The notes beneath the pieces are model-generated. The model saw only the letters and a list, made by a program, of their open reading frames with translations, had not been told where the DNA came from and did not search any database. From contig JAFKGK010000002.1 in NCBI GenBank assembly GCA_017307165.1, positions 186,001-250,000 on the forward strand: 64,000 nt of DNA, written 5' to 3'. The first letter of the stretch is position 1. Every line of letters begins with the position of its first letter. The translations under genes were made by a program, and so were the position numbers. This document shows positions 1-64,000 of this stretch, piece by piece. This DNA is from Candidatus Melainabacteria bacterium (GTDB lineage: Bacteria; Cyanobacteriota; Vampirovibrionia; Obscuribacterales; Obscuribacteraceae).

Positions 1-1
1 G

Positions 2-3000
2 ATCGATGTGCATACTGCTATCAGAGCAAATCTAGAACAAAAATCTCAGTCTCAGGAACTAGCTCAAAACGCCAACAAAGATCTGGTACTCTCCGACGAT
101 CAATTTAAAGATCTAGCGACTCGCGCATCGGATCCGATCAACCAGCAAAATATAGACAAGTATACTCAGGCCATCAAAGAAATCGCGGCCAATCCCGACA
201 AGCCTCTGACAGATGAGCAAAAGCAAGCGCTCAAAGATGGCATTGCCAGCAAGGACCTGAAGTATCAATTGGCACGCGCTACCGGTCCCTTCCTCGAAGG
301 CAAGCTCGGTCAGGTCATACCAGCCGAAAAACGTGCCAAGTTTGACGAAGGTGTCAGCGATGTCGATAAGGCATTTCAGCAAATGGCCACCAAGGGCGGT
401 ACTGCCGATAATCCTGCACTGCGTCCAGAAGACGAAGCCCAGCTTAAAGTACTCAACGATAGTAAGGCGACACCGGAAGCAAAAGAAGCAGCCAAGCAGG
501 CTCTCGCCAAAGACTATCCTGACTTTGCCACGGGCTTGGCAAAAATAGAAGAGGCCGCAGGCTCCAAAGAAGGGGCAAGCAATGCCTTTGCTATAAAAAT
601 GATGCAAGTCAAAGCCGAAGGCGCTCTCGGTGACGCGACCGGCGAGATGCTCAAATATCGAATGGCTGCTGCCGAAGTCTTGCAAAAATCCGGCGATACT
701 GCCGGCGCCAAGGACGCTCTGGGTGGTGGACTCAATGCCATTCCTACCGAGATGAAAGACCAACTCCTGGCTGGATCACCCGATCTGGCCAAGATGGCAG
801 TCGATCTAGGCGTGGTCAAGGCAAGTGATATCAAAACCGATGCTGCCGCCACTACAGGGGATGCAACAGGCGATCAAAAAGCCACTGCCTTTGCCAGTAA
901 ATATCCGGAGCTGGCGCAAAAGACAGACGAAGAGCTCGAAAAAATGGTCTTGGATAACCAGGACAAGGGTGCCGAAGGATTCCAAACGACCAAAAAGGCC
1001 TACGAAGAGCTCATTACTCGATACAGCACGCCAGAGTTTCAAGATGCATTGCGCAAAGATCTCGGTGCCAACGTGCAGATGCTCGAAAGCGGCAAGTCCG
1101 CTGACGGTAAGGCGTTGACAGACCAGGAAAAATTGCAATTGCACCAGGCCAATATCAATTCGATGGCCTTTATGCAAAAGCCTGCCGTACTGCAGATGCA
1201 ATATGCCCAATATCTAGGTCGAGCCGACATCGCTCAAAATGCGGCTATGCAAGAAGTATCGCAGGCTGCTATCAAGAGCGCGGACACCATGCCGATCGAT
1301 CTGATCAAGAAAGAACGTGCCATGCTCGAAAAAGCATCAGGCGAAGCCTCCCCCAATGTCAAAGCCTATAACGAAATGCTCGATGGCGTTGATAAAGGTG
1401 GCGTATCTGGTGGCTCGGTCATGGATAACGGTATCAATGCCCGTGTCATGCAGGCTGCGATCTATACTCGTGATGCGATTGATTTTGATCCCAAGACAGG
1501 CGAAGCCAAGCTCAATCCAGCAAAAGCTCAAGGCGAGACATTTAAGCCCGAGCTTGCTCTCAACTTGCTCAATGATGCCATCAAAAAAAATCAAGAGATT
1601 CATGGCCAGGGTGCCACCAATGAAGGCATCAAGCAAATGTCCGGCGTAATGGGTATTGTCGATCCCGAAAAGACCGCAAAAATGCTTGCAACCTATAACA
1701 GAGCATCTGCTTCAGCCAACGCCAACCTGTATTCGATCTTTACCTCGGTAGGAGCACAGGCTGCCGGCGAGATCCTCCTGCCGATCATCTCTCGTGGTAA
1801 GCTCAAGCCTGGTATGGTGCATGGTCTGACTGCTGGCCTCAACCTGACGGCTACAGCTAGCATGCGTCATTGGATGATGCACAATCAAGGCCAAGACGAG
1901 AGCCTCGGCGACACTATGGCCAATGCCGCTGCCATCACTGGCGGTGTACTTGGTGCTCGATACGTCAGCAAGTGGGCCGTGAGCAAGATGCGTCCGGCTG
2001 GTGATGTTGTCGAAAATCGCCTCCTCTCCGACATGGGCCTCAAACCAGCATCAACTATCGATGAGATGGCAGGTCGTCTGAGTGCAGGCAAGTACATCAA
2101 AGATGCAGACGAGTTTAAGTCGGCATTTGCAGGCAAGGCTACTCTTGCCGAGATCCGGGCGGATGCCGCTTCCCTGGCCAAGTTGCGCGAACTTGCCCCA
2201 GGATTGACCGGGACCGAGGCTGTCGGTCGTATGGCTGCTGGCACTCGTGCTGCCGAGCAGATGCGTCTGGTCGAAAAATTGCAAGGGTCTGGTGTAAAGA
2301 CCGTTGGCGATCTAGAGGCCAAAATGGCCGGCAGATTAGACGAATACCGCGCCATGGTCCAGGACATGAAGTCCCTCAATCTACCTGCTGGTACAACCGT
2401 TGAAGATGGCCTCAAGGCACTGCATACACAAAATGTCGGCAAGTGGGGCAGCGTCAATATCCAAGATAAAATCGCCGAATTTAACAATATGGGCTTGCGC
2501 ACACCACGTATGGCCGATGTGGATAATGCAGGCAAGGTCTATAGTGTCATGCAAAAAGTAAGAGGTACTCGTGCGATCAATACGATTGACGATCTCGAAA
2601 AATTTGCTGCCCAATCTACGGGCAAGACCGAAATGCAAAGACTCTTTCCTGACCTGGCCAACAAAGATGCTGCAGCCAGCCTTGCAGATGAGGCAGTTTC
2701 TGGTGCAATGATCGGAAATGCCAAATCGTCACTTGCTACCAAGGGTGCTCTGCAAGAGTTGGCACCGACAGCAGCCAAGGATCTGGAGGGTATTTCCAAA
2801 GCCGGCATGGTCAAAGAGTGGGTCTGGGACAATCGTGCCTATCGAATTGGCAAGCTAGATCTAGAAAAGGCTACTCCAAGACAGATCGATTCTTATTTTG
2901 CAAGAAGCAACGAAAGAGCTGCAGCTCTTGGTGGCACGGTCGGCCTTTCCATATACAAAAACACGACCATCCTCAAGGACAATTACTTCCAGCCAATCGA

Positions 3001-3544
3001 TGAGGACTCCAAGTTATCTTTTGGGCAAGCACTTCTCAAAGCCAATTTTGGCAGCCAAAACGCTAGATTTGACTCCCCTGCAGAGCTGGCAAAATCGATC
3101 GGTTTTTCCAACGTAGTAGGTGGTTACTTCCTTGGCTTTGGTGCTAGTTCCATCATGGTTGGCAATCCTGCCAAATTGGCAGGTAAAGTGGCTCTGGAGA
3201 AATCACTACCAAAGGCTGGCATGAGTGCCTTGACCAACACTGCCATCGTATATGGCACTCTTTCGCAAGTGCCGGACAATGATAGTGAAAATGTTGCCAA
3301 AATCTATCGCGGCCTGCAAGCAGCCAGTGACAGACCATTGACCAATGCCGATCTCGGTCTTGGACTGGGGATGGGATCGACCGATACGACATCGACTCCC
3401 GTAAAGGCAGTTGAGAAGCCTGTCTCCAAGCCCAAACCAGTTAGCGATGTGACATCTGGTAATACTAGACCGGTACAGTCCGAACCATCTCAGGGGGATC
3501 AAAGCGCCGATCCTTATGCGGTAGATCCATCGGGCTCATGGTGA
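2..3544 (+). CDS. Giant paralogous protein A, C-terminal 1180 residues (5' end outside the window)
   Basis: The frame is open to the window edge, and the first visible residues (IDVHTAIRANLEQK) align with residues about 235 onward of the next gene (LDIHTQVRAELDRR). The GTG at 8 is therefore not the start, and roughly 235 residues lie upstream of the window. The protein aligns end to end with the protein at 3682-7860. It is mostly alanine-, lysine- and glutamate-rich helix, followed in the middle by a glycine-rich hydrophobic stretch (around GEILLPIISRG and ITGGVLGARY) and a hydrophilic tail ending DQSADPYAVDPSGSW. I do not recognise a known family and see no catalytic motif. The hydrophobic hairpin-like centre inside a soluble helical protein could suggest membrane insertion or a structural role, but that is speculation. 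It is followed by a hairpin terminator. Confidence 0.85.
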   Translation: MDVHTAIRANLEQKSQSQELAQNANKDLVLSDDQFKDLATRASDPINQQNIDKYTQAIKEIAANPDKPLTDEQKQALKDGIASKDLKYQLARATGPFLEGKLGQVIPAEKRAKFDEGVSDVDKAFQQMATKGGTADNPALRPEDEAQLKVLNDSKATPEAKEAAKQALAKDYPDFATGLAKIEEAAGSKEGASNAFAIKMMQVKAEGALGDATGEMLKYRMAAAEVLQKSGDTAGAKDALGGGLNAIPTEMKDQLLAGSPDLAKMAVDLGVVKASDIKTDAAATTGDATGDQKATAFASKYPELAQKTDEELEKMVLDNQDKGAEGFQTTKKAYEELITRYSTPEFQDALRKDLGANVQMLESGKSADGKALTDQEKLQLHQANINSMAFMQKPAVLQMQYAQYLGRADIAQNAAMQEVSQAAIKSADTMPIDLIKKERAMLEKASGEASPNVKAYNEMLDGVDKGGVSGGSVMDNGINARVMQAAIYTRDAIDFDPKTGEAKLNPAKAQGETFKPELALNLLNDAIKKNQEIHGQGATNEGIKQMSGVMGIVDPEKTAKMLATYNRASASANANLYSIFTSVGAQAAGEILLPIISRGKLKPGMVHGLTAGLNLTATASMRHWMMHNQGQDESLGDTMANAAAITGGVLGARYVSKWAVSKMRPAGDVVENRLLSDMGLKPASTIDEMAGRLSAGKYIKDADEFKSAFAGKATLAEIRADAASLAKLRELAPGLTGTEAVGRMAAGTRAAEQMRLVEKLQGSGVKTVGDLEAKMAGRLDEYRAMVQDMKSLNLPAGTTVEDGLKALHTQNVGKWGSVNIQDKIAEFNNMGLRTPRMADVDNAGKVYSVMQKVRGTRAINTIDDLEKFAAQSTGKTEMQRLFPDLANKDAAASLADEAVSGAMIGNAKSSLATKGALQELAPTAAKDLEGISKAGMVKEWVWDNRAYRIGKLDLEKATPRQIDSYFARSNERAAALGGTVGLSIYKNTTILKDNYFQPIDEDSKLSFGQALLKANFGSQNARFDSPAELAKSIGFSNVVGGYFLGFGASSIMVGNPAKLAGKVALEKSLPKAGMSALTNTAIVYGTLSQVPDNDSENVAKIYRGLQAASDRPLTNADLGLGLGMGSTDTTSTPVKAVEKPVSKPKPVSDVTSGNTRPVQSEPSQGDQSADPYAVDPSGSW

Positions 3545-3553
3545 TGTCAAGAG

Positions 3554-3590
3554 AAAGAGCGGCCTCAAAAGGCCGCTCTTTGAGTTTTTG
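3554..3590 (+). terminator. Intrinsic terminator after giant protein A
   Basis: An 11-bp perfect stem (AAAGAGCGGCC with GGCCGCTCTTT, arms 3554-3564 and 3571-3581) closes a 6-base loop and is followed by GAGTTTTTG. The same hairpin, differing by one base, follows the next paralogue at 7870-7897. Confidence 0.8.
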
Positions 3591-3610
3591 GTGACAGTTT
3601 CAGTCTGATA

Positions 3611-3651
3611 TGTCAAGAAACGGGAATACTTCGTATAGAGATACTCATCAC
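3611..3651 (+). promoter_or_regulatory. Conserved 41-nt upstream block, copy 1
   Basis: This block is repeated with about five mismatches at 7928-7968 upstream of the third paralogue. It contains the core GGGAATACT, a -10-like TATAGA (3634-3639) and an interrupted inverted repeat (GTAT-AGAG-ATAC, preceded by ATAC-TTC-GTAT). The lack of a good -35 at 17-bp spacing suggests either an activator-dependent or alternative-sigma promoter, or an operator. It ends about 30 nt before the shared GGAG ribosome-binding site. Confidence 0.5.
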
Positions 3652-3681
3652 CTATAAATATTTCTATACGGAGTAATGATC

Positions 3682-6600
3682 ATGGTCAATGGATCTGCTG
3701 ATGTCTCTTCTCAGAGTCGCGATAAGTCAGTCGCGCACGAAGGTAAAGATCACAAGACTGATGTTATCCAAAAGCTCCATGATGATGCGCATGGCAAAAC
3801 ACCGGAAAAAGTTGTTGGTAAGTCAGGCGAGCAATTGCCTGATAGCAAGGCTACCGAAGAGCTCAAAAAGGGGCTCGAAGCCACCAAGCAGATGACCAGG
3901 ATCCTTGATGGCGAGGTGCCTAAGCTTAATAAAGAGGGTAATCTCGATGGCGCCAAGCAAGCATACGAAAAAGCAATTGAGGCCGCCAAAAAAATATCTC
4001 CAGAACAAATAGATATCGCTAAGCAAGAGCTCGAGAAGGTCAAACAGGAAAAGAAAAGCGAAAAAGATCCAGAAAAATTGCGCCAACTTGCCGAAAAGGA
4101 AGCCGATCTATTTACTATGACCCGCGCTAGAGACTGTGCTATTGGCAATATGGCTCTCTGGTACTATCGCCAAGGTAAAACCGAGGAAGGCACAAGTAAG
4201 TTTTTAGAAGCAGCTGGCATTGACTCCAGGACTGCGGAAGCTATGAAAAAAATGACCCCTGAGGATAGTAAGAAGCTGGTCGACTCCGAAGCGCTTAACT
4301 CACCGATATTTGCCGACTCCAATTTTATAAAGCAAGTTGAGCGCATCAGGGCTATTCACCAAGAAATACCGAAGGCTTTGTTAGACATCCACACTCAAGT
4401 CAGAGCTGAACTTGATAGACGCATTCAGTCCCAAGAACAGGCCCACAATGCAAAAAAAGATCTGTTGCTTTCTGACGCACAATACAAAAGTCTAGAATCT
4501 CGCGCATACGATCCGATCTCTCAGCAAAAAATCGAAAAATATGTACAGACAGTCAAGGATATTGCAGCCAATCCAGATAAGTCTGTGACCGAGGAGCAAA
4601 AGCAAGCTCTTAAAGATGGAATTGCAAGCAAAGATCTGCAATATCAATATGCTCGCGCTACCGGCCCCTTTCTCGAAAGCAAGCTTGCTCAAGTCATACC
4701 CGATGAAAAGCGGGCAAGATTTGAGGAAGGAATAGGCGATATTGATAAGGCCTTTCAAGAAATGGCCACCAAGGGCGGTACTGCAGAACAACCTGCTTTG
4801 CGTACCCAAGATCAAGCTCACTTGAAAGTGCTCAACGATAGTACGGCCGACCCGCAAGCCAAAGAGGCGGCGAAGCAAGCCCTCGCCAAGGACTACCCCG
4901 ATTTTGCCACTGGTCTTGCAAAGATACAAGAGGCGGCGGGCTCTAAAGAAAAAGCGAGCACTGCTTTTGGTATCGAGCTGATGCAGGTCAAGGCAGAGGG
5001 TGCCTTAAATGACTCTACCAACGATATGTTCAAATTTCGATTGATGGCAGCAGAAATTTTTCAAAAGTCTGGTGCTACAGTCGAAGCCAAGGAAGCTTTA
5101 TCGGGAGGCCTTAATTCTATTCCAGTCGAAATGAAAGATCAGCTCTTGAGCAAGTCACCCGAATTAGCCAAGCTGGCAGTTGATCTTGGCGTCGTTAAGG
5201 CGAATGATATCAAAGCTGATGCATCTGCTACTGTAAGTGATGATTTTGGAGAGCAAAAGTCTTCGGCAGTGACCGGCAAATACCCAGAGCTAGCCCAAAA
5301 AACCGACGAAGAGTTGGAAAAAATGGTCTTAGATAATAGGGATAAAGGCGCAGAAGGATTTCAAATTACAAAAAAAGCGTATGAAGAACTCATCACTCGT
5401 AATAGCAGGCCTGAGTATCAAGATATGGTGCGCAAGGACCTTGCCGCCAATTTGCAAATACTCGAGACTGGCAAATCAGCAGATGGTCAAGCTTTAACGA
5501 CTCAAGAGAAATTGCAATTACACCTGATCAATTGCAACGCGATCAACGCTATGCAAAAGCCAGCACAATTGCAGATGGAATATGCTCAATATTTGAGCAA
5601 AACAGAGATCGGTCAAAATGCTGACATGCAACAAGTTTCTCAGGATGCCATTAAGAGTGGCGATGCAATGCCGATCGATCTGATCAAGAAAGAACGAGCT
5701 ATGCTTGAGAAAGCCGCCGGCGAAGCTTCTCCTGATGTAAAAGCCTACAACGAAATGTTAGATTATCTCGACAAAGGTGGGATCGCTAATGGCTCGGTTA
5801 TGGATAATGGCATAAGTGCTCGCCTATTGCAGGCTGCTATTTATAGTAGTGATGGGATAGAGTTTGATACCAAGACAGGAAAACCAAAGGGAATCACGCC
5901 AAATGAAATCAATGGCGAAAGGTTCAAACCAGAGATCGCGCTGAACTTGCTCAATGAAGCAATCAAGAAAAATCAGGAGCTTCACGGTTCGGGTGCTGCA
6001 AATGATGCCATCACTCTCATGTCTCAGAGAATGGCTATCGTAGACCCTGAGCGGACGGCCAAAATGCTTGCCATATATAATAAGGCTTCTGCTTCTGCAG
6101 ATGCAAATATGGCCTCCATCTTTGTTTCGATTGGCACGCAAGCAGCTGGCGAAATACTCTTGCCGATCTTGTCTCGGGGTAGAATAAAACCCGGAGCGGT
6201 GCATGGTATTACTGCTGGTCTTAACCTGGCCTTTACTGCCGGTGCGCGAGCTTCCATAATGCACATAGAGGGCCAAGACGAGAGCTTTGGCGATACAATG
6301 ACCAATGCTCTTGCTATCTCTGGTGGCGTGCTTGGTGCTAGGTATGCAAGCAAGTGGGCAGCAGCTAAGATGCGTCCGAGCGGAGAAGCCGTCGAAAATC
6401 GTTTAATCTCCGATATGGGACTTAAGTCAGCCTCCACCATAGATGAGATGGCAGTTCGGCTCAGCGCTGGTAAGTACATTAAAGATGCAGACGATTTTAA
6501 GTCAGCATTTGCGGGCAAAAATACTCTCGCTGAGATACAAGCTGATGCTGCTTCTATGGCCAAGCTTCGCCAACTCGTCCCAGGTCTGACCGGCAGCGAA

Positions 6601-7860
6601 GGCATCGGACGTCTGGCTGCGGGCACTCGTTCTGCTGAGCAGATGCGACTAGTCGAAAAGTTGCAGGGATCAGGTATTAAAACTGTCGGTGATCTAGAAG
6701 CCAAGATGGCTGGGCAACTTGATGATTATCGGGCAATGATTCGGGATATGAAATCTCTAAACTTGCCTGCAAGAACCACGATCGAAGACGGACTCACTGC
6801 CTTGCGCAATAAAAATGTTGGTAAGTGGAGTGATCTCGACATCAAAAAGGAGATTTCCGAATTTAACAAAATCGGTTTGCGTACGTCACGTATGGCCGAC
6901 GTCGACAATGCCGGCAAGATCTACAGCGTCATGCAAAAAGTGAGAGGCACACGTGCCGTTAACACGATCGATGATCTTGAGAAATTTCTTGGGCAATCCA
7001 GTGGTAAGACGGAAATGCAAAGACTCTTTCCTGCTTTGGTCAACAAGGATGCTTCAGTTAGTCTTGCTGATGAGGCTGTGTCTGGAGTAATGATTGGCAA
7101 TGCAGAGTCTTCGCTAGCTACAAAAAGCGTCCTTCAAAAATTAGCTTCTACTGCTGACGAAGATCTCAAAGGCGTATCAAAGATTGCTGGAGCACGGGAT
7201 TGGGTCTTTGACAATGCCGGTGTAAAATTCGGTTTCAAAAAACTCGATTTAAAAACAGCAACACCTAAAGAGATAGATTCTTATTTTACTCGCTCCAATG
7301 CAAGAGCTGCCGCTGTAGGCGGGGCCGTAGGACTTTCGATATACAGAAACGCTACTATTTTGAAGGACGGTTATTTCCAGCCTATCGATGAGGATACAAG
7401 GCTATCTTTTGGTCAGGCATTGCTTAAAGCAAATTTTGGTTCACAAAATGCTAGATTTGATTCGGTCGCAGGGCTGCGCGATGCTCTTTGGCAGTCAAAC
7501 GTAGTCAGGGGCTATTTAATGACTTTCGGTAGTGGATCTGTTTTGGTAGGCAACCCTGCCAAACTAGCTGGCCAAGTGGCATTGGAAAAATCGCTGTCTG
7601 GTAAAGTCACTGGTATTTTGAAGCCGTCGGCTACTATTGGTGTGATTGTTCCCGCTATAGTCGACAATGACAGTCGTGAAACCGCCGCAAAATATCGTAA
7701 TTTGCAAATTGCCAGTGAGAGACAAATGACCAATGCCGATCTTGGACTCGGTTTGGGGATGGATTCTACCGACTCTACATCGACAAGTACCCGTGCCAAG
7801 CCAATTCCCAGCGATCAAAGCGCCGATCCTTATGCGGTAGATCCATCGGGCTCATGGTGA
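3682..7860 (+). CDS. Giant paralogous protein B (1392 aa), full length
   Basis: Full-length paralogue of the truncated gene to the left. ATG at 3682 is preferred over the ATG at 3676: it lies 8 nt after GGAG (3670-3673), the same spacing as in the third paralogue, and gives a matching N-terminus (MVNGSAD versus MGKGPAD). Residues 1-40 are hydrophilic and shared with the third protein (core KDHKTD, then QKLHDDAH). Residues about 50-560 are charged, helical, TPR-like in feel but without clear TPR consensus. A glycine-rich hydrophobic region follows near residues 800-900, then a helical region and a tail ending DQSADPYAVDPSGSW. There is no signal peptide or recognised catalytic motif. Function unknown; all three genes look like products of tandem duplication. 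Confidence 0.9.
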   Translation: MVNGSADVSSQSRDKSVAHEGKDHKTDVIQKLHDDAHGKTPEKVVGKSGEQLPDSKATEELKKGLEATKQMTRILDGEVPKLNKEGNLDGAKQAYEKAIEAAKKISPEQIDIAKQELEKVKQEKKSEKDPEKLRQLAEKEADLFTMTRARDCAIGNMALWYYRQGKTEEGTSKFLEAAGIDSRTAEAMKKMTPEDSKKLVDSEALNSPIFADSNFIKQVERIRAIHQEIPKALLDIHTQVRAELDRRIQSQEQAHNAKKDLLLSDAQYKSLESRAYDPISQQKIEKYVQTVKDIAANPDKSVTEEQKQALKDGIASKDLQYQYARATGPFLESKLAQVIPDEKRARFEEGIGDIDKAFQEMATKGGTAEQPALRTQDQAHLKVLNDSTADPQAKEAAKQALAKDYPDFATGLAKIQEAAGSKEKASTAFGIELMQVKAEGALNDSTNDMFKFRLMAAEIFQKSGATVEAKEALSGGLNSIPVEMKDQLLSKSPELAKLAVDLGVVKANDIKADASATVSDDFGEQKSSAVTGKYPELAQKTDEELEKMVLDNRDKGAEGFQITKKAYEELITRNSRPEYQDMVRKDLAANLQILETGKSADGQALTTQEKLQLHLINCNAINAMQKPAQLQMEYAQYLSKTEIGQNADMQQVSQDAIKSGDAMPIDLIKKERAMLEKAAGEASPDVKAYNEMLDYLDKGGIANGSVMDNGISARLLQAAIYSSDGIEFDTKTGKPKGITPNEINGERFKPEIALNLLNEAIKKNQELHGSGAANDAITLMSQRMAIVDPERTAKMLAIYNKASASADANMASIFVSIGTQAAGEILLPILSRGRIKPGAVHGITAGLNLAFTAGARASIMHIEGQDESFGDTMTNALAISGGVLGARYASKWAAAKMRPSGEAVENRLISDMGLKSASTIDEMAVRLSAGKYIKDADDFKSAFAGKNTLAEIQADAASMAKLRQLVPGLTGSEGIGRLAAGTRSAEQMRLVEKLQGSGIKTVGDLEAKMAGQLDDYRAMIRDMKSLNLPARTTIEDGLTALRNKNVGKWSDLDIKKEISEFNKIGLRTSRMADVDNAGKIYSVMQKVRGTRAVNTIDDLEKFLGQSSGKTEMQRLFPALVNKDASVSLADEAVSGVMIGNAESSLATKSVLQKLASTADEDLKGVSKIAGARDWVFDNAGVKFGFKKLDLKTATPKEIDSYFTRSNARAAAVGGAVGLSIYRNATILKDGYFQPIDEDTRLSFGQALLKANFGSQNARFDSVAGLRDALWQSNVVRGYLMTFGSGSVLVGNPAKLAGQVALEKSLSGKVTGILKPSATIGVIVPAIVDNDSRETAAKYRNLQIASERQMTNADLGLGLGMDSTDSTSTSTRAKPIPSDQSADPYAVDPSGSW

Positions 7861-7869
7861 TGTCAAGAG

Positions 7870-7897
7870 AAAGAGCGGCCTCAAAGGGCCGCTCTTT
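7870..7897 (+). terminator. Hairpin terminator after giant protein B
   Basis: The 11-bp stem (arms 7870-7880 and 7887-7897) matches the hairpin after giant protein A except for one loop base. The downstream tract (CAGCGTTTA) is poor in T, so termination here may be weaker. Confidence 0.6.
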
Positions 7898-7927
7898 CAG
7901 CGTTTAACGACTTTATTCGTCTAATAA

Positions 7928-7968
7928 TGTCCAGAAATGGGAATACTCTGTATAGACATACTCATCAC
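7928..7968 (+). promoter_or_regulatory. Conserved 41-nt upstream block, copy 2
   Basis: Second copy of the block at 3611-3651, with GGGAATACT, TATAGA at 7951-7956 and the same GTAT-N4-ATAC inverted repeat. It lies about 35 nt before the start of the third paralogue. The spacer between block and ribosome-binding site is not conserved between the copies, so the block itself is the likely selected element. Confidence 0.5.
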
Positions 7969-8002
7969 ACATGAGTAGTGTTTCATCAACGGAGTAAGGA
8001 TC

Positions 8003-10789
8003 ATGGGTAAAGGACCTGCCGACACCACCTCTCAGACTCACGACAAACCAGTCGCACAAGAGGTTAAGGATCACAAGACCGATGCAGCACAAAAGCTGCA
8101 TGACGATGCTCATGCCAAACCTCAAGACAAATCTCTCGACAAACCCGCGGACAAGCCTGCCGAGACCAAGCTCGATCAGACTCGGGAGGCTTTGCTAAAA
8201 AATGCCGAGCAGTCCTTTGATCACACACAAAATTCTCTGTTTTTTGCCAAGCAGATCACTGATTATGTAATTGGCAAAAAGCCGATGACAGACAAAGTTA
8301 CCGTACAAGACGCTAATGGCGCCGAGCGTACTATCACAGTTGCCGATCATATCAAAGAGCTCAAGGTGCAGATTGCAAAAGAAGCCAACAGCGCGGTTGC
8401 CATAACTAGAGAGATGAAGCCTGATGTCATCAACCAAATGATGTCAGAGACTATTACTAGACGCAACACTCAGGCTCGCGAGCTTGGTCTGGATCCCAAG
8501 CATCTCGATAGCACAGCGGTCTTGCAAGAGATCAATAAGACCAGTGATGCTGGCCGCAAAGAAAAATTGCAGCAGTTGTTTGAGACTAACCAACAAGTAG
8601 AAAAAGTCAAAGCCATAGAAAATGCCCCAGCAGCTGCCTTGCTCAATTTTGCCAACCTTAAGGGAGGCGGTTACACCAATCCTGATGTACCTGTAGAGCG
8701 TATGGCCAATGGTCGTCTCAAATCCGATCAAAAGGACGTGCTGGACGCCATGGGCATGATCATGGAAGCAGGCAAAAACAAGGATCTACGTAATAACGAA
8801 AATTACACCAGAGCAGTCAATCAAGTACTGCCTAGACTCGAGACCGGCTCAGACCGTGCCGGTGCCATCAATGAAAATTTGCAAAAAGCTATCGAGGCCG
8901 GTCAAAAAGGTGACAAGGCCGAACAAGAGAGATTGCTCAGGGACAACGTCAAAAAGGCCGACGAGATGAATATCGCTGGCTTGGCTCAGCTCATGCGTGA
9001 TCCCAAGTTTACCAAATTGCAAAACGAAAAAGTACTAGAAGAACTGACAGGGACTGTTACTACAGCTAGCGTATCAAGACTCAAATTAGCTGAGTTGCTT
9101 ACCGAGCAAGGCAAGTTTGGCGAAGCACAAAAACTCACAATGCGTGTCAAAGCCGAACTCCCCGAAGTTATGTACAGCGCCAATCCTGATGGCAGCTTGC
9201 GCTATAACGAAAGCCCGATCATCGACCTCAAAAAATTAGACCAAAACGTCTCGCGCTCTTCTACATTTAATCCAGATCAACTCAGTGCCGATTTGGCCCA
9301 GTATCAGCGCAAACTCCAGCAGTTTACGGGACAGGGTCTTGGCGATGATGACCGGACCACCAAGCAAAAAGAGCAGGACAATGCCAAATTAGCAGGCGAA
9401 CTGCAAAAGCTCGAAGACTCTATGAAGGGTCAATTGGCTAAGCAAATGCAAGACCTGGCCGATGCAAAGAAAGGTCTAGGCGAAGAAAAGCAGCGCGTCA
9501 ACGGCGAATTGCAAAAACTAGAAAAGGATCCTTCGATTACCGATGAAAGCAAGCAAATCAAAAAGCAAGCCCTGGATCGCGAACTCGAAATCATCAAGAA
9601 CCAAGAAGAACTTCTCGATCGTGAAGGCAAGGCCAATAACCGCAACCAAAATGTAGTGCGCATGCTCGAGGCTAGCCTGGACCTGAGCAAAGAAGACAGA
9701 TCGGCTGCCAGGGCCAATCTCGAAGCCATAAAAAAAGATGACCCCGAGTTCTGGAATGCCAATGCCAAAGCCTTTGAAGAAATGAGCAAGGCTGCCGAAG
9801 AGCCTGGATGGTGGGATAAGTGGGGCCGCAAGGCTGCGATCATCGCTGGCTGCGTAGCCGGAGCTGCTTTAGCTGTAGCCTTTGCTCCAGTCGCCATAGC
9901 CGGCGGTACTGCTTTGCTCGCCGGAGCTGGTTTGAGCGGCACTGCTCTGACTGTAGGCGGAGGCTTGCTCGGTACGGCTGCTGTCACCGCAGGCGGTGCT
10001 ATGGCTGGCGCCACCATAGTCGGGGGGACACGAGGTATCGCCGAATTGACCGGAGGTCGCAAGACCAGCACCGAGACCTGGACCCAGGATCTGCAGGCTG
10101 GTGCCAATGCCGGTGGTAGCAGTGCCTTAATGGTGTCTGGTTTTGGTCTCAGTGCTCGTGTAGCTGCCGCCATGCGTGGGGCTCAAGCAGTCGAAGCCTC
10201 CGCAGGCCTTTTGCCTACAGTAGCTAGATCTGCCAAAGCCCTGGTTAGCTTGCCTGGTATCGCCACTATTGGTGGTACCACTGCCATTGGTACTGGCCTG
10301 GATGCTGCTACAGGCCAGGATATATCCTGGCAGAGTGTAGCCACTCACGCTGCCATCCAAGCTGGTGGTTTTGTCGCCCCATTTGCATCTGCTAAGCCCA
10401 TGAGCTTGTTTGCAACCGAAGGTGGCATGACTGCCAAGCAAGCGATGTGGGCAGGTAAGCAATGGCTCGGGGCCGAGACATTGTTGCAAGGCGTGTCTGG
10501 CTACCAAGCCTACAAAGCACGCTCCGAATACGGTGCTGATGCCAATGATTATCTAAGAAATCAAAACGACATCTACTCTCTAGTGGCAGGTCCTGCCAAG
10601 TTTGATCCTACCGCCAGCCTCTATCAGGCTGGACGCGTTAGCGAGAGAGCCAAAGAGTTTATGCCAGTCAAATCCTCCAGCCAGATCTTTGACATGGTCC
10701 AGTCTGGCGGTAAGACCGTCGTCACCAGCGATAAGAGCGTCTTGACCGATGCCGAGGAGATCGCTCGTGCCCGCGATGCGCAACAATAA
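8003..10789 (+). CDS. Giant paralogous protein C (928 aa), divergent member
   Basis: ATG at 8003 follows GGAG (7991-7994) with the spacing seen in the neighbouring paralogue. Only the first 40 or so residues clearly match that paralogue (KDHKTD, QKLHDDAH); the rest has diverged or been replaced. Residues about 60-580 are charged helix, with a strongly coiled-coil-like stretch near residues 460-560. Residues about 610-680 form a long alanine/glycine-rich hydrophobic region (AIIAGCVAGAALAVAFAP and following) that could span or insert into a membrane. A hydrophilic C-terminus follows. No signal peptide, catalytic motif or recognised family. The combination of a constant N-terminus and a variable body suggests the N-terminus is a targeting or docking module; this is inference. 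Confidence 0.9.
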   Translation: MGKGPADTTSQTHDKPVAQEVKDHKTDAAQKLHDDAHAKPQDKSLDKPADKPAETKLDQTREALLKNAEQSFDHTQNSLFFAKQITDYVIGKKPMTDKVTVQDANGAERTITVADHIKELKVQIAKEANSAVAITREMKPDVINQMMSETITRRNTQARELGLDPKHLDSTAVLQEINKTSDAGRKEKLQQLFETNQQVEKVKAIENAPAAALLNFANLKGGGYTNPDVPVERMANGRLKSDQKDVLDAMGMIMEAGKNKDLRNNENYTRAVNQVLPRLETGSDRAGAINENLQKAIEAGQKGDKAEQERLLRDNVKKADEMNIAGLAQLMRDPKFTKLQNEKVLEELTGTVTTASVSRLKLAELLTEQGKFGEAQKLTMRVKAELPEVMYSANPDGSLRYNESPIIDLKKLDQNVSRSSTFNPDQLSADLAQYQRKLQQFTGQGLGDDDRTTKQKEQDNAKLAGELQKLEDSMKGQLAKQMQDLADAKKGLGEEKQRVNGELQKLEKDPSITDESKQIKKQALDRELEIIKNQEELLDREGKANNRNQNVVRMLEASLDLSKEDRSAARANLEAIKKDDPEFWNANAKAFEEMSKAAEEPGWWDKWGRKAAIIAGCVAGAALAVAFAPVAIAGGTALLAGAGLSGTALTVGGGLLGTAAVTAGGAMAGATIVGGTRGIAELTGGRKTSTETWTQDLQAGANAGGSSALMVSGFGLSARVAAAMRGAQAVEASAGLLPTVARSAKALVSLPGIATIGGTTAIGTGLDAATGQDISWQSVATHAAIQAGGFVAPFASAKPMSLFATEGGMTAKQAMWAGKQWLGAETLLQGVSGYQAYKARSEYGADANDYLRNQNDIYSLVAGPAKFDPTASLYQAGRVSERAKEFMPVKSSSQIFDMVQSGGKTVVTSDKSVLTDAEEIARARDAQQ

Positions 10790-10836
10790 ATGCGTAGCTA
10801 TAAAATGCGTATTTATAAAATGCGTATTTATAAATA
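10787..10836. repeat. 15-bp tandem repeat, about three copies
   Basis: Two identical 15-bp units (AAAATGCGTATTTAT at 10802-10816 and 10817-10831) are preceded by a degenerate copy that begins in the stop codon of giant protein C (10787-10801) and followed by a partial unit. The array fills the gap to the next gene. Confidence 0.85.
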
Positions 10837-10849
10837 GTATCATGGTGGC

Positions 10850-11599
10850 ATGACTCCAATTCCGCAATCGATCTCCGTAGTCATACCTGCATACAACGAA
10901 GAAAAGCGCCTTGCCAGCACTCTCTCGTCAGTGTTTCAATACCTGGATGCAAGGTCTGATAATTTTGAGATTGTGGTCGTCGACGATGGCTCGCATGATA
11001 GCACTCCCGATCTGGTCGAGACTTTTGCAAAACAATATCCTCAAGTGCGGCTGATCTCCTATGCTCCAAACAAGGGCAAGGGTTTTGCCGTTCGCACCGG
11101 CATGCTTTCAGCGACAAAAGACTTGGTTTTGATGAATGATGCGGATGGTGCTACCAATATTGCTGAAATAGAAAGGTTGCTAAATGCCCTCGAGCAAGGG
11201 GCACAGATTGCGATCGGGTCGCGGGCAAAAAAAAGTGACGATGGTTCTACCAGCGTAAAGGCGCACCTGCACCGCAAATACATCGGCAATACTTTTAACC
11301 TTATCGTCCAGTCTTTGCTCTTGCCCGGATTCGCCGATACACAATGCGGGTTTAAGCTATTTACTCGTGATGTAGTGCAGGATATATTTGCAGTGAGTCA
11401 TCTCAATGGTTTTGCCTTTGATGTGGAGATACTATATATTGCCCGCTTGCGACGTTACAAAACACAAGAAATCCCCATCAATTGGACCAATATAACTGGC
11501 TCCAAGGTCAATGTCTTTGTCGACTCACCACGCATGCTCGTGGACGTCATTGGTATCGCAATTGGTGCTTGGACGGGCCGATACCGCAAGCTCAAGTAG
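10850..11599 (+). CDS. Family 2 glycosyltransferase, dolichyl-phosphate glucosyltransferase-like
   Basis: Protein of 249 aa with a GT-A fold signature: VVIPAYNEE near residue 10, VVVDDGSHDST near 45 and the metal-binding NDADG near 97, then IGSRAK and a conserved QCGFKLF segment. The full-length single domain, with no clear C-terminal membrane helices, resembles the Alg5/polyprenyl-phosphate glucosyltransferase group that transfers a hexose from a nucleotide sugar to a polyprenyl phosphate at the inner membrane face. Start at 10850 has only a weak ribosome-binding site (GGTGG). Its last 8 bases overlap the end of the convergent suhB-like gene. The exact sugar and acceptor cannot be read from sequence. 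Confidence 0.85.
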   Translation: MTPIPQSISVVIPAYNEEKRLASTLSSVFQYLDARSDNFEIVVVDDGSHDSTPDLVETFAKQYPQVRLISYAPNKGKGFAVRTGMLSATKDLVLMNDADGATNIAEIERLLNALEQGAQIAIGSRAKKSDDGSTSVKAHLHRKYIGNTFNLIVQSLLLPGFADTQCGFKLFTRDVVQDIFAVSHLNGFAFDVEILYIARLRRYKTQEIPINWTNITGSKVNVFVDSPRMLVDVIGIAIGAWTGRYRKLK

Positions 11600-12404
11600 C
11601 TGCTCGTGCAATGCTGGAGACGATGTCGTCGTGTATAAGACCATTGGAGGCAATGATATGCCCTGTGCTCATATCGAGAAGCCCTCCTTCGAGGTTGCTC
11701 ACCCGGCCTTTTGCCTCTGCGACTATCAGTGATCCAGCTGCAATATCCCAGGGACTGAGTTTGCGCTCCCAAAAACCATCTAAACGTCCACTGGCAACAA
11801 AGGCTAGATCAAGCGCTGCCGAGCCATCCCTCCTGACGCCATGGCTTTCATTGGTGAGCATCTTAAAAGTCGCCATATTGTCATCAAAGCTTTTGAGCGT
11901 ATCTGGAGGAAAACCGGTAGCCAATAGGCTCTTGTCGATCTGATCGATGGAGGAGACCTTGAGGGGTTTGCCGTTCAAAAATGCACCCTTACCTCTCTCA
12001 GCTGCAAAAGTCTCGTCTGCCATGGGGTTGAATACAACTCCGCATTGGATGAGCCCGTCGTATTCAAAGGCTATGGACACGGCAAAAAATGGGTAACTAT
12101 GGGCAAAATTGGTCGTGCCGTCCAGAGGGTCTATGATCCAGCGGCGATTGTTTGATGTGGCAGTCTTTTTTGAGGCGATAGATGATAGGGCGTCTGCCGA
12201 CAAGCCGCCTTCTTCGCCTAAAAAGTCGTCATCGGGAAACGCATCGAAGATGGTCTGGATAATCAGGGCTTCGGATGCCCTGTCTACATCGGTCACAATG
12301 TTGAAGGCACCCTTGTAATCCAATCTTTCGATCTTGCCTACTCTTTCAGCCAGGAGAGCTCCTGCCTTCTTTGCTGCTTGCAAAGCGATTTCCATTTCTG
12401 CCAT
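11592..12404 (-). CDS. suhB: Inositol monophosphatase family protein (SuhB-like)
   Basis: Protein of 270 aa with the three metal-site motifs of the family: GEEGG (residues 63-67), DPLDGTTN (92-99) and WDIAAG near residue 215. Such enzymes hydrolyse inositol-1-phosphate or related sugar phosphates with Mg2+. Bacterial SuhB also joins rRNA antitermination complexes, but nothing here shows which role applies. ATG at 12404 follows AAGG at a suitable distance. It diverges from ileS across a 217-bp region holding the ileS leader, and converges on the glycosyltransferase with a short overlap. Other family members (CysQ, fructose-bisphosphatase-like) are less likely given the length and motif context. 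Confidence 0.88.
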   Translation of the reverse strand: MAEMEIALQAAKKAGALLAERVGKIERLDYKGAFNIVTDVDRASEALIIQTIFDAFPDDDFLGEEGGLSADALSSIASKKTATSNNRRWIIDPLDGTTNFAHSYPFFAVSIAFEYDGLIQCGVVFNPMADETFAAERGKGAFLNGKPLKVSSIDQIDKSLLATGFPPDTLKSFDDNMATFKMLTNESHGVRRDGSAALDLAFVASGRLDGFWERKLSPWDIAAGSLIVAEAKGRVSNLEGGLLDMSTGHIIASNGLIHDDIVSSIARAAT

Positions 12405-12438
12405 TTCTTTACCTTATGCATTGTTTGCCTGGTTTTTG

Positions 12439-12467
12439 TTGACGTGCTGCCAGGCGGCGGCTATCCT
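12439..12467 (+). promoter_or_regulatory. Predicted promoter of the ileS leader
   Basis: TTGACG (12439-12444) and TATCCT (12462-12467) are separated by 17 bp, matching the vegetative consensus at 5/6 and 4/6 positions. Transcription would start near 12474, giving a leader of about 150 nt before ileS. Confidence 0.5.
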
Positions 12468-12518
12468 CGTCTTTAGCCCGGTGTGTGACCCGGTACTTTA
12501 CAGCCTATATCAATACCC

Positions 12519-12548
12519 ATGTATACAAGCATTATTATTCCAACATAA
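12519..12548 (+). CDS. Putative ileS leader peptide MYTSIIIPT
   Basis: A nine-codon ORF (ATG at 12519, TAA at 12546-12548) with three consecutive ATT isoleucine codons at 12531-12539. It starts about 45 nt after the predicted transcription start and ends 3 nt before an antiterminator arm (12552-12558). A ribosome stalled at the Ile codons would leave that arm free; one reaching the stop codon would cover it. This is the geometry of leader peptides controlling amino-acid biosynthesis operons and pheST. The weak point is the absence of a clear Shine-Dalgarno sequence before the ATG. Confidence 0.55.
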   Translation: MYTSIIIPT

Positions 12549-12551
12549 TTT

Positions 12552-12605
12552 GCTGGCGCGACATAATCTATTCGCCGCCAGCGCCTTGCGTTGGCGGTTT
12601 TGTTT
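12552..12605 (+). terminator. Terminator/antiterminator pair in the ileS leader
   Basis: The terminator pairs CCGCCAGCGC (12575-12584) with GCGTTGGCGG (12588-12597) as a 10-bp stem with one G-U pair and a 3-nt loop, followed by TTTTGTTT (12598-12605). The alternative antiterminator pairs GCTGGCG (12552-12558) with CGCCAGC (12576-12582), entirely inside the terminator's 5' arm, so the two folds exclude each other. The hairpin lacks a T-tract on the opposite strand. The only rightward gene upstream ends 1 kb away, so attenuation of ileS is the natural reading. Confidence 0.7.
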
Positions 12606-12621
12606 ATTAACGGAGTTGAGC

Positions 12622-15468
12622 ATGAAAGACCAGGACAAGCCATCCTACAATGTCAATCTACCTAAGACGAGCTTTCCGATGAAGGCCAATAGCGCTGTGC
12701 GCGAGGTCGAGATCCAAAAGATCTGGGAAGAAAAGCAGGTCTATGCTCGCAATCTCCAAAAGCGCAAAGGCAATGCCAAATACGTGCTGCATGACGGGCC
12801 GCCTTATCTGAGCTCCGACAAAATCCACATCGGTACCGCTCTAAATAAGATCCTTAAGGATATCGTCACCAAGTATAAAGCTCTTAAGGGGCATTATGCG
12901 CCATATGTGCCTGGTTACGACAGCCATGGCCTGCCCATCGAAAACGCCGTGCTCAAAGACGTCAAAGGTGGTCGTTCTGCCATGACACCTGTGGAGTTAC
13001 GTAAAAAGTGCCGGCAGTTTGCCTTGTCCAATCTCAAAGGACAAGAAGACAACTTTAAGCGTCTGGGAGTCTGGGGCGATTGGGAGCACCCATACATCAC
13101 TCTGGATCAACACTTTGAGGCCAAGCAATTGCGCGTCTTTGGCAAGATGGCTGCCGCTGGCTATCTCTACAAGGGGCTCAAGCCCGTGCAGTGGTGTCCA
13201 AACTGCGAAACCGCCCTTGCCGAAGCAGAAGTCGAATACGCCGATCATGTCTCGCATTCAATCTATGTCAAATTTAGAGTGGACTCTGGTTCTCTCGATA
13301 GATTGCCAGACTTTGCCAAAAGCAATCAAAATGTCTCATTTGTCATCTGGACGACCACTCCCTGGACTTTGCCGGCCAACCTGGCTGTGGCTCTCAATGC
13401 AGACTTTGACTACGATTTTTATCGTCTCGAGGAGACTGGCGAGGTCCTGGTCTTTGCCGATGCCCTCAAAGCGGCTTTCTTAAGAGAAGCCGAACTGGAT
13501 GAGTCCAAGATGACCCTATTGGGTTCGATCAAGGGCAAGATGCTCGAAAATCTCGAGACCAGGCATCCATTTATGGATCGTACTTCGCGCGTGATCCTCG
13601 GCGATCACGTCACTGCCGAGGCTGGTACTGGCTGCGTTCATACCGCTCCTGGACATGGTCCAGAGGATTTTATCATCGGTAAAAAATACGATCTCGGCGT
13701 CCTTTCCCCTGTGGATGGACGCGGAATTTTCACCACTGATGGTGGCCCATTCGTCGGTCAGCGCTACGACAAGGCCAGTCCTCTGGTAGTCGACTTGTTA
13801 GCCGAAAAGCAAGTCTTAATCAAGCATCTCAAGTTTTCGCACAGCTATCCTCATTGCTGGCGTTGCAAAAAGCCCTTGATTTTTAGAGCGACCGAGCAGT
13901 GGTTTGCTTCTGTCGATGGTTTTCGTCAAAAGGCTCTCGAGGCTATCGACAATGTGCAATGGCTGCCGGCGTCTGGTCGCAATCGCATCTTTAAGATGGT
14001 CGAAAACCGCGCGGACTGGTGCATCTCTCGCCAGCGTGCCTGGGGAGTACCGATCCCAGTCTTTTATTGCAAAAAATGCAACGAGCCTTTATTAACAGAA
14101 GAAAGCGTCGAGAAAGTCGCCAAGGTTTTTGACGCTAATGGTTCTGATTCATGGTGGGAATTGCCCGTCAGTGAATTTATCGGTGGCAGCAAGTGCGCAA
14201 AATGCGGTCATGATGATTTTGAGCGAGAACAGGACATCATGGATGTCTGGTTTGATTCTGGTTCGACTCACGCCGCAGTGCTAGATGCACGCCCTGAGCT
14301 CGGCGGCACCCCATGCGAGCTCTATCTCGAAGGTTCCGACCAGCACCGTGGATGGTTTCAATCATCACTCCTTACTTCTGTGGCAACCAATGGTCATGCG
14401 CCTTATAAGAGCGTCCTCACTCATGGTTTTGTGGTCGACGAAAATGGCCGTAAAATGTCCAAATCACTGGGCAATGTCGTGGTGCCGGGTGATGTGATCA
14501 AAGAGTACGGTGCTGATGTATTGCGCCTCTGGGTGGCTTCGGTCAATTATACCGACGACATTCCGATCGGCAAAAATATGCTCAAACAGCTTGCCGACGT
14601 GTATCGAAAACTCCGCAATACTGCGCGTTTCATGTTAGGCAATCTCTATGATTTCGATCCTGCAAGAGATATGGTCGCTATCGATCGCTTGCAGCCAATA
14701 GACAGATTTATACTGCACAGGCTCAATCTTTTGGTCGAGCAGGTGACACAAGACTTTGATCGCTTTGAGTTTTTCAAGTATTATCAACTCCTGCAAAATT
14801 TTTGCGGCGTCGAGCTCTCGTCCTTTTATTTTGATATCCTCAAGGACAGGCTCTACACTCAGGCTGCAAGCTCAACTTCGCGAAGAGCCGCACAAACTGT
14901 TCTTGTGCATCTCCTGCACGCCTTAACCAGATTGCTTACCCCTGTCACTCCACATATGGCAGAGGATATCTGGCAACATCTGCCGGCACCATTGGCACGT
15001 TTTTACGGAGATCTGGACAGTGTGCTCTTGGCCGACTATCCAATCGTCGAAAAAGACTTTGATCTGGGCGATAAGGCGAGATTGTTTGATGAGATGAAAC
15101 TCGTCAGGGATACCGTCTACAAGGCACTGGAGTCGGCTAGAGCTCAGGGCAAGATCGGCAGTTCGCTCGAAGCGAGAGTCGATTTGACCATCCAAAATGC
15201 AGACCTTGCTGCGATGGTTTCTGGCATGGGCGACGATCTGCCATCCTTTTTCATCACCTCTCAGGCAAGCGTGACAAATGAGCAGAGCCATAAGCCACAA
15301 GAGATCTTGGCCACGCTCAAGGAAAATGGCACAGAAGTAATCGTCAGCCGTGCTCATGGCGAAAAATGCCAGAGATGCTGGAAATATCTTGACTCTGTCG
15401 GAGCCGACCCTGCCTTTAGTGCTATTTGTGCTCCATGTGCTCAGATCGAGGCTGCCCTGGTCGTCTAG
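12622..15468 (+). CDS. ileS: Isoleucyl-tRNA synthetase
   Basis: Class Ia aminoacyl-tRNA synthetase of 948 aa, the normal bacterial length. It charges tRNA-Ile in the cytoplasm and edits Val-tRNA-Ile. ATG at 12622 follows CGGAG at 7-nt spacing; the frame is open further upstream (to 12334) but that stretch is leader. Visible motifs: DGPP at residues 58-61, the class I signature as HIGT (69-72) instead of the usual HIGH, a CP1 editing domain in the middle (WTTTPWTLPANLA), KMSKS near residue 611, and a C-terminal zinc-ribbon pair (CQRCW, then CAPC). The 3' end overlaps the convergent potC gene by 47 bp. Expression is probably controlled by the attenuator just upstream. Confidence 0.96.
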   Translation: MKDQDKPSYNVNLPKTSFPMKANSAVREVEIQKIWEEKQVYARNLQKRKGNAKYVLHDGPPYLSSDKIHIGTALNKILKDIVTKYKALKGHYAPYVPGYDSHGLPIENAVLKDVKGGRSAMTPVELRKKCRQFALSNLKGQEDNFKRLGVWGDWEHPYITLDQHFEAKQLRVFGKMAAAGYLYKGLKPVQWCPNCETALAEAEVEYADHVSHSIYVKFRVDSGSLDRLPDFAKSNQNVSFVIWTTTPWTLPANLAVALNADFDYDFYRLEETGEVLVFADALKAAFLREAELDESKMTLLGSIKGKMLENLETRHPFMDRTSRVILGDHVTAEAGTGCVHTAPGHGPEDFIIGKKYDLGVLSPVDGRGIFTTDGGPFVGQRYDKASPLVVDLLAEKQVLIKHLKFSHSYPHCWRCKKPLIFRATEQWFASVDGFRQKALEAIDNVQWLPASGRNRIFKMVENRADWCISRQRAWGVPIPVFYCKKCNEPLLTEESVEKVAKVFDANGSDSWWELPVSEFIGGSKCAKCGHDDFEREQDIMDVWFDSGSTHAAVLDARPELGGTPCELYLEGSDQHRGWFQSSLLTSVATNGHAPYKSVLTHGFVVDENGRKMSKSLGNVVVPGDVIKEYGADVLRLWVASVNYTDDIPIGKNMLKQLADVYRKLRNTARFMLGNLYDFDPARDMVAIDRLQPIDRFILHRLNLLVEQVTQDFDRFEFFKYYQLLQNFCGVELSSFYFDILKDRLYTQAASSTSRRAAQTVLVHLLHALTRLLTPVTPHMAEDIWQHLPAPLARFYGDLDSVLLADYPIVEKDFDLGDKARLFDEMKLVRDTVYKALESARAQGKIGSSLEARVDLTIQNADLAAMVSGMGDDLPSFFITSQASVTNEQSHKPQEILATLKENGTEVIVSRAHGEKCQRCWKYLDSVGADPAFSAICAPCAQIEAALVV

Positions 15469-16243
15469 ATCCCAGTTGGGCTAGTAATGCGACCGCTATG
15501 GTAAAGCCGAGCATCAAGGTAGATAGGGCGTTTATCTCAGGAGAAACGCCAAATTTGACCATGGAATATATACGCAAGGGAAGGGTTGTAGCGCCCACCC
15601 CGGCTGTAAATTGGGTGATGATAAAGTCATCGAGCGAAAGCACGAAGGCTAAAAGTGCACCAGATATGATGCCAGGCACGATGAGAGGCAAGGTGACTTG
15701 CAAAAAGGCTTGGGCCTCATTGGCACCTAGGTCTAGTGCAGCCTCTCGCAACTGAGGGTTCATGCCTTCTAGTCTGGCCATGACCGTAAGCGTGACATAG
15801 GCCAGGCAAAAAATGATATGAGCAACTATGACAGTGGCCAGACCCAGTGGTAAGCCCAGAGCGATAAATAGTATCAAGGCCGAAACGGCAAGAGCTACTT
15901 CTGGGACTATGACCGGTAGGATGATCAGCCCGTGTACGGCATCACGACTCTTGCCGTGCCACCTTGCCTCGCTCAGGCCTGTTGCTGCCAGAGTGCCCAT
16001 GATCACCGAAAAGCCCACTGAGATCGAGGCAACGACGAGGCTGTTTTTGAGTGCGAGCAGTATGTCCTCGTCCTGCATCAGCTTGGCATACCATTTGAGG
16101 GTGAAGCCGTGCCACTCCACAGCCAATCGCGAATCATCGAAACTAAACAGCACCAGGATCAGGATTGGCAAGTACAAAAAGATATAGACGCCGATGCTGA
16201 ATACCTTGAGCCAAGTTTGACCAAATAAAGGCCGCACGCTCAT
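15422..16243 (-). CDS. potC: Polyamine-type ABC transporter permease (PotC-like)
   Basis: Inner-membrane permease of 273 aa with about six hydrophobic helices and the EAA loop (LREAALDLGANEAQAFLQV, around residues 165-185) that contacts the ATPase. The FSFDDS segment after helix 1 and the C-terminal LSLDDFIITQFTAG are typical of PotC/YdcV permeases for spermidine/putrescine or similar substrates. No ATPase, second permease or binding-protein gene lies nearby, so its partners must be encoded elsewhere. Its ATG overlaps the stop of the preceding ygfZ-TPR gene (ATGA), implying translational coupling. Substrate is inferred by family resemblance only. Confidence 0.85.
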   Translation of the reverse strand: MSVRPLFGQTWLKVFSIGVYIFLYLPILILVLFSFDDSRLAVEWHGFTLKWYAKLMQDEDILLALKNSLVVASISVGFSVIMGTLAATGLSEARWHGKSRDAVHGLIILPVIVPEVALAVSALILFIALGLPLGLATVIVAHIIFCLAYVTLTVMARLEGMNPQLREAALDLGANEAQAFLQVTLPLIVPGIISGALLAFVLSLDDFIITQFTAGVGATTLPLRIYSMVKFGVSPEINALSTLMLGFTIAVALLAQLGSRRPGQPRSEHMEHK

Positions 16244-17952
16244 CTGGCAGCACTTGCCTGGAGTGCTGCCAATCTCTCTTGCATCGCCTTTAGAGGCGTC
16301 ATATCAGAGCGAGTCGTAGCGATCTCTATGCCCTTACGATAGTTGGCGATGGCATCCTCAATGCGGCCTACGCCTTCCAGTGATTTGCCGTACTCCAGAT
16401 AGGCCACTGTATGCGATGGCTTGATCCGCAGCGCTTTTTCTAGATAGGGCAGGGCTGATTGCCACTGTCCTAGATTGTTGTGTGCCGATCCCATGCCGTG
16501 GTTGGCAAAAAGATCGTCCTCGTCAATGGCCAGGACCTGCTCAAACATGCTCATGCGCTCGCGTGACTCGCTTATCATCGCTTGTTCTTGCTCTTTGGCC
16601 TGTTCAAGAGCCGAATTTTCGGCTTCTTTCTTTGCCTTAGCCATGTCAGCTTCACGTGCAGCGAGTCTCATCCTGATTGCCATCGAATCGGCAAGCGCAG
16701 CTTCTGCTTTTTCTTTATCACCAATCTGGAGATAGAAGACCGATAGGTTGGCGCAGGCCATGACCGATTGCGGATCGATCTCTAAAAGCCTTTGCATCAA
16801 CTCTATGGCTGGCTTTACGCGATCCGTCTTGGCCAGAACCACTCCTAGAGACTCCAGGGCTTCGGTCTGATCTGGGTGAGTCGCCAGCACCGATCTCAAA
16901 GTAGATTCGGCAATGTCGACCTTGCCATCAGTAAAGGCTCGCTGCGCTCTCTCGATCATTTGACCTATATGATCCCTGTGAGAAAGGATCGGAGCAAAAG
17001 GCTGAGGCAAGAGTCTTATCCATGCCTCGTAGATGGTGTCATACATGGCAAAACTGATTGGCGCCGAAATGGTGAGCCAGTCTCTCTTTATGTGCGCAAA
17101 GCAACGGCCTGAGCTGCGATCCAAAGAGCTTATGCGGCCAATCTGTTGCTTTGTGTTTTGATCGTAGATGGCAACAGGCAATCGATCTATTTGATCTGGA
17201 TTAGACGGATCGATTGGGCATTTTTCTTTGTCAAAGTCGATTATTTCGATGCCGACGATCCGGCTCGCTGGGGCACCATTGGCCTTGATACGCGCTATGA
17301 CTTCTTGACCTTGATAGCAGCCCTTGTCATAACTGATAGCTGGATCATCCAGGCCCAGGTCTACAATCAAGTCCGTGCTGTCGATGTCCCTACCCCAGAC
17401 CAGTATGCCTTGCTGGATGCGGCTAGATTGATCTAATACGCCGATTGCTGAGGTATTGTCTAAAAGCTGTCCTAGATCTGGGTCGTCTGGTAGTGCTGCG
17501 TATACAAAGACGGCTGGTATAGGCCCAGGCATGATGAGCGCCAGATTTTGACTGTCTTGTCCCCAGACCAACGCGCTTATGTCGTCTTTATCTGTTAGCA
17601 TGCCGACCGGGACTGATACATTGGCAAGATCGCTATAGATACAATCTCCGCTCAAATAAATCAGCTTGCCTGTAAGTGGCTCTATAGTCACCTGGTCTGC
17701 AAAAAGAAAGCGATCGAGGTGCTCGCAAATCGGCTGTATCATATTTTTTTGCGCCAATATGATAAAGCGATCCGCCTCGAGGCAGTAGAGGCGAAAATAA
17801 GCAACGAGGTGAGCCTTGCGGTCGGTGAGCGCACTCACCTGACTTTGAAGCTCACCCAGTCGACTTATATTGCTGGTTGTCTGTGCTTGCAAAAATCTGG
17901 CGGCATCTCGCCCCCTGACCTGTATCAAGGCGTAGTCCAGACCAGCACTCAA
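16240..17952 (-). CDS. ygfZ: YgfZ/GcvT-like folate-binding protein fused to C-terminal TPR domain
   Basis: Protein of 570 aa. Residues 1 to about 310 match the YgfZ/CAF17 fold, including the diagnostic KGCYQGQE near residues 209-216, whose cysteine is essential in E. coli YgfZ. That family uses folate to help assemble or repair certain Fe-S enzymes. Residues about 330-570 hold several TPR units separated by a lysine/glutamate-rich, coiled-coil-like stretch. YgfZ proteins are normally about 330 aa without TPRs, so this is an unusual fusion. It lies 6 bp downstream of an A-type Fe-S carrier, which supports an Fe-S role. The TPR half may recruit client enzymes. Confidence 0.85.
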   Translation of the reverse strand: MSAGLDYALIQVRGRDAARFLQAQTTSNISRLGELQSQVSALTDRKAHLVAYFRLYCLEADRFIILAQKNMIQPICEHLDRFLFADQVTIEPLTGKLIYLSGDCIYSDLANVSVPVGMLTDKDDISALVWGQDSQNLALIMPGPIPAVFVYAALPDDPDLGQLLDNTSAIGVLDQSSRIQQGILVWGRDIDSTDLIVDLGLDDPAISYDKGCYQGQEVIARIKANGAPASRIVGIEIIDFDKEKCPIDPSNPDQIDRLPVAIYDQNTKQQIGRISSLDRSSGRCFAHIKRDWLTISAPISFAMYDTIYEAWIRLLPQPFAPILSHRDHIGQMIERAQRAFTDGKVDIAESTLRSVLATHPDQTEALESLGVVLAKTDRVKPAIELMQRLLEIDPQSVMACANLSVFYLQIGDKEKAEAALADSMAIRMRLAAREADMAKAKKEAENSALEQAKEQEQAMISESRERMSMFEQVLAIDEDDLFANHGMGSAHNNLGQWQSALPYLEKALRIKPSHTVAYLEYGKSLEGVGRIEDAIANYRKGIEIATTRSDMTPLKAMQERLAALQASAAR

Positions 17953-17958
17953 TCTAGA

Positions 17959-18312
17959 TTAGACCGAAAAGCTATTGCCGCAACCGCAGCTGCCCTTGGC
18001 TTGAGGATTTTTGATGACAAAACCCTGACCGTTGAGTCCAGATTGAAAATCTAGCATAGTGCCCTTGAGATAGATGGCGCTCTTTGGATCGATGAAGATC
18101 TTGACGCCATGCGCTTCTACAATATGGTCCTTTTCTTGGGCATTGTCAAAGGACATGCCGTAAGACATGCCTGAGCATCCGCCGCCTCTGATCTCCATGC
18201 GTAGACCTTGCTTGGGCTCTTTTTCTTCTTGCAGCAATCGCTTTACCTCGACAGCAGCCGCCTCGGTAACAGTTACGACGGTGGTTTCGCTGGTTGTGGC
18301 TGTGTCTGCCAT
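17959..18312 (-). CDS. A-type iron-sulfur carrier (HesB/IscA/ErpA family)
   Basis: Protein of 117 aa with the three conserved cysteines of the family: one in GGGCSGMSYG and two in the C-terminal CGCG. It binds Fe-S clusters or iron and passes them to apo-proteins. ATG at 18312 (MADTATTSE) is chosen because GAGAGG lies about 10 nt upstream and the family start aligns; the frame is open further to 18390. It is immediately followed by the ygfZ-TPR gene, so the pair forms a small Fe-S maturation unit. Sequence alone does not separate IscA, SufA and ErpA. Confidence 0.92.
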   Translation of the reverse strand: MADTATTSETTVVTVTEAAAVEVKRLLQEEKEPKQGLRMEIRGGGCSGMSYGMSFDNAQEKDHIVEAHGVKIFIDPKSAIYLKGTMLDFQSGLNGQGFVIKNPQAKGSCGCGNSFSV

Positions 18313-18376
18313 GATAGATACACCTCTCGGAGCAATTAAAATTATAGGTACAAGGGATATGATAACAAAAAAGGCT

Positions 18377-18949
18377 TCAAAAGGCCTCAAATACTACTTG
18401 TGCCATCTCTGATAAGAGTTTGAAAGCTTCTCTGCATACGTCCAGGTCTAGATCATCAAAAGCTGTAGGCTGCTGCATCACTACCCCCTGCGGTATCCGC
18501 ACGTGCAATTCGGTAAAGCCGGTGTATTCGTGCAAACTTTCGAGTCTGTCTATCATGCCCGGGTAGAGGATCAAACGTTGTGCTTTGGCCATATCATCAG
18601 AAATGGCGATAAAAGCCCCGTCAAAGCGTTTGTTGTTGATTTCCTTGCCCTTATTGTCAAAGAGGAGGAGACGGCCGAGGGTCTGGAGCCATCCTCTAGT
18701 GATGCGAGGAGCGATGGTCAGGTTTAGAGTCGAGTCGGTCTTGCTCTTGGCCTGGTGCAGAATGTCTGTCTCGATAAAATAGGTGACGCCAAAAGGAAAT
18801 TGAGTCTTGATAGCTTCGAGCGTAGCTGGAAAGCCGAGGATAGCGCCTTTTACTGCAATCTCCACCCGACCATCCGGCGGCAGTTGCTTGCCCTCGATAA
18901 TCTCACAGAGACCTTTGACGATCAAATCGCGATCAGTTGGGAGCGACAT
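18377..18949 (-). CDS. Conserved hypothetical protein, 190 aa
   Basis: I do not recognise the family. The protein is soluble, with no signal peptide or membrane segment, and mixed alpha/beta in character. The preferred start, ATG at 18949 (MSLPTDRDL), overlaps the end of the upstream TPR gene by 17 bp; an ATG at 19018 is also in frame. The final residues lie 65 bp before the start of the Fe-S carrier. Its position between a TPR protein and Fe-S genes suggests co-transcription, but no function can be given. Confidence 0.7.
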   Translation of the reverse strand: MSLPTDRDLIVKGLCEIIEGKQLPPDGRVEIAVKGAILGFPATLEAIKTQFPFGVTYFIETDILHQAKSKTDSTLNLTIAPRITRGWLQTLGRLLLFDNKGKEINNKRFDGAFIAISDDMAKAQRLILYPGMIDRLESLHEYTGFTELHVRIPQGVVMQQPTAFDDLDLDVCREAFKLLSEMAQVVFEAF

Positions 18950-20003
18950 TGCCGTACCCGGCCGGTTTGAGATCGTCTTGAGCTCCGCTTTCCGCGCCGC
19001 CTTCTGCAGGCTGTGCACCGCCGAATGGTTGGAAAACCCTCATCTTCTGGTTCTGGCCGGCTTTTTCTTCGGCCTTATCACCTGGTTTATCGTTTGCCTT
19101 GTCGTCCGATTTATTTTTTTTGCCAAACTTGCCCAGACCAAATTTGATGCCGCCATTGCCTTTTTTAGCTGCTTTCTCTTCTTTTTCGCGTTTTTGCTTT
19201 TCTTCTTCGCTTTCTTCAACCTTGACTGGTTTCTCTTTCAAAGTCTCAAGGCGCGAACGTCTAAAAATGCCGTCTTCTTTGCGGAAAGCATTGCTGATAG
19301 CCAATAGTTGCTTGCGAGCTTCTCTGGCTGTTTCGCTCTCGGGCTCTATTTCGACGAAGCGGGTCAGCATGACTTCAGCTTGTGCCGGGTGTTTCATTTT
19401 GTTGAGCAATGATCCCAGCCGATAATAGGCCTCACCCATATCTGGAGCCATTTCGATGGATTTCCAGTAGTTGGAGAGAGCCTCGTCAAACTTGCTCTCC
19501 GACTCATAAGCAGTGCCCATATTAAAATAAGCCGATGCAAAGCGTGGATTGAGTTCTAGTGCGCGTTTCCATTTTTCGATGGCGGCGTCAAATTGTTTGC
19601 GAGCATACAAAACCGAAGCCAGGCCATTGAGCGAGGTGGCTCTATCAGGTTTTAGTGCCAGTGCTTTATCAAAAGCCTCTGTCGCCTTTAGGTAATTTTT
19701 TTGGGCCGTGTAGATCAATCCAAGGTTGCTATAGGCCTGCTCCAGACGATCATCCTTGGCTAGTGCGGCCTGGTATTCTTCGATGGCCTTGTTGAGAAAA
19801 CCAGCATGATGTAAATCCAGGCCTTTGTTGTAATGCTTGACTGCTTCAGGGTTATAGGGCTGACGGCTAGGCTTGGCTTGATCTTGAGCCATTACACTTG
19901 AGCCAAAGCTGGCAACGATCTGCGAAAAGCAGGCGGCTGGCAGCATGACGCTTGCAAAGATGCGATTTAGATTGATTTGAGATCTCAACATGACTTCTTT
20001 CAT
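18933..20003 (-). CDS. Secreted or membrane-anchored TPR protein, 356 aa
   Basis: An N-terminal hydrophobic segment (residues 14-38, ending in SSVMAQDQ) looks like a signal peptide or anchor. Residues about 50-220 hold at least five TPR units (for example YNKGLDLHHAGFLNKAIEEY and AYSNLGLIYTAQKNYLKATE). The C-terminal third is very rich in lysine and glutamate and low in complexity. It probably scaffolds proteins in the periplasm. Its 3' end overlaps the next gene by 17 bp. It is one of several TPR proteins in this leftward run, and its precise partner is unknown. Confidence 0.85.
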   Translation of the reverse strand: MKEVMLRSQINLNRIFASVMLPAACFSQIVASFGSSVMAQDQAKPSRQPYNPEAVKHYNKGLDLHHAGFLNKAIEEYQAALAKDDRLEQAYSNLGLIYTAQKNYLKATEAFDKALALKPDRATSLNGLASVLYARKQFDAAIEKWKRALELNPRFASAYFNMGTAYESESKFDEALSNYWKSIEMAPDMGEAYYRLGSLLNKMKHPAQAEVMLTRFVEIEPESETAREARKQLLAISNAFRKEDGIFRRSRLETLKEKPVKVEESEEEKQKREKEEKAAKKGNGGIKFGLGKFGKKNKSDDKANDKPGDKAEEKAGQNQKMRVFQPFGGAQPAEGGAESGAQDDLKPAGYGNVAPN

Positions 20004-20021
20004 ACTCTGCTAGATGGCATA

Positions 20022-20468
20022 TTATAACCCTTTGCCGTCTAGCAAGGCTTGAAGGGCAGCCTGATAACCATAGGTCCCGAGGCCGATTATGACACCATTG
20101 GCAATGTCACTTAGATAGCTATGCTGTCTGTACTTTTCGCGAGCATAGACGTTAGAAATATGCACTTCGATAAAGGGCAGGGCGGTGGCAGCCAGGGCAT
20201 CACGCAAGGCTATCGAGGTATGGCCGTAAGCTCCGGGATTGATGATGATCGCATCCATTCTGTTGGCTGCATCAAATCTGGCCTTTTGGATGATCTCGAC
20301 TATTTCTCCCTCATGATTGCTCTGCTTGCAAACCAGCGTGGCTCCCTTGCTGGAGGCGATGGATATAAGTCTATTGCAGATATCATCTAGGGTCTCGGCT
20401 CCGTAGATCTCAGGCTCTCTGTGACCGAGGAGATTGAGATTGGGCCCGTTGACAAGCAATATCTTCAA
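20022..20468 (-). CDS. aroQ: 3-dehydroquinate dehydratase, type II
   Basis: Converts 3-dehydroquinate to 3-dehydroshikimate in the shikimate pathway. Type II motifs are all present: NGPNLNLLG at the N-terminus, the catalytic tyrosine in [18 protein letters not shown] and [11 protein letters not shown]. The start is taken as TTG at 20468, two bases after the stop of the preceding gene, giving 148 aa, the usual length. The in-frame ATG at 20522 would add 18 basic residues not seen in the family. Together with aroK about 700 bp upstream in the same run, it links this block to aromatic amino acid synthesis. Confidence 0.93.
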
Positions 20469-20470
20469 GA

Positions 20471-21100
20471 TTAGAGACCGGCTTTTTCTTCGGCATCGAG
20501 TTCGAGGGCTTCCATAGCGCATTGTGCCTCGACCAAAAATGGATCGTTGCGCACCAAAAGGCGTTCTTGCTTGATCAATTGCAGCATCTGCCCAAGTAAA
20601 TCACGCATGGAAATTACGCCGTTGCCAAAGGCGGCTTCTTCGGCGATGACAAAGGAGCAGGATGCAAGCAATACTCGGCCTTCGACGGCACGTAGCTCTT
20701 TGCTATTGAGGATCTCGTTGAGCAAGTCTGGATCTGCCTTGCTCTCCATGATCAAACCACGACAAAATACAACCACACTGTTGAGCAGACCTTTGCTGCG
20801 TTCTTCGGGCAGGCTTGCTGCGGCGCGTATGAGATTGAGGCGGTTGCCTGCGTCGCCGAGCGATTCGGCAGAGTCCACCAGGTTGCGGACCTGGTTGGCT
20901 TTTGTATTAAACTGGCGTCGCAGCTCGTTTTCGGCAACACTCGATATAGGCTTGGTGGCAGCGTCAAATCGCTTGTCGTAATAATCCTGCACGTGCTGGC
21001 GCTTTAGCTCGACTCCCAGAGGCATGAGCTCCATAAAAATGGACTCGAGGCCCTCGAGTTGGGATTGCAGATACATCAATTCGTCTTGGGTGACTGACAA
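20471..21100 (-). CDS. Hypothetical helical protein, 209 aa
   Basis: Unrecognised. The protein is soluble and predicted mostly helical. It starts at TTG 21100, supported by AAGGGG 7 nt upstream. No motifs or membrane segments are visible. It sits between aroK and aroQ, separated by about 40 bp and 2 bp, so it is almost certainly co-transcribed with them; whether it has any role in the shikimate pathway is unknown. Confidence 0.8.
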
Positions 21101-21142
21101 TTTGAGCCCCTTTGCAGCTGTCGCCAGAATATGCAGATGATT

Positions 21143-21748
21143 TTAGCAAAGATGCTTGTCGGCTAACAACGCCTTGAGGTCCGCACGGGCTTCTTCGAGA
21201 TTTTTGCCTTCGGTATCCAGGGAGATCTCGGCTTGCTCATATATTGTCCGACGGTTGGAGAGCAGGGTCTGTATCCTGGCGGTGAGCTTCTTTGCATCAT
21301 CAAAGCCCTCGCCTTGGACCGCTTGAGCCAGCATTGGTCGTTTGCCCTGAGAGCCCGAGTCCATTTTTTTGCTGATCTCCTCGCCAATCTCTAATTGGAT
21401 CCGCTCTGCCAGGGTCTTTGGGCTGGCAAAGAGATAGATAGTACATCCAAGATTTTTGAGCCTGTCCATATTGCCTGGTGCTATGGGTAAGCCACCACCG
21501 GTGGCAACCACCACTGGTGCATCAAAATGGGTGGTCTCCAGCAGATTGAGGATATCTGCCTCCAATTTTCTAAAATGACTCTCGCCAAAACGGTCGAATA
21601 TTTGAGCGATGGACATGCCCGCCCGTGACTTGATCATGTCGTCTGTGTCTAGTTGCCTGAGCTTGTAATCACGCGCGAGAGCACGGGATAGACTGGTCTT
21701 GCCCGAGGCAGATGGACCTACGAGGATGAGATGGCGTCTGACTGTCAA
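21143..21748 (-). CDS. aroK: Shikimate kinase
   Basis: Phosphorylates shikimate with ATP. Walker A GPSASGKT (residues 11-18), DTDD (35-38, shikimate and Mg2+ binding), FRKLE and the GGG loop (GGGLPIAPG) are present. A glycine/serine/lysine-rich insertion (KKMDSGSQGKRPML) lengthens the lid region, bringing the protein to 201 aa against about 170-180 for typical AroK. The start is TTG at 21748, one base after the stop of the preceding TPR gene; no ATG lies before the Walker motif in frame. Confidence 0.93.
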   Translation of the reverse strand: MTVRRHLILVGPSASGKTSLSRALARDYKLRQLDTDDMIKSRAGMSIAQIFDRFGESHFRKLEADILNLLETTHFDAPVVVATGGGLPIAPGNMDRLKNLGCTIYLFASPKTLAERIQLEIGEEISKKMDSGSQGKRPMLAQAVQGEGFDDAKKLTARIQTLLSNRRTIYEQAEISLDTEGKNLEEARADLKALLADKHLC

Positions 21749-21749
21749 C

Positions 21750-23168
21750 TTAGCTCTCGGTACGTACCTGAATCCTCTTGATCGCGCGAGGGCCCTGACT
21801 CTTTTGTAGACTGTCGATTTGGCTGTGGCAGTCTATCAAGGCAGGATTGAGAGCGATTGCTTTTTTAAACTCGCTTATGGCCTGGGCCTTTTCGTTGAGC
21901 TTTTTGTAGGCCAGTCCCAGCCCATAATGCGCCGATGCGAGATTGGGATCGAGAGAGAGTGCTTCTTCGTATTTGTCTATGGCTTCTTGGGTTTGTCCGC
22001 AATTGGCATAGATCGAGGCTATATTGTTGTGAGCCGCTGCCATCTGAGGATTAAGCTCGACTGCTCTTTGAAAGAGCATCATGGCGTCTTGGCTCTGATT
22101 GAGCTGAAAATAGGCATTGCCCAGATTGAATGCCGTGACTGCATCTTTGCCGTCGAGCTTGAGTGCTTTTTTAAATTCTTCGATGGCTTCTTTGGTGCGT
22201 GCGCGATTTTGATAGACGATACCGAGCTGGGCGTGGGTGGAGGCCTTGGTCGGGTTGAGCAAAGCAGCCTTTTTGAGCTCTTGTATGGCCATAAAGCTAT
22301 TATTGGTCATGAGGCCGATTTTGCCGAGTTCTTCGTGTGGCTCAGCCAGTTGGGGATTGATCGCCTGGATGCTGCGCAGATGTGCAGTCGCCTCTGGCAG
22401 TCGGCCGACTTGCATGAGCGCCTTGGCTTGAGCGAGCAAGGCTATAGCTTGTTGATTGGGCTTTGCGCTCTGGACCTTGGTTGCGATCTCATTGCGTGCA
22501 ACCATGGGGCCGGCACCAATGACGATATCACGATTGAGCTCATTGAGCTGTGCCACTACCCGTGATTGCTCGCCTAATTTTTCAAAGACGCGAGCTAGAT
22601 TGCTGTGTGCTGCAGAGAGCTCGATCTCTGCTTGAGAGATGGATAGTATGATGTTGTTGGTGGTGGCTGAAGGGCCGTTGGCATTGGCTTTTGCATCATC
22701 AAGCTGCTTGGATAGGGTCTGCAGATTGATTCGTGAGAGCTCGATGGCCTTTTTAAAATTTTGGGCTGCTTCATTCATCTGGCCCATTTCTGCATACAAA
22801 AGACCCAGACGATTGTAGTTGACCGGATTATCCGGAGACTTGCGGATGTTCTGATTGAGGCTATCCACAGCTCCAGCTACGAGAGCGACTGTATTGATAT
22901 TGCCTGTGCTGCGTGCTTGCGCGGGCACTAGCTGCTCGTTTTCTGAAATGGCAGGCTTGTCGATCTGTGCGTGGGCGCCTTGTGGTGAGAACGGCTTGAG
23001 GATGTTTGCAAATTTGAAGTCTAATCCCTGACCCTTGTCTTTTAGTACAGCCATCGTGATGGGAACGGTGATGGCCATGGTGCCACCGATAAAGAGCAGT
23101 AACAGGATATTGGTGCTCTTGCGGCTACCGGATGAGAGTCTATTTGCAATTTGACTTGTACTCGCCAA
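21750..23168 (-). CDS. Membrane-anchored TPR protein, 472 aa
   Basis: A single N-terminal hydrophobic helix (residues 19-40) anchors a long periplasmic TPR domain. About eight consecutive TPR units fill residues 95-455 (for example YNRLGLLYAEMGQMNEAAQN and AHYGLGLAYKKLNEKAQA). The start appears to be TTG at 23168; a GGAA stretch lies upstream. It sits directly between the Lpt genes and aroK. A TPR scaffold next to an envelope transport system could help assemble it, but this is inferred from position only. Confidence 0.85.
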   Translation of the reverse strand: MASTSQIANRLSSGSRKSTNILLLLFIGGTMAITVPITMAVLKDKGQGLDFKFANILKPFSPQGAHAQIDKPAISENEQLVPAQARSTGNINTVALVAGAVDSLNQNIRKSPDNPVNYNRLGLLYAEMGQMNEAAQNFKKAIELSRINLQTLSKQLDDAKANANGPSATTNNIILSISQAEIELSAAHSNLARVFEKLGEQSRVVAQLNELNRDIVIGAGPMVARNEIATKVQSAKPNQQAIALLAQAKALMQVGRLPEATAHLRSIQAINPQLAEPHEELGKIGLMTNNSFMAIQELKKAALLNPTKASTHAQLGIVYQNRARTKEAIEEFKKALKLDGKDAVTAFNLGNAYFQLNQSQDAMMLFQRAVELNPQMAAAHNNIASIYANCGQTQEAIDKYEEALSLDPNLASAHYGLGLAYKKLNEKAQAISEFKKAIALNPALIDCHSQIDSLQKSQGPRAIKRIQVRTES

Positions 23169-23325
23169 TTTTTTCGATTCCGGTAGTGCTGTATCTACGT
23201 AAAAGCCTTATCGAGGCTATGCTGACGGTGTTTTGTCACACCTGGCACAGATCCAGATTAAGGCCGTGTCACGAGCTAGTCAATGCGGTTTTTACGCATT
23301 GCAAAGACCAATATTTGTTAAGCGT

Positions 23326-24426
23326 CTATTTTGCCTTGAAATACAGGATGATCATGCCCAGGGTACCAATACAGATATTTGGCAACCAGGCGGCAAGCAT
23401 GGGCGGTATACGACCGGCGTCACCCATGGCGCCCGAGGTCGATTGCAAGACGTAATAAAGAAAGACCACTACGGCCGAATAAATCAGACCTAGATTGGAG
23501 CGAGAACGTCTAGCCATGAGACCCAGTGGTGCTCCGGCCAGGGCTACGATCAAGCAGGCCAGGGGTTGGGCGACCTTTTGGTAATAACGCACCAATAAGT
23601 CGTTGGACACAGCATTGCCAGCCTTGAGATTTTCGAGGTGCTGGCCAAGTTGAAACATGTTCATTTCTTTTGGGGCGATTATGCCAGTATCAAGGGTCTT
23701 TTGCACCTTGTTGAGTCCAGGGATCTTAAGCGTCTCAAATTTGACGATGCGAGCAAGATCAGAAGTCGGATCGAGTACATAGGTGCGGCCCTTGTTGAGC
23801 AGCCATTCGCCATTGAGAAACTTGCCGTTATTGGCCATGATGATCTGAGTCATCTTGGGACGGGTAAAGTCCAGGATGATGATATCGGCCAGGTCTCGTC
23901 CCGAGTAATAGCCCACATAAAACACCCGGTCCAGAGTCAGGTCCTTTTTTCTCTCCATATAGGTAAAATTGGCCTGGCCGCTCGGGAGTTCGGCATGATA
24001 CATGGCATAAAACTCGAGCTTTTTGCTGGTCACTGAGGCATTAGGCACGATAAATTCGTTTACGCAAAACGACGCCAGACTGGTCATGAGACCAAACATC
24101 AGAGGCGCCACCATGATGCGATAAAAGCTCACGCCGGTGGTGCGCAGGGCGATGATCTCGGAGTCACCGGATAGACGGTTAAAGACCAGGAGGGTACCGA
24201 GCAAGACCCCGATGGGGATGGTCATGACGATGACTTCGGGCAAGTGCAGGCCGAGGATGGTCAAAGCCGTCTGCAGAGGCACGCCGGATCGCATGACGAG
24301 GTTAAAGATAGTCTTGAGCTGTTCTGCACCAAACCACACGCCGGTGACGATGCCGATACCAAAAAGCAGGGGCTGCCAAAACTCATTGGCAATGTAGCGG
24401 TCGAGGAGCTTCATCCCGGGGATCAT
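23326..24426 (-). CDS. lptG: LPS export permease, LptF/LptG family (YjgP/YjgQ)
   Basis: Protein of 366 aa with the family layout: three helices near residues 15-125, a large periplasmic beta-rich domain (about 130-270) and three C-terminal helices. The opening MKLLDRYIANEFWQPL and C-terminal QPLACLIVALAGAPLG are characteristic. With LptB it extracts lipopolysaccharide (or an analogous lipid) from the inner membrane. Only one permease gene is present, whereas E. coli uses an LptF-LptG heterodimer; a homodimer or a second gene elsewhere is possible, and the F versus G assignment is arbitrary. Its start overlaps the lptB stop (ATGA). Confidence 0.88.
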   Translation of the reverse strand: MIPGMKLLDRYIANEFWQPLLFGIGIVTGVWFGAEQLKTIFNLVMRSGVPLQTALTILGLHLPEVIVMTIPIGVLLGTLLVFNRLSGDSEIIALRTTGVSFYRIMVAPLMFGLMTSLASFCVNEFIVPNASVTSKKLEFYAMYHAELPSGQANFTYMERKKDLTLDRVFYVGYYSGRDLADIIILDFTRPKMTQIIMANNGKFLNGEWLLNKGRTYVLDPTSDLARIVKFETLKIPGLNKVQKTLDTGIIAPKEMNMFQLGQHLENLKAGNAVSNDLLVRYYQKVAQPLACLIVALAGAPLGLMARRSRSNLGLIYSAVVVFLYYVLQSTSGAMGDAGRIPPMLAAWLPNICIGTLGMIILYFKAK

Positions 24427-25193
24427 AGTACAAAGTCCTCGCCCAGATAATGTTTGCGTGCGACAGGGCTCTCGGCTACCTCATAAGAGGTGCCTGCAAC
24501 CAGGATCTTGCCGTGGTCGATCAGATAGGCGCGATCTGTGATCTTGAGCGTGGCTCGCGGGTTATGGTCGGTGATCAGGACGCCTAGTTGCCACTGGTCG
24601 CGTAAGCGTCTTATCAATCCCTGGATGTCGCCGATGGAGATAGGGTCGATACCAGTGAAAGGCTCGTCGAGGAGGATAAATTCGGGCTCTGCGGCCAGGC
24701 AGCGAGCCAACTCCAGCCTACGGCGCTCACCACCGGATAGCTGCATGGCGACTGTATCGTAGAGGTGCTCCAGTCCAAACTCCTGCAAGAGGTTGACGAT
24801 GCGTTGCTTGTGCTCGCGCGTAGGTATATTGCGCAATTCGAGCACCATGCGGATATTGTCGCCTACAGTGAGCTTGCGAAATATGGATGCTTCTTGTGGT
24901 AGATATCCGATCCCCATACGACTGCGTAGGTGGATAGCCAGATTGGTGATGTTTTTGCCACCAAGGGTGATGCGGCCTTTTTCGGGTTTGACCAGGCCGA
25001 GCACCATATCAAATGAAGTGGTCTTTCCAGCACCGTTACGTCCCAGAAGTCCCACTACTTCGCCTCGATTGAGGTGAAAGGAGACTCCATCCACAACTCG
25101 CCTGCCTGCATAAGACTTTTGCAGGCTTTCGATCAAGAGGGTCTTGGTAGTTGTGGACTGAGGGATTAGTTTTTGGGCCGCGGTCATGAGCAA
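24423..25193 (-). CDS. lptB: LPS export ABC transporter ATPase
   Basis: Cytoplasmic ATPase with Walker A GRNGAGKTT, Q-loop LPQEAS, signature LSGGERRR, Walker B FILLDEPFTG and H-loop TDHN, in the LptB-specific context (GYLPQEASIFRKL, AGIDPIS-like). It powers the Lpt bridge. The frame begins at TTG 25193; ATG at 25187 is an equally good start behind AAGGA. It is placed between ostA/lptA and the permease, with overlap into the latter. Confidence 0.94.
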   Translation of the reverse strand: MLMTAAQKLIPQSTTTKTLLIESLQKSYAGRRVVDGVSFHLNRGEVVGLLGRNGAGKTTSFDMVLGLVKPEKGRITLGGKNITNLAIHLRSRMGIGYLPQEASIFRKLTVGDNIRMVLELRNIPTREHKQRIVNLLQEFGLEHLYDTVAMQLSGGERRRLELARCLAAEPEFILLDEPFTGIDPISIGDIQGLIRRLRDQWQLGVLITDHNPRATLKITDRAYLIDHGKILVAGTSYEVAESPVARKHYLGEDFVL

Positions 25194-25214
25194 AAAGGTC
25201 CTTATTTTTTATTT

Positions 25215-26603
25215 TTAGAACAGATTGTTGCGCTTGGCGCCAGCAACCTGGAGATTGTTTTGGCTTGGTCTAGGCGAGTCTGCTGGGCCTTCTTTTTTTG
25301 GCAAGATATATGCCTTGGTATTGCCTTCTGCGAGGACCTTGCGATCAGCAACAGTCATGGTGATGCGATCGGCTATCCAGCGCTTGCCGGGTTGAGTGAT
25401 CTGTGAACGGCCGATAAAGTGCACTTTTTGCGGCTGCCCGTCCTGGTTGCGCATCAGGATGACCTTGGGACCGACACCGATGGTGTCTTCGTAAAAGATC
25501 TTGACGTTGCCGGTGGCATTGAGCCTGCCAGACTCGCGGTTAAAGTCCTGGGCGTCGGAAACGACGATGATCGGTGCACCTGATGTGGTGGCGCCAGCAG
25601 CGTTAAAGAGCGAGACGCTACCACCTTTGGCCGCGGCCTGAGTATTGGCTAGTGGCTCAAACTTGCCGTTTTGAGGAGGCAGGGCAGGTGTAGCAGGTTG
25701 GGCCTTGGCCTGGCCGTCTCCACCAGAGCCGCCATTTTGAACTACTTTGGAGCGCACATGGCCGTTGGCCTGCAAACGCTTGGTATTGAGAAAATACGTC
25801 ATGGCATCGGCAAGGGTATTGTTTTGCCCCTGTGTGGCGTTGACGTGCCCAGTAAAGACAGCCGTCTCGGGGCGTCCATCGAGACCATAGGCAAGGCGGA
25901 GCTTGTCGGACAATACATCGACATCGCCAGCGCGTACCCTGACGGATCCATCCGCCTCAAATTGGCCGGTCGACTTGTTGTAGACCTGTTTGTGGGCGTC
26001 GGTAATGATCTTGGTTGGAGTGGCCGGTCCATTGAGGCCACCAGATGCGGTGCTGACCGGCGGCTTGGCTTCGGATTTTTCGGCTGCGTCCCCAGTATCC
26101 AACTCGCCCTTTGTCGCAGCGGCTTTGGCCAAGGCGGCCTCCGCGTCTTTATTGCCCTTGGCTGCGGCTTTGGGTTCTGGTTTGGCTTCGGGTTCGTTGA
26201 CTACCTCGGAGTGCGCGTGTCCTTCGGCGATGATCTTGGATGTGGCCATCTCAAAGATGAGCGTGTCTGCGTCGATCTTGTTGGGACCTTGCACGAGGTG
26301 TGGATGACCGGTAAATACAGCGCGTTGTGGCTGCCCGGTCAGGGGATCTTTGTAGAGGGTAGCGATAGGGGCTACGATGACCGAATCTTTAAATATCACG
26401 CGTACATTGCCGCGGGCTACCAGATGGTCCTGGCCAAACTCTTGTTCGTTGGCCTTGATGTCGATCGGGCCGCTCTCAGAACCAGTTGTACCGGGCATCA
26501 ATCCAGGACCCTGCGCATATGCCAGGCCGAGTCCATTGACCATGAGCGCGCTCAAAGCCATGGAGCCTAGGATAAATTGCCTGATAGTGCTGTTGATTGT
26601 CAT
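25215..26603 (-). CDS. lptA: LptA/OstA-like periplasmic protein with three repeats
   Basis: Protein of 462 aa with an N-terminal signal peptide (residues 1-30, ending AYAQ). Three OstA-type beta-jellyroll repeats can be lined up at about residues 45-135, 195-290 and 345-445; each has the pattern aromatic/Asp start, GNV or GSVRV turn, and xFxGH followed by a late AEGxxK or ANGHxxS turn. They are separated by alanine/proline/lysine-rich linkers. E. coli LptA has a single repeat and oligomerises, so this reads as a pre-fused bridge. ATG 26603 follows AGGA. LptD, the outer-membrane partner, is not in the window. Confidence 0.85.
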   Translation of the reverse strand: MTINSTIRQFILGSMALSALMVNGLGLAYAQGPGLMPGTTGSESGPIDIKANEQEFGQDHLVARGNVRVIFKDSVIVAPIATLYKDPLTGQPQRAVFTGHPHLVQGPNKIDADTLIFEMATSKIIAEGHAHSEVVNEPEAKPEPKAAAKGNKDAEAALAKAAATKGELDTGDAAEKSEAKPPVSTASGGLNGPATPTKIITDAHKQVYNKSTGQFEADGSVRVRAGDVDVLSDKLRLAYGLDGRPETAVFTGHVNATQGQNNTLADAMTYFLNTKRLQANGHVRSKVVQNGGSGGDGQAKAQPATPALPPQNGKFEPLANTQAAAKGGSVSLFNAAGATTSGAPIIVVSDAQDFNRESGRLNATGNVKIFYEDTIGVGPKVILMRNQDGQPQKVHFIGRSQITQPGKRWIADRITMTVADRKVLAEGNTKAYILPKKEGPADSPRPSQNNLQVAGAKRNNLF

Positions 26604-26620
26604 TGGTGTCCTATCGATAT

Positions 26621-27214
26621 TTATTGAATGATCGCGTGGGTGTTGCCACGAATGATCAAACTCTCCAGCTCGGATTTAGCAAACTTGCCAGTAGCGCGGT
26701 CTCCGGTCACCTTGGCTACCCCGGTCATGACGATGTTAACACCCCCTGTCGCCGTGAATTGATTTTTTTTGTTTAATTCCAGCTTTTGGGTTTCCAGTGA
26801 AGATTTGCCTTCTTCACCTTTTGCAATCACCTTTTGTTGAGGTGTAGCGGTAAGTGTCACAGTCTGTGCCTTATCGTTGGTCTTGCCCATGGGGGCGACA
26901 ACTTCCATTTTGACCTTGGGCCCATCCATGTATTTAACCGATATTTTGGTCAGAGTTACATCTCTAGTTGCCGAGTCGACGACACCGGTGGCGGCTGTGA
27001 GGATCCAGCGCAAATGATTGTCAGCGTCGACTTCTTTAAGCTCATAGTTTTCGAGGGTAGTGTTTTCGGTCCCAGGGTTTTCTTTGAGTTCTTTGGCGTG
27101 CTCCTCGGTCAGAGTCTTGGCCTGCCACTGTGCATACCAGAGCAGCCCGACAATGGAGCCTGCGATTGCAAGTGCCAGGACCAATTTGAACCACTCAGTC
27201 TTAAATATCCACAT
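26621..27214 (-). CDS. lptC: LptC-like inner-membrane LPS export protein
   Basis: Protein of 197 aa with one N-terminal transmembrane helix (residues 9-27) and a periplasmic domain showing the LptC pattern LENYELKEVDADNHLRWIL, followed by VDSATRDVTLTKI and the OstA-like turn ATGGVNIVMTG. It would couple the LptB-permease complex to LptA. Gene order lptC-lptA-lptB-lptFG with gaps of 17-22 bp or overlaps supports the assignment. Confidence 0.85.
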   Translation of the reverse strand: MWIFKTEWFKLVLALAIAGSIVGLLWYAQWQAKTLTEEHAKELKENPGTENTTLENYELKEVDADNHLRWILTAATGVVDSATRDVTLTKISVKYMDGPKVKMEVVAPMGKTNDKAQTVTLTATPQQKVIAKGEEGKSSLETQKLELNKKNQFTATGGVNIVMTGVAKVTGDRATGKFAKSELESLIIRGNTHAIIQ

Positions 27215-27238
27215 TTTAGAAAGCCTGAATCCCGAACT

Positions 27239-28207
27239 CTATTTCATCCCGACTGCTCTCAAAGCTATGGCTTTAGAAATATTTGCCATGCTGTCCTTGA
27301 GTTTGCCCTTCTTAAGATAACCTTCTCCGAGGAATAAATAGGGCGCCGGGTTATTAGGATTGGCTAAGCTTGCGGCCTCCCACTCTGCCATTGCTGCGTC
27401 GATATCGCCTCCAGCCTCTACCATCAGATGTGCTCTATATATCCTCGACCACATATCGTTAGGTTCGGTGGCCAAAATCTCATCGAGTTTTTGCATGGCC
27501 AGAGCGTAATTACTCTTAACGGCGGGTTGGATGTGCGGCGGTACAGATTTCATCACCTTGTTGACTGCGCCGATCGATTGGGTAAGGTCTATAGGCTTTT
27601 CATCTTTTGCCAAGACTTTTGCGTCATCTGGTGTGGCTATTTTTGTATCTTCTGGCTTTTTGGCTTGCGCAGCCTGTTCTACCCAGGCTTTGTATTTGTC
27701 CGACTGGCTGTATTTTGCAAGTACGTAGGCCTTCATGTAATAGGCCCAGGCTAGATGGTAACGGGCCTGATTGTCTGTCGGGCAATAAGTCAGCATTTTC
27801 TCGTAAGTTTCGATCATCTCGTCAAAGTATTTTGGTCCTCCCTTGGCCTCTGCCAGTCGGCGGGCACGGCGGACTTCTTTCAGGGCATCTTCGACTCTGG
27901 TCGTCCTGCTCAGGGCGACGGCATAGATAAAGCTAGCTTCTGGACTATCCGGGAAGGCCAGGGTTTGTTTGAGGGCCAGATCCGCATCATTGGTGCAAAT
28001 GATGTCTTCTGTATTGGTATCGGCCGTGATGACAGTAGGCTTGCCGGCTTCGACGGTCACCATTTTTGTTTCGGCTGGAGCTAATGGTTCCTGTGTGGGA
28101 TCGGCCTGGCAGGGATAAGTGCTGGTACTAACTATCAGTGCCGTCAGCGCAAAGCCAAGCGACAATCGAGATGCCTGTAAAAATACTGAGAGGGGCCGCA
28201 TATGCAT
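27239..28207 (-). CDS. Secreted TPR-like protein, 322 aa, heading the Lpt gene run
   Basis: A signal peptide (residues about 5-35, cleaved near CQADP) is followed by a helical repeat domain with TPR-like units (residues 60-165 and 240-315, for example PYLFLGEGYLKKGKLKDSMA). The middle holds a charged, alanine/lysine-rich linker. Starts at 28207 or 28201 are possible. It begins the leftward run 24 bp before lptC, so it is probably co-expressed with the Lpt genes; its function is unknown. Confidence 0.8.
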   Translation of the reverse strand: MHMRPLSVFLQASRLSLGFALTALIVSTSTYPCQADPTQEPLAPAETKMVTVEAGKPTVITADTNTEDIICTNDADLALKQTLAFPDSPEASFIYAVALSRTTRVEDALKEVRRARRLAEAKGGPKYFDEMIETYEKMLTYCPTDNQARYHLAWAYYMKAYVLAKYSQSDKYKAWVEQAAQAKKPEDTKIATPDDAKVLAKDEKPIDLTQSIGAVNKVMKSVPPHIQPAVKSNYALAMQKLDEILATEPNDMWSRIYRAHLMVEAGGDIDAAMAEWEAASLANPNNPAPYLFLGEGYLKKGKLKDSMANISKAIALRAVGMK

Positions 28208-28295
28208 TTTGTACTCGTTTGTCTAGCAAGAGATGAGTCTAGCAGACGACGGGAGGTTGCCATATGGTGCCTGGACCTATGCAAATTTATAAAAA

Positions 28296-28952
28296 CTAAT
28301 GCTTGCCTTTGAGTATCAGTTTGCCTACTTCGTCCAGATTGCCGACGATGTGCCTCGGCTCGGACTTGGCGAGCATTTCTCTCGTATGGATACCTGTGGT
28401 GACACCGATTGCATCAGCGCCAGCGTTGCGAGCCATGTCCAGATCAAAGACGCTGTCCCCTATGACCACGGTCTCGGCGATTGGTATGCCGAGCTTTTGG
28501 ATGGTCTGGTGTACAGACTCCGGATGTGGCTTGTGATTGGTAACATCTTGCGCGCCTACAACCATTTTAAACATATCGGTGATCTTGTGATGATCGAGCA
28601 CTACCTCCACCAGATTCCGTCGTTTGGACGTCGCGATGGTGATAGTCACGCCTTCTGATTGCAAGGTTTCGAGCATCGGCATCATATCTGCAAATGGGGG
28701 GCAGATCTCCACGGCCATGGTGTCGTATATGGCGCGATAACGATTGGCGACCTCCAGATGAAAATCTGCATCTCGATCGGGCAAGATGATCTCCATTTGC
28801 TTGGGCAATGGCACACCAACCAGGAGCGACCATTCGTCGAGCATCTTTGGCTCAAACTTGTATTCGTCGATAACGATCTTCATCACGTCGACGATACCAG
28901 GGGTGGAGTCGACGAGTGTACCGTCAAAATCAAAAATGGCTAATTTGTACAT
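28296..28952 (-). CDS. gph: HAD-superfamily phosphatase, phosphoglycolate phosphatase-like
   Basis: Protein of 218 aa with HAD motif I DFDGTLVDST (residues 8-17), motif II around TIATSKRR, motif III lysine in NHKPHPE and motif IV GDSVFDLDMARNAG. The cap insertion after motif I fits the Gph/PpaX group, which hydrolyses phosphoglycolate or pyrophosphate. Substrate cannot be fixed from sequence. ATG 28952 follows AAAGG and lies 20 bp after the carA stop, suggesting a shared transcript. Confidence 0.85.
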   Translation of the reverse strand: MYKLAIFDFDGTLVDSTPGIVDVMKIVIDEYKFEPKMLDEWSLLVGVPLPKQMEIILPDRDADFHLEVANRYRAIYDTMAVEICPPFADMMPMLETLQSEGVTITIATSKRRNLVEVVLDHHKITDMFKMVVGAQDVTNHKPHPESVHQTIQKLGIPIAETVVIGDSVFDLDMARNAGADAIGVTTGIHTREMLAKSEPRHIVGNLDEVGKLILKGKH

Positions 28953-28972
28953 ACGTGAAAAGCCTTTCTATA

Positions 28973-30196
28973 TTAGTGTTTGTTGGCCTTTATCAAGTCC
29001 ACGAAACGATCAAAGAGATAAGACGAGTCATGCGGCCCCGGGCTTGACTCCGGGTGATACTGCACGCAAAAAACAGGTAGCGTCTTGTGTCTAAAACCCT
29101 CGCAAGAGTTGTCGTTGAGATTGATATGAGTGAGCTCCAAGTCATCCGGCAAAGTTGTCTCGTCGACTGCAAAACCATGGTTTTGACTGGTGACCTCGAT
29201 TTTGCCGGTCGTGAGATCCTTGACGGGCTGGTTGCCTCCGCGATGCCCAAACTTGAGTTTGTAGGTGCGGGCGCCAAAGGCTAGAGAAAGCAATTGATGG
29301 CCCAGGCAGATACCAAAAGTAGGCAGTCCTGTTTGGACGATCAATCTCAGCTGCTGCACGATATCCTCGCATGCGGCCGGATCTCCGGGCCCATTGGAGA
29401 GGAATAAACCGTCAAAATTGCCCTGGAGTATCTGGTCTGCGCCTGTCCTTGCAGGAAAGACCTGAGCGTCTATGCCACGTTTGGTAAGTTCGCGCAGGAT
29501 ATTTTCTTTTATACCAAAGTCAAAAACGGCAACTCTATACGTCGTCTCTTTATCGGCGGCGGCTACTAATCCGGGATTGGCAGCGCTGTAGTTGAAGGCA
29601 CTATCTATGGTTACCTCGGCTGTACAATCCTGACCACTCATCTGTGGCGATTTTTGGATCAAATCGAGGATATGCTGCTCGAGTCCGGCACGATTTTGCT
29701 GCGATTGGGCAATCTTAAATTGATCGAAGAGAGCCTTGTCAGTCAAAATGCAGGCTCGCATCGCCCCTTTATCTCTGATGCGACGGGTCAGGGCTCGGGT
29801 GTCTACTCCGGAGATGCCAGCGATACCATGATTGGTGAGATACTCATCGAGATTGGCTTCTGATCTAAATGATGAAGGCCTGTCGGTTACTCTTTTGACA
29901 ACCAGACCTCGTGCAAAAATGGCTCGCGACTCAAAATCTTGGGCATTGACGCCGTAGTTGCCGATCTCTGGATAGGTCAATGTGACGATCTGCCCGGCAT
30001 AGCTGGGATCGGTCAATATCTCTTGATAGCCGGTCATGCCGGTATTAAATACGATCTCGCCGAGTGTTGCCCTGGCTGCGCCAAAGGCGTGTCCCCAATA
30101 AGCTGTGCCGTCCTCTAGCATCAGGACTGCTGGTCTGTCGTCGTCTTTGTAGATGGAAAGTTGTGAGAGTCTCTCTAAGTTGATCGGTTTCGACAT
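28973..30196 (-). CDS. carA: Carbamoyl-phosphate synthase small subunit
   Basis: Glutamine amidotransferase subunit that supplies ammonia to CarB for carbamoyl phosphate (pyrimidine and arginine synthesis). The N-terminal CarA domain (LEDGTAYWGHAFGA, GEIVFNTGMTGYQEILTDPS) is followed by a class I glutaminase with nucleophile Cys in GICLGHQLL and the HPESSPGPHD site. Start ATG 30196 (MSKPINLE) is preferred because it lies 7 nt from GAG and matches the family length (407 aa); an in-frame ATG at 30247 would add 17 residues. carB is not adjacent. Confidence 0.95.
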   Translation of the reverse strand: MSKPINLERLSQLSIYKDDDRPAVLMLEDGTAYWGHAFGAARATLGEIVFNTGMTGYQEILTDPSYAGQIVTLTYPEIGNYGVNAQDFESRAIFARGLVVKRVTDRPSSFRSEANLDEYLTNHGIAGISGVDTRALTRRIRDKGAMRACILTDKALFDQFKIAQSQQNRAGLEQHILDLIQKSPQMSGQDCTAEVTIDSAFNYSAANPGLVAAADKETTYRVAVFDFGIKENILRELTKRGIDAQVFPARTGADQILQGNFDGLFLSNGPGDPAACEDIVQQLRLIVQTGLPTFGICLGHQLLSLAFGARTYKLKFGHRGGNQPVKDLTTGKIEVTSQNHGFAVDETTLPDDLELTHINLNDNSCEGFRHKTLPVFCVQYHPESSPGPHDSSYLFDRFVDLIKANKH

Positions 30197-30363
30197 ATTT
30201 ACTCTAGGCTGAAATGGTTTCCCTAAGGGTATCTTACCCGAATTCATATATAGTATTGGTCATGAAATAAAGCAAAGCTTACTTACAGATCTGCTAAATA
30301 GACTTCGGAATGCTCGGAATCTTAGTAAAATTAGCGGCGTGAATCAGTGAAACGGCAAGGTCA

Positions 30364-31950
30364 ATGGGATATCAAGAATACGTCAAAGCTCTGCAGTTGC
30401 TCTCTCCTGAGATGGCTCTGGTGGTCGGCATTTTGTTTGCTGCCATCTGGAATCTCTTGTTTCCGAAAGCAAGGGGCATGACCCCGATCGTCAGTCTGCT
30501 CAGCTTAATTGCTTCTGGGGCTGTCCTGGTCGGCCAGCTCACGCTCAAGTCTCCCGAAAGACTCTTTAACGGCCTCTTTACTATCGATCCACTCTACACG
30601 GTCGTATCTCTGCTCTCCATCGTCGTAGGCTTACTCGTGGTCTTGATGTCCATGGGCTTTGATCACAATTTTGGTCGCAATCGCGGTGAGTTTTATGCGA
30701 TCTTGCTGACTGCCGTGCTTGCCAATCTCTTTTTGGCTGGATCGACCGACCTGATCATGCTTTTTGTCTCACTTGAGACTCTCAGTATCTGCTGCGTCCT
30801 CTTGACCGGTTTTGCCAAGCGTGATGCCAGATCAGGCGAAGCCGCCCTCAAATACCTGCTCTCTACTGCCGCAGTCACGGCCACATTGCTCTACGCGCTC
30901 TCCTTCCTCTATGGTCTGTCTGGAGCCACTTCTTTCGAGATGATCCGAGATAGCCTCCAGCTCAGCGCCAATGGCACGCCCACATTCTTCCAGTTCCTCC
31001 TTTTGGCTCTGACCCTCAGCGCCATCGGCTTCAAACTCTCCACCGTTCCTTTCCACATGTGGACACCTGACGTTTACGAAGGCGCCCCGACGCCCGTCAC
31101 CGCATTTCTCTCCATTGGTTCCAAGGCTGGTGGTTTTGTTGTCGCCATCCGCTTGCTGATGACTATCTTTGGACAATCTCAGCCGCAGTGGATGGTCTTG
31201 CTCGCCGTACTTGCCATGCTCTCCATGATCTTTGGCAATATCATCGCGCTCGCTCAGAGCTCGCTCAAGCGTATGCTGGCTTATTCTTCTATCGCTCATG
31301 TCGGCTATATATTGATCGGCCTGGTGGCCGGCACCGAAGCCGGTCTATCGGCCACTATCTTTTATGTCATCGTCTATGGCTTCATGAACCTCGGTGCTTT
31401 TGCCGCAGCCATCATGATCGAGAACGAGACTGGTTCAGATCGCATTGAGGACATGGCTGGTCTTATCCGCAAACGGCCCTTGCTCGCACTGGCAATGACA
31501 GTGTGTCTGCTCAATCTGGCCGGACTACCCATCCCCCCTGCCGGATTCTTTGCAAAGGTATTCGTCTTTACAGCCGGTGCTCAGATCGCCGATCCGCTCT
31601 TTGGCCTGCCTATGGGCTGGTTGCTTGTGATCGTCGCCTTGATAACCTCTGTGCCGGCGGTCTATTACTATTCTCGTGTGATCATTATGATGATCGTGCC
31701 CGAGCCATCCGAAAAAGTTCAAGCACTTTCTGCTCCAGGCCAGCCTAAACCCTGGGTGGGCAGCCCACAAGAAGCCCCTGCCCTGGCCCTCCTGGTTTCT
31801 GTTATCACAGTAGTGTTGGCTGGCACCGTCTCCGTACAACCGCTCATGACGGTCGCTCAATCGGCAGTGTCATCCATCGCCACTCGTGATGCGATACCCG
31901 TATCTGCTCAACCGAACAAGCCGACTGTTGAGATCGCCGACGCTAAGTAG
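30364..31950 (+). CDS. nuoN: NADH-quinone oxidoreductase subunit N (NuoN/NdhB)
   Basis: Proton-pumping antiporter-like membrane subunit of respiratory complex I, 528 aa with about 14 helices. Conserved features: SLETLSICCVLLTGFAKRD, the SGEAALKY lysine motif, PFHMWTPDVYEGAPTPVTAF and a second lysine in SSLKRMLAYSSIAHVGY. The sequence resembles cyanobacterial NdhB. No other complex I genes are in the window, so this gene has been separated from its usual operon or is an extra copy. ATG 30364 follows AAGG. It is 3 bp from the next gene. Confidence 0.94.
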   Translation: MGYQEYVKALQLLSPEMALVVGILFAAIWNLLFPKARGMTPIVSLLSLIASGAVLVGQLTLKSPERLFNGLFTIDPLYTVVSLLSIVVGLLVVLMSMGFDHNFGRNRGEFYAILLTAVLANLFLAGSTDLIMLFVSLETLSICCVLLTGFAKRDARSGEAALKYLLSTAAVTATLLYALSFLYGLSGATSFEMIRDSLQLSANGTPTFFQFLLLALTLSAIGFKLSTVPFHMWTPDVYEGAPTPVTAFLSIGSKAGGFVVAIRLLMTIFGQSQPQWMVLLAVLAMLSMIFGNIIALAQSSLKRMLAYSSIAHVGYILIGLVAGTEAGLSATIFYVIVYGFMNLGAFAAAIMIENETGSDRIEDMAGLIRKRPLLALAMTVCLLNLAGLPIPPAGFFAKVFVFTAGAQIADPLFGLPMGWLLVIVALITSVPAVYYYSRVIIMMIVPEPSEKVQALSAPGQPKPWVGSPQEAPALALLVSVITVVLAGTVSVQPLMTVAQSAVSSIATRDAIPVSAQPNKPTVEIADAK

Positions 31951-31953
31951 GCG

Positions 31954-34659
31954 ATGAGCTCCAGATCGGGAGATAAGTCTAGCTCTATGCATGGCCGAGG
32001 ATTTGTCCTCGGCCTCTTGCTCGTCATAGGCATACTGATCGTCTATCACTGGCCAGTCTTTTTTGGTGGTCGCGATTATTACAATTCGGATCACAATTAT
32101 TATTTTGAGCCCTTTAGCCGCTATCTTAGGCAGGCTTTTGAAGCTGGTCGCATTGCGATGTGGAATCCCCACTGTTATTGCGGCATGTCGCAATTAGCCA
32201 ATCCCTCGCCAGGTATGTTTTTCTTCCCCAATTGGCTATTTTTTTGCCTGCCTTATAGCAAAGCATTGTCCGGGATCATCGCTTTTCATCAACTGATCGG
32301 CTATGTCGCTGGCTTTGCCTTATTGAGTGTATTGGGGCTGGGTGTTGAAGCCTGCTTCATTGGTGGACTTTGTCTGGCACTTAATGGATATATGTTTTCT
32401 CTTACTTCCAATTACACCCTGCCTGCCACGGCAGCCTTTGGATTGCTGGCTCTTTTTGCCTTTTTCAGCTTGATCAGCCGTCCGACTTTGACCTTCGGTC
32501 AGACTATTTGGCCACGTGCTAGATATCTCTATTTTTTTCTCGGGGCTCTATCCACGCATTGGATGCTGATGGCAGGCAGGCCTGAGATCTACGTACCATT
32601 TTGCATCATCTACGGCCTGGTGATACTGGCATTGGTGGCAATGCCGCGTCTTCTGCATCTGGACGGCATGGATGAAATAGAAAGGAAAAAAGATCGATTG
32701 CTGCTGGGTGCAGCCATTGCCGCGGCGATTATTGTCGGCATTATGTTGTCCTTGCCGTCTTTGCTGCCCGTTTTTGAGTGGACGATGCTTTCGCCAAGAT
32801 CCAAAGGGCTCAATCTAGAGCAGGTCTTTCACTGGAGCGCCAACTGGTATGATTTTTTGGGCATGATCTATTGCCAACCTCTAGGCGACTTGCAAAGGCC
32901 AGGTCTGTCGCTGGCACCATTAGTGGCGACTCGTGCCAAGCATTATCCGTTTTTGGCGTCTGCTTATTTGGGGCCTATTGTCGCGACTTATTTTATTTTT
33001 GGCTTTGCCTCCCAGCGCAAGCGGCTGGTTTGGCTGTTGTTTGGCCTCGGGCTGCTGGCCGCATGCTTTGCGATGGGCAAGTATGGACCATTGTCATTGA
33101 TACTCTTAAAAAATGTGCCACTGTTTACAGTGCTACGCTATCCCGTCAAACTGATGGTATTGGTTATCCTGGCTGCTGCTACTATTGCTGCGATAGGCTT
33201 TGACGCCTTTGCCAGAGGGCAGATCAAAAAGCCTCTGGTGATGCGAGTCGCGGTGATGTGGGCAATCATTGCTCTCTGGTTTGGCGCGATGCATTTTTGG
33301 CCACAAATATTGGCCGATTTATTTAAGCATCCTCGGCCGGATTTTTTTGCTGTGCTCGGACAATCTTGCGCACCGGTTTCTTTAATTGGTTTCTTTGCTT
33401 GCTTGTTGATGTTTTATAGCGACAAGCTCAAATTGGACCAAAAGGCCCTAAATCTCTGCCTGGCTGCTTGCTTAATCGGCTCGATGGTCGTCCCGGCCAT
33501 GCGATTTGGTTTGAGTTTGACAGAGCCTGGCTTCTTTTTGGAGCCCAGCTATCTTGCCGGTAGATTTAGACATTTTGCCAGAGATATGGACAAGGATCCC
33601 GATAGGGCACTGAGGGTGGTATCGCTGTATTTTGACCCTTTGCGCGTCCCAAGCAGTTATGACTATCTCGCCAAATGCGGTATGAAAGCAGCTCCAGCTG
33701 CCAATAATATGCAATATGCCCGCCAGATGCTCTTGCCCAATAGTCATATCGACTCTCATGTCTATTCTACGTTTGGATACGAGGCCGCTGAAACAGCCTT
33801 GTACAGGCGAACATTTCTTGATGCTTTTCATAAGTGCGCCGTAGATGAAAATGCTAGACCAGCTTTTGATCCAGTTATGCAAGATCGCGAGATAGCCGAT
33901 TTTTGCAGGATGACCTCGACCGAGTTGGTCTCGACTCAGTCTTTTACAAAAACTGCTTTAGTCAAAAAACTAAATCCAGCATATTTTGACTTGCTCGAAG
34001 ACAGCGATGCCGATACCAAAAATTCGATGAATGTTCGCATATACAGGGTCAGGTCATTTTTGCCACGCATGTTTGTGGCAGATCGAGTGGTCTTGGCTGA
34101 CAGTGAAGCAGAGGCCATCAAGCTGACTATGCAAAGTGATAAGAAGATCGCTGTGGTGGAAAAGGAAAAACGCATTGATTGTGAGAGAAATGGTTTGCTC
34201 TTGCAATTGGCAGCCTGGATGACTGCAAGACCGATTGCAGATCAGAGTATGGAGAGTCAAAAGAAAGCACTGGGAACTCTGCCCCTGGATTATCAGAGTA
34301 AAGGCGATATCAGCTCAAGAGGCTCAGAGATAGCGCTAGTAAAAGACGAACCAGAAAATGTGACCATTGGAGTCAAGATGGAAAGTCCAGGTTTTGTAGT
34401 GCTCAATGATCGGTATTATCCAGGCTGGCAGCTCAAGATTGACAGCCTGCCGGCTTCTTTTTATCGCACCAATGGCTTTATGCGTGGTCTTTATCTTGAT
34501 AAGGGCAGTCACTCACTCGAGTTTGAATACATGCCCTCGAGCTTTCTATGGGGCATAATCTGGTTTGCGCTGGCTTTTTCTAGCGCGCTCGGAATGCTTG
34601 CGATGTTTCTTTTTGCTCCTTGCAAGCGTGCATTTGATGGTCTTTGCGGTAAAATATAG
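31954..34659 (+). CDS. YfhO-like polytopic membrane protein, 901 aa
   Basis: Residues about 10-490 contain 11-13 hydrophobic helices; residues 500-850 form a large extracytoplasmic domain; one helix lies near the C-terminus. The early NSDHNYYFEPFSRYL (an aspartate-containing loop) and WNPHCYCGMSQLAN, and the late NDRYYPGWQLKID, are hallmarks of the bacterial YfhO family of GT-C-like enzymes, some of which glycosylate teichoic or lipid-linked polymers. Donor and acceptor are unknown. It begins 3 bp after nuoN and ends 13 bp before tRNA-Arg. Confidence 0.8.
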   Translation: MSSRSGDKSSSMHGRGFVLGLLLVIGILIVYHWPVFFGGRDYYNSDHNYYFEPFSRYLRQAFEAGRIAMWNPHCYCGMSQLANPSPGMFFFPNWLFFCLPYSKALSGIIAFHQLIGYVAGFALLSVLGLGVEACFIGGLCLALNGYMFSLTSNYTLPATAAFGLLALFAFFSLISRPTLTFGQTIWPRARYLYFFLGALSTHWMLMAGRPEIYVPFCIIYGLVILALVAMPRLLHLDGMDEIERKKDRLLLGAAIAAAIIVGIMLSLPSLLPVFEWTMLSPRSKGLNLEQVFHWSANWYDFLGMIYCQPLGDLQRPGLSLAPLVATRAKHYPFLASAYLGPIVATYFIFGFASQRKRLVWLLFGLGLLAACFAMGKYGPLSLILLKNVPLFTVLRYPVKLMVLVILAAATIAAIGFDAFARGQIKKPLVMRVAVMWAIIALWFGAMHFWPQILADLFKHPRPDFFAVLGQSCAPVSLIGFFACLLMFYSDKLKLDQKALNLCLAACLIGSMVVPAMRFGLSLTEPGFFLEPSYLAGRFRHFARDMDKDPDRALRVVSLYFDPLRVPSSYDYLAKCGMKAAPAANNMQYARQMLLPNSHIDSHVYSTFGYEAAETALYRRTFLDAFHKCAVDENARPAFDPVMQDREIADFCRMTSTELVSTQSFTKTALVKKLNPAYFDLLEDSDADTKNSMNVRIYRVRSFLPRMFVADRVVLADSEAEAIKLTMQSDKKIAVVEKEKRIDCERNGLLLQLAAWMTARPIADQSMESQKKALGTLPLDYQSKGDISSRGSEIALVKDEPENVTIGVKMESPGFVVLNDRYYPGWQLKIDSLPASFYRTNGFMRGLYLDKGSHSLEFEYMPSSFLWGIIWFALAFSSALGMLAMFLFAPCKRAFDGLCGKI

Positions 34660-34672
34660 CCTTAAACCATCT

Positions 34673-34749
34673 GCCTCCGTAGTTCAGTTGGATAGAACAC
34701 CTCCGTCCTAAGGAGGGTGTCGGGCGTTCGAGTCGCTCCGGGGGTGCCA
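34673..34749 (+). tRNA. tRNA-Arg (anticodon CCU)
   Basis: A 77-nt cloverleaf: 7-bp acceptor stem GCCTCCG/CGGGGGT (first and fourth pairs G-U), D stem GTTC/GAAC, anticodon stem CCTCC/GGAGG (34700-34704, 34712-34716) with loop GTCCTAA placing CCT at 34707-34709, T stem GGGCG/CGCTC, and encoded CCA at the 3' end. CCU decodes AGG. Confidence 0.95.
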
Positions 34750-34781
34750 ATTTAACTCTAAGGATATAAGCAAAAGAAAAA

Positions 34782-34805
34782 GGAAAGGCTGCCCGATGCC
34801 TTTCC
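34782..34805. terminator. Bidirectional hairpin terminator between tRNA-Arg and ssb
   Basis: An 8-bp stem GGAAAGGC/GCCTTTCC (34782-34789, 34798-34805) with an 8-nt loop. Read leftward (ssb) it is followed by a T-rich tract (TTTTTCTTTTG); read rightward by TCTTTCTCTCT. It can end both the ssb and the tRNA transcripts. Confidence 0.65.
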
Positions 34806-34848
34806 TCTTTCTCTCTCTCTGTCCTAAAAAACGTGTGTGTGGTGTGGT

Positions 34849-35295
34849 TCAGGACGATAGCCGGTTGTTATCTTTGTCTGCAGTGCTCCTCTGAGGATTT
34901 GCTGTGAGCTTTTTTTGTGCCTGGAACATGGACTCGACGACTGAATCATCTTGCTTTGCATCAATGTGACTCTTTTGTTTTTGCGGCAAGGACAATTGAT
35001 TAACTTCGACGATTGGTGTCATACGACTGGCACCTGACTTATCCGTCCAGTGATCGAAGATCAATCTGCCCGATACGGCTACTTGATTGCCCTTTTCGAG
35101 AAATCTATGTGCCGTCTCCGCAAGCTTGCCCCAGGTCTCTACCCGGTAAAAATCTGCCTTGGCTCCTTCTTCTTTGGATTTGCTCGAGTTGTCTACAGCC
35201 AGCACCAGTGTTGTCTTTACCTTGCCCGAAGTAAATTGCATCAACTCAGGTGCCTTGACCAAATTACCCACCAGAGATACGTTAGCTAATCCCAT
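34849..35295 (-). CDS. ssb: Single-stranded DNA-binding protein lacking the acidic tip
   Basis: SSB of 148 aa with an OB-fold (MGLANVSLVGNLVKAPEL, then VLAVDN, DFYRVETWGKLAE and FLEKGNQVAVSGRL) covering residues 1 to about 105. It coats single-stranded DNA in replication and repair. ATG 35295 follows GAGAGG at 8 nt; the ORF extends to 35415 but that part is promoter. The tail is short and ends KDNNRLSS: the usual DDxxF-type acidic tip that recruits partner proteins is absent. This may be a secondary SSB, with a canonical copy elsewhere. Its promoter carries a double palindrome (separate entry). Confidence 0.9.
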   Translation of the reverse strand: MGLANVSLVGNLVKAPELMQFTSGKVKTTLVLAVDNSSKSKEEGAKADFYRVETWGKLAETAHRFLEKGNQVAVSGRLIFDHWTDKSGASRMTPIVEVNQLSLPQKQKSHIDAKQDDSVVESMFQAQKKLTANPQRSTADKDNNRLSS

Positions 35296-35368
35296 GTGAT
35301 CTACCTCTCTTTGTATATCAGCCTTATCAAAGGCTTTGCGATTGGTCTTGTTCTGGGGGAGTGAAAGA

Positions 35369-35411
35369 ATAGTATCAACCATACATGCGTATGTCAACAT
35401 ACAATCGTATG
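35369..35411 (-). promoter_or_regulatory. ssb promoter overlapped by a twin palindromic operator
   Basis: Leftward promoter: TTGACA (complement of 35392-35397), 17-bp spacer, TACTAT (35369-35374). Two 14-bp palindromes of form CATAC-N4-GTATG lie at 35380-35393 and 35398-35411 as part of an 18-bp direct repeat. The first fills the spacer and touches the -35 box; the second lies just upstream and carries its own TTGACA. This is the arrangement expected of a repressor operator, and an SOS (LexA-type) role is plausible for ssb. Confidence 0.7.
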
Positions 35412-35491
35412 TCAAGTGATCGATTTAATAATTTTGCTTGCGTATTCTTTTATAGCTGTCCACAATAGAGCTTGTACTCGGGAGACCCATA

Positions 35492-36580
35492 TTGAGCGAG
35501 TCTACAGATCCTTGGTTTAAGCGATACCGCTGGTTGCAGATGCTTGGTACCGGCGGCATGGGCGTGATTTACCTTGCCGAGGACACAGAGTTTGACAATG
35601 CAACATGTGTGGTCAAGCAACTCAACGCCAAGTATGCAGACGAAGAAGAATTTGCAGAAGCCTTGCGCTTGTTCAAACGCGAGGCCCGAATGCTGGAAAA
35701 ACTCGACCATCCAGGAGTAGTACGTTTTTTTGATAGTTATTCGACTAAAGATGGCAGACACTATCTGGTCATGGACTATGTCAAAGGTAGTTCGCTGGAG
35801 TCAGTCATAGCCGATTTTGGTCCGTTTAACGAGGATGACGCAATCAAAGTCGGCATACAAATATGCGAGGTCCTCGAGTATTTGCATGAGCAAAGTCCAC
35901 CGATCATATATAGAGATCTCAAACCCTCAAACTTGATGCTCACTCCTGAAGGCCAGATCATATTTATCGATTTTGGTATCGCTCGTACCTTTATGCCTAA
36001 GGACTCTGCCACTCGCGTTGTCACTGCCGGATACTCACCGCCAGAGCAGTACTTTGGCAAGCCGGAGACTCGATCCGATCTTTATGCTCTGGGTGCTACT
36101 CTGTGTCATCTCGTAACTGGTGTAAGGCCTAAACCGCTCACTACTAGCCAGCCAAGCCAACACAAAAAAGACGTGTTGGTAGGTCTGGACAATCTGGTGC
36201 GTAGATTGACTGCGCACAATATAGAGGACAGGCCTCCTACCGCCAGGCACGTCCGCCATGCTCTTTATCGGTTGTATCAAGAGCTGCATCCTGAGTTTGA
36301 GATACCAGCTGAGGTCTTTACCGAAAAGACCATGATCACTCAAGAAGAGCAATTTGTCTCGCAAAAGATCATGAAGTCTGGCATGGCTGCAGCAGCTAGT
36401 GCCCTTAGACAGGAGCACAATAATGAGCTCACCCGCAAAGAGGCTCGAGCAAATCTCGGGCGGAGCTCTGATCGTTTAAAAGCGATGAATAAGTCTACAC
36501 GCAGCAAATATCAGGAACCGGAGCAAGAGAAAGGGATCATCGAAAAGTTGCTTGCAATGATCCCTTGGATCCGCCGATAG
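35492..36580 (+). CDS. Serine/threonine protein kinase, cytoplasmic, 362 aa
   Basis: Hanks-type kinase with the glycine loop GTGGMGVIYLA (residues 19-29), VVKQL lysine near 42, catalytic YRDLKPSN (Asp142), IDFGIAR Mg2+ loop and the TAGYSPPEQYFG activation/P+1 segment. YRD in place of HRD is common in this bacterial group. Residues 275-362 form a charged tail without a membrane helix, ending in a hydrophobic IPWIRR. TTG at 35492 follows GGGAG at 7 nt. It diverges from ssb and converges with ddl. Targets are unknown; location near cell-wall genes is suggestive only. Confidence 0.9.
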   Translation: MSESTDPWFKRYRWLQMLGTGGMGVIYLAEDTEFDNATCVVKQLNAKYADEEEFAEALRLFKREARMLEKLDHPGVVRFFDSYSTKDGRHYLVMDYVKGSSLESVIADFGPFNEDDAIKVGIQICEVLEYLHEQSPPIIYRDLKPSNLMLTPEGQIIFIDFGIARTFMPKDSATRVVTAGYSPPEQYFGKPETRSDLYALGATLCHLVTGVRPKPLTTSQPSQHKKDVLVGLDNLVRRLTAHNIEDRPPTARHVRHALYRLYQELHPEFEIPAEVFTEKTMITQEEQFVSQKIMKSGMAAAASALRQEHNNELTRKEARANLGRSSDRLKAMNKSTRSKYQEPEQEKGIIEKLLAMIPWIRR

Positions 36581-36600
36581 AGATAAAACTAGGTTTTGTT

Positions 36601-37599
36601 TTATTTGTCCAGGCCGCAGCTAAACAAGATCCGTTCAACGAGTTGATCGTAACTAATGCCTGCGACTTCGGCCATGGCTGGCAGATCGCTCGTATCGGTC
36701 ATACCGGGCAAAGTATTGACCTCTAAAATGAAGGGTTGGCCTTTTTTATCGACGATCATGTCGACGCGCGCATAGCCAGAGCAATTCAATGCTCTAAAGG
36801 TACGCTTAGCCAAATCTTGTGCCTTGGCTGTGACATTTGCCGACAATTCTGCAGGTAAGACAAATTCGGTCATGCCCTTAGTGTATTTTGCCTCGTAGTC
36901 ATAAAAACCAGCCTTTGACTTTGGACGGAGCTCCAGTATCGGCAAGGCTATGAGTGCGGCTTCTTTTGTATCTGTTTGAGTGGCGTTGCGATCTTCTAAG
37001 ACTCCAATGGTGATTTCCTGGCCATTGATATATTCTTCGACTATTACTCCTTCAAACTCGCGGATCGTTCGTTCTACGCAAGCTCGCAAGTCTTTAGCAT
37101 CGTCTATTTTGTAGACTCCTACAGAAGACCCTTCATTGAGTGGCTTTACCATCAAAGGCGGAGCAGGCATCTTTTCGAGATAGCTCTCGAGTTCCTGAAG
37201 TTCGTGCTTCTCGAGGATAAATGACTTTGGATATGGCAGTCCTTGCGCAGCCAAAACCCTCTTGGTGAGCGGCTTATTCATAGCTAGGGCAGAAGAGAGA
37301 ATCCCTGAACCGGTATAGGGTATCTTGAGCAATTCGAGTAGACCCTGCACTGTGCCATCCTCGCCGTAACGACCGTGCAGGCAGAGAAAGGCAAGCTCGG
37401 CTTTGCTGGCTTTGAGCGCTTCGACTAGATTTTCGTCGACATCTATCAGCTGGGCGTTGAGGTAGCCCAGGCGTTTGAGAGCATTGTGGCAGTTGGCGCC
37501 GGAGCGCAGTGATACTTCTCTCTCATTGGAAAGGCCGCCATAAAGGACTGCGATTCTGGTGTCTTTAGTAATTTTGGTTTCTTTCACGGCGGTATTCAC
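36601..37599 (-). CDS. ddl: D-alanine--D-alanine ligase
   Basis: ATP-grasp enzyme of 332 aa that makes the D-Ala-D-Ala dipeptide of peptidoglycan. Visible: VLYGGLSNEREVSLRSG near the N-terminus, FLCLHGRYGEDGT, PYTGSGILSSALAMNK, the ATP-binding VKPLNEGSSVGV, GQEITIGVL and the C-terminal ARVDMIVDKKGQPFILEVNTLPGMT. Start is GTG at 37599, 2 bp after the murB stop (a second GTG lies four codons inside). Third gene of murC-murB-ddl. Confidence 0.96.
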   Translation of the reverse strand: MNTAVKETKITKDTRIAVLYGGLSNEREVSLRSGANCHNALKRLGYLNAQLIDVDENLVEALKASKAELAFLCLHGRYGEDGTVQGLLELLKIPYTGSGILSSALAMNKPLTKRVLAAQGLPYPKSFILEKHELQELESYLEKMPAPPLMVKPLNEGSSVGVYKIDDAKDLRACVERTIREFEGVIVEEYINGQEITIGVLEDRNATQTDTKEAALIALPILELRPKSKAGFYDYEAKYTKGMTEFVLPAELSANVTAKAQDLAKRTFRALNCSGYARVDMIVDKKGQPFILEVNTLPGMTDTSDLPAMAEVAGISYDQLVERILFSCGLDK

Positions 37600-37600
37600 T

Positions 37601-38506
37601 CTATTTTTTCTCCCACACTTTTAGCTCTTCGCTAGTAAACTCGCCCATGGTCTTCCATTCGGGTGTCAGGTCTTCTCCAAATTTTTCCTTGACTGTGGCT
37701 TGCATTTCTCTCAGTAGATCGGTGACTTCTTGCGAGGTCGCTCCACCCAGATTGATGACAAAATTGGCATGGATGGCAGAGACAGCCGCGTTGCCATGTC
37801 GGAGATTTTTGACTCCTGCTTGATCGAGCAGGTAGCCAGCGGTCCTATCAGGGCGCGGATTTTTAAAGGTGCTGCCTGCATTGGCAAAACCGATAGGTTG
37901 AGTCTTCCAGCGATAGTCTTCATTAGCTTGTGTCTTTGCCTCGATCACTTCGGGTTCGGCAATATCCAGCACAAATTTTGCAGACAATACGCAATGTCGC
38001 TTGGGATCGAGGATGCAGCGTCGGTATTCAAACTCGATCTGGTCTGCGCCCATCTCAGTCACCTGGCCATTGAGGCTGTCCAAAACAAGTGCCGATTGCA
38101 GGATAGCTGACATTGAGCTGCCATGCGCTCCAGCATTCATGATGACGCCACCACCTACAGTGCCGGGTATGCCTACCGCAAACTCCAACCCGCTCAGGCC
38201 CAGTTTTGCAGCCTGTTTGGCCAGATGTGGCAGCCTAGCTCCAGCTTCTGCTTCGAGCAATCCTGGGGAGAGGACTCTGATATTAGTCAGGTGAGTGGTA
38301 CGGATTACTGCACCCTTGACTCCAGCTGATGAGACCAAAAGATTGCTGCCGCCACCAATCAAGTGCCAGGGAGTGTTTTCTCTCTCAAGTGTTGCTACCA
38401 GTTCGATCAGTTCTTCTTTGGTATGCGGATGATAGAGTTGGTCGGCGTCTCCACCGATCTTGAGCGTGGTGTATCGAGCTAGCGATGTGTTTTGAGAGAT
38501 TTCCAT
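37601..38506 (-). CDS. murB: UDP-N-acetylenolpyruvoylglucosamine reductase
   Basis: FAD enzyme that reduces the enolpyruvyl group to give UDP-MurNAc. The N-terminal FAD domain shows IGGGSNLLVS, GLEFAVGIPGTVGGGVIMNAGAHG, and the C-terminal substrate domain GSTFKNP, LLDQAGVKNLRHGNAAVS and HANFVIN. The GSTFKNP serine is the general acid. Length 301 aa is typical of type II MurB. ATG 38506 lies 4 bp after the murC stop. Confidence 0.96.
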   Translation of the reverse strand: MEISQNTSLARYTTLKIGGDADQLYHPHTKEELIELVATLERENTPWHLIGGGSNLLVSSAGVKGAVIRTTHLTNIRVLSPGLLEAEAGARLPHLAKQAAKLGLSGLEFAVGIPGTVGGGVIMNAGAHGSSMSAILQSALVLDSLNGQVTEMGADQIEFEYRRCILDPKRHCVLSAKFVLDIAEPEVIEAKTQANEDYRWKTQPIGFANAGSTFKNPRPDRTAGYLLDQAGVKNLRHGNAAVSAIHANFVINLGGATSQEVTDLLREMQATVKEKFGEDLTPEWKTMGEFTSEELKVWEKK

Positions 38507-38510
38507 TTGC

Positions 38511-40037
38511 TTACCGATCGTTCTGGATGTTTTGCAAGAGCAAAGGACCGAGCCTGGTCACGTCTCCTGCTCCAACTGTGAGAACTAGATCACCGGGCTT
38601 AAGACGAGGGGCCATCGTCTCTGCCACTGATTGGATGGAGCCTGCCAGATGGGAGGCATTTGGATGCCTGGCGTTTTGTTGCAGAGCCTGGACAAATCGT
38701 GCCGAATCAATGCCCTCGATGGCGCCACCACGAGCAATATAGATATCGAGGATAATGACCTCGTCGCAGTCATTAAATGCTCCGACAAATTCGTTCCAGA
38801 GATCACGGAGACGTCCGGGTTGGTGTGGCTGGAACACGCATACAACACGCGCATCTGCTGCATGCTGCCTGGCAGCCTTTAATAGAGCTATTACCTCTGT
38901 CGGGTGATGGGCATAGTCGTCGACTATGGTTATGCCAGCTTTTTTGCCGATCAATTGAAATCTTCTGTCCACACCAGCAAAACTGCCAATAGCGGCCCGT
39001 GCCGATGTAAAATCTGCTCCAAGCTCGAGGGCGATAGCTAGAGCCGAAAGAGCATTGAGCTTGTTGTGGAAGCCAGGCACGATCAGGTCTACTTGGCCTA
39101 GCAAGCGCTCTCCTTGCCAGACCTCAAAACTCTTGCCACCGAGATCCACCAGGCGATAGCTGCATTGAGCATCAGTACCATAGGTGACCATGCGAGTTTG
39201 AGGGCGAGCTTCGAGTCTTCGCAAAAGGTCCAGGCATCCCTTGTCTTCACGACAGATAACGGCAAATCCCGTTGTCCGATCCACAAAGACTTCCATCGAC
39301 TTCATTATCTGTTCAAAACCACCAGGGTAGTTTTCTAGATGATCCGGTTCGATGTTTGTGATCAAGGCTATATGAGGAGTGGCCGAAGCATGAGTGCCAT
39401 CTGACTCGTCTGACTCAGCAACAAAATACTGCCCCTTGCCGTGATAGCTATTAGCCTTGATACGATCAAAAATGCCTCCGACAACCACGGATGGATCAAA
39501 ACCGCAGTCGAGCAGGGTCTGGCCGACCATGGCACTTGTCGTGGTCTTGCCGTGGGTGCCGGTGACGGCGATGAGTTTTTGATCGCGACTGAGAAAGTTG
39601 AGTAATTCTGATCGATGAAAGACAGGGATATTGAGCCTCAATGCTTCGTCGAGCTCAGGATTGCCTTTTTGAATGGCGGTTGAAATGATCAAAGCGCCAG
39701 CATTCTTGAGATTTTCGGCCTTGTGACCATAATGGATGACAGCACCACTTTGCTCCAATTCTTGAGTGATCTCGGAGGATTGCTTATCAGAGCCGGAGAC
39801 CTTAAATCCTTGAGCTAGCAAAAGCCTTGCCAGTGCAGACATACCTATGCCGCCTATACCTGCAAGATGAATGGCACCCTGAATCTTATCGAGGGTAGTT
39901 TTATCCGGACTCTGAGCGGCAACTATGGATGGAGCCTGAAAAGAAGCCGGAGTGCCGGCGCTAGTTGCAAAGTTGACGTCCAATCCGATCTCCCTGTCTT
40001 TTATCTTGTCGTTTTGGGCCATTTCGGCCTTATCCAT
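38511..40037 (-). CDS. murC: UDP-N-acetylmuramate--L-alanine ligase
   Basis: Adds L-Ala to UDP-MurNAc. HLAGIGGIGMSALA (residues about 57-70), the ATP loop VTGTHGKTTTSAM, ESDESDGT and the DDYAHHPTEV segment mark MurC. ATG 40037 follows GGAGAG at 6 nt, so the 50-residue hydrophilic N-terminal extension before the Rossmann motif appears real; most MurC proteins start 5-20 residues before it. First gene of the murC-murB-ddl unit, with an upstream region of 100 bp before the rpsT terminators. Confidence 0.96.
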   Translation of the reverse strand: MDKAEMAQNDKIKDREIGLDVNFATSAGTPASFQAPSIVAAQSPDKTTLDKIQGAIHLAGIGGIGMSALARLLLAQGFKVSGSDKQSSEITQELEQSGAVIHYGHKAENLKNAGALIISTAIQKGNPELDEALRLNIPVFHRSELLNFLSRDQKLIAVTGTHGKTTTSAMVGQTLLDCGFDPSVVVGGIFDRIKANSYHGKGQYFVAESDESDGTHASATPHIALITNIEPDHLENYPGGFEQIMKSMEVFVDRTTGFAVICREDKGCLDLLRRLEARPQTRMVTYGTDAQCSYRLVDLGGKSFEVWQGERLLGQVDLIVPGFHNKLNALSALAIALELGADFTSARAAIGSFAGVDRRFQLIGKKAGITIVDDYAHHPTEVIALLKAARQHAADARVVCVFQPHQPGRLRDLWNEFVGAFNDCDEVIILDIYIARGGAIEGIDSARFVQALQQNARHPNASHLAGSIQSVAETMAPRLKPGDLVLTVGAGDVTRLGPLLLQNIQNDR

Positions 40038-40132
40038 TTGAGCTCTCCGTGCCTTAATAAGATTGCGCTCTCATCGTATATGCGATATGCGGTGCGATGT
40101 ACGGTATAGTGGCTGCCTGACTGGGTTTTAGC

Positions 40133-40213
40133 AATAAAAAGGCCTTTCCCAGCTAGCAATATAGCTCGAAAAGGCCCAAAAAGAAATAATCGGGGCAGTT
40201 TCTTGCCCCGATT
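40133..40213 (-). terminator. Two tandem terminators downstream of rpsT
   Basis: Reading leftward, the first hairpin pairs AATCGGGGCA (40188-40197) with TGCCCCGATT (40204-40213) and is followed by ATTTCTTTTT. The second pairs GGCCTTT (40141-40147) with AAAGGCC (40170-40176), with an inner AGCT pair, followed by TTTTTATT. Together they insulate rpsT from murC. Confidence 0.8.
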
Positions 40214-40240
40214 TTCCTTGCTTTTTACTTATGTAGTCGT

Positions 40241-40510
40241 CTAGGCTTTTGCGCTACTTGCAGCGACACGCGCAGAGAGGCGTGCCTTTTTACGGGCAGC
40301 GGTATTGCGATGCAATACACCCTTGCTTACTGCTTTGTCGATGGCCTGAAATGCTTTAGAGAGTGCTTCTTTGCTCTCGGCGCCTTCTTGACAGGCAACC
40401 TCGAACACTTTGGTTTGCATGGAGCGAACGGTCGACTTCCAGAAACGGTTGCGAGCATTATTGCGCTCGGCTACTTGAACTCTTTTGATTGCAGACTTGA
40501 TATTCGGCAC
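40241..40510 (-). CDS. rpsT: 30S ribosomal protein S20
   Basis: Small basic ribosomal protein of 89 aa that binds 16S rRNA. The start is GTG at 40510 (PNIKSAIKRV follows), with GGAG 7 nt upstream; the ORF is open to 40570 but that part is leader. NIKSAIKRVQVAERNNARN and the C-terminal HRNTAARKKARLS are diagnostic. A non-AUG start recalls E. coli rpsT, where UUG takes part in autoregulation. Confidence 0.95.
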   Translation of the reverse strand: MPNIKSAIKRVQVAERNNARNRFWKSTVRSMQTKVFEVACQEGAESKEALSKAFQAIDKAVSKGVLHRNTAARKKARLSARVAASSAKA

Positions 40511-40635
40511 GACTGTCTCCGCCAATAAACTAAAATCGAAACTATTGAATTGAGATATTAGCACGCCCAAAGATCTGAATACAGCCCGATCAGGCTATGT
40601 AAGACGGATTGTAAATTAGCCGAGCTTAATGCAAT

Positions 40636-40664
40636 AAAAAGGGCAGCCTGGCTGCCCTTTTTTA
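40636..40664. terminator. Bidirectional intrinsic terminator
   Basis: GGGCAGC (40641-40647) pairs with GCTGCCC (40651-40657) around a CTG loop, extended by A-tract/T-tract pairing (AAAAA to TTTTTT). It serves the leftward gene ending at 40709. Confidence 0.8.
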
Positions 40665-40708
40665 AGATTTGCACCGATGGGGTGGGATCGTCGGTCAGAA
40701 AAGAGATC

Positions 40709-41104
40709 TTAGTTTTTGACCTTCTCGAGGACCATGTCTTTGACCAGACCAAATTTTTGATCGATCTTTTCCTGATGAGGTCCACCATTGGAAAGATTGT
40801 CGGCAAAGTGCTTGAGGTTTTCTTGGCCACCTCTGCTCAATGCGTCAAACTTTGGCTGCTGTTGAGCTTCGACTTGCTTGAGATAGGCCTTCGTCAATTC
40901 TTCAGGAGTTTGAGAAACCTTATCGCTAGACTTATCGCCGATTTGCAAATTATCCAAAGACTGAACGGCCTCGGACTTCTTCTCGGTTTTGTCGAGAACC
41001 TTGCCGTTGTCATTCATGATGTTGGCGAAGGAAAGGTTGTTTTCCGGTGCCCTTTGAGCCTCAGAGTTCTTATTGATTTCTTTGGGCTGAAAATCTTCAG
41101 GCAT
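40709..41104 (-). CDS. Small hydrophilic hypothetical protein, 131 aa
   Basis: Unrecognised. ATG 41104 is chosen because AAAGGA lies 9 nt upstream; the ORF reaches 41209. The protein is highly charged and rich in Asn, Gln, Lys and Glu, with no signal peptide or membrane helix, and likely disordered in its first half and helical later. It has its own predicted promoter and a strong terminator, so it is probably monocistronic. Confidence 0.7.
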   Translation of the reverse strand: MPEDFQPKEINKNSEAQRAPENNLSFANIMNDNGKVLDKTEKKSEAVQSLDNLQIGDKSSDKVSQTPEELTKAYLKQVEAQQQPKFDALSRGGQENLKHFADNLSNGGPHQEKIDQKFGLVKDMVLEKVKN

Positions 41105-41180
41105 GATCTTGTTCCTTTTAGCTCCGTGTTTAACGCCATTTGGGCTCGAGTCGCTTGGGCCTCTCGCTTTATCTGTTATG

Positions 41181-41209
41181 AGATTATCTTTTGGCGCCGG
41201 AGCGGTCAA
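41181..41209 (-). promoter_or_regulatory. Predicted promoter of the small hydrophilic protein gene
   Basis: Leftward TTGACC (complement of 41204-41209) and TAATCT (complement of 41181-41186) with a 17-bp spacer. The predicted start near 41174 would leave a leader of about 70 nt. Confidence 0.4.
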
Positions 41210-41236
41210 TGTGGTTTCTACGTAGTCTGAGGCAAA

Positions 41237-42559
41237 TTATTGGACTTCAGTGACTTTCCACTCAAACTTGTACCTGATCTGCACATGCTTGGGAGATCCT
41301 TTTGGTAGAGGCGCTAATGGAGAAGCAGCTTTAAGGGCTGCCATGGCGGAAGCGTCGACCTCGCTATTGCCAGAAGACTCGGCGAGTTCGGCATCTGTTA
41401 TGCTCCCGTCTCTTTGTATGCTAAACACCGCAACTGCGTTTTTGCCCTTGGTCAATTTTGGGCTAATCCATTTGGCCTGGATAGCTTTTTTCATCTGGGT
41501 CATATATGGCCCAAAATCGACATCTTGGACGTCATCGTCCTCGTCATCACTCAGACTATTAGCCTTGTCGGCTTTTTGAGCCTGCACTCTGTCTATATCG
41601 TCCTGCATCCTCTCCGCCTGTCTCTGCAAATCCGGATCGAGTTTTTCGATTGGATGCCCCATTTTGACATTGGCGATATTGAAGGGTTGTTTGATTGCCT
41701 GACCGATTATGGTAGATGCGACTTCTTGATTGTCGGATGCAGGGAGAAATGCCGCGATCTGATCGGGGGCTTGAGACTTGATGGCATTTTCCACATAGTC
41801 GATTACTGAGGCAAAGGGTAATAGCCCTCCTCCAGTTTTGAGACCTTCGACTAGATTGCTTGCAAAGACACTCTGCATCGAGGTTTCATCGACAATAGAC
41901 TTGGCTAGCTTTTGGTCTGCTGCAAAAATAGACACTCCTGCATCATCACGTAATTTTTTTATCGCCGAATCATCCCCCCTCATGTCAGAGGCATTAAGGG
42001 CGGTGGCATCGAGCAAGCAAATGATATTTTTTGATTGCGTCCTCCGCTTGATCTCGTTGAGAGCACCGGAGAGGGAGAGAGTGGTATTTTCCTTGGTGGC
42101 GACCTGGCCTTCGTAAGGGACCAAAAGGATATCGTTATGATTATCTGCTTCGAGCAGACGTCCACTAAAATATACAAGGATCAAGTCGTTGGGCAGAGCC
42201 TTTTTAGGCAGCCATTCTTCGAACAGGCAATTAGACAGGTTTTGCTTGGTTGCCTTGCCATCTGTGATGACCATTATGTGATCCGGACTAAAGCGTCCTG
42301 CATTAGTGTCAGCAAGAGCCTTGGTGATAGCAGCTACATTTCGACCGGCATATTTGACCTGTCCGATCGATTTGTCCTGATATTGGTTAATGCCTATCAA
42401 GACGGCCCATTTTTCGCGCAGCTTGACAGGCGCTTTATTGGCGGGTGCTTTGTTGGCGGCCGGTTGTGCAGCTAGCACTGTTGCCTCTGGGCCAAAGCAA
42501 GCAAAGCTCGATGCGAGTAGCCAGATCATGGCGCTCGTGCATAGTCTGGTTGAGATCAC
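41237..42559 (-). CDS. Secreted caspase-like protein (catalytic dyad lost) fused to TonB-like C-terminal domain
   Basis: Protein of 440 aa. A signal peptide (residues 1-30) precedes a peptidase C14 (caspase/metacaspase) fold: KWAVLIGINQYQD near 50, LILVYFSG near 126-133 and IICLLDA near 178-185. The catalytic histidine of the usual YFSGHG is Arg134 here (YFSGRL), and the cysteine of LDACHSG is Thr186 (LDATAL), so proteolysis is unlikely. A charged linker follows (rich in D and E), then a C-terminal domain (residues 350-440) with the TonB/energy-transducer pattern: MTQMKKAIQAKWISP, VAVFSIQRDGSITDAELAES and DASAMAALKAASPLAPLP. It probably acts in the periplasm as a binding or scaffold protein. 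Start at 42559 (ATG). Confidence 0.8.
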   Translation of the reverse strand: MISTRLCTSAMIWLLASSFACFGPEATVLAAQPAANKAPANKAPVKLREKWAVLIGINQYQDKSIGQVKYAGRNVAAITKALADTNAGRFSPDHIMVITDGKATKQNLSNCLFEEWLPKKALPNDLILVYFSGRLLEADNHNDILLVPYEGQVATKENTTLSLSGALNEIKRRTQSKNIICLLDATALNASDMRGDDSAIKKLRDDAGVSIFAADQKLAKSIVDETSMQSVFASNLVEGLKTGGGLLPFASVIDYVENAIKSQAPDQIAAFLPASDNQEVASTIIGQAIKQPFNIANVKMGHPIEKLDPDLQRQAERMQDDIDRVQAQKADKANSLSDDEDDDVQDVDFGPYMTQMKKAIQAKWISPKLTKGKNAVAVFSIQRDGSITDAELAESSGNSEVDASAMAALKAASPLAPLPKGSPKHVQIRYKFEWKVTEVQ

Positions 42560-43119
42560 TTAGAGTCCTTATATTGAGGTAGAGGCGGTTTTAAAGGTTT
42601 GATTATAGCTAGACTCATTGAGTCGAAGCCCCATCACTAAACCCTATTTTTGACAAGCCTTGATAATTGGACCGACTGTATATTTGCCTGCCTCTTTGTT
42701 CATATGTTTTCTACATGCCTATGGTGTTTGTTTATTGCCTGAGTGTAGGCTTGATATGACCTGTATATTTGTATGCCTTCTGGGTCTTTTGTATATGCTT
42801 TCGATATTTGTTATGCCTTGTCTGCTTTTTTAATGTGTATTTGTGTCGTTCTAGACAGATTTTTCGGGAACTTTCAGGCAATGCTTGATCCCCCGAAGCG
42901 CCCATCGTGTCGCTGGCACAAAACACAAGGACAAACACAAGGGTAAGGAAAAGCAATTTCAATTAAATAACTTACAACTGTCAGTAAACTGTAGAAAACT
43001 TTTTTGATGGGACGAATTTGCTTAAGAGACGATAAGGATAAAATGCTGTAAACGTTCATCTCCATTGGATTTGGCAGATAGCTGTTCTTTATACAAGAGA
43101 TGCAGAAGGGGTAGTCAAG
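42560..43119. other. 560-bp intergenic region with T-rich TGCCT-containing tract
   Basis: Between the caspase-like gene and rsmI. From about 42650 to 42840 the + strand is T/G-rich and carries TGCCT five or six times at intervals of 20-40 bp (for example near 42715, 42736, 42772 and 42815). A -10-like TAAAAT near 43037 may serve rsmI. No RNA gene was recognised. One candidate small ORF on the minus strand is listed separately. Confidence 0.5.
42732..42962 (-). CDS. Possible small secreted basic peptide, 76 aa (low confidence)
   Basis: From TTG at 42962 the frame encodes a typical signal-peptide-like N-terminus (MKLLFLTLVFVLVFCASDTM) followed by about 50 residues rich in Lys, Arg, His, Tyr and Thr. 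No Shine-Dalgarno sequence is seen, and the basic composition mirrors the low-complexity DNA on the other strand, so it may be chance. Confidence 0.22.
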   Translation of the reverse strand: MKLLFLTLVFVLVFCASDTMGASGDQALPESSRKICLERHKYTLKKQTRHNKYRKHIQKTQKAYKYTGHIKPTLRQ

Positions 43120-44019
43120 GTGTCGGGAACTCTGTATGTAATTGGAACACCAATAGGCAATCTAAAAGATATCTCTCCGCGTGTTCTAGAGGCTATTGCC
43201 GCTTGCGAGTGCATATACGCTGAGGATACGAGGGTATCTATCAAGTTGCTAAATCACCTTGATGTAAAGAAGAAGCTCCTTAGTTACCACAAACACAATG
43301 AAAGAGAAAAGCTAGAAGAAATTGGGACGCATCTCAGGGAGGGCAAAACAATTGGCCTGGTTAGTGACGCCGGGATGCCCGTTATAAGTGATCCCGGACA
43401 TGAGATGATCCAGTTAGCCGCTACGCTCAATGCAAAAATAGTGCCGATCGCCGGGCCGACTGCTTTTGTCCTGGCACTCGTGGCCTCTGGTCTCCCTGCT
43501 GATCGTTTTGTGTTTGAGGGCTTTCTCCCTGATAAGCAAAATGATCTGATCAAAGCTCTCGAGGGTCTCAAAGACGAAGTACGCACAATCATATTGTATG
43601 TATCGCCCCATAAGATTGCGCGTACTCTTAAAGAGATGCTGCCGCTTTTTGGTAATCGCAGAGCCTGCCTGGCAAGGGAGATTACAAAATACTTTGAAGA
43701 ATTTAGGCGCATGGACCTAAAAAGTCTCTTGCAGTGCCCGGATATCGATCAATTGCGCGGTGAACTCGTCTTAGTGATACACGGACGTGAGCCTGAGAGT
43801 TCACAAGTTTCAGACGGCGTCATCGCTGCTGACTGGTGGGAGCACAAAGACGATCGAGATCTGGTGGTGTCTTATGTACGCCTACTGGTGGATAGAGGCG
43901 AAAAATTGATGCGTGCGGCCAAGATGGCCGCAGACAAGTTTGGCATAGAAAAGGACCGCGTCTATCGTAGTGCTAGCGATGACATGTCCCGCGCATATAA
44001 AGAACGCAGTGGCGATTAG
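43120..44019 (+). CDS. rsmI: 16S rRNA (cytidine-1402-2'-O)-methyltransferase
   Basis: SAM-dependent methyltransferase of 299 aa that modifies C1402 in the ribosomal P site. Tetrapyrrole-methylase-fold motifs: YVIGTPIGNLKDISPR at the N-terminus, AEDTR, LVSDAGMPVISDPG and IAGPTAFVLAL, then FEGFLP. GTG at 43120 is the start, with AGAAGGGG roughly 14 nt upstream. The C-terminal 60 residues form the usual small extra domain. It is followed by uppP in the same direction. Confidence 0.95.
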   Translation: MSGTLYVIGTPIGNLKDISPRVLEAIAACECIYAEDTRVSIKLLNHLDVKKKLLSYHKHNEREKLEEIGTHLREGKTIGLVSDAGMPVISDPGHEMIQLAATLNAKIVPIAGPTAFVLALVASGLPADRFVFEGFLPDKQNDLIKALEGLKDEVRTIILYVSPHKIARTLKEMLPLFGNRRACLAREITKYFEEFRRMDLKSLLQCPDIDQLRGELVLVIHGREPESSQVSDGVIAADWWEHKDDRDLVVSYVRLLVDRGEKLMRAAKMAADKFGIEKDRVYRSASDDMSRAYKERSGD

Positions 44020-44087
44020 ATTTTGTCTCGATCTGTACTAAAATCCAAGGCTAGACAATTTTTGTTTGCAAAATCACGGGTATCAAA

Positions 44088-44930
44088 ATGTCCAATAGTA
44101 TAGATCTGGTTCAGGCACTGACACTAGGAGTAGTGCAGGGCTTGACCGAATTTTTGCCGATCAGCTCCACTGCCCATCTTCGCGTGGTGCCTGCTCTCAT
44201 GCACTGGCAAGATCCGGGTGCCGCCTTTAGTGCCGTTATACAGCTAGGTTCGGTGGCGGCTGTATTAGCCTATTTTGCAAGAGACATAGTCAGTATTGCC
44301 ACTGGTGCCCTTGCTGCTTTTATGCGTAAGGATCTAGCCGATAAGGATTTTAGACTGGCTGGAGCAATTGCAGTCGGGACAGTGCCCATCGTTGTCATAG
44401 GCCTGGCGATCAAAGGGCTGCTGGAAGCCGATGATAGTCCCCTCCGATCATTTTATGTTATCGGAGGAGCAGCTATCTTTATGGGTATTTTGCTCCTTGT
44501 GGCAGAACGTGCAAGCAAGCACCAGCGAGATATTGAGGAGATAAACGGTAAGGACGGATTGCTTGTAGGTCTTGGGCAGGCCATGGCCTTGATACCAGGT
44601 TGTTCTCGCTCCGGGTCGACTCTGACAGTAGCCATGCTGCTCAATATGAAACGTGCCGATGCTGCTAGATTTTCATTTTTGCTCGGCATTCCGGCTATTT
44701 TGGCCTCTGGCTTGCTCGAATTGAAGCATATGCTCGAGGCAGGACTTGCTCGAGATCAAAATAGCTTATTGAGTCTGATAGCTGGCTTGATCTCTTCCTT
44801 TGTCGTCAGCTATCTATCGATTGCCTGGTTGATCAAGTATCTGCAGACGCACGCAACCTGGATATTTGTCGGCTATCGCATCATATTTGGTATCACGATC
44901 ATCGCTCTTGCCGCATGCAAAATGATCTAA
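44088..44930 (+). CDS. uppP: Undecaprenyl-diphosphatase
   Basis: Integral membrane enzyme of 280 aa that recycles undecaprenyl diphosphate to the monophosphate carrier for peptidoglycan and polysaccharide export. Both family motifs are present: GLTEFLPISSTAHL near the N-terminus and ALIPGCSRSGSTLTVAMLL near residue 165, with seven or eight hydrophobic helices. ATG 44088; the ribosome-binding site is weak. Confidence 0.96.
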   Translation: MSNSIDLVQALTLGVVQGLTEFLPISSTAHLRVVPALMHWQDPGAAFSAVIQLGSVAAVLAYFARDIVSIATGALAAFMRKDLADKDFRLAGAIAVGTVPIVVIGLAIKGLLEADDSPLRSFYVIGGAAIFMGILLLVAERASKHQRDIEEINGKDGLLVGLGQAMALIPGCSRSGSTLTVAMLLNMKRADAARFSFLLGIPAILASGLLELKHMLEAGLARDQNSLLSLIAGLISSFVVSYLSIAWLIKYLQTHATWIFVGYRIIFGITIIALAACKMI

Positions 44931-44960
44931 TCAGACCTTTTTTGATTTGAGCACTTGTTA

Positions 44961-46238
44961 TCAGCGTCTCACAAAATGCACTTGCTTGGTCTGCATATCG
45001 ATAGTGTATTGATAATCCTGCCAAAAAGGCTGACCAAGCAAGGGTAGCTCCACATCAGTGTTGCTGCCATTGCGCACATAGACATCTAGATTGGCGCGAT
45101 CGATGGGGCCTAGTTTGATGCGACCGACATTGACGATCTTGCTGGTACCTGACCCTGATACTCCGCGAGTGGTCGCGGTAGGTGCATCGGCCGGGACTGT
45201 AATGCCGTATTTGCGTGCTTGTTCTTCGCTATGAAAAGACAAAACTGAAGCCGTATTGCCAGTGTCGAACATCACTGGATTTTTACGACCATTGATTTCG
45301 ATTTCGACTATGACTCGATTGCCTGCTTCTTTAAATTTAAAAGGCACGCTGTAGGCGTTACGTATAGCGCTGCCTGCGGTACCTTTCTTTTTTAGATGTA
45401 TGCGACCTGCACCGGCATCGATGGTGTAATCATAGCCTCTAAAAAATTCTTGTCCAAGCAGAGCGTTGGCTGGATTGTTCTCCGTGATCTCCACGGGGAG
45501 ATTGCGCTCCAATTGGCCGACACGGACTTTGCAAGGGCGTTTCCAGATATCGATAGCGGCGTCGCTGCTGGAGCCACTAGTCTGACCGTCAGGCTTGCCC
45601 AGGTTGCCGAGTGAAATGCCGGCCTGGTCCAATTGATTTTTGCCGACAAAGACACCTGGAGCGCCAGTGTCAAAGATCATCCTCATGCTCTTGCCATTAA
45701 TAGATACATCGAGCCAGACACGACCGTTACTGTCCTTTTCGCATCTTAGATCGCATTCGTCGGGTAGACCAGCTTCTAATGGGCGGTCGTAAGCACTGCT
45801 AGATTTTGCGGCGGAGGAGCTAGAACCAGCGCTAGAGCTTTCTTTGGGGCCAACTCCAGTTGAACCAGCGGGGGTGAGCTTGGCCAATATCTGCTTTGCA
45901 TACACGCCAAAGTTGCTGTTGGGAGCGAGAGTTTCGACTTGCTTGTAATAATTGGTGGCAATGTTGAACCTCCCTGTCATCTGGTAGCAGAGAGCTAGAT
46001 AATACAGCGCCGAATAATCCTGACTGTATGCAGCCAGGTGCTGATCGAGCAAGGTAATAGCACCGGCATAGTCATGCTGGTTGTATAGCTTGATAGCCTC
46101 ATCGCGTTTATTGATCGCGGCTTGGCTTTTAGCAGCCTGAGGTTTGGTGCCCTTAGCAGGAGCAGCCTCAGCGACAACGCTCTCTTGGACTAAAGCCAAA
46201 CCTATAACAAAACATATCGCCGCTTTAGCAAATCTCAT
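44961..46238 (-). CDS. Secreted TPR protein with two tandem retropepsin-like domains
   Basis: Protein of 425 aa from ATG 46238, 7 bp after the methylmalonyl-CoA mutase stop; the ORF extends upstream but this start gives a clean signal peptide (MRFAKAAICFVIGLALVQES). TPR-like units occupy residues 45-125, followed by a serine-rich linker. Two aspartic-protease lobes follow: MIFDTGAPGVFV with Asp190, and VMFDTGNTASVLS with Asp325, each with a later LLGQEFF/LLGQPFW loop and a YTID strand. Retroviral-type proteases carry one DTG per chain and dimerise; two lobes in one chain could pair intramolecularly as in pepsin. Likely a periplasmic protease; substrate unknown. Confidence 0.82.
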   Translation of the reverse strand: MRFAKAAICFVIGLALVQESVVAEAAPAKGTKPQAAKSQAAINKRDEAIKLYNQHDYAGAITLLDQHLAAYSQDYSALYYLALCYQMTGRFNIATNYYKQVETLAPNSNFGVYAKQILAKLTPAGSTGVGPKESSSAGSSSSAAKSSSAYDRPLEAGLPDECDLRCEKDSNGRVWLDVSINGKSMRMIFDTGAPGVFVGKNQLDQAGISLGNLGKPDGQTSGSSSDAAIDIWKRPCKVRVGQLERNLPVEITENNPANALLGQEFFRGYDYTIDAGAGRIHLKKKGTAGSAIRNAYSVPFKFKEAGNRVIVEIEINGRKNPVMFDTGNTASVLSFHSEEQARKYGITVPADAPTATTRGVSGSGTSKIVNVGRIKLGPIDRANLDVYVRNGSNTDVELPLLGQPFWQDYQYTIDMQTKQVHFVRR

Positions 46239-46245
46239 TACGAGA

Positions 46246-47886
46246 TCAGATGACTGCAGTTTCTCGGTAGGCTCCCCAGACTTCGCGCATGGCATCGCAG
46301 AGTTCTCCCAACGTTGCATAAGATTCGACGGCTTCTATGATATACGGGAAAGTATTTTCTTCGCTCCGCATCACGTCTTTGAGCTTGGCAAGCACTGCCT
46401 GGACCTTGTCATTGTCGCGGCGCGACTTGAGCACGGCAATGCGCTCTTTTTGCCTTTCTTCGTATTCGTTGCCGATTTTTAAGATCTCGATTTTGGAGCC
46501 GGGCGCTTCTTCTTTGAAGCCATTGAGACCAACAAAGATACGATCTTGAGTCTGCAATTTTTGTTCAAACTTGTAGGCCGAATCCGCGATCTCTTTCATA
46601 AAGAAACCTTTTTCGATACCGGATATGACACCACCGATCTCGTCGATCTTATCAAAATAGGCTTCGGCTTGCTTCTCTAGCTCGTCCGTTAGCCACTCGA
46701 TATAATACGATCCTGCCAGAGGGTCAGCCACTGTGGTGACGCCTGTCTCGTAAGCAATGATCTGCTGAGTGCGCAGAGCTATGTGCGCAGCTTTTTCGGT
46801 GGGGAGGCCCAGGACTTCGTCCATGGAGTTGGTGTGCAGGCTCTGCGTGCCGCCCAGCACTCCAGCCATGGCTTCGATTGCTGTGCGGATAATGTTGTTT
46901 TCTGGTTGTGGTGCAGTCAGGCTGCAACCTGCAGTCTGGGTATGAAAACGCAATTTGAGTGAGCGCTCGTCTTTGGCGCCGTATTTATCTTTCATGCGAC
47001 GTGCCCAGATTCGACGTGCCGCTCTGTACTTGCAGATCTCTTCAAAAAAGTCGATGTGGGCGTTAAAGAAAAAGGAAAGGCGAGGAACAAACTCATCTAC
47101 TTTTAGCCCGGCAGCAATGCCTGCGTCGACATAGGCAAAACCATCGGCGAGAGTAAAGGCCAATTCTTGTACGGCAGTCGCCCCAGCCTCGCGGATGTGA
47201 TATCCAGAAACCGAGATATGATTCCATTTGGGTACGTTGCGAGTGCAAAACACCATCATGTCCTGTATCAGCCTGAGGGCTGGACGCGGAGGCACTAGAT
47301 AGGTCTTTTGGGCGATGTACTCTTTAAAGATGTCGTTTTGCAGGGTGCCATTGAGGCTCTTCCAGTCGATCCCGCGCTTTTTGGCATTGGCGAGAAACAT
47401 GGCAAAGATGATGACGGCTGGACCATTGATGGTCATCGAAGTGGAGACCTTGTCCAGAGGCAGATCTTTATAGAGGATCTCCATGTCTTCGAGAGAGTCT
47501 ATAGCTACGCCGCAGACCCCGACCTCACCGAGTGACTTGGGATGATCTGAGTCGTAACCCATGAGGGTGGGGAGGTCAAAGGCTGTCGACAAGCCTGTCT
47601 GGCCTTGAGCAAGTAGATACTTGAAGCGTTTGTTGGTTTCTTCGGGACCGCCAAAACCGGCAAACTGCCGCATAGTCCATACCTTGCCACGGTACATGCT
47701 CTCATGTATGCCACGGGTATAAGGATAGATGCCCGGATCGGCAAGATCGCGATCGTAGTCGAGCGCTTGTACGTCCTCTTTTGTATAAAAAGGTTTTAGC
47801 GGGATGCCCGAAAGCGTTTCGAAGGTCTTTTCTACTTTATCTGCTTTCTGGGGGCTTTTTGTCCCTGCGCTCATTTCTTTGACCAT
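46246..47886 (-). CDS. mcmA1: Methylmalonyl-CoA mutase, large catalytic subunit without B12 domain
   Basis: Protein of 546 aa matching the TIM-barrel half of acyl-CoA mutases: [48 protein letters not shown] and [20 protein letters not shown]. These enzymes interconvert methylmalonyl-CoA and succinyl-CoA with adenosylcobalamin. The cobalamin-binding domain (HxDxxG) is absent, so a separate small subunit must exist elsewhere, as in archaeal and some bacterial two-chain mutases. An isobutyryl-CoA or other mutase specificity is possible. ATG 47886 follows GAGG at 5 nt. The aspartic protease gene follows by 7 bp. Confidence 0.92.
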
Positions 47887-48013
47887 TGTTGCCTCTTTTT
47901 ACAGCTCGTAAAAATCAATATTATCTAGAGTATGATTCTCTCGGAAATTTGCCTGGTAGGTCAGGTTATACCGTAATTTTTTCATAAATCAGTCTATTTA
48001 TCGAGGAAAAGTC

Positions 48014-49750
48014 GTGTCATCAACTCTCAGTGCTGCCAATTGCGTCGATGCCATCCTTCAATCGGATGATCCTATCGAGGTACGTGCTCCCCACGGTAAG
48101 GACTTGGTCTGTAAAGGCTGGATCCAAGAAGCAGCACTGCGCATGCTTTTAAATAATCTCGATCCCGATGTGGCCGAGCGCCCTCTAGATCTCATCGTCT
48201 ACGGCGGATTAGGCAAGGCAGCACGCAACTGGGATTGCTTAAAGGCCATCGTGCGCACCCTCATCGATCTCGAAGGCGATGAGACTCTATTGGTGCAGTC
48301 AGGCAAACCCGTCGGAGTATTCAAGAGTCATGCCGATGCCCCACGAGTCCTGATAGCCAATAGCAACCTCGTAGGCAAGTGGGCAAACTGGGAGCACTTT
48401 AGAGAGCTAGATAAAAAAGGTCTGATGATGTATGGCCAGATGACCGCCGGCTCCTGGATCTATATCGGTACCCAGGGTATTTTGCAGGGTACCTACGAGA
48501 CGTTTGCCGCACTTGCTGCAAAGCACTTTGCCGATGGGACTCTCAAAGGGCGGATCGTTCTGACTGCCGGGCTTGGTGGCATGGGTGGTGCTCAACCGCT
48601 AGCCGTGACCATGAACGGCGGTGTAGCTATTTGTGTCGAAGTAGACGAGACGAGGCTGGAGCGTCGTCTCGAAACCAAATACCTCGACATCAAGGCCAGA
48701 GATCTCGAGCATGCTCTTGCTCTTGCAAATGAAGCCAAATCTGCTGGCCAAGCACTCTCCATTGGAGTCCTTGGCAATGCTGCCGATCTATTGCCCAGGC
48801 TGGTTGAGATGGGCTTTGTGCCTGATGTCCTTACCGATCAGACCAGCAGCCATGATCCTCTCAATGGTTATATCCCTCTCGATGCTGATGGCAAGCCCAT
48901 GAGCCTTGCTGCTGCTGCACGACTGAGAGAGCAGGATGTCGAAAGATATCTCGATCTATCCAAAAAGGCCATAGCGAGACACGTACAAGCTATGCTCGCT
49001 CTGCAGAAAAACGGCGCCATCACGTTCGACTATGGCAATAACATCAGGCAGGTAGCTTTCGATCAGGGCGTCAAAGACGCTTTCGATTTTCCCGGCTTCG
49101 TTCCTGCTTTCATTCGTCCTCTTTTTTGCGAAGGCAAGGGGCCATTCCGCTGGGCCTGCCTCTCTGGAGATCCGCGCGACATTCAGACCATAGATGCCGC
49201 CATTCTCGAGCATTTCCCACAAGACAAGCATCTGGCACGCTGGATCAAGATGGCAGGTGAAAAGGTCAAGTTTCAAGGTCTGCCGGCTCGCATCTGCTGG
49301 CTGGGATATGGAGATAGAGCAAAATTGGGTGGGATTATTAATGATCTGGTTGCCTCTGGCAAGGTCTCTGCGCCCGTCGTAATAGGCCGCGATCACCTCG
49401 ACTCAGGCTCTGTCGCCTCTCCCAATCGAGAGACCGAAGGTATGATGGACGGATCTGATGCTGTTGCCGACTGGGTTTATCTCAATGCCATGATAAATGT
49501 CGCAGGTGGGGCCAGCTGGGTTTCTCTTCATCATGGTGGCGGTGTCGGCATGGGTTATTCCTTGCATTCAGGACAGGTCATTGTTGCAGACGGTACTCCA
49601 GAGGCTGCAGCCAGGCTAGAACGTGTGTTGACCACCGATCCCGGCATGGGAGTGATCCGTCACGTAGATGCTGGCTATCAACAAGCTATAGATTTTGCTG
49701 AAAAGGCCGGAGTAAGAGTGCCAATGAGGCAAAAGCCAGGTAAAAATTAG
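48014..49750 (+). CDS. hutU: Urocanate hydratase
   Basis: Second step of histidine degradation (urocanate to imidazolonepropionate), using tightly bound NAD. The protein has 578 aa with the NAD motif [12 protein letters not shown], the [14 protein letters not shown] loop and C-terminal [18 protein letters not shown] 48014 follows GAGGAAAAG. No other hut genes are in the window. It diverges from the mutase gene, so the two catabolic genes share a 127-bp promoter region. Confidence 0.95.
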
Positions 49751-49778
49751 AGAAATCTTTTATTACCCTTGTCAAATC

Positions 49779-49815
49779 GCCTAATCAGCAGTCTCGGCAG
49801 AGGCTATGATTAGGC
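49779..49815 (+). promoter_or_regulatory. Hairpin immediately upstream of lysC
   Basis: A perfect 9-bp inverted repeat, GCCTAATCA (49779-49787) and TGATTAGGC (49807-49815), encloses a 19-nt loop. It ends 1 nt before the lysC ATG and holds the best Shine-Dalgarno match (AGAGG, 49799-49803) in the loop. It may tune translation initiation or be a dyad operator; too small for a lysine riboswitch. Confidence 0.4.
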
Positions 49816-49816
49816 A

Positions 49817-51076
49817 ATGTCAAGACTGGTGCAGAAATTTGGCGGAACAAGTGTTGCCGATGTCGGCAAGATAGGTCGTGCCGCGCAGATTGCAGTCGAG
49901 ACTGCTGCGGCGGGACATGAGGTCGCAGTGGTGGTTTCTGCCATGGGGCATACCACCGACCATCTGATCTCGCTAGCCGAGCAGATTGCGCCTGATACTA
50001 GCCAGCTCAACGCTCGCGAGATGGATATGCTATTAGCCACCGGGGAGCAGGTGTCCATAGCACTCATGACCATGGCTATCCAAAAGCTGGGTATGGAGGC
50101 GAGATCCTTCACCGGTGCACAGGCTGGAGTCATTACCGAAAACCGCCATGGCATGGCAAAGATACAAGAGGTGCGAGCCGATCGCCTCGAAGGCAGTTTG
50201 AGGCGAGGCGAGATTGCTGTCGTGGCTGGTTTTCAGGGAGTGACCGAAAGTCACGAGCTGACCACTCTCGGTCGCGGCGGCAGCGATACTACGGCTGTGG
50301 CGCTCGCGGCCAGTCTAGGCGCCGATCGCTGCGATATCTACACCGACGTTGAAGGCGTCTACACAGCCGACCCCCGGATAGTGCAAGATGCTCGTAAACT
50401 AGCCTCGGTCAGCTACGAAGAAATGCTCGAATTGGCCTATACGGGAGCCCAAGTGATGAATGCCAGATCGGTGGAGTTAGCCATGGATAATCAAGTCGCC
50501 GTGAGAGTCAGATCTACTTTTGTGCCAGAGGATCCCGGCACGCTCATCACGCACAAATTGGCCTCTCCAGAATACGCCATCGCCGGCATTGCCTGCGACA
50601 TGAATAGTGCCCTGATCAGGCTCAAATCACTGAGCACCCTGGCTGACATGCGTCCTCTCGAAGGCGTTTCCCAGTTATTTACGCGCTTGATGGAGCTGGC
50701 TATACAGACCGACATGGTAATGGTGATCAAGCACGAGGACGAACCTGCGCAAGAAGTGACTTTCACTGTGGACAAGGCATTTCTCACTCGAGTCAATCAA
50801 TTGATCGAGTCCTTGGCAGTGCCTCTAGGCAATCCGCTCATGCAAGTAGAAACCGACCTGGCCAAGATCTCGATAGTAGGACGTCGTTTGACCAGCCGCC
50901 CCGAACTAGTGGCTATGGTTTTTAATACGCTCAATGAGGCGGAGATCCCAGTCAATCTCGTAGCTACAGGCGATATGCGTGTCAGCGTGCTAATGCCAGC
51001 TCGCTATGGCCGCGAGGCGGTAAAATTGATACATGAGCGCTTTCATCTAGCGGAGGGCGCGATCACCTTCATCTGA
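49817..51076 (+). CDS. lysC: Aspartate kinase
   Basis: First enzyme of the aspartate family pathway (lysine, threonine, methionine and diaminopimelate). The protein has 419 aa: kinase domain with VQKFGGTSV at the start, [16 protein letters not shown] and [15 protein letters not shown], followed by two C-terminal ACT domains (residues about 265-419). Most true cyanobacteria carry a longer enzyme with four ACT domains, so this form is nearer the common bacterial type. Feedback inhibition through ACT is likely. A hairpin precedes the start. Confidence 0.95.
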
Positions 51077-51087
51077 TCGGAAACCTT

Positions 51088-51486
51088 ATGTCCAGCTCTT
51101 CTTTCGACAATTTATTCAATAAGGTCAAAGGCGCCACGAGGCAGGCTGCCGATCAGACCAACAGAGCTGCTCGACAGGCCAAACTAAAGATGACGATCAT
51201 GTCTCTGCAATCCGAAAAGCTAAGGCATTTTCAAATGATCGGCATGGCGACTTTTATGTTTTATGCAGAAAAGAAAAAAATCGATGGTGATATCTTGCAA
51301 GGCAAGATACAAGAAGAATTGCGGCAGGTGGAAAGGATAGATCAAAAAATCGCCGAACTCGAGGCCGAGATCAATGCACCTTCTGAACAAAATCAAACCC
51401 CAGACGATCTAGAGTCCAAGAGCCCTGAGGCCAAAAGCACCGAGCCCAAAAGCGGAGAAAGCAGATATGACAATCCGTTCTATTGA
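51088..51486 (+). CDS. Hypothetical coiled-coil protein, 132 aa
   Basis: Unrecognised. ATG 51088 lies 11 bp after lysC behind CGGAAA. Residues 15-105 are strongly helical and amphipathic with coiled-coil character (EELRQVERIDQKIAELEAEI); the tail is rich in Glu, Pro, Ser and Lys. No signal peptide. Its 3' end overlaps the next gene by 20 bp, so expression with lysC and the downstream gene is likely. It could be a small structural or phasin-like protein, but no family is assigned. Confidence 0.8.
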   Translation: MSSSSFDNLFNKVKGATRQAADQTNRAARQAKLKMTIMSLQSEKLRHFQMIGMATFMFYAEKKKIDGDILQGKIQEELRQVERIDQKIAELEAEINAPSEQNQTPDDLESKSPEAKSTEPKSGESRYDNPFY

Positions 51487-52066
51487 TTTATTATCTAGAG
51501 CAAGGCTGGTCTGGGCTGTGGCAATATTCGGCTGCCTTTCTGTCGCTCAGGCTCACGCAGACAGCATTTCGCCCAATATCAATGATGGTGGCAAGACCTA
51601 CTCCGACGAAAAGCCAAACGCAGCATTTTTTGGCAAAGGCGTTGCTGGTCGTATGAGCGAAGCCAGCTTTTTGCGATTTTCGGCCGAGCAGGCCCTACTC
51701 GAAAATGACTTCGATGCAGCCTACAAAAAATCGACCAAGGCCCTGCAGCTCGATCCAGGCGATCCTGCTACACATATACTTTATGCAAAGTCTATGACAG
51801 GTCAACTGCGCCAGCAAATCGATGCGCAAAAAAATCCGGATGATCTGCAGATAGACAGGCAATTGCTGTCCAGGTGCATAAAAGAATGGAAGATGATCCA
51901 ACGTCACGACGCAGATATTTCAGAACAATTTGAAGCCCGCTCTCAGGTTCGCAAATTGCTCAAAGTGGTCAAGACGATCAAGCTGCAAGATCTGGCCAAA
52001 GCCGAAAAAGAAAAATTAGAACAAGAAAAACGCGCAATCGCTACTGGGGCAGAAAAACATCTCTAG
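51467..52066 (+). CDS. Secreted TPR-like protein, 199 aa
   Basis: A signal peptide (residues about 10-32, ending AQAHADS) is followed by a TPR-like pair (ASFLRFSAEQALLENDFDAA and the following helix to DPGDPATHIL) and a lysine/glutamate-rich helical tail. GAGAAAG precedes the ATG. It probably lies in the periplasm. It converges with the lipM-like gene with a 2-bp gap. Function unknown. Confidence 0.8.
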   Translation: MTIRSIDLLSRARLVWAVAIFGCLSVAQAHADSISPNINDGGKTYSDEKPNAAFFGKGVAGRMSEASFLRFSAEQALLENDFDAAYKKSTKALQLDPGDPATHILYAKSMTGQLRQQIDAQKNPDDLQIDRQLLSRCIKEWKMIQRHDADISEQFEARSQVRKLLKVVKTIKLQDLAKAEKEKLEQEKRAIATGAEKHL

Positions 52067-52068
52067 TC

Positions 52069-52851
52069 CTAGACTGCATATTTGCCAGTGGCGATCAGAT
52101 CTTGCACTCTGATCATCTCTATTGGCTCGAGAGGACTGTGGATCATTTCAGCATCAAATATCTGGGCAAAGGCTCGAGTAATGGCATCAGCTACAGTGGC
52201 GCGATCAAAATGACCGATGTCTTTAAGATTGGCGTGCCTGGCTGGTGCATCCTGTACCTTTGATAGACCCAAAAGCTCCGGCATCAAGGTCTGGGATTGA
52301 TCCAGCATGATCGAGCCATGCTGCAGCACTCCCTCGTTGCGACGCAATTGGGCAGAGCCGACTAGCTTTTTGCCTTGATATTGGAGATCGGCCTGAGTGC
52401 TAGCCTCAAAACAATCAGCTAGACTGCGATATTTTGCCTCTGTAGAGCCTAGCGAGCATTGGACTCCGAGAGATTGCAAGCCTTGCAAAAGGGGCTCGCA
52501 TATCTGCTTGTATGCGGCGTTGACTGAAGGCATCAGATAGCCGCCTGCTTTTTCAGGGCTCTTGCTGCGACCAATAAAGCTGTAGGTCAATTCGCCTTGG
52601 TGCAGCACGGCACGGCCACCTGTGGCTCTCCTGACAGTATCGATGCCTTTGGCATTAATCGATCGTGTCAGATCTGGATCTACTTTTTGAGCGTAGCCAA
52701 ACGATACTGCAGGTGGTTGCCAATCATAAAAACGTAGACAGCCATCCCAAGTTGATTGAGTGAGAGAGTCCAGGAGCATTTCGTCGATGGCCATATTGGA
52801 CTCGGCGTTGTGGGCTGTATCTGGCAGTAGTCTAAATCGGAGCTTTTTCAA
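52069..52851 (-). CDS. lipM: Octanoyltransferase/lipoate-protein ligase family (LipM-like)
   Basis: Protein of 260 aa of the LplA/LipM/LipL family, which attaches octanoyl or lipoyl groups to lipoyl domains. RRATGGRAVLHQGELTYSF and GKKLVGSAQLRRNEGVLQHGS are present, as is a cysteine in DCFEAS (Cys147), near the position of the LipM catalytic cysteine (Cys150 in Bacillus). That supports octanoyl transfer from acyl carrier protein rather than ATP-dependent ligation. TTG 52851 lies 4 bp after the pdp stop. Confidence 0.85.
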   Translation of the reverse strand: MKKLRFRLLPDTAHNAESNMAIDEMLLDSLTQSTWDGCLRFYDWQPPAVSFGYAQKVDPDLTRSINAKGIDTVRRATGGRAVLHQGELTYSFIGRSKSPEKAGGYLMPSVNAAYKQICEPLLQGLQSLGVQCSLGSTEAKYRSLADCFEASTQADLQYQGKKLVGSAQLRRNEGVLQHGSIMLDQSQTLMPELLGLSKVQDAPARHANLKDIGHFDRATVADAITRAFAQIFDAEMIHSPLEPIEMIRVQDLIATGKYAV

Positions 52852-52855
52852 GGTC

Positions 52856-54205
52856 TTAGGTGATAACTGCTTTGATCAATCGCGGACTGTCTACTTGCTC
52901 AGGCGACAAAGTAAAAGCCTCGATGAGCTTTGCTCTTGCTTGATCCACATCGTTCTGGCTGTCTCCGTAGATAGTGGCAAGGCGCGCGCCTGCGTCAACA
53001 TGATCTCCCACTTTGGCTGCGAGGACGACGCCGACGGCTAGATTGATCGATTGGCCTTTTTTGGTGCGACCTGCTCCCATGAGCTTGCAGGCCTCTGCGA
53101 CTCTTTTGCCGTCTAATTGCTTGATCCAATATCGACTTTTCCCTTGCGGGAGGTGCATATCGTTGATCAAGGCCTCATCCAAAAACAGGTCCTGCTTGAT
53201 TTTTGCTTGAGGCATAATGCTGTAGTCATCGATCACTCTTGGATCACCACCTTGTTTTTGGATGAGCAAGCGAAAAGATTCGAGCGCTTCGCCAGAAGCA
53301 ATCAGTTGGCTCAGCTTAGCTTTTGCTTCATCCACATTGCTTGCTAGTTTAGCCTCGACGAGGGCGACCGCTCCAAGCTCCATGCAGAGTTGGTTGAGGT
53401 CGGCTGGCCCTTTGCCCTTGAGAGTTTCGATCGCTTCGATAACCTCGAGCGTATGACCTACAGCCATGCCGAGTGGTTGCTCCATGTCTGTCACCACAGC
53501 CAGTACCGGTCGCTCGAGGATGCGTCCCACTTTGGCCATGGTCTCGGCCAAGTCACGCGCATCTTCGAGGGTTTCCATAAAGGCGCCCTTACCGCATTTT
53601 ACGTCCAGGATAATGAGGTTGGCTCCAGCAGCAAGTTTCTTGGACATGACCGAGGCGGCTATCAGTGGTATGGATTGGACTGTGCCGGTGACATCGCGCA
53701 TGGCATAGATTTTGCCATCGCAGGGTGCGAGCTCTCCTGTCTGGCCGCCTATTGCCATACCGATGTCGGCTAGCTGCTCTTTAAATTTTTGGATCGGCAG
53801 ATCGACTATCATGCCAGGGATCGCTTCCATTTTGTCGATAGTGCCACCAGTATGGCCTAGTCCTCGACCCGACAACTTAGCCATGGGAATGCCGGCTGCT
53901 TTGAGCAGAGGCACAAAAACTAAGGTGGTCTTGTCGCCGACTCCGCCAGTCGAATGCTTGTCGCCAAACAAGGGGCCGATATCGCTCAGGTCGAGTACTT
54001 CGCCCGAGCGGCACATGGCGTCGGTAAGATAGGCTGTCTCTTGTAAAGTCATGCCTCTCCAGCAGGCTGCCATCAGCCAGGCAGATAGCTGGTAATCCGG
54101 AATCGAGCCATCCATGATGCCAGATACAAGAAAGTCGATCTCAGTCTTTGTATGTGCCTCCCCTGAGCGCTTTTTGAGAATCAGGCCGAGCATGGATACT
54201 GTCAT
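52856..54205 (-). CDS. pdp: Pyrimidine-nucleoside (thymidine) phosphorylase
   Basis: Cleaves pyrimidine nucleosides with phosphate in salvage. The protein has 449 aa with the family signature SGRGLGHTGGTIDKMEAIPG, phosphate-binding KHSTGGVGDKTTL and KCGKGAFM. Pdp and DeoA are hard to tell apart; the length and KHSTGGVGDK context fit Pdp of Gram-positives and relatives. ATG 54205 follows GAGAG; another ATG lies four codons in. Followed closely by the lipM-like gene. Confidence 0.94.
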   Translation of the reverse strand: MTVSMLGLILKKRSGEAHTKTEIDFLVSGIMDGSIPDYQLSAWLMAACWRGMTLQETAYLTDAMCRSGEVLDLSDIGPLFGDKHSTGGVGDKTTLVFVPLLKAAGIPMAKLSGRGLGHTGGTIDKMEAIPGMIVDLPIQKFKEQLADIGMAIGGQTGELAPCDGKIYAMRDVTGTVQSIPLIAASVMSKKLAAGANLIILDVKCGKGAFMETLEDARDLAETMAKVGRILERPVLAVVTDMEQPLGMAVGHTLEVIEAIETLKGKGPADLNQLCMELGAVALVEAKLASNVDEAKAKLSQLIASGEALESFRLLIQKQGGDPRVIDDYSIMPQAKIKQDLFLDEALINDMHLPQGKSRYWIKQLDGKRVAEACKLMGAGRTKKGQSINLAVGVVLAAKVGDHVDAGARLATIYGDSQNDVDQARAKLIEAFTLSPEQVDSPRLIKAVIT

Positions 54206-54340
54206 AAAATTTTCTCTCGATTGGCTCTTGACGACTCAAGATAGTTTTGCATAATAGATTTAGGGGGTCGGACCGCGAATATATAATAAAATCTCACTGG
54301 TCCACCTCCACCTTATTAAAAATCAAATCTTAGATATTCG

Positions 54341-55252
54341 ATGATGTCATCTAGTGAGCGGCCGTATTTGCAAGTCGACCGGGGTAGCATAATCGATTTT
54401 GGTCAGATCGATTTTGTTAATTGCCTGCCCCTTGCTATGCCTTTGATGCAATACAAGCCAGACCAGCTCCGCGTGCACTTTGCTTCTCCCAACGACCTCA
54501 ACAAGAGATACGCTGACAAAACTCTGTCTGTCGGTGCAATGAGTGCTTATTACTATCTCTTGGCCGATGATTTTGAGCTTTTGCCTGGGATTTCGATATC
54601 CAGTCAGAAGACCGTGGCTAGTGTCCTCTATTTTCATAAGGGTCGCGATCAAGCCAAATCTGGTTTGGTGGCTGTTCCTAGAACATCTGCCTCTTCGATC
54701 AATCTATTGCGTTTGATGTTTGTTCTGGATCATTTTTATAGAGGGCCCAATGATCTAGATGCAAATCCGGATTTACCGCGTCTCGTCATTGATGATGATA
54801 TCGATGCTGATACTCTCGGAGCTTCGGCTTACGACGGCTTTCTCAGCATAGGCGACGCTGCTCTCCTCAAAGATCATGCTTTCAAAAAAAAAGGAGACGA
54901 CCACTTAGGGCTCACTAGAGTGGATCTTGGCCAATGGTGGCAGGAACGTTTTGATCTGCCTATGGTATTTGGAGTCTGGGCTGCACGCAAAGATTTTGCC
55001 CGCGTCCGACAAGACGAGATGCAGGGACTTGCGAGGTTTTTGAGTGATTGTATTAGCTGGGGATTAAACGACGCGACTTGTTTCGCAAGAGTCAAAGAAG
55101 AAGCACAATCTAGGCTGAAACTGCCTTTAACACTCTTTGACGATTATTATCTACACCATCTCGACTTTAGACTCACAGACAGACATCTGGCTTCGATAGA
55201 GCTTTTTGGGGAGCAATTGCGCCGATACGGCTTATTGGGGCGGCCGCTCTAG
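54341..55252 (+). CDS. mqnA: Chorismate dehydratase, futalosine menaquinone pathway
   Basis: MqnA-like periplasmic-binding-protein fold, 303 aa: IDFGQIDFVNCLPL at the start, GAMSAYYYLL, LVAVPRTSASSINLLRLM and FLSIGDAAL near the middle, and the DLGQWWQERFDLPMVFGVW segment, all characteristic. It makes 3-enolpyruvylbenzoate from chorismate for menaquinone by the futalosine route. The usual N-terminus is extended by about 17 residues; ATG-ATG at 54341 has no clear ribosome-binding site. A TATAATAAA-like element lies about 50 bp upstream. The other mqn genes are elsewhere. Confidence 0.88.
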   Translation: MMSSSERPYLQVDRGSIIDFGQIDFVNCLPLAMPLMQYKPDQLRVHFASPNDLNKRYADKTLSVGAMSAYYYLLADDFELLPGISISSQKTVASVLYFHKGRDQAKSGLVAVPRTSASSINLLRLMFVLDHFYRGPNDLDANPDLPRLVIDDDIDADTLGASAYDGFLSIGDAALLKDHAFKKKGDDHLGLTRVDLGQWWQERFDLPMVFGVWAARKDFARVRQDEMQGLARFLSDCISWGLNDATCFARVKEEAQSRLKLPLTLFDDYYLHHLDFRLTDRHLASIELFGEQLRRYGLLGRPL

Positions 55253-55280
55253 GCAAATAGAGCTTACATTCACAGGATGT

Positions 55281-55308
55281 TTCACATAATATTAACTCTT
55301 GTTATACT
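55281..55308 (+). promoter_or_regulatory. Promoter of the membrane kinase gene
   Basis: TTCACA (55281-55286) and TATACT (55303-55308), 16-bp spacer. Transcription would begin about 5 nt before the ATG at 55320, which has no ribosome-binding site, so the transcript may be leaderless or nearly so. Confidence 0.5.
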
Positions 55309-55319
55309 AGACTGCACTC

Positions 55320-56732
55320 ATGAAAGGCTCCAATCCTCAAAACCAGAGACGTCCAAGCGACACCGATCCACGTCGGAGCGGCGCTTTTGTTTTGCGTGGC
55401 CGCTGGCAGGTGGTTGAGCATCTCGGCCAGGGCGGCATGGGCACAGTCTATTTGGCCTATGATCTCAATCTGGACAATCGCAAATGCGTGGTCAAAAAGC
55501 TCCGCGACGATTTTTTTAGAGACGAAGACAAAGAAAAGGCCCAGCAATTTTTTCTGCGTGAGGCAAAGGTCCTCAGCCGTCTACAACACCCCAATATAGT
55601 GCTTGTGCTGGATTCATTCCGCGAAGGCGACGATTATTACCTCGTCATGGAATACGTGGAGGGGCACAACCTGCATGACATGCTCAAGGAGCGCGAGGAG
55701 CTCTTTGATGAGGAGCAGGTCCTGACCTGGTCGAGACAGGTCTGCGATGTCTTGCATTATTTGCATTCGCACGATCCACCCGTCATCTATCGCGATCTCA
55801 AACCCTCCAATATCATGATCGACACCAAAGACCGGGTAAAACTGGTAGATTTTGGCATCGCTCGTCTTTATCAGGATGATGGCGATAACACACATGTCGT
55901 CTCTCAGGGGTATTCGCCACCGGAGCAATATTGGGGCGGAGCCGACCCCCGCTCGGATGTCTATGCTCTGGGTGCCACGATGCATTTTCTATTAACCGGT
56001 GAAGAGCCGCTGGCTCTTACTGTGTGCTCTCCGCAAGACATCAATGAGGATGTCTCAGAAGCATGCGATGCCATCGTCAATCGAGCTACTCAACAAGATG
56101 TGTATCTGAGATATCAGTCTGCTCTAGAAATGAAGGACGAGATTGATTACTGCCTTTCGGACGAACCAGAAGAAAAGTCAGGTTTTAAACATACCGAGTT
56201 GCTTGTAGGTGTTCTGGTGATGTTTTTGTCCATTGGCGCCTGGTTTGCCTATAGCAAGTTTGTCGAGATGAAAAATGATGCACAGGCGCAAACCGATCGC
56301 AATTTACAGGATCGCAAGGCCTTAGAAGCGCGAGCCGAGGCAATACGAAAGCGCGAAGAAAAATTACAAAAAATGCTCAATGGCGGCAAGGGCTTAAACC
56401 TTGATGCCCCGATGGTCACTATCGGCGGTGGCGGTGCACCCTTGCCCACTGGACCATCCAAATTGCCAGCTATTATTCCTGGTGCTCTGCCAAAGAGGGT
56501 ACAGGATCAAGCACCATCCTCGGCAGTAGGGACGGATACAAGCAACCCAAACATTCAAGCAGGGGCATATAGTTATAATCCCGGCAGGAACCCTTTCGGC
56601 TTCGGTGCGTCAGAAAACGCAACAAATATCTCAGCCGCTAATCACACAGAATCGCCCTTCGAAGAACGTGATGAGTTGCAATTAACCGATCCAGAAGGGC
56701 TTTCACCACTAGAAGAAGACGTACAGCGTTGA
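55320..56732 (+). CDS. Membrane-anchored serine/threonine protein kinase, 470 aa
   Basis: N-terminal cytoplasmic kinase (residues about 28-285): glycine loop GQGGMGTVYLA, VVKKL lysine, YRDLKPSN (Asp159), VDFGIAR and QGYSPPEQYWG. One transmembrane helix follows at about 293-312 (LLVGVLVMFLSIGAWFAY), then a coiled coil (residues 320-360, rich in Glu, Arg and Lys) and a glycine/proline/asparagine-rich tail outside the membrane. The tail has no PASTA domains, unlike PknB/StkP. It could sense envelope state, but the ligand is unknown. The start lacks a ribosome-binding site and lies very close to the predicted transcription start. Confidence 0.9.
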   Translation: MKGSNPQNQRRPSDTDPRRSGAFVLRGRWQVVEHLGQGGMGTVYLAYDLNLDNRKCVVKKLRDDFFRDEDKEKAQQFFLREAKVLSRLQHPNIVLVLDSFREGDDYYLVMEYVEGHNLHDMLKEREELFDEEQVLTWSRQVCDVLHYLHSHDPPVIYRDLKPSNIMIDTKDRVKLVDFGIARLYQDDGDNTHVVSQGYSPPEQYWGGADPRSDVYALGATMHFLLTGEEPLALTVCSPQDINEDVSEACDAIVNRATQQDVYLRYQSALEMKDEIDYCLSDEPEEKSGFKHTELLVGVLVMFLSIGAWFAYSKFVEMKNDAQAQTDRNLQDRKALEARAEAIRKREEKLQKMLNGGKGLNLDAPMVTIGGGGAPLPTGPSKLPAIIPGALPKRVQDQAPSSAVGTDTSNPNIQAGAYSYNPGRNPFGFGASENATNISAANHTESPFEERDELQLTDPEGLSPLEEDVQR

Positions 56733-56764
56733 CGCCTGCGATATATTGGATATAGCCTATAAGC

Positions 56765-57721
56765 ATGGTTCATTCAGGTGCAGCCACGATGACAATGTCC
56801 GACTCCAATTCCAGTTTTACTCTCTCCAAACTACCTCGCCCCCGGCTTAATGTATTGGATCTGATCAATATTATTGGTCGTGATTCGGTACCGACATATT
56901 TGTTTTGCGACATCGATATGACCTGGGCCGAGACCAAGCGCAAAGAGATGAAAAATAACGGTCTACCGGTTACAGTCACGGCCTTTTTGCTCAAGGCGAT
57001 TGGGATCGCTCAGAGGGCCCATCCGGAGAGCCGGACAGCAGCGCTTCCCTGGGGACGCACTGTGACCTTTAGCGATATTGTGGCTGGTTTCACAGTCGAG
57101 CGCTTTGTCGGCAATCAGCCGGCAGTCTTTCTTGGTGCCATCGACAATCCCGACACAAAGTCAATCGAGGAGATCACGACCGAGTTGCAGTCGTATGCTT
57201 CTAGCGACATGACCGACGTCAGGCATCTCGAACTGCAAACCCGCTTCAACAACCTCCCCACCTGGATCAGGCATTGTATTCTCTGGGCTGGATTGCGTTA
57301 TCCCAAAGTCAGGCTCAAGTTTCAAGGTGCGACATTTGGACTTAGCTCGATCGGCAAGTGGGGGATGAACGGTTTGATTCCTCCATGCGTATCTACTTCT
57401 ACTTTTGGAGTCGGTCAGATCGAAGAAAGGGCAGTTGTCAGAGACGGGCAGATCGTTATACGACCGATCATGACCATCATCCTCAATTTTGATCATCGCA
57501 TCATAGATGGTGCTCCGGCTGCAAGGTTTATGACTGATGTCAAACGCCTACTAGAGGGTGGTCTGGCCAATTATTTACAGGCCGATCAGCAAAAATCAGA
57601 AAGGCTCCAATCTGAGTTGACGCATGCTCCCGAGAGCATGGATTCTATTGTTAATGTTGCCGGCGAGCCTATTTCTCAATCGGCAAATAGCAACAATAGC
57701 GATATCTCAGTGGGCGTTTGA
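56765..57721 (+). CDS. Standalone 2-oxoacid dehydrogenase-type acyltransferase domain
   Basis: Protein of 318 aa matching only the catalytic (CAT) domain of dihydrolipoamide acyltransferases: an RxxVLDLINIIGR-like beginning, FLLKAIGIAQRAHP, and the active-site FDHRIIDGAPAARFM with His243 and Asp247. The lipoyl and peripheral-subunit-binding domains normally present in E2 are missing, so it may accept acyl groups directly from CoA or act as a regulator. It starts 32 bp after the kinase gene. ATG at 56765 has a weak ribosome-binding site; ATG at 56789 is an alternative. It overlaps the convergent patatin-like gene by 15 bp. Confidence 0.82.
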   Translation: MVHSGAATMTMSDSNSSFTLSKLPRPRLNVLDLINIIGRDSVPTYLFCDIDMTWAETKRKEMKNNGLPVTVTAFLLKAIGIAQRAHPESRTAALPWGRTVTFSDIVAGFTVERFVGNQPAVFLGAIDNPDTKSIEEITTELQSYASSDMTDVRHLELQTRFNNLPTWIRHCILWAGLRYPKVRLKFQGATFGLSSIGKWGMNGLIPPCVSTSTFGVGQIEERAVVRDGQIVIRPIMTIILNFDHRIIDGAPAARFMTDVKRLLEGGLANYLQADQQKSERLQSELTHAPESMDSIVNVAGEPISQSANSNNSDISVGV

Positions 57722-58690
57722 TCGCAATTTTTCCAGGTATTCTTTGATGGCTGGCGCTGCACGTCGTGCTGCTTGCTCGCCTGCTCTGATAGCCGCGTCC
57801 GCATCTTTGCTGCTGGTCGATATGATGTTGATGCCGTCTACCTGAGGGCGGATGACTATATCCGCATCCTCCAGGGCTGCCTGATCTAGTGATCTCCAAT
57901 GCAAGTCCAGCACGCGCTTTGTGACGCTGCCGATCTTGTGGAAGTCTTTGTCTAAAGCTGTCTTGGGAGTCTCGTCCACATCTATGGCAATGACAAAATT
58001 TGCGCCTTTGCTGCGTGCCTCTGCTACTGGTATGTTTTTTAGCACAGAGCTGTCTGTGTAGAGGCCATCTTGCAAACGCACCGGTTTGCGCAAGGCTGGT
58101 ATCGCAGATGATGCCTGCAAGACTTGAGCGAGATTGCCCTTGTCCAACAACTCGACTCTGCCATCAAGCAGATCCAGGGCTGTAGCGGCAAAGGGTACTT
58201 TTAGATTTTGTATTTGTTGTTCGGTCTCAGGTACCTGCTTGTTGAGATAGTGGGCAAACTTTTTGCCTCTGTAAAGACCATCATATGGTTCGATGCCGAC
58301 TAATCGAGGAGTGTTCATCAAAGGGACTATGATGAGCCTGAGCTTGAGAGGGACTGTAAGGTAAGCGTGCATGAGCTTTTTGCGTGTAAATTGCTCTTCT
58401 ATATGGAAAGGCGTCAAACCTGCGCAATAGAGTCCCCCGACCACAGCGCCCATGCCACAGCCTACTACCAGGTCGACTGGTATACCCTCGTCTTCTAAGA
58501 CTCTCAGAACACCTACAGCAGCGGCCGAGCGCAATCCTCCCGAGCCTATGGCTAGTCCAACGGTGGGTCTCTCCGTATGGGTGATGCCAATAGGACCAGG
58601 ATCGTGCGCCAAGACGGGCGCTGGTCCAAAATGAGCGGCAAGTAGGGTGAGGGCTAGTGTGGCAATTGCTTGTCTTATGTCCATATCCAC
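57707..58690 (-). CDS. Patatin-like protein with the catalytic serine replaced
   Basis: Protein of 327 aa: a signal peptide (residues 5-28), then a patatin fold with oxyanion loop GSGGLRSAAAVGVLRVLE, the nucleophile elbow VVGCGMGAVVGGLYCAG, and a DGLYTDSS segment in the place of the usual DGG/DGA. The elbow normally reads GxSxG; here it is GCGMG with Gly79 at the serine position, so lipase activity is doubtful. RssA/NTE-like proteins are the closest group by eye. ATG 58690 overlaps the end of the upstream gene by 16 bp, suggesting coupled translation. Confidence 0.85.
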   Translation of the reverse strand: MDMDIRQAIATLALTLLAAHFGPAPVLAHDPGPIGITHTERPTVGLAIGSGGLRSAAAVGVLRVLEDEGIPVDLVVGCGMGAVVGGLYCAGLTPFHIEEQFTRKKLMHAYLTVPLKLRLIIVPLMNTPRLVGIEPYDGLYRGKKFAHYLNKQVPETEQQIQNLKVPFAATALDLLDGRVELLDKGNLAQVLQASSAIPALRKPVRLQDGLYTDSSVLKNIPVAEARSKGANFVIAIDVDETPKTALDKDFHKIGSVTKRVLDLHWRSLDQAALEDADIVIRPQVDGINIISTSSKDADAAIRAGEQAARRAAPAIKEYLEKLRSNAH

Positions 58691-59898
58691 TGCATTCGGG
58701 CAGGCAAGATCAAGCCTTGCTTGGCCAGAGCGTCATCCAGAGTAATGGCCTCGAGCATGCACTTTTTGAGAAGGGCGATGGCCATGTCGGCTGAGACGAA
58801 GCCTTGATTGTAGAGGCTGTATGTCCTCAGTGTGGTGTAGAGCATAGACTCAGAAAGAGCCCCGGTGGCCAGGACTCGTTTGCCCACCTTGATCACCGAA
58901 GGCTCGTTTATGTCGCAGACCTTTTGCAGATCTGGCTCAGAGATCAAGCCACTATCTATGAGCAGATTGGCAGGCGTAAGATCTTTAGTTTGCGATAAAG
59001 GATTGGTGTAGTTTTCGGCGACTGCTTGATAGACGCTGACACCGCGAGCCTTGACTTGCTTGAGTGCCTCTGCTGCTTGATACGCTTTGACTGTATTGTT
59101 ACCGACCATATCCTGTAGCACTATCGCTGCTTCTAATAGATCTTGGGTAACCAGACCTTGCTCGAGCAAGATCTGACCAAATTGTTTTTCTTTGAGGAGT
59201 TCTATCTCCAGACATTCGAGCATGTCACCATCCGAAAGAAATCCTGCCATGGCGACGAGCTCGCCAATCCTCACTGTTTGCGTGCCTTTTTCGCTGTATA
59301 GACCCTTTTCAAATAAGGCTTGCTCTACAGAAATACGTCTGCGCACGACAGTGTGTAAGGCCTCGACGGCTTGCTCCTTGGATATCTTTTTGGAGCGCAC
59401 GAAAAGTTGTGCTGTGATGGCGGCATTCATAGCCCAACTCGATAGATCTCGGTTGAGGACCATCACGCGCGCCATCTGCATACCTGTATCTTTGGCCTTG
59501 ATAGCTGCTCGACCCAATTGCTCCGAATTGAGCATGTCTGCTGCCATCAAAAGCTCGGTCAGTGGATTGGAGATGGATTGTACAGTCTGAGTCTTTTTGT
59601 GCACGGAGGCGATGACACCCAGGGCATCCTCCATGTTCATGTTGTTTTGCTTGGCCAGTCTCAGCGCTTTGACTGCCATGTCGATGGTTGTTTTGTAGCT
59701 CGTGACCATTGCTTCTGCATCAAGTACGAGCTTCATGGTGGAGTCGCCGACTATATTGAGCATGGCGATTGCACGAGCAAGAGGCACGTTGAGGCTCTTG
59801 GCAGTTTGCATTGCCTCATCTAACTTTGCTTGCGATACGATGCTCGCTCCCAGCAATAAAGTTGGAAGAGCATCAGCTATGGCCTGTTTTTCTAGCAT
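58675..59898 (-). CDS. Four-repeat protein resembling MshEN/GspE N-terminal domains, 407 aa
   Basis: Four repeats of about 100 residues begin near residues 13, 115, 213 and 311, each opening with a hydrophobic LLxxxxIVSxxxLDEAM-type helix-turn (TLLLGASIVS, ELLMAADMLN, ELVAMAGFLS, NLLIDSGLIS). Halfway through, a second such unit occurs (for example FGQILLEQGLVTQDLLEAAI at residues 240-259). These units resemble the N-terminal domains of T2SS/T4P ATPases, which in MshE bind cyclic di-GMP, but there is no ATPase domain. ATG 59898 follows AGGAAAC. Its neighbour encodes a GGDEF enzyme, so a c-di-GMP-responsive role is a testable guess. Confidence 0.8.
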   Translation of the reverse strand: MLEKQAIADALPTLLLGASIVSQAKLDEAMQTAKSLNVPLARAIAMLNIVGDSTMKLVLDAEAMVTSYKTTIDMAVKALRLAKQNNMNMEDALGVIASVHKKTQTVQSISNPLTELLMAADMLNSEQLGRAAIKAKDTGMQMARVMVLNRDLSSWAMNAAITAQLFVRSKKISKEQAVEALHTVVRRRISVEQALFEKGLYSEKGTQTVRIGELVAMAGFLSDGDMLECLEIELLKEKQFGQILLEQGLVTQDLLEAAIVLQDMVGNNTVKAYQAAEALKQVKARGVSVYQAVAENYTNPLSQTKDLTPANLLIDSGLISEPDLQKVCDINEPSVIKVGKRVLATGALSESMLYTTLRTYSLYNQGFVSADMAIALLKKCMLEAITLDDALAKQGLILPARMQWIWT

Positions 59899-59992
59899 GT
59901 TTCCTGAACTTTAAAAAATGGAGAAATGTCTGGTATTACTAATCTACCAATCTAAATCATAAAAATAACGGCTGCTGGCCAATCTTGTATTT

Positions 59993-60802
59993 TTAAGGCG
60001 ACAGAGCGCGGATCTTGATCTGGTCGCCAGATTTTGGATGGCCAAACTCATCTGATGCGCTGCCTCCTCTTTTAAAGAGCTCCCAATACCTTCTTTCATG
60101 ACCTGAGGAGCCCGGAGCAAAGGCTAGATCACCCTCGGAGACATTAAAAGACCCGGTTGCCACAGTGGCAGTGGAGACATGGTTGCCGATCTGCACCTTG
60201 AGCCTCGTGCCAGCTTCTAGAGCAGCAACTTTTTCGTCTTCTTTACGGATTGTCGTCTTTAGATTGCCAAAGCTGTCTATATAACCGATCACATCGTTTG
60301 GCTCAGCAGGGATGGTCTCCATCTTGTCCAATTTGTGATTGATAAAGCTAAAATCACCGCGACTCGCCTTGCTTACTGCAATTGGAAAATAATCTCTCGA
60401 CCTAAATTGCGAACCCACTGCTTCGACGTTTGTGCTCCACAATTCTTGAATTTCGGATCTCACAAAGGACAATGAATACCCCGAATTGACAGCCAGGACC
60501 TGTACACCATTACGCAGGGTGGCAAACAATAGGCCTTCGCCCTCATTGTTGGCGCGGGCTTCTTTGCGATCCTTGCGTGGTGCAGTATTGGCAAAGACCA
60601 ATAGGTTTTTAGGGCGCAGGTCTTGATTGGCAAGAGCCAATTGGGCGACGATAAATCCCGTCGATACGGTGTCAAAGGCATGCACCGAGGAGGTGTGGAT
60701 GCGAGTGTCGTCGTGCAATTTGGAGACCAGGGCGGACATTACTTCAGCCCAGGCCATGTCGCCCTGTGCATAGTCGCAGACGAGGTGTATAAATGCGCTC
60801 AT
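59993..60802 (-). CDS. Divergent DUF62-like (SAM hydroxide adenosyltransferase family) protein
   Basis: Protein of 269 aa that follows the DUF62 layout: an N-terminal LVCDYAQGDMAWAEVM, the FRSRDYFPIAVSKASRGDF region corresponding to F-H-G-R-D-x-F, and C-terminal GYIDSFGNLKTTI. Characteristic motifs are altered: VDPGVG-like and PDNG-like segments read FANTAPRKDR and VNSGYSL, and the histidine of HGRD is Arg. The usual SAM hydrolysis or halogenase chemistry is therefore doubtful. Its ATG overlaps the stop of the preceding response regulator (ATGA), so both are co-translated. Confidence 0.6.
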   Translation of the reverse strand: MSAFIHLVCDYAQGDMAWAEVMSALVSKLHDDTRIHTSSVHAFDTVSTGFIVAQLALANQDLRPKNLLVFANTAPRKDRKEARANNEGEGLLFATLRNGVQVLAVNSGYSLSFVRSEIQELWSTNVEAVGSQFRSRDYFPIAVSKASRGDFSFINHKLDKMETIPAEPNDVIGYIDSFGNLKTTIRKEDEKVAALEAGTRLKVQIGNHVSTATVATGSFNVSEGDLAFAPGSSGHERRYWELFKRGGSASDEFGHPKSGDQIKIRALSP

Positions 60803-61176
60803 GGATCTTCGTTTTCTCCCTTTTGGCTTACATCTGAAATAGCTTGGGACAATTGTGGCAATTTGAAAGGCTTGGTGAGATACATGTCCGCACCGGCATC
60901 TAAGGAAGCCTGCCTGTCAGAACTTTGATCGCGTCCGGATAGCATGATGACGCGGGCTCGGCCGCCCTGCCTGCGATAAGTCGAGACGACCTCGAGACCG
61001 GAGAGGCCCGGTAGTGTCCAGTCGAGTACTATCACCTGGTGGTTGCCAGCCGCCATTTCTTCTAGTGCCTGCAAGCCATTGGAGGCGGTTTGCACAGTAT
61101 GATCTTGAAAAATGAGCCAGTCGGTCATGGTCTCCCGCAAAAAATCGTCATCGTCGACCAAAAGCACTCTGACCAT
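60799..61176 (-). CDS. Single-domain response regulator (receiver only), 125 aa
   Basis: CheY-like receiver: acidic pair VDDDDFL, phospho-acceptor Asp in VIVLDWTLPGLSG, Thr/Ser in MLSGRD and Lys in LTKPF. No output domain. It would relay phosphate or signals within this block. It lies 12 bp after the hybrid GGDEF gene and overlaps the DUF62-like gene. Confidence 0.93.
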   Translation of the reverse strand: MVRVLLVDDDDFLRETMTDWLIFQDHTVQTASNGLQALEEMAAGNHQVIVLDWTLPGLSGLEVVSTYRRQGGRARVIMLSGRDQSSDRQASLDAGADMYLTKPFKLPQLSQAISDVSQKGENEDP

Positions 61177-61188
61177 CTATCTTTTGCC

Positions 61189-63312
61189 TTACTTAAATAC
61201 TATGCGATTGCGACCTTGCTTCTTCGCCTGGTATAGTCGATTATCTGCCCCTTTCAAAAGGTCTTCAATCGTCTCGCCGTCCTCTGGATAACTGACCAGG
61301 CCGGCAGAAAAACTAGCGTGAAATTTTTCGTCATGGTCGCCTGCAAACTCTATCGCGCAAAACTCTTCGAGCGCTCTCTGCATAGCACCAGCGGCTGTAT
61401 GTCTTGAGATATGCCTAAAGGCGACGACAAATTCTTCGCCTCCCCAACGTCCCCTGACGTCTTCCACTCTAAATCTCTTGCGCAAAAGCTGCCCAAAAGT
61501 GGCTAATACTCTGTCTCCGGCAAAATGACCATAGGTGTCATTGACCGATTTAAAATGGTCTATATCTAAAAGACTGATACTGTATATGAGACCATTGCGT
61601 TTTGATTCTTCGGCGAGTTCCGTCAATTCTTGCATAAAGGCTCTTCGACTCAAAAGCCCAGTCAGCACATCCTTGTCTGCTCTCTCCTTGAGCATACGAC
61701 TGCGCTCTAGTCTCAATTTGACGCGAGTCAATAATTCTACCCGAGCGACTGGCTTGGGCAGATAATCGTCAGCACCAGCCTCGAAGGCCGCGAGCCGTGT
61801 TTCCAGTCCTGTCTGAGCTGTAAGGAAAAATATGGGAATATCGGCCAGCGCCGGTTGCGATCGGATCATGCGGCAGACGTCGAAACCCGAAACTATAGGC
61901 ATCAGCACATCCAGCAAGACTAGATCCGGTCTAAAGTTTTGCATGGACTGCACGATATTGGTGGCATCATCCAGAGATTTGACCAGCATGCCTTCCTGGC
62001 CCAGAGCACTGGCCACTATTTTGACAAAATCCTGATCGTCGTCGACTATGAGGATGCGTGGGCGCCCACCTTGTCTAGCGTTAATGAGATAGTCGATGGC
62101 ATCCTCAATCAGATCGGCTTTTTCGGATGACTCAAAGAGCAGGCTGGCTCCGGCATGAGTCGAGTCCTCGACATATTTTTCTTGAGTCGAAGTTGATAAA
62201 AATGCCACCGGCAATGAGTCGTAGCCTGGCAAATTGCGCAGGTCGCGTGCGAGATTGAGCGAAGGCCCTGGTGCGTCGACTTGTATATCGATGAGTACTG
62301 CGTCCAAAGTGAGCTTGTTAGCTTTTTCCAGGGCTTCGTCTCGATCGTGACAGACCAGTACTTGCACGTTGAGGCCAGCCTGGTTATTGGCAAATCGTGG
62401 TCTAAAGCCAGAGGCTGCCAATGCTTCTTTTTGTGCCACCACCAATACTCGGACAGATGCGGAGGCATCAAAAACATCAAAATTGTCCTGGGGAGCTGTG
62501 TTATCGGCGGCCGCCAGGCTGGCTGCGGCACCGGTACTGTCTATGGTGGCAAAAGCGCGCTTGTCCACTCGCGCAGTGGGATCTTGAGTCAATGATTCGA
62601 CATTTGCCTGGACTAGTTTGACGATTAGTCCGATTTCTTCCCACGCAGTCTCATTCAATTTTAATTGCTGATTTTTTAAAGCGTCCAGGGCTTTCTCTAA
62701 CCATCCGGCAGATTCGCCAAGGATGCCAAAACCGCAGGAGGCGGCTGTGCCCTTGAGATTGTGCGCAAGCCTGATGGCTTCGAGCAGGGTCGCGTGGTCT
62801 TGAGGAAATTGTTTTGTCAGATCGATAGCATTTTGCAAACGCATCAGTCGATCAGGCAGCACTTTAATATAGTTGGCTTGCAAGGTCTTGTAGACTGAGT
62901 CGTCGGCACCGGTCATATCAAAATGCGTTTTAGCGCCACCCTTGCCATGCACAAAGATATCTTCGATTTGTGCACCAAAGAGAGCTGCTTTGATAGGTCT
63001 ATGCACGATGAGGTCGACTCTTAGGTCTCGTGTCAATTGCTTGTAGACCAGACCGTCTCGCCATTGCTTGCTGACAAAGACTATAGGCAATTGAGAGCTC
63101 TCCTGCCTGAGTTTGATGATCATGCCTATGCCATCAATATCAGATAATTCGTCGCCGACTATTGCCAGGTCATAGTGATGAGTCTGGATTAGATTGAGAG
63201 CTTGCTTGCCGGAGTCAATCGTAGTCACCTGGTGCCCGCGTGCGTTTATGAGCGTCTTGAGCAGTTCCGCTACGTTCTGGTCGGATTCGATCAGGATTAC
63301 TTCGCGTAGCAT
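61189..63312 (-). CDS. Hybrid regulator REC-HPT-REC-REC-GGDEF, 707 aa
   Basis: Domains in order: receiver 1 (1-115), histidine phosphotransfer (about 140-240, His184 in AHNLKGTA), receiver 2 (285-405), receiver 3 (415-530) and a GGDEF diguanylate cyclase (540-707) with the active GGEEF at 624-628. Receiver 3 is canonical (VDDDQDF, VLLDVLMP, FFLTAQ, PKPVAR). Receiver 1 has Gly where the phosphorylated Asp normally lies (IVGDELSDIDG), and receiver 2 lacks the acidic pair. The protein likely makes cyclic di-GMP under phosphorelay control. ATG 63312 directly follows the htrA stop. Confidence 0.92.
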   Translation of the reverse strand: MLREVILIESDQNVAELLKTLINARGHQVTTIDSGKQALNLIQTHHYDLAIVGDELSDIDGIGMIIKLRQESSQLPIVFVSKQWRDGLVYKQLTRDLRVDLIVHRPIKAALFGAQIEDIFVHGKGGAKTHFDMTGADDSVYKTLQANYIKVLPDRLMRLQNAIDLTKQFPQDHATLLEAIRLAHNLKGTAASCGFGILGESAGWLEKALDALKNQQLKLNETAWEEIGLIVKLVQANVESLTQDPTARVDKRAFATIDSTGAAASLAAADNTAPQDNFDVFDASASVRVLVVAQKEALAASGFRPRFANNQAGLNVQVLVCHDRDEALEKANKLTLDAVLIDIQVDAPGPSLNLARDLRNLPGYDSLPVAFLSTSTQEKYVEDSTHAGASLLFESSEKADLIEDAIDYLINARQGGRPRILIVDDDQDFVKIVASALGQEGMLVKSLDDATNIVQSMQNFRPDLVLLDVLMPIVSGFDVCRMIRSQPALADIPIFFLTAQTGLETRLAAFEAGADDYLPKPVARVELLTRVKLRLERSRMLKERADKDVLTGLLSRRAFMQELTELAEESKRNGLIYSISLLDIDHFKSVNDTYGHFAGDRVLATFGQLLRKRFRVEDVRGRWGGEEFVVAFRHISRHTAAGAMQRALEEFCAIEFAGDHDEKFHASFSAGLVSYPEDGETIEDLLKGADNRLYQAKKQGRNRIVFK

Positions 63313-63999
63313 CTATCTATTTAAGGCCTGGTCTTGTGGCAAAGGCATATCGCCGACTCTTATCTCAAAGTCATGCGATGCGCCATTGCGCAATATCTTG
63401 AAAGCCAATTTTTCTCCGACTTTTTTAGCCTGAACGCACTCTTTCACATCTTTTGGCTCTTTGACTGGCCTGTTGTCTACCGCTACTATCAGATCGCCAA
63501 CGGCCAGCCCTGCCTTGTGTGCTGGAGAGTCGCTGTAGATACGAGCGACTACGACGCCTTGAGTGTCTGGTTTCAATCCTAGTTGTGCCGCTAGATCCTC
63601 GTTGATAGAGGCCATGTAGAGGCCAATGTAGGGACGTTTGATGTGACCATACTCGAGCAGTTGATGCGCCACATCCTGAAAAACCTCCGATGGAATGGCA
63701 AAACCGATGTTTTGTCCATTGGCATTTATTGCTTGATTGATGCCGATTACTTCGCCTCTTATGTTGAGCAGAGGCCCACCGCTGTTGCCAGGATTGATGG
63801 CCGCATCGGTCTGCAAGAGCTTTTTGTTGCTACCGGCAGACTCATCCAGAGAACGGCCGAGAGCACTGATGATGCCAAGAGTCACGGTATGATCCAGGCC
63901 CAGAGGACTGCCGATAGCAATCGCCCAGTCGCCTGGCCTGGCGATCTGACTGACTCCAATTTTAGCTACAGGGAGGTCCTTTGCCTCGACTTTGATCAG
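63313..63999 (-). CDS. htrA: HtrA/Deg-type serine protease, C-terminal part (5' end outside the window)
   Basis: The frame runs off the right edge; the GTG at 63885 is internal. Visible are the end of the trypsin-like domain (DWAIAIGSPLGLDHTV, the catalytic serine in NPGNSGGPLLN) and one C-terminal PDZ domain (about 100 residues, IGLYMASI to ILRNGASHDFEI). HtrA proteases degrade or sense misfolded envelope proteins. It is followed without a gap by the regulator gene, so envelope stress and c-di-GMP control may be co-expressed. Confidence 0.93.
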   Translation of the reverse strand: MIKVEAKDLPVAKIGVSQIARPGDWAIAIGSPLGLDHTVTLGIISALGRSLDESAGSNKKLLQTDAAINPGNSGGPLLNIRGEVIGINQAINANGQNIGFAIPSEVFQDVAHQLLEYGHIKRPYIGLYMASINEDLAAQLGLKPDTQGVVVARIYSDSPAHKAGLAVGDLIVAVDNRPVKEPKDVKECVQAKKVGEKLAFKILRNGASHDFEIRVGDMPLPQDQALNR

Positions 64000-64000
64000 T

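What the first reader, a model, noticed from the sequence alone, without database searches (positions are those of the whole stretch)
12439..12621. Complete ribosome-mediated attenuator upstream of ileS with an Ile-Ile-Ile leader peptide
A promoter at 12439-12467, a nine-residue ORF MYTSIIIPT (12519-12548) with three tandem isoleucine codons, an antiterminator (12552-12558 with 12576-12582) and a mutually exclusive terminator (12575-12584 with 12588-12597 plus a T-rich tract) lie in that order before the ileS ribosome-binding site. A ribosome stalled on the Ile codons would leave 12552-12558 free to form the antiterminator; a ribosome at the stop codon would mask it and allow termination. Leader-peptide attenuation of a tRNA synthetase is known for pheST, while Firmicute ileS uses T-boxes; I know of no ileS leader-peptide attenuator in the cyanobacterial lineage. 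Weak point: no clear ribosome-binding site before the leader ORF.
Basis: partly seen in the sequence, partly recalled or inferred. Interest (0 to 1): 0.82.

Follow-up and report, generated by a model that had tools for sequence, protein, structure and literature searches.

The report
Isoleucine-sensing attenuator before ileS
Just before the gene for the enzyme that loads isoleucine onto tRNA, many Obscuribacterales bacteria (non-photosynthetic relatives of cyanobacteria) carry a tiny isoleucine-rich reading frame and an on/off RNA hairpin pair that should let the cell make more enzyme only when loaded isoleucine-tRNA runs short; this classic kind of switch was apparently unreported in this lineage.

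Summary
Upstream of ileS (12622-15468), in order, lie a TTGACG-17-TATCCT promoter, the ORF MYTSIIIPT, an antiterminator arm and a strong intrinsic terminator. Of 47 readable ileS upstream regions in the same family (Obscuribacterales), 33 regions from 15 of 23 genera have a short ORF with Ile codons clustered just before its stop. An antiterminator arm starts 0-10 nt after the stop codon and pairs with the 5' arm of a terminator before ileS. Ile is the only amino acid so enriched (28 of 33 loci have at least 3 Ile in the last nine codons; next best is Ser, 2 of 33). The terminator shows compensatory changes at 6 of 9 pairs. Ile codons lie where a stalled ribosome leaves the arm free and one at the stop covers it. 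A covariance model finds essentially one copy per genome, at ileS. It was not found in the sister family, other Vampirovibrionia sampled, true cyanobacteria or other phyla fetched. No T-box was found in the genome. It lacks a conserved 1:2 pause hairpin. It is a new member of a known kind (leader-peptide attenuators of tRNA-synthetase genes). No expression data exist.

The parts
12439..12467 (+). sigma-70 type promoter TTGACG-17-TATCCT
   Evidence: the same TTGAC..TAnnnT promoter upstream of ileS in 27 of 47 family loci, 1.2 expected
12519..12548 (+). leader peptide ORF MYTSIIIPT
   Evidence: Ile-rich leader in 33 of 47 family loci; no Shine-Dalgarno here
12531..12539 (+). control codons ATT ATT ATT (Ile)
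   Evidence: Ile at codons -3 to -5 before the stop in 23-26 of 31 leaders, with ATT/ATC/ATA synonyms
12551..12561 (+). antiterminator 5' arm (segment 2), 2 nt after the leader stop codon
   Evidence: arm starts 3-13 nt from the first base of the stop codon in 31 loci
12572..12583 (+). antiterminator 3' arm (segment 3), overlapping the terminator 5' arm; 12576 bulged
   Evidence: core of the helix 86% paired across relatives
12574..12598 (+). intrinsic terminator hairpin, 11 bp, loop CTT (segments 3:4)
   Evidence: 92.5% of cells paired, 6 of 9 pairs with compensatory changes in relatives
12598..12608 (+). U-rich tract of the terminator
12612..12615 (+). ileS Shine-Dalgarno (GGAG), outside the terminator
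12622..15468 (+). ileS, isoleucyl-tRNA synthetase (948 aa)
   Evidence: about 64-72% identical orthologues in the family

Best explanation
A ribosome-mediated transcription attenuator that makes ileS expression respond to isoleucyl-tRNA. Transcription starts near 12474 and a ribosome follows RNA polymerase through the nine-codon leader. If charged Ile-tRNA (the GAU isoacceptor reading ATT/ATC) is scarce, the ribosome stalls at the Ile triplet with its front edge short of 12551; the antiterminator 12551-12561:12572-12583 forms first and ileS is transcribed. If Ile-tRNA is plentiful, the ribosome reaches the stop codon, covers 12551-12561, and the terminator 12574-12598 forms and ends transcription. 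Shown by sequence: parts, order, spacing, conservation and covariation. Inferred: translation of the leader, stalling, and the change in read-through.
For: Conserved order of parts in 33 loci of 15 genera. Ile specificity, with no other amino acid comparably enriched. Shuffle tests for the Ile ORF and the antiterminator (per-genus Fisher p about 2e-15). Compensatory changes in the terminator. Geometry: 106 of 108 Ile codons lie at least 12 nt before the antiterminator arm, while the arm begins 3-13 nt from the first base of the stop codon. Promoter conserved upstream of the leader. One copy per genome, at ileS only, by covariance model (weak extra matches in one genome). No T-box in the genome.
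Against: No expression, 5'-end or ribosome-profiling data. No Shine-Dalgarno before this leader. Antiterminator pairing is not better than shuffles in genus g5, and its compensatory changes are few. No conserved 1:2 hairpin, so without leader translation the switch would tend to read through. 14 of 47 loci in the family lack a complete element.
Confidence: 0.9

Rival explanations
1. A transcription attenuator whose antiterminator is controlled by something other than the translating ribosome (an RNA-binding protein, a small molecule, or uncharged tRNA directly, T-box-like), the ORF being incidental.
For: The leader has no Shine-Dalgarno in this genome; antiterminator and terminator alone would be compatible.
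Against: Ile codons are conserved in frame with synonymous third-base changes and a near-fixed distance to the stop, and no other amino acid is enriched; no T-box and no Rfam family; no conserved structure other than the two hairpins was seen.
Confidence: 0.05
2. An ordinary intrinsic terminator plus chance AT-rich codons, with no regulation.
For: ATT runs are easy to get in AT-rich stretches; this genome alone gives only p about 0.01.
Against: The upstream gene is divergent, so there is nothing to terminate; conserved in 15 genera; Fisher p about 2e-19; compensatory changes.
Confidence: 0.01
3. The leader acts mainly on translation of ileS (re-initiation or coupling), the hairpin being secondary.
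For: A leader ORF close to a gene can raise translation by re-initiation (PMC4833913).
Against: The leader ends 73 nt before the ileS ATG with a terminator in between, and the ileS ribosome-binding site lies outside both hairpins; U-tracts are conserved after the hairpin.
Confidence: 0.03

Closest known systems
E. coli pheST (and pheA, trp, his, ilv) leader-peptide attenuators (from own knowledge)
   Same: short leader ORF with tandem control codons for the amino acid concerned; mutually exclusive antiterminator and terminator; pheST also serves a tRNA synthetase
   Different: ileS instead of pheST; no conserved 1:2 pause/protector hairpin; different phylum; common descent was not tested
Predicted leader attenuators of trpS and leuS in Streptomyces (PMC1262725) and of hisS/hisZ in Bacillus (PMC2965389)
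   Same: tRNA-synthetase gene under a leader peptide with cognate codons and a terminator
   Different: amino acid, gene and phylum; here supported across 15 genera
ileS leader CDS CCNA_03934 of Caulobacter crescentus (PMC4117421)
   Same: a small ORF upstream of ileS
   Different: mentioned there only as a negative-control construct; no mechanism or terminator described in the passages read; sequence not available for comparison here
ileS T-box (Firmicutes; translational T-box in Actinobacteria, PMC1262725)
   Same: senses Ile-tRNA charging upstream of ileS
   Different: T-box binds tRNA directly; none found in this genome and none in 13 cyanobacteria (PMC2494555)

Membership tests
Ribosome-mediated (leader-peptide) transcription attenuator | short ORF in the transcribed leader with clustered codons of the amino acid handled by the gene downstream | tested here: met
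Ribosome-mediated (leader-peptide) transcription attenuator | intrinsic terminator between leader ORF and gene | tested here: met
Ribosome-mediated (leader-peptide) transcription attenuator | antiterminator mutually exclusive with the terminator, 5' arm covered by a ribosome at the stop and free when it stalls at control codons | tested here: met
   weak in genus g5
trp/his-type subtype of leader-peptide attenuator | 1:2 pause/protector hairpin | tested here: not met
   leader-arm pairing no better than shuffles, combined p 0.12; the feature marks the trp/his subtype, not the mechanism as a whole
Ribosome-mediated (leader-peptide) transcription attenuator | leader is translated and read-through rises when the cognate tRNA is uncharged | not testable with these tools
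   needs ribosome profiling and expression data
T-box riboswitch | T-box covariance model (RF00230) | tested here: not met
   no match in the genome, no Rfam match in the window

The most novel reading that the evidence does not exclude
The first leader-peptide transcription attenuator known in the cyanobacterial phylum, evolved inside one family of Obscuribacterales as a single-gene, three-segment device without a 1:2 hairpin, gained between an existing ileS promoter and the gene and lost several times.
Probability: 0.55. Interest if true: 0.6.

Novelty: new member of a known kind. Interest (0 to 1): 0.52.

Why it matters
It adds ileS and the Vampirovibrionia/Melainabacteria lineage to the places where ribosome-mediated attenuation is used. 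A 2016 paper stated that there was no reliable data on attenuation in cyanobacteria (PMC4833913), and T-boxes were not found in 13 cyanobacteria (PMC2494555), so how tRNA-synthetase genes are controlled in this phylum is largely open. Presence and absence within one family, next to a conserved promoter, makes the gain and loss of such a switch traceable.

Tried and rejected
T-box search of the genome and Rfam scan of the window: nothing. valS and leuS of the same genome: no leader attenuator seen upstream. A conserved 1:2 hairpin: not above chance, although the single-sequence fold of this leader suggests one. Scan of 1.26 Mb of the genome for other attenuators: the remaining 17 hits have no run of three identical amino acids before the stop, and the gene products there were not identified. 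ileS upstream regions outside the family (122 regions scanned, which include two re-fetched family members, L121 and L122): two hits, one AT-rich with a weak stem and one a T-box-type terminator in a Clostridia bacterium, neither convincing. That automatic scan also missed the family member L121, whose U-tract is poor, so elements with weak U-tracts could be overlooked. MAFFT misaligned the antiterminator arm, so arms were re-registered by pairing before counting, four of them by hand; that choice favours pairing somewhat. The first count of terminator pairs was off by one column and was redone.

Full report
Observation. The window holds, between a divergently transcribed inositol-monophosphatase-like gene (11592-12404, minus strand; named from its sequence, not searched) and ileS (12622-15468), a 217-bp intergenic region with a promoter TTGACG-17-TATCCT (12439-12467), the ORF MYTSIIIPT (12519-12548; ATT ATT ATT at 12531-12539), and an 11-bp terminator with loop CTT and tail TTTTGTTTATT (12574-12608). 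The promoter and terminator scans gave 3 promoter-like sites against 0.5 expected and 2 terminator-like sites against 0.2 expected. The antiterminator is real but longer than reported: 12551-12561 with 12572-12583, 12576 bulged, -18.6 kcal/mol.

Lineage. The genome is the only held member of its genus, but its family has 50 genomes in 24 genera.

Conservation. Of 47 readable ileS upstream regions in the family, 33 carry the element; they come from 15 of 23 genera. Peptides include MSTLLVSVIII, MFSRAAIIITS, MLVRIIIISS, MAVQGFIISN and MSTLFIFSDNDNFRSIKRAAIIIIGK: the Ile run near the stop is kept while the rest changes. Codons -3, -4 and -5 are Ile in 23, 26 and 23 of 31 leaders, with ATT, ATC and ATA used. 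Counting all amino acids in the same way, 28 of 33 loci with a terminator have at least three Ile in the last nine codons; the next is Ser with 2. Against dinucleotide shuffles the combined per-genus p is about 2e-19; genera are not fully independent, so this is a rough figure.

Structure. The terminator has 92.5% standard pairs, 6 of 9 pairs with changes on both sides, and a covariation score not reached in 500 shuffles. The antiterminator core has 86% standard pairs, far above versions slid by one to three columns, with fewer compensatory changes; its duplex energy beats shuffles in every genus but g5. The arm starts 3-13 nt from the first base of the stop codon, within or at the edge of a terminating ribosome's footprint (up to 12 nt beyond the stop codon, PMC4833913), whereas 106 of 108 Ile codons are at least 12 nt before it. 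A 1:2 hairpin between leader and arm is not conserved.

Regulon and spread. A covariance model of the stop-to-U-tract region finds one match per genome, at ileS, in 33 genomes, plus a weak match at ileS in G040 and four identical weak extra matches in one genome, G045. The element was not found in the sister family (L055-L057), in the other Vampirovibrionia sampled or in the true cyanobacteria and other phyla fetched. On an IleS tree presence and absence need at least eight changes; the two lineages nearest the base (g12, g17) lack it, though several basal forks are unresolved. In four element-free loci the same kind of promoter sits 45-76 nt before ileS, against 133-250 nt in loci that carry the element or, in L053, a remnant, as if the element were a cassette between promoter and gene.

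Chance within the genome. In 1.26 Mb of this genome (about 27%), 113 terminators with a gene downstream gave 18 ORFs with three or more of one amino acid near the stop; only the ileS leader has three consecutive identical codons, and they match the gene's amino acid.

Literature. Leader attenuators are described or predicted for trpS and leuS (Streptomyces, PMC1262725) and hisS/hisZ (Bacillus, PMC2965389); pheST of E. coli is from own knowledge. Caulobacter crescentus has an 'ileS leader CDS' (PMC4117421). T-boxes control ileS in Firmicutes and some Actinobacteria (PMC2494555, PMC1262725), none in 13 cyanobacteria (PMC2494555). A 2016 paper states that no reliable data on attenuation exist for cyanobacteria (PMC4833913). 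Subscription papers, among them Vitreschak 2004 and Lopatovskaya 2010, could not be read, so an earlier prediction of an ileS attenuator elsewhere cannot be excluded.

Verdict. The anatomy, conservation and covariation make a ribosome-mediated, Ile-tRNA-responsive attenuator the best explanation (0.9). It is a new member of a known kind in a lineage where the kind was apparently unreported. Regulation itself remains to be shown.

Noticed in passing
L053 (G040), ileS upstream: Promoter and terminator are kept but the Ile leader ORF is missing, so the terminator would act without a sensor; possibly a decaying element or an assembly fault.
   Followed up: partly
31 leaders, codons near the stop: Leader Ile codons are mostly ATT (82 ATT, 20 ATC, 6 ATA) whereas the ileS genes themselves prefer ATC (698 ATC, 327 ATT, 187 ATA). 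Slow wobble decoding or the need for unstructured RNA could explain it.
   Followed up: partly
G045 contigs C12, C59, C106, C168: Four identical weak matches (E 0.004) to the attenuator model, probably a repeated element with a similar terminator.
   Followed up: no
L020, L022, L040 (genus g8), ileS upstream: These lack the attenuator but share a conserved AT-rich block, roughly CTTCTTAATTA(G/A)AAC, of unknown role.
   Followed up: no
window 12334-12621: The ileS reading frame stays open upstream of its ATG through the whole attenuator (ORF of 1044 aa from a TTG), which could mislead automatic start calling.
   Followed up: partly
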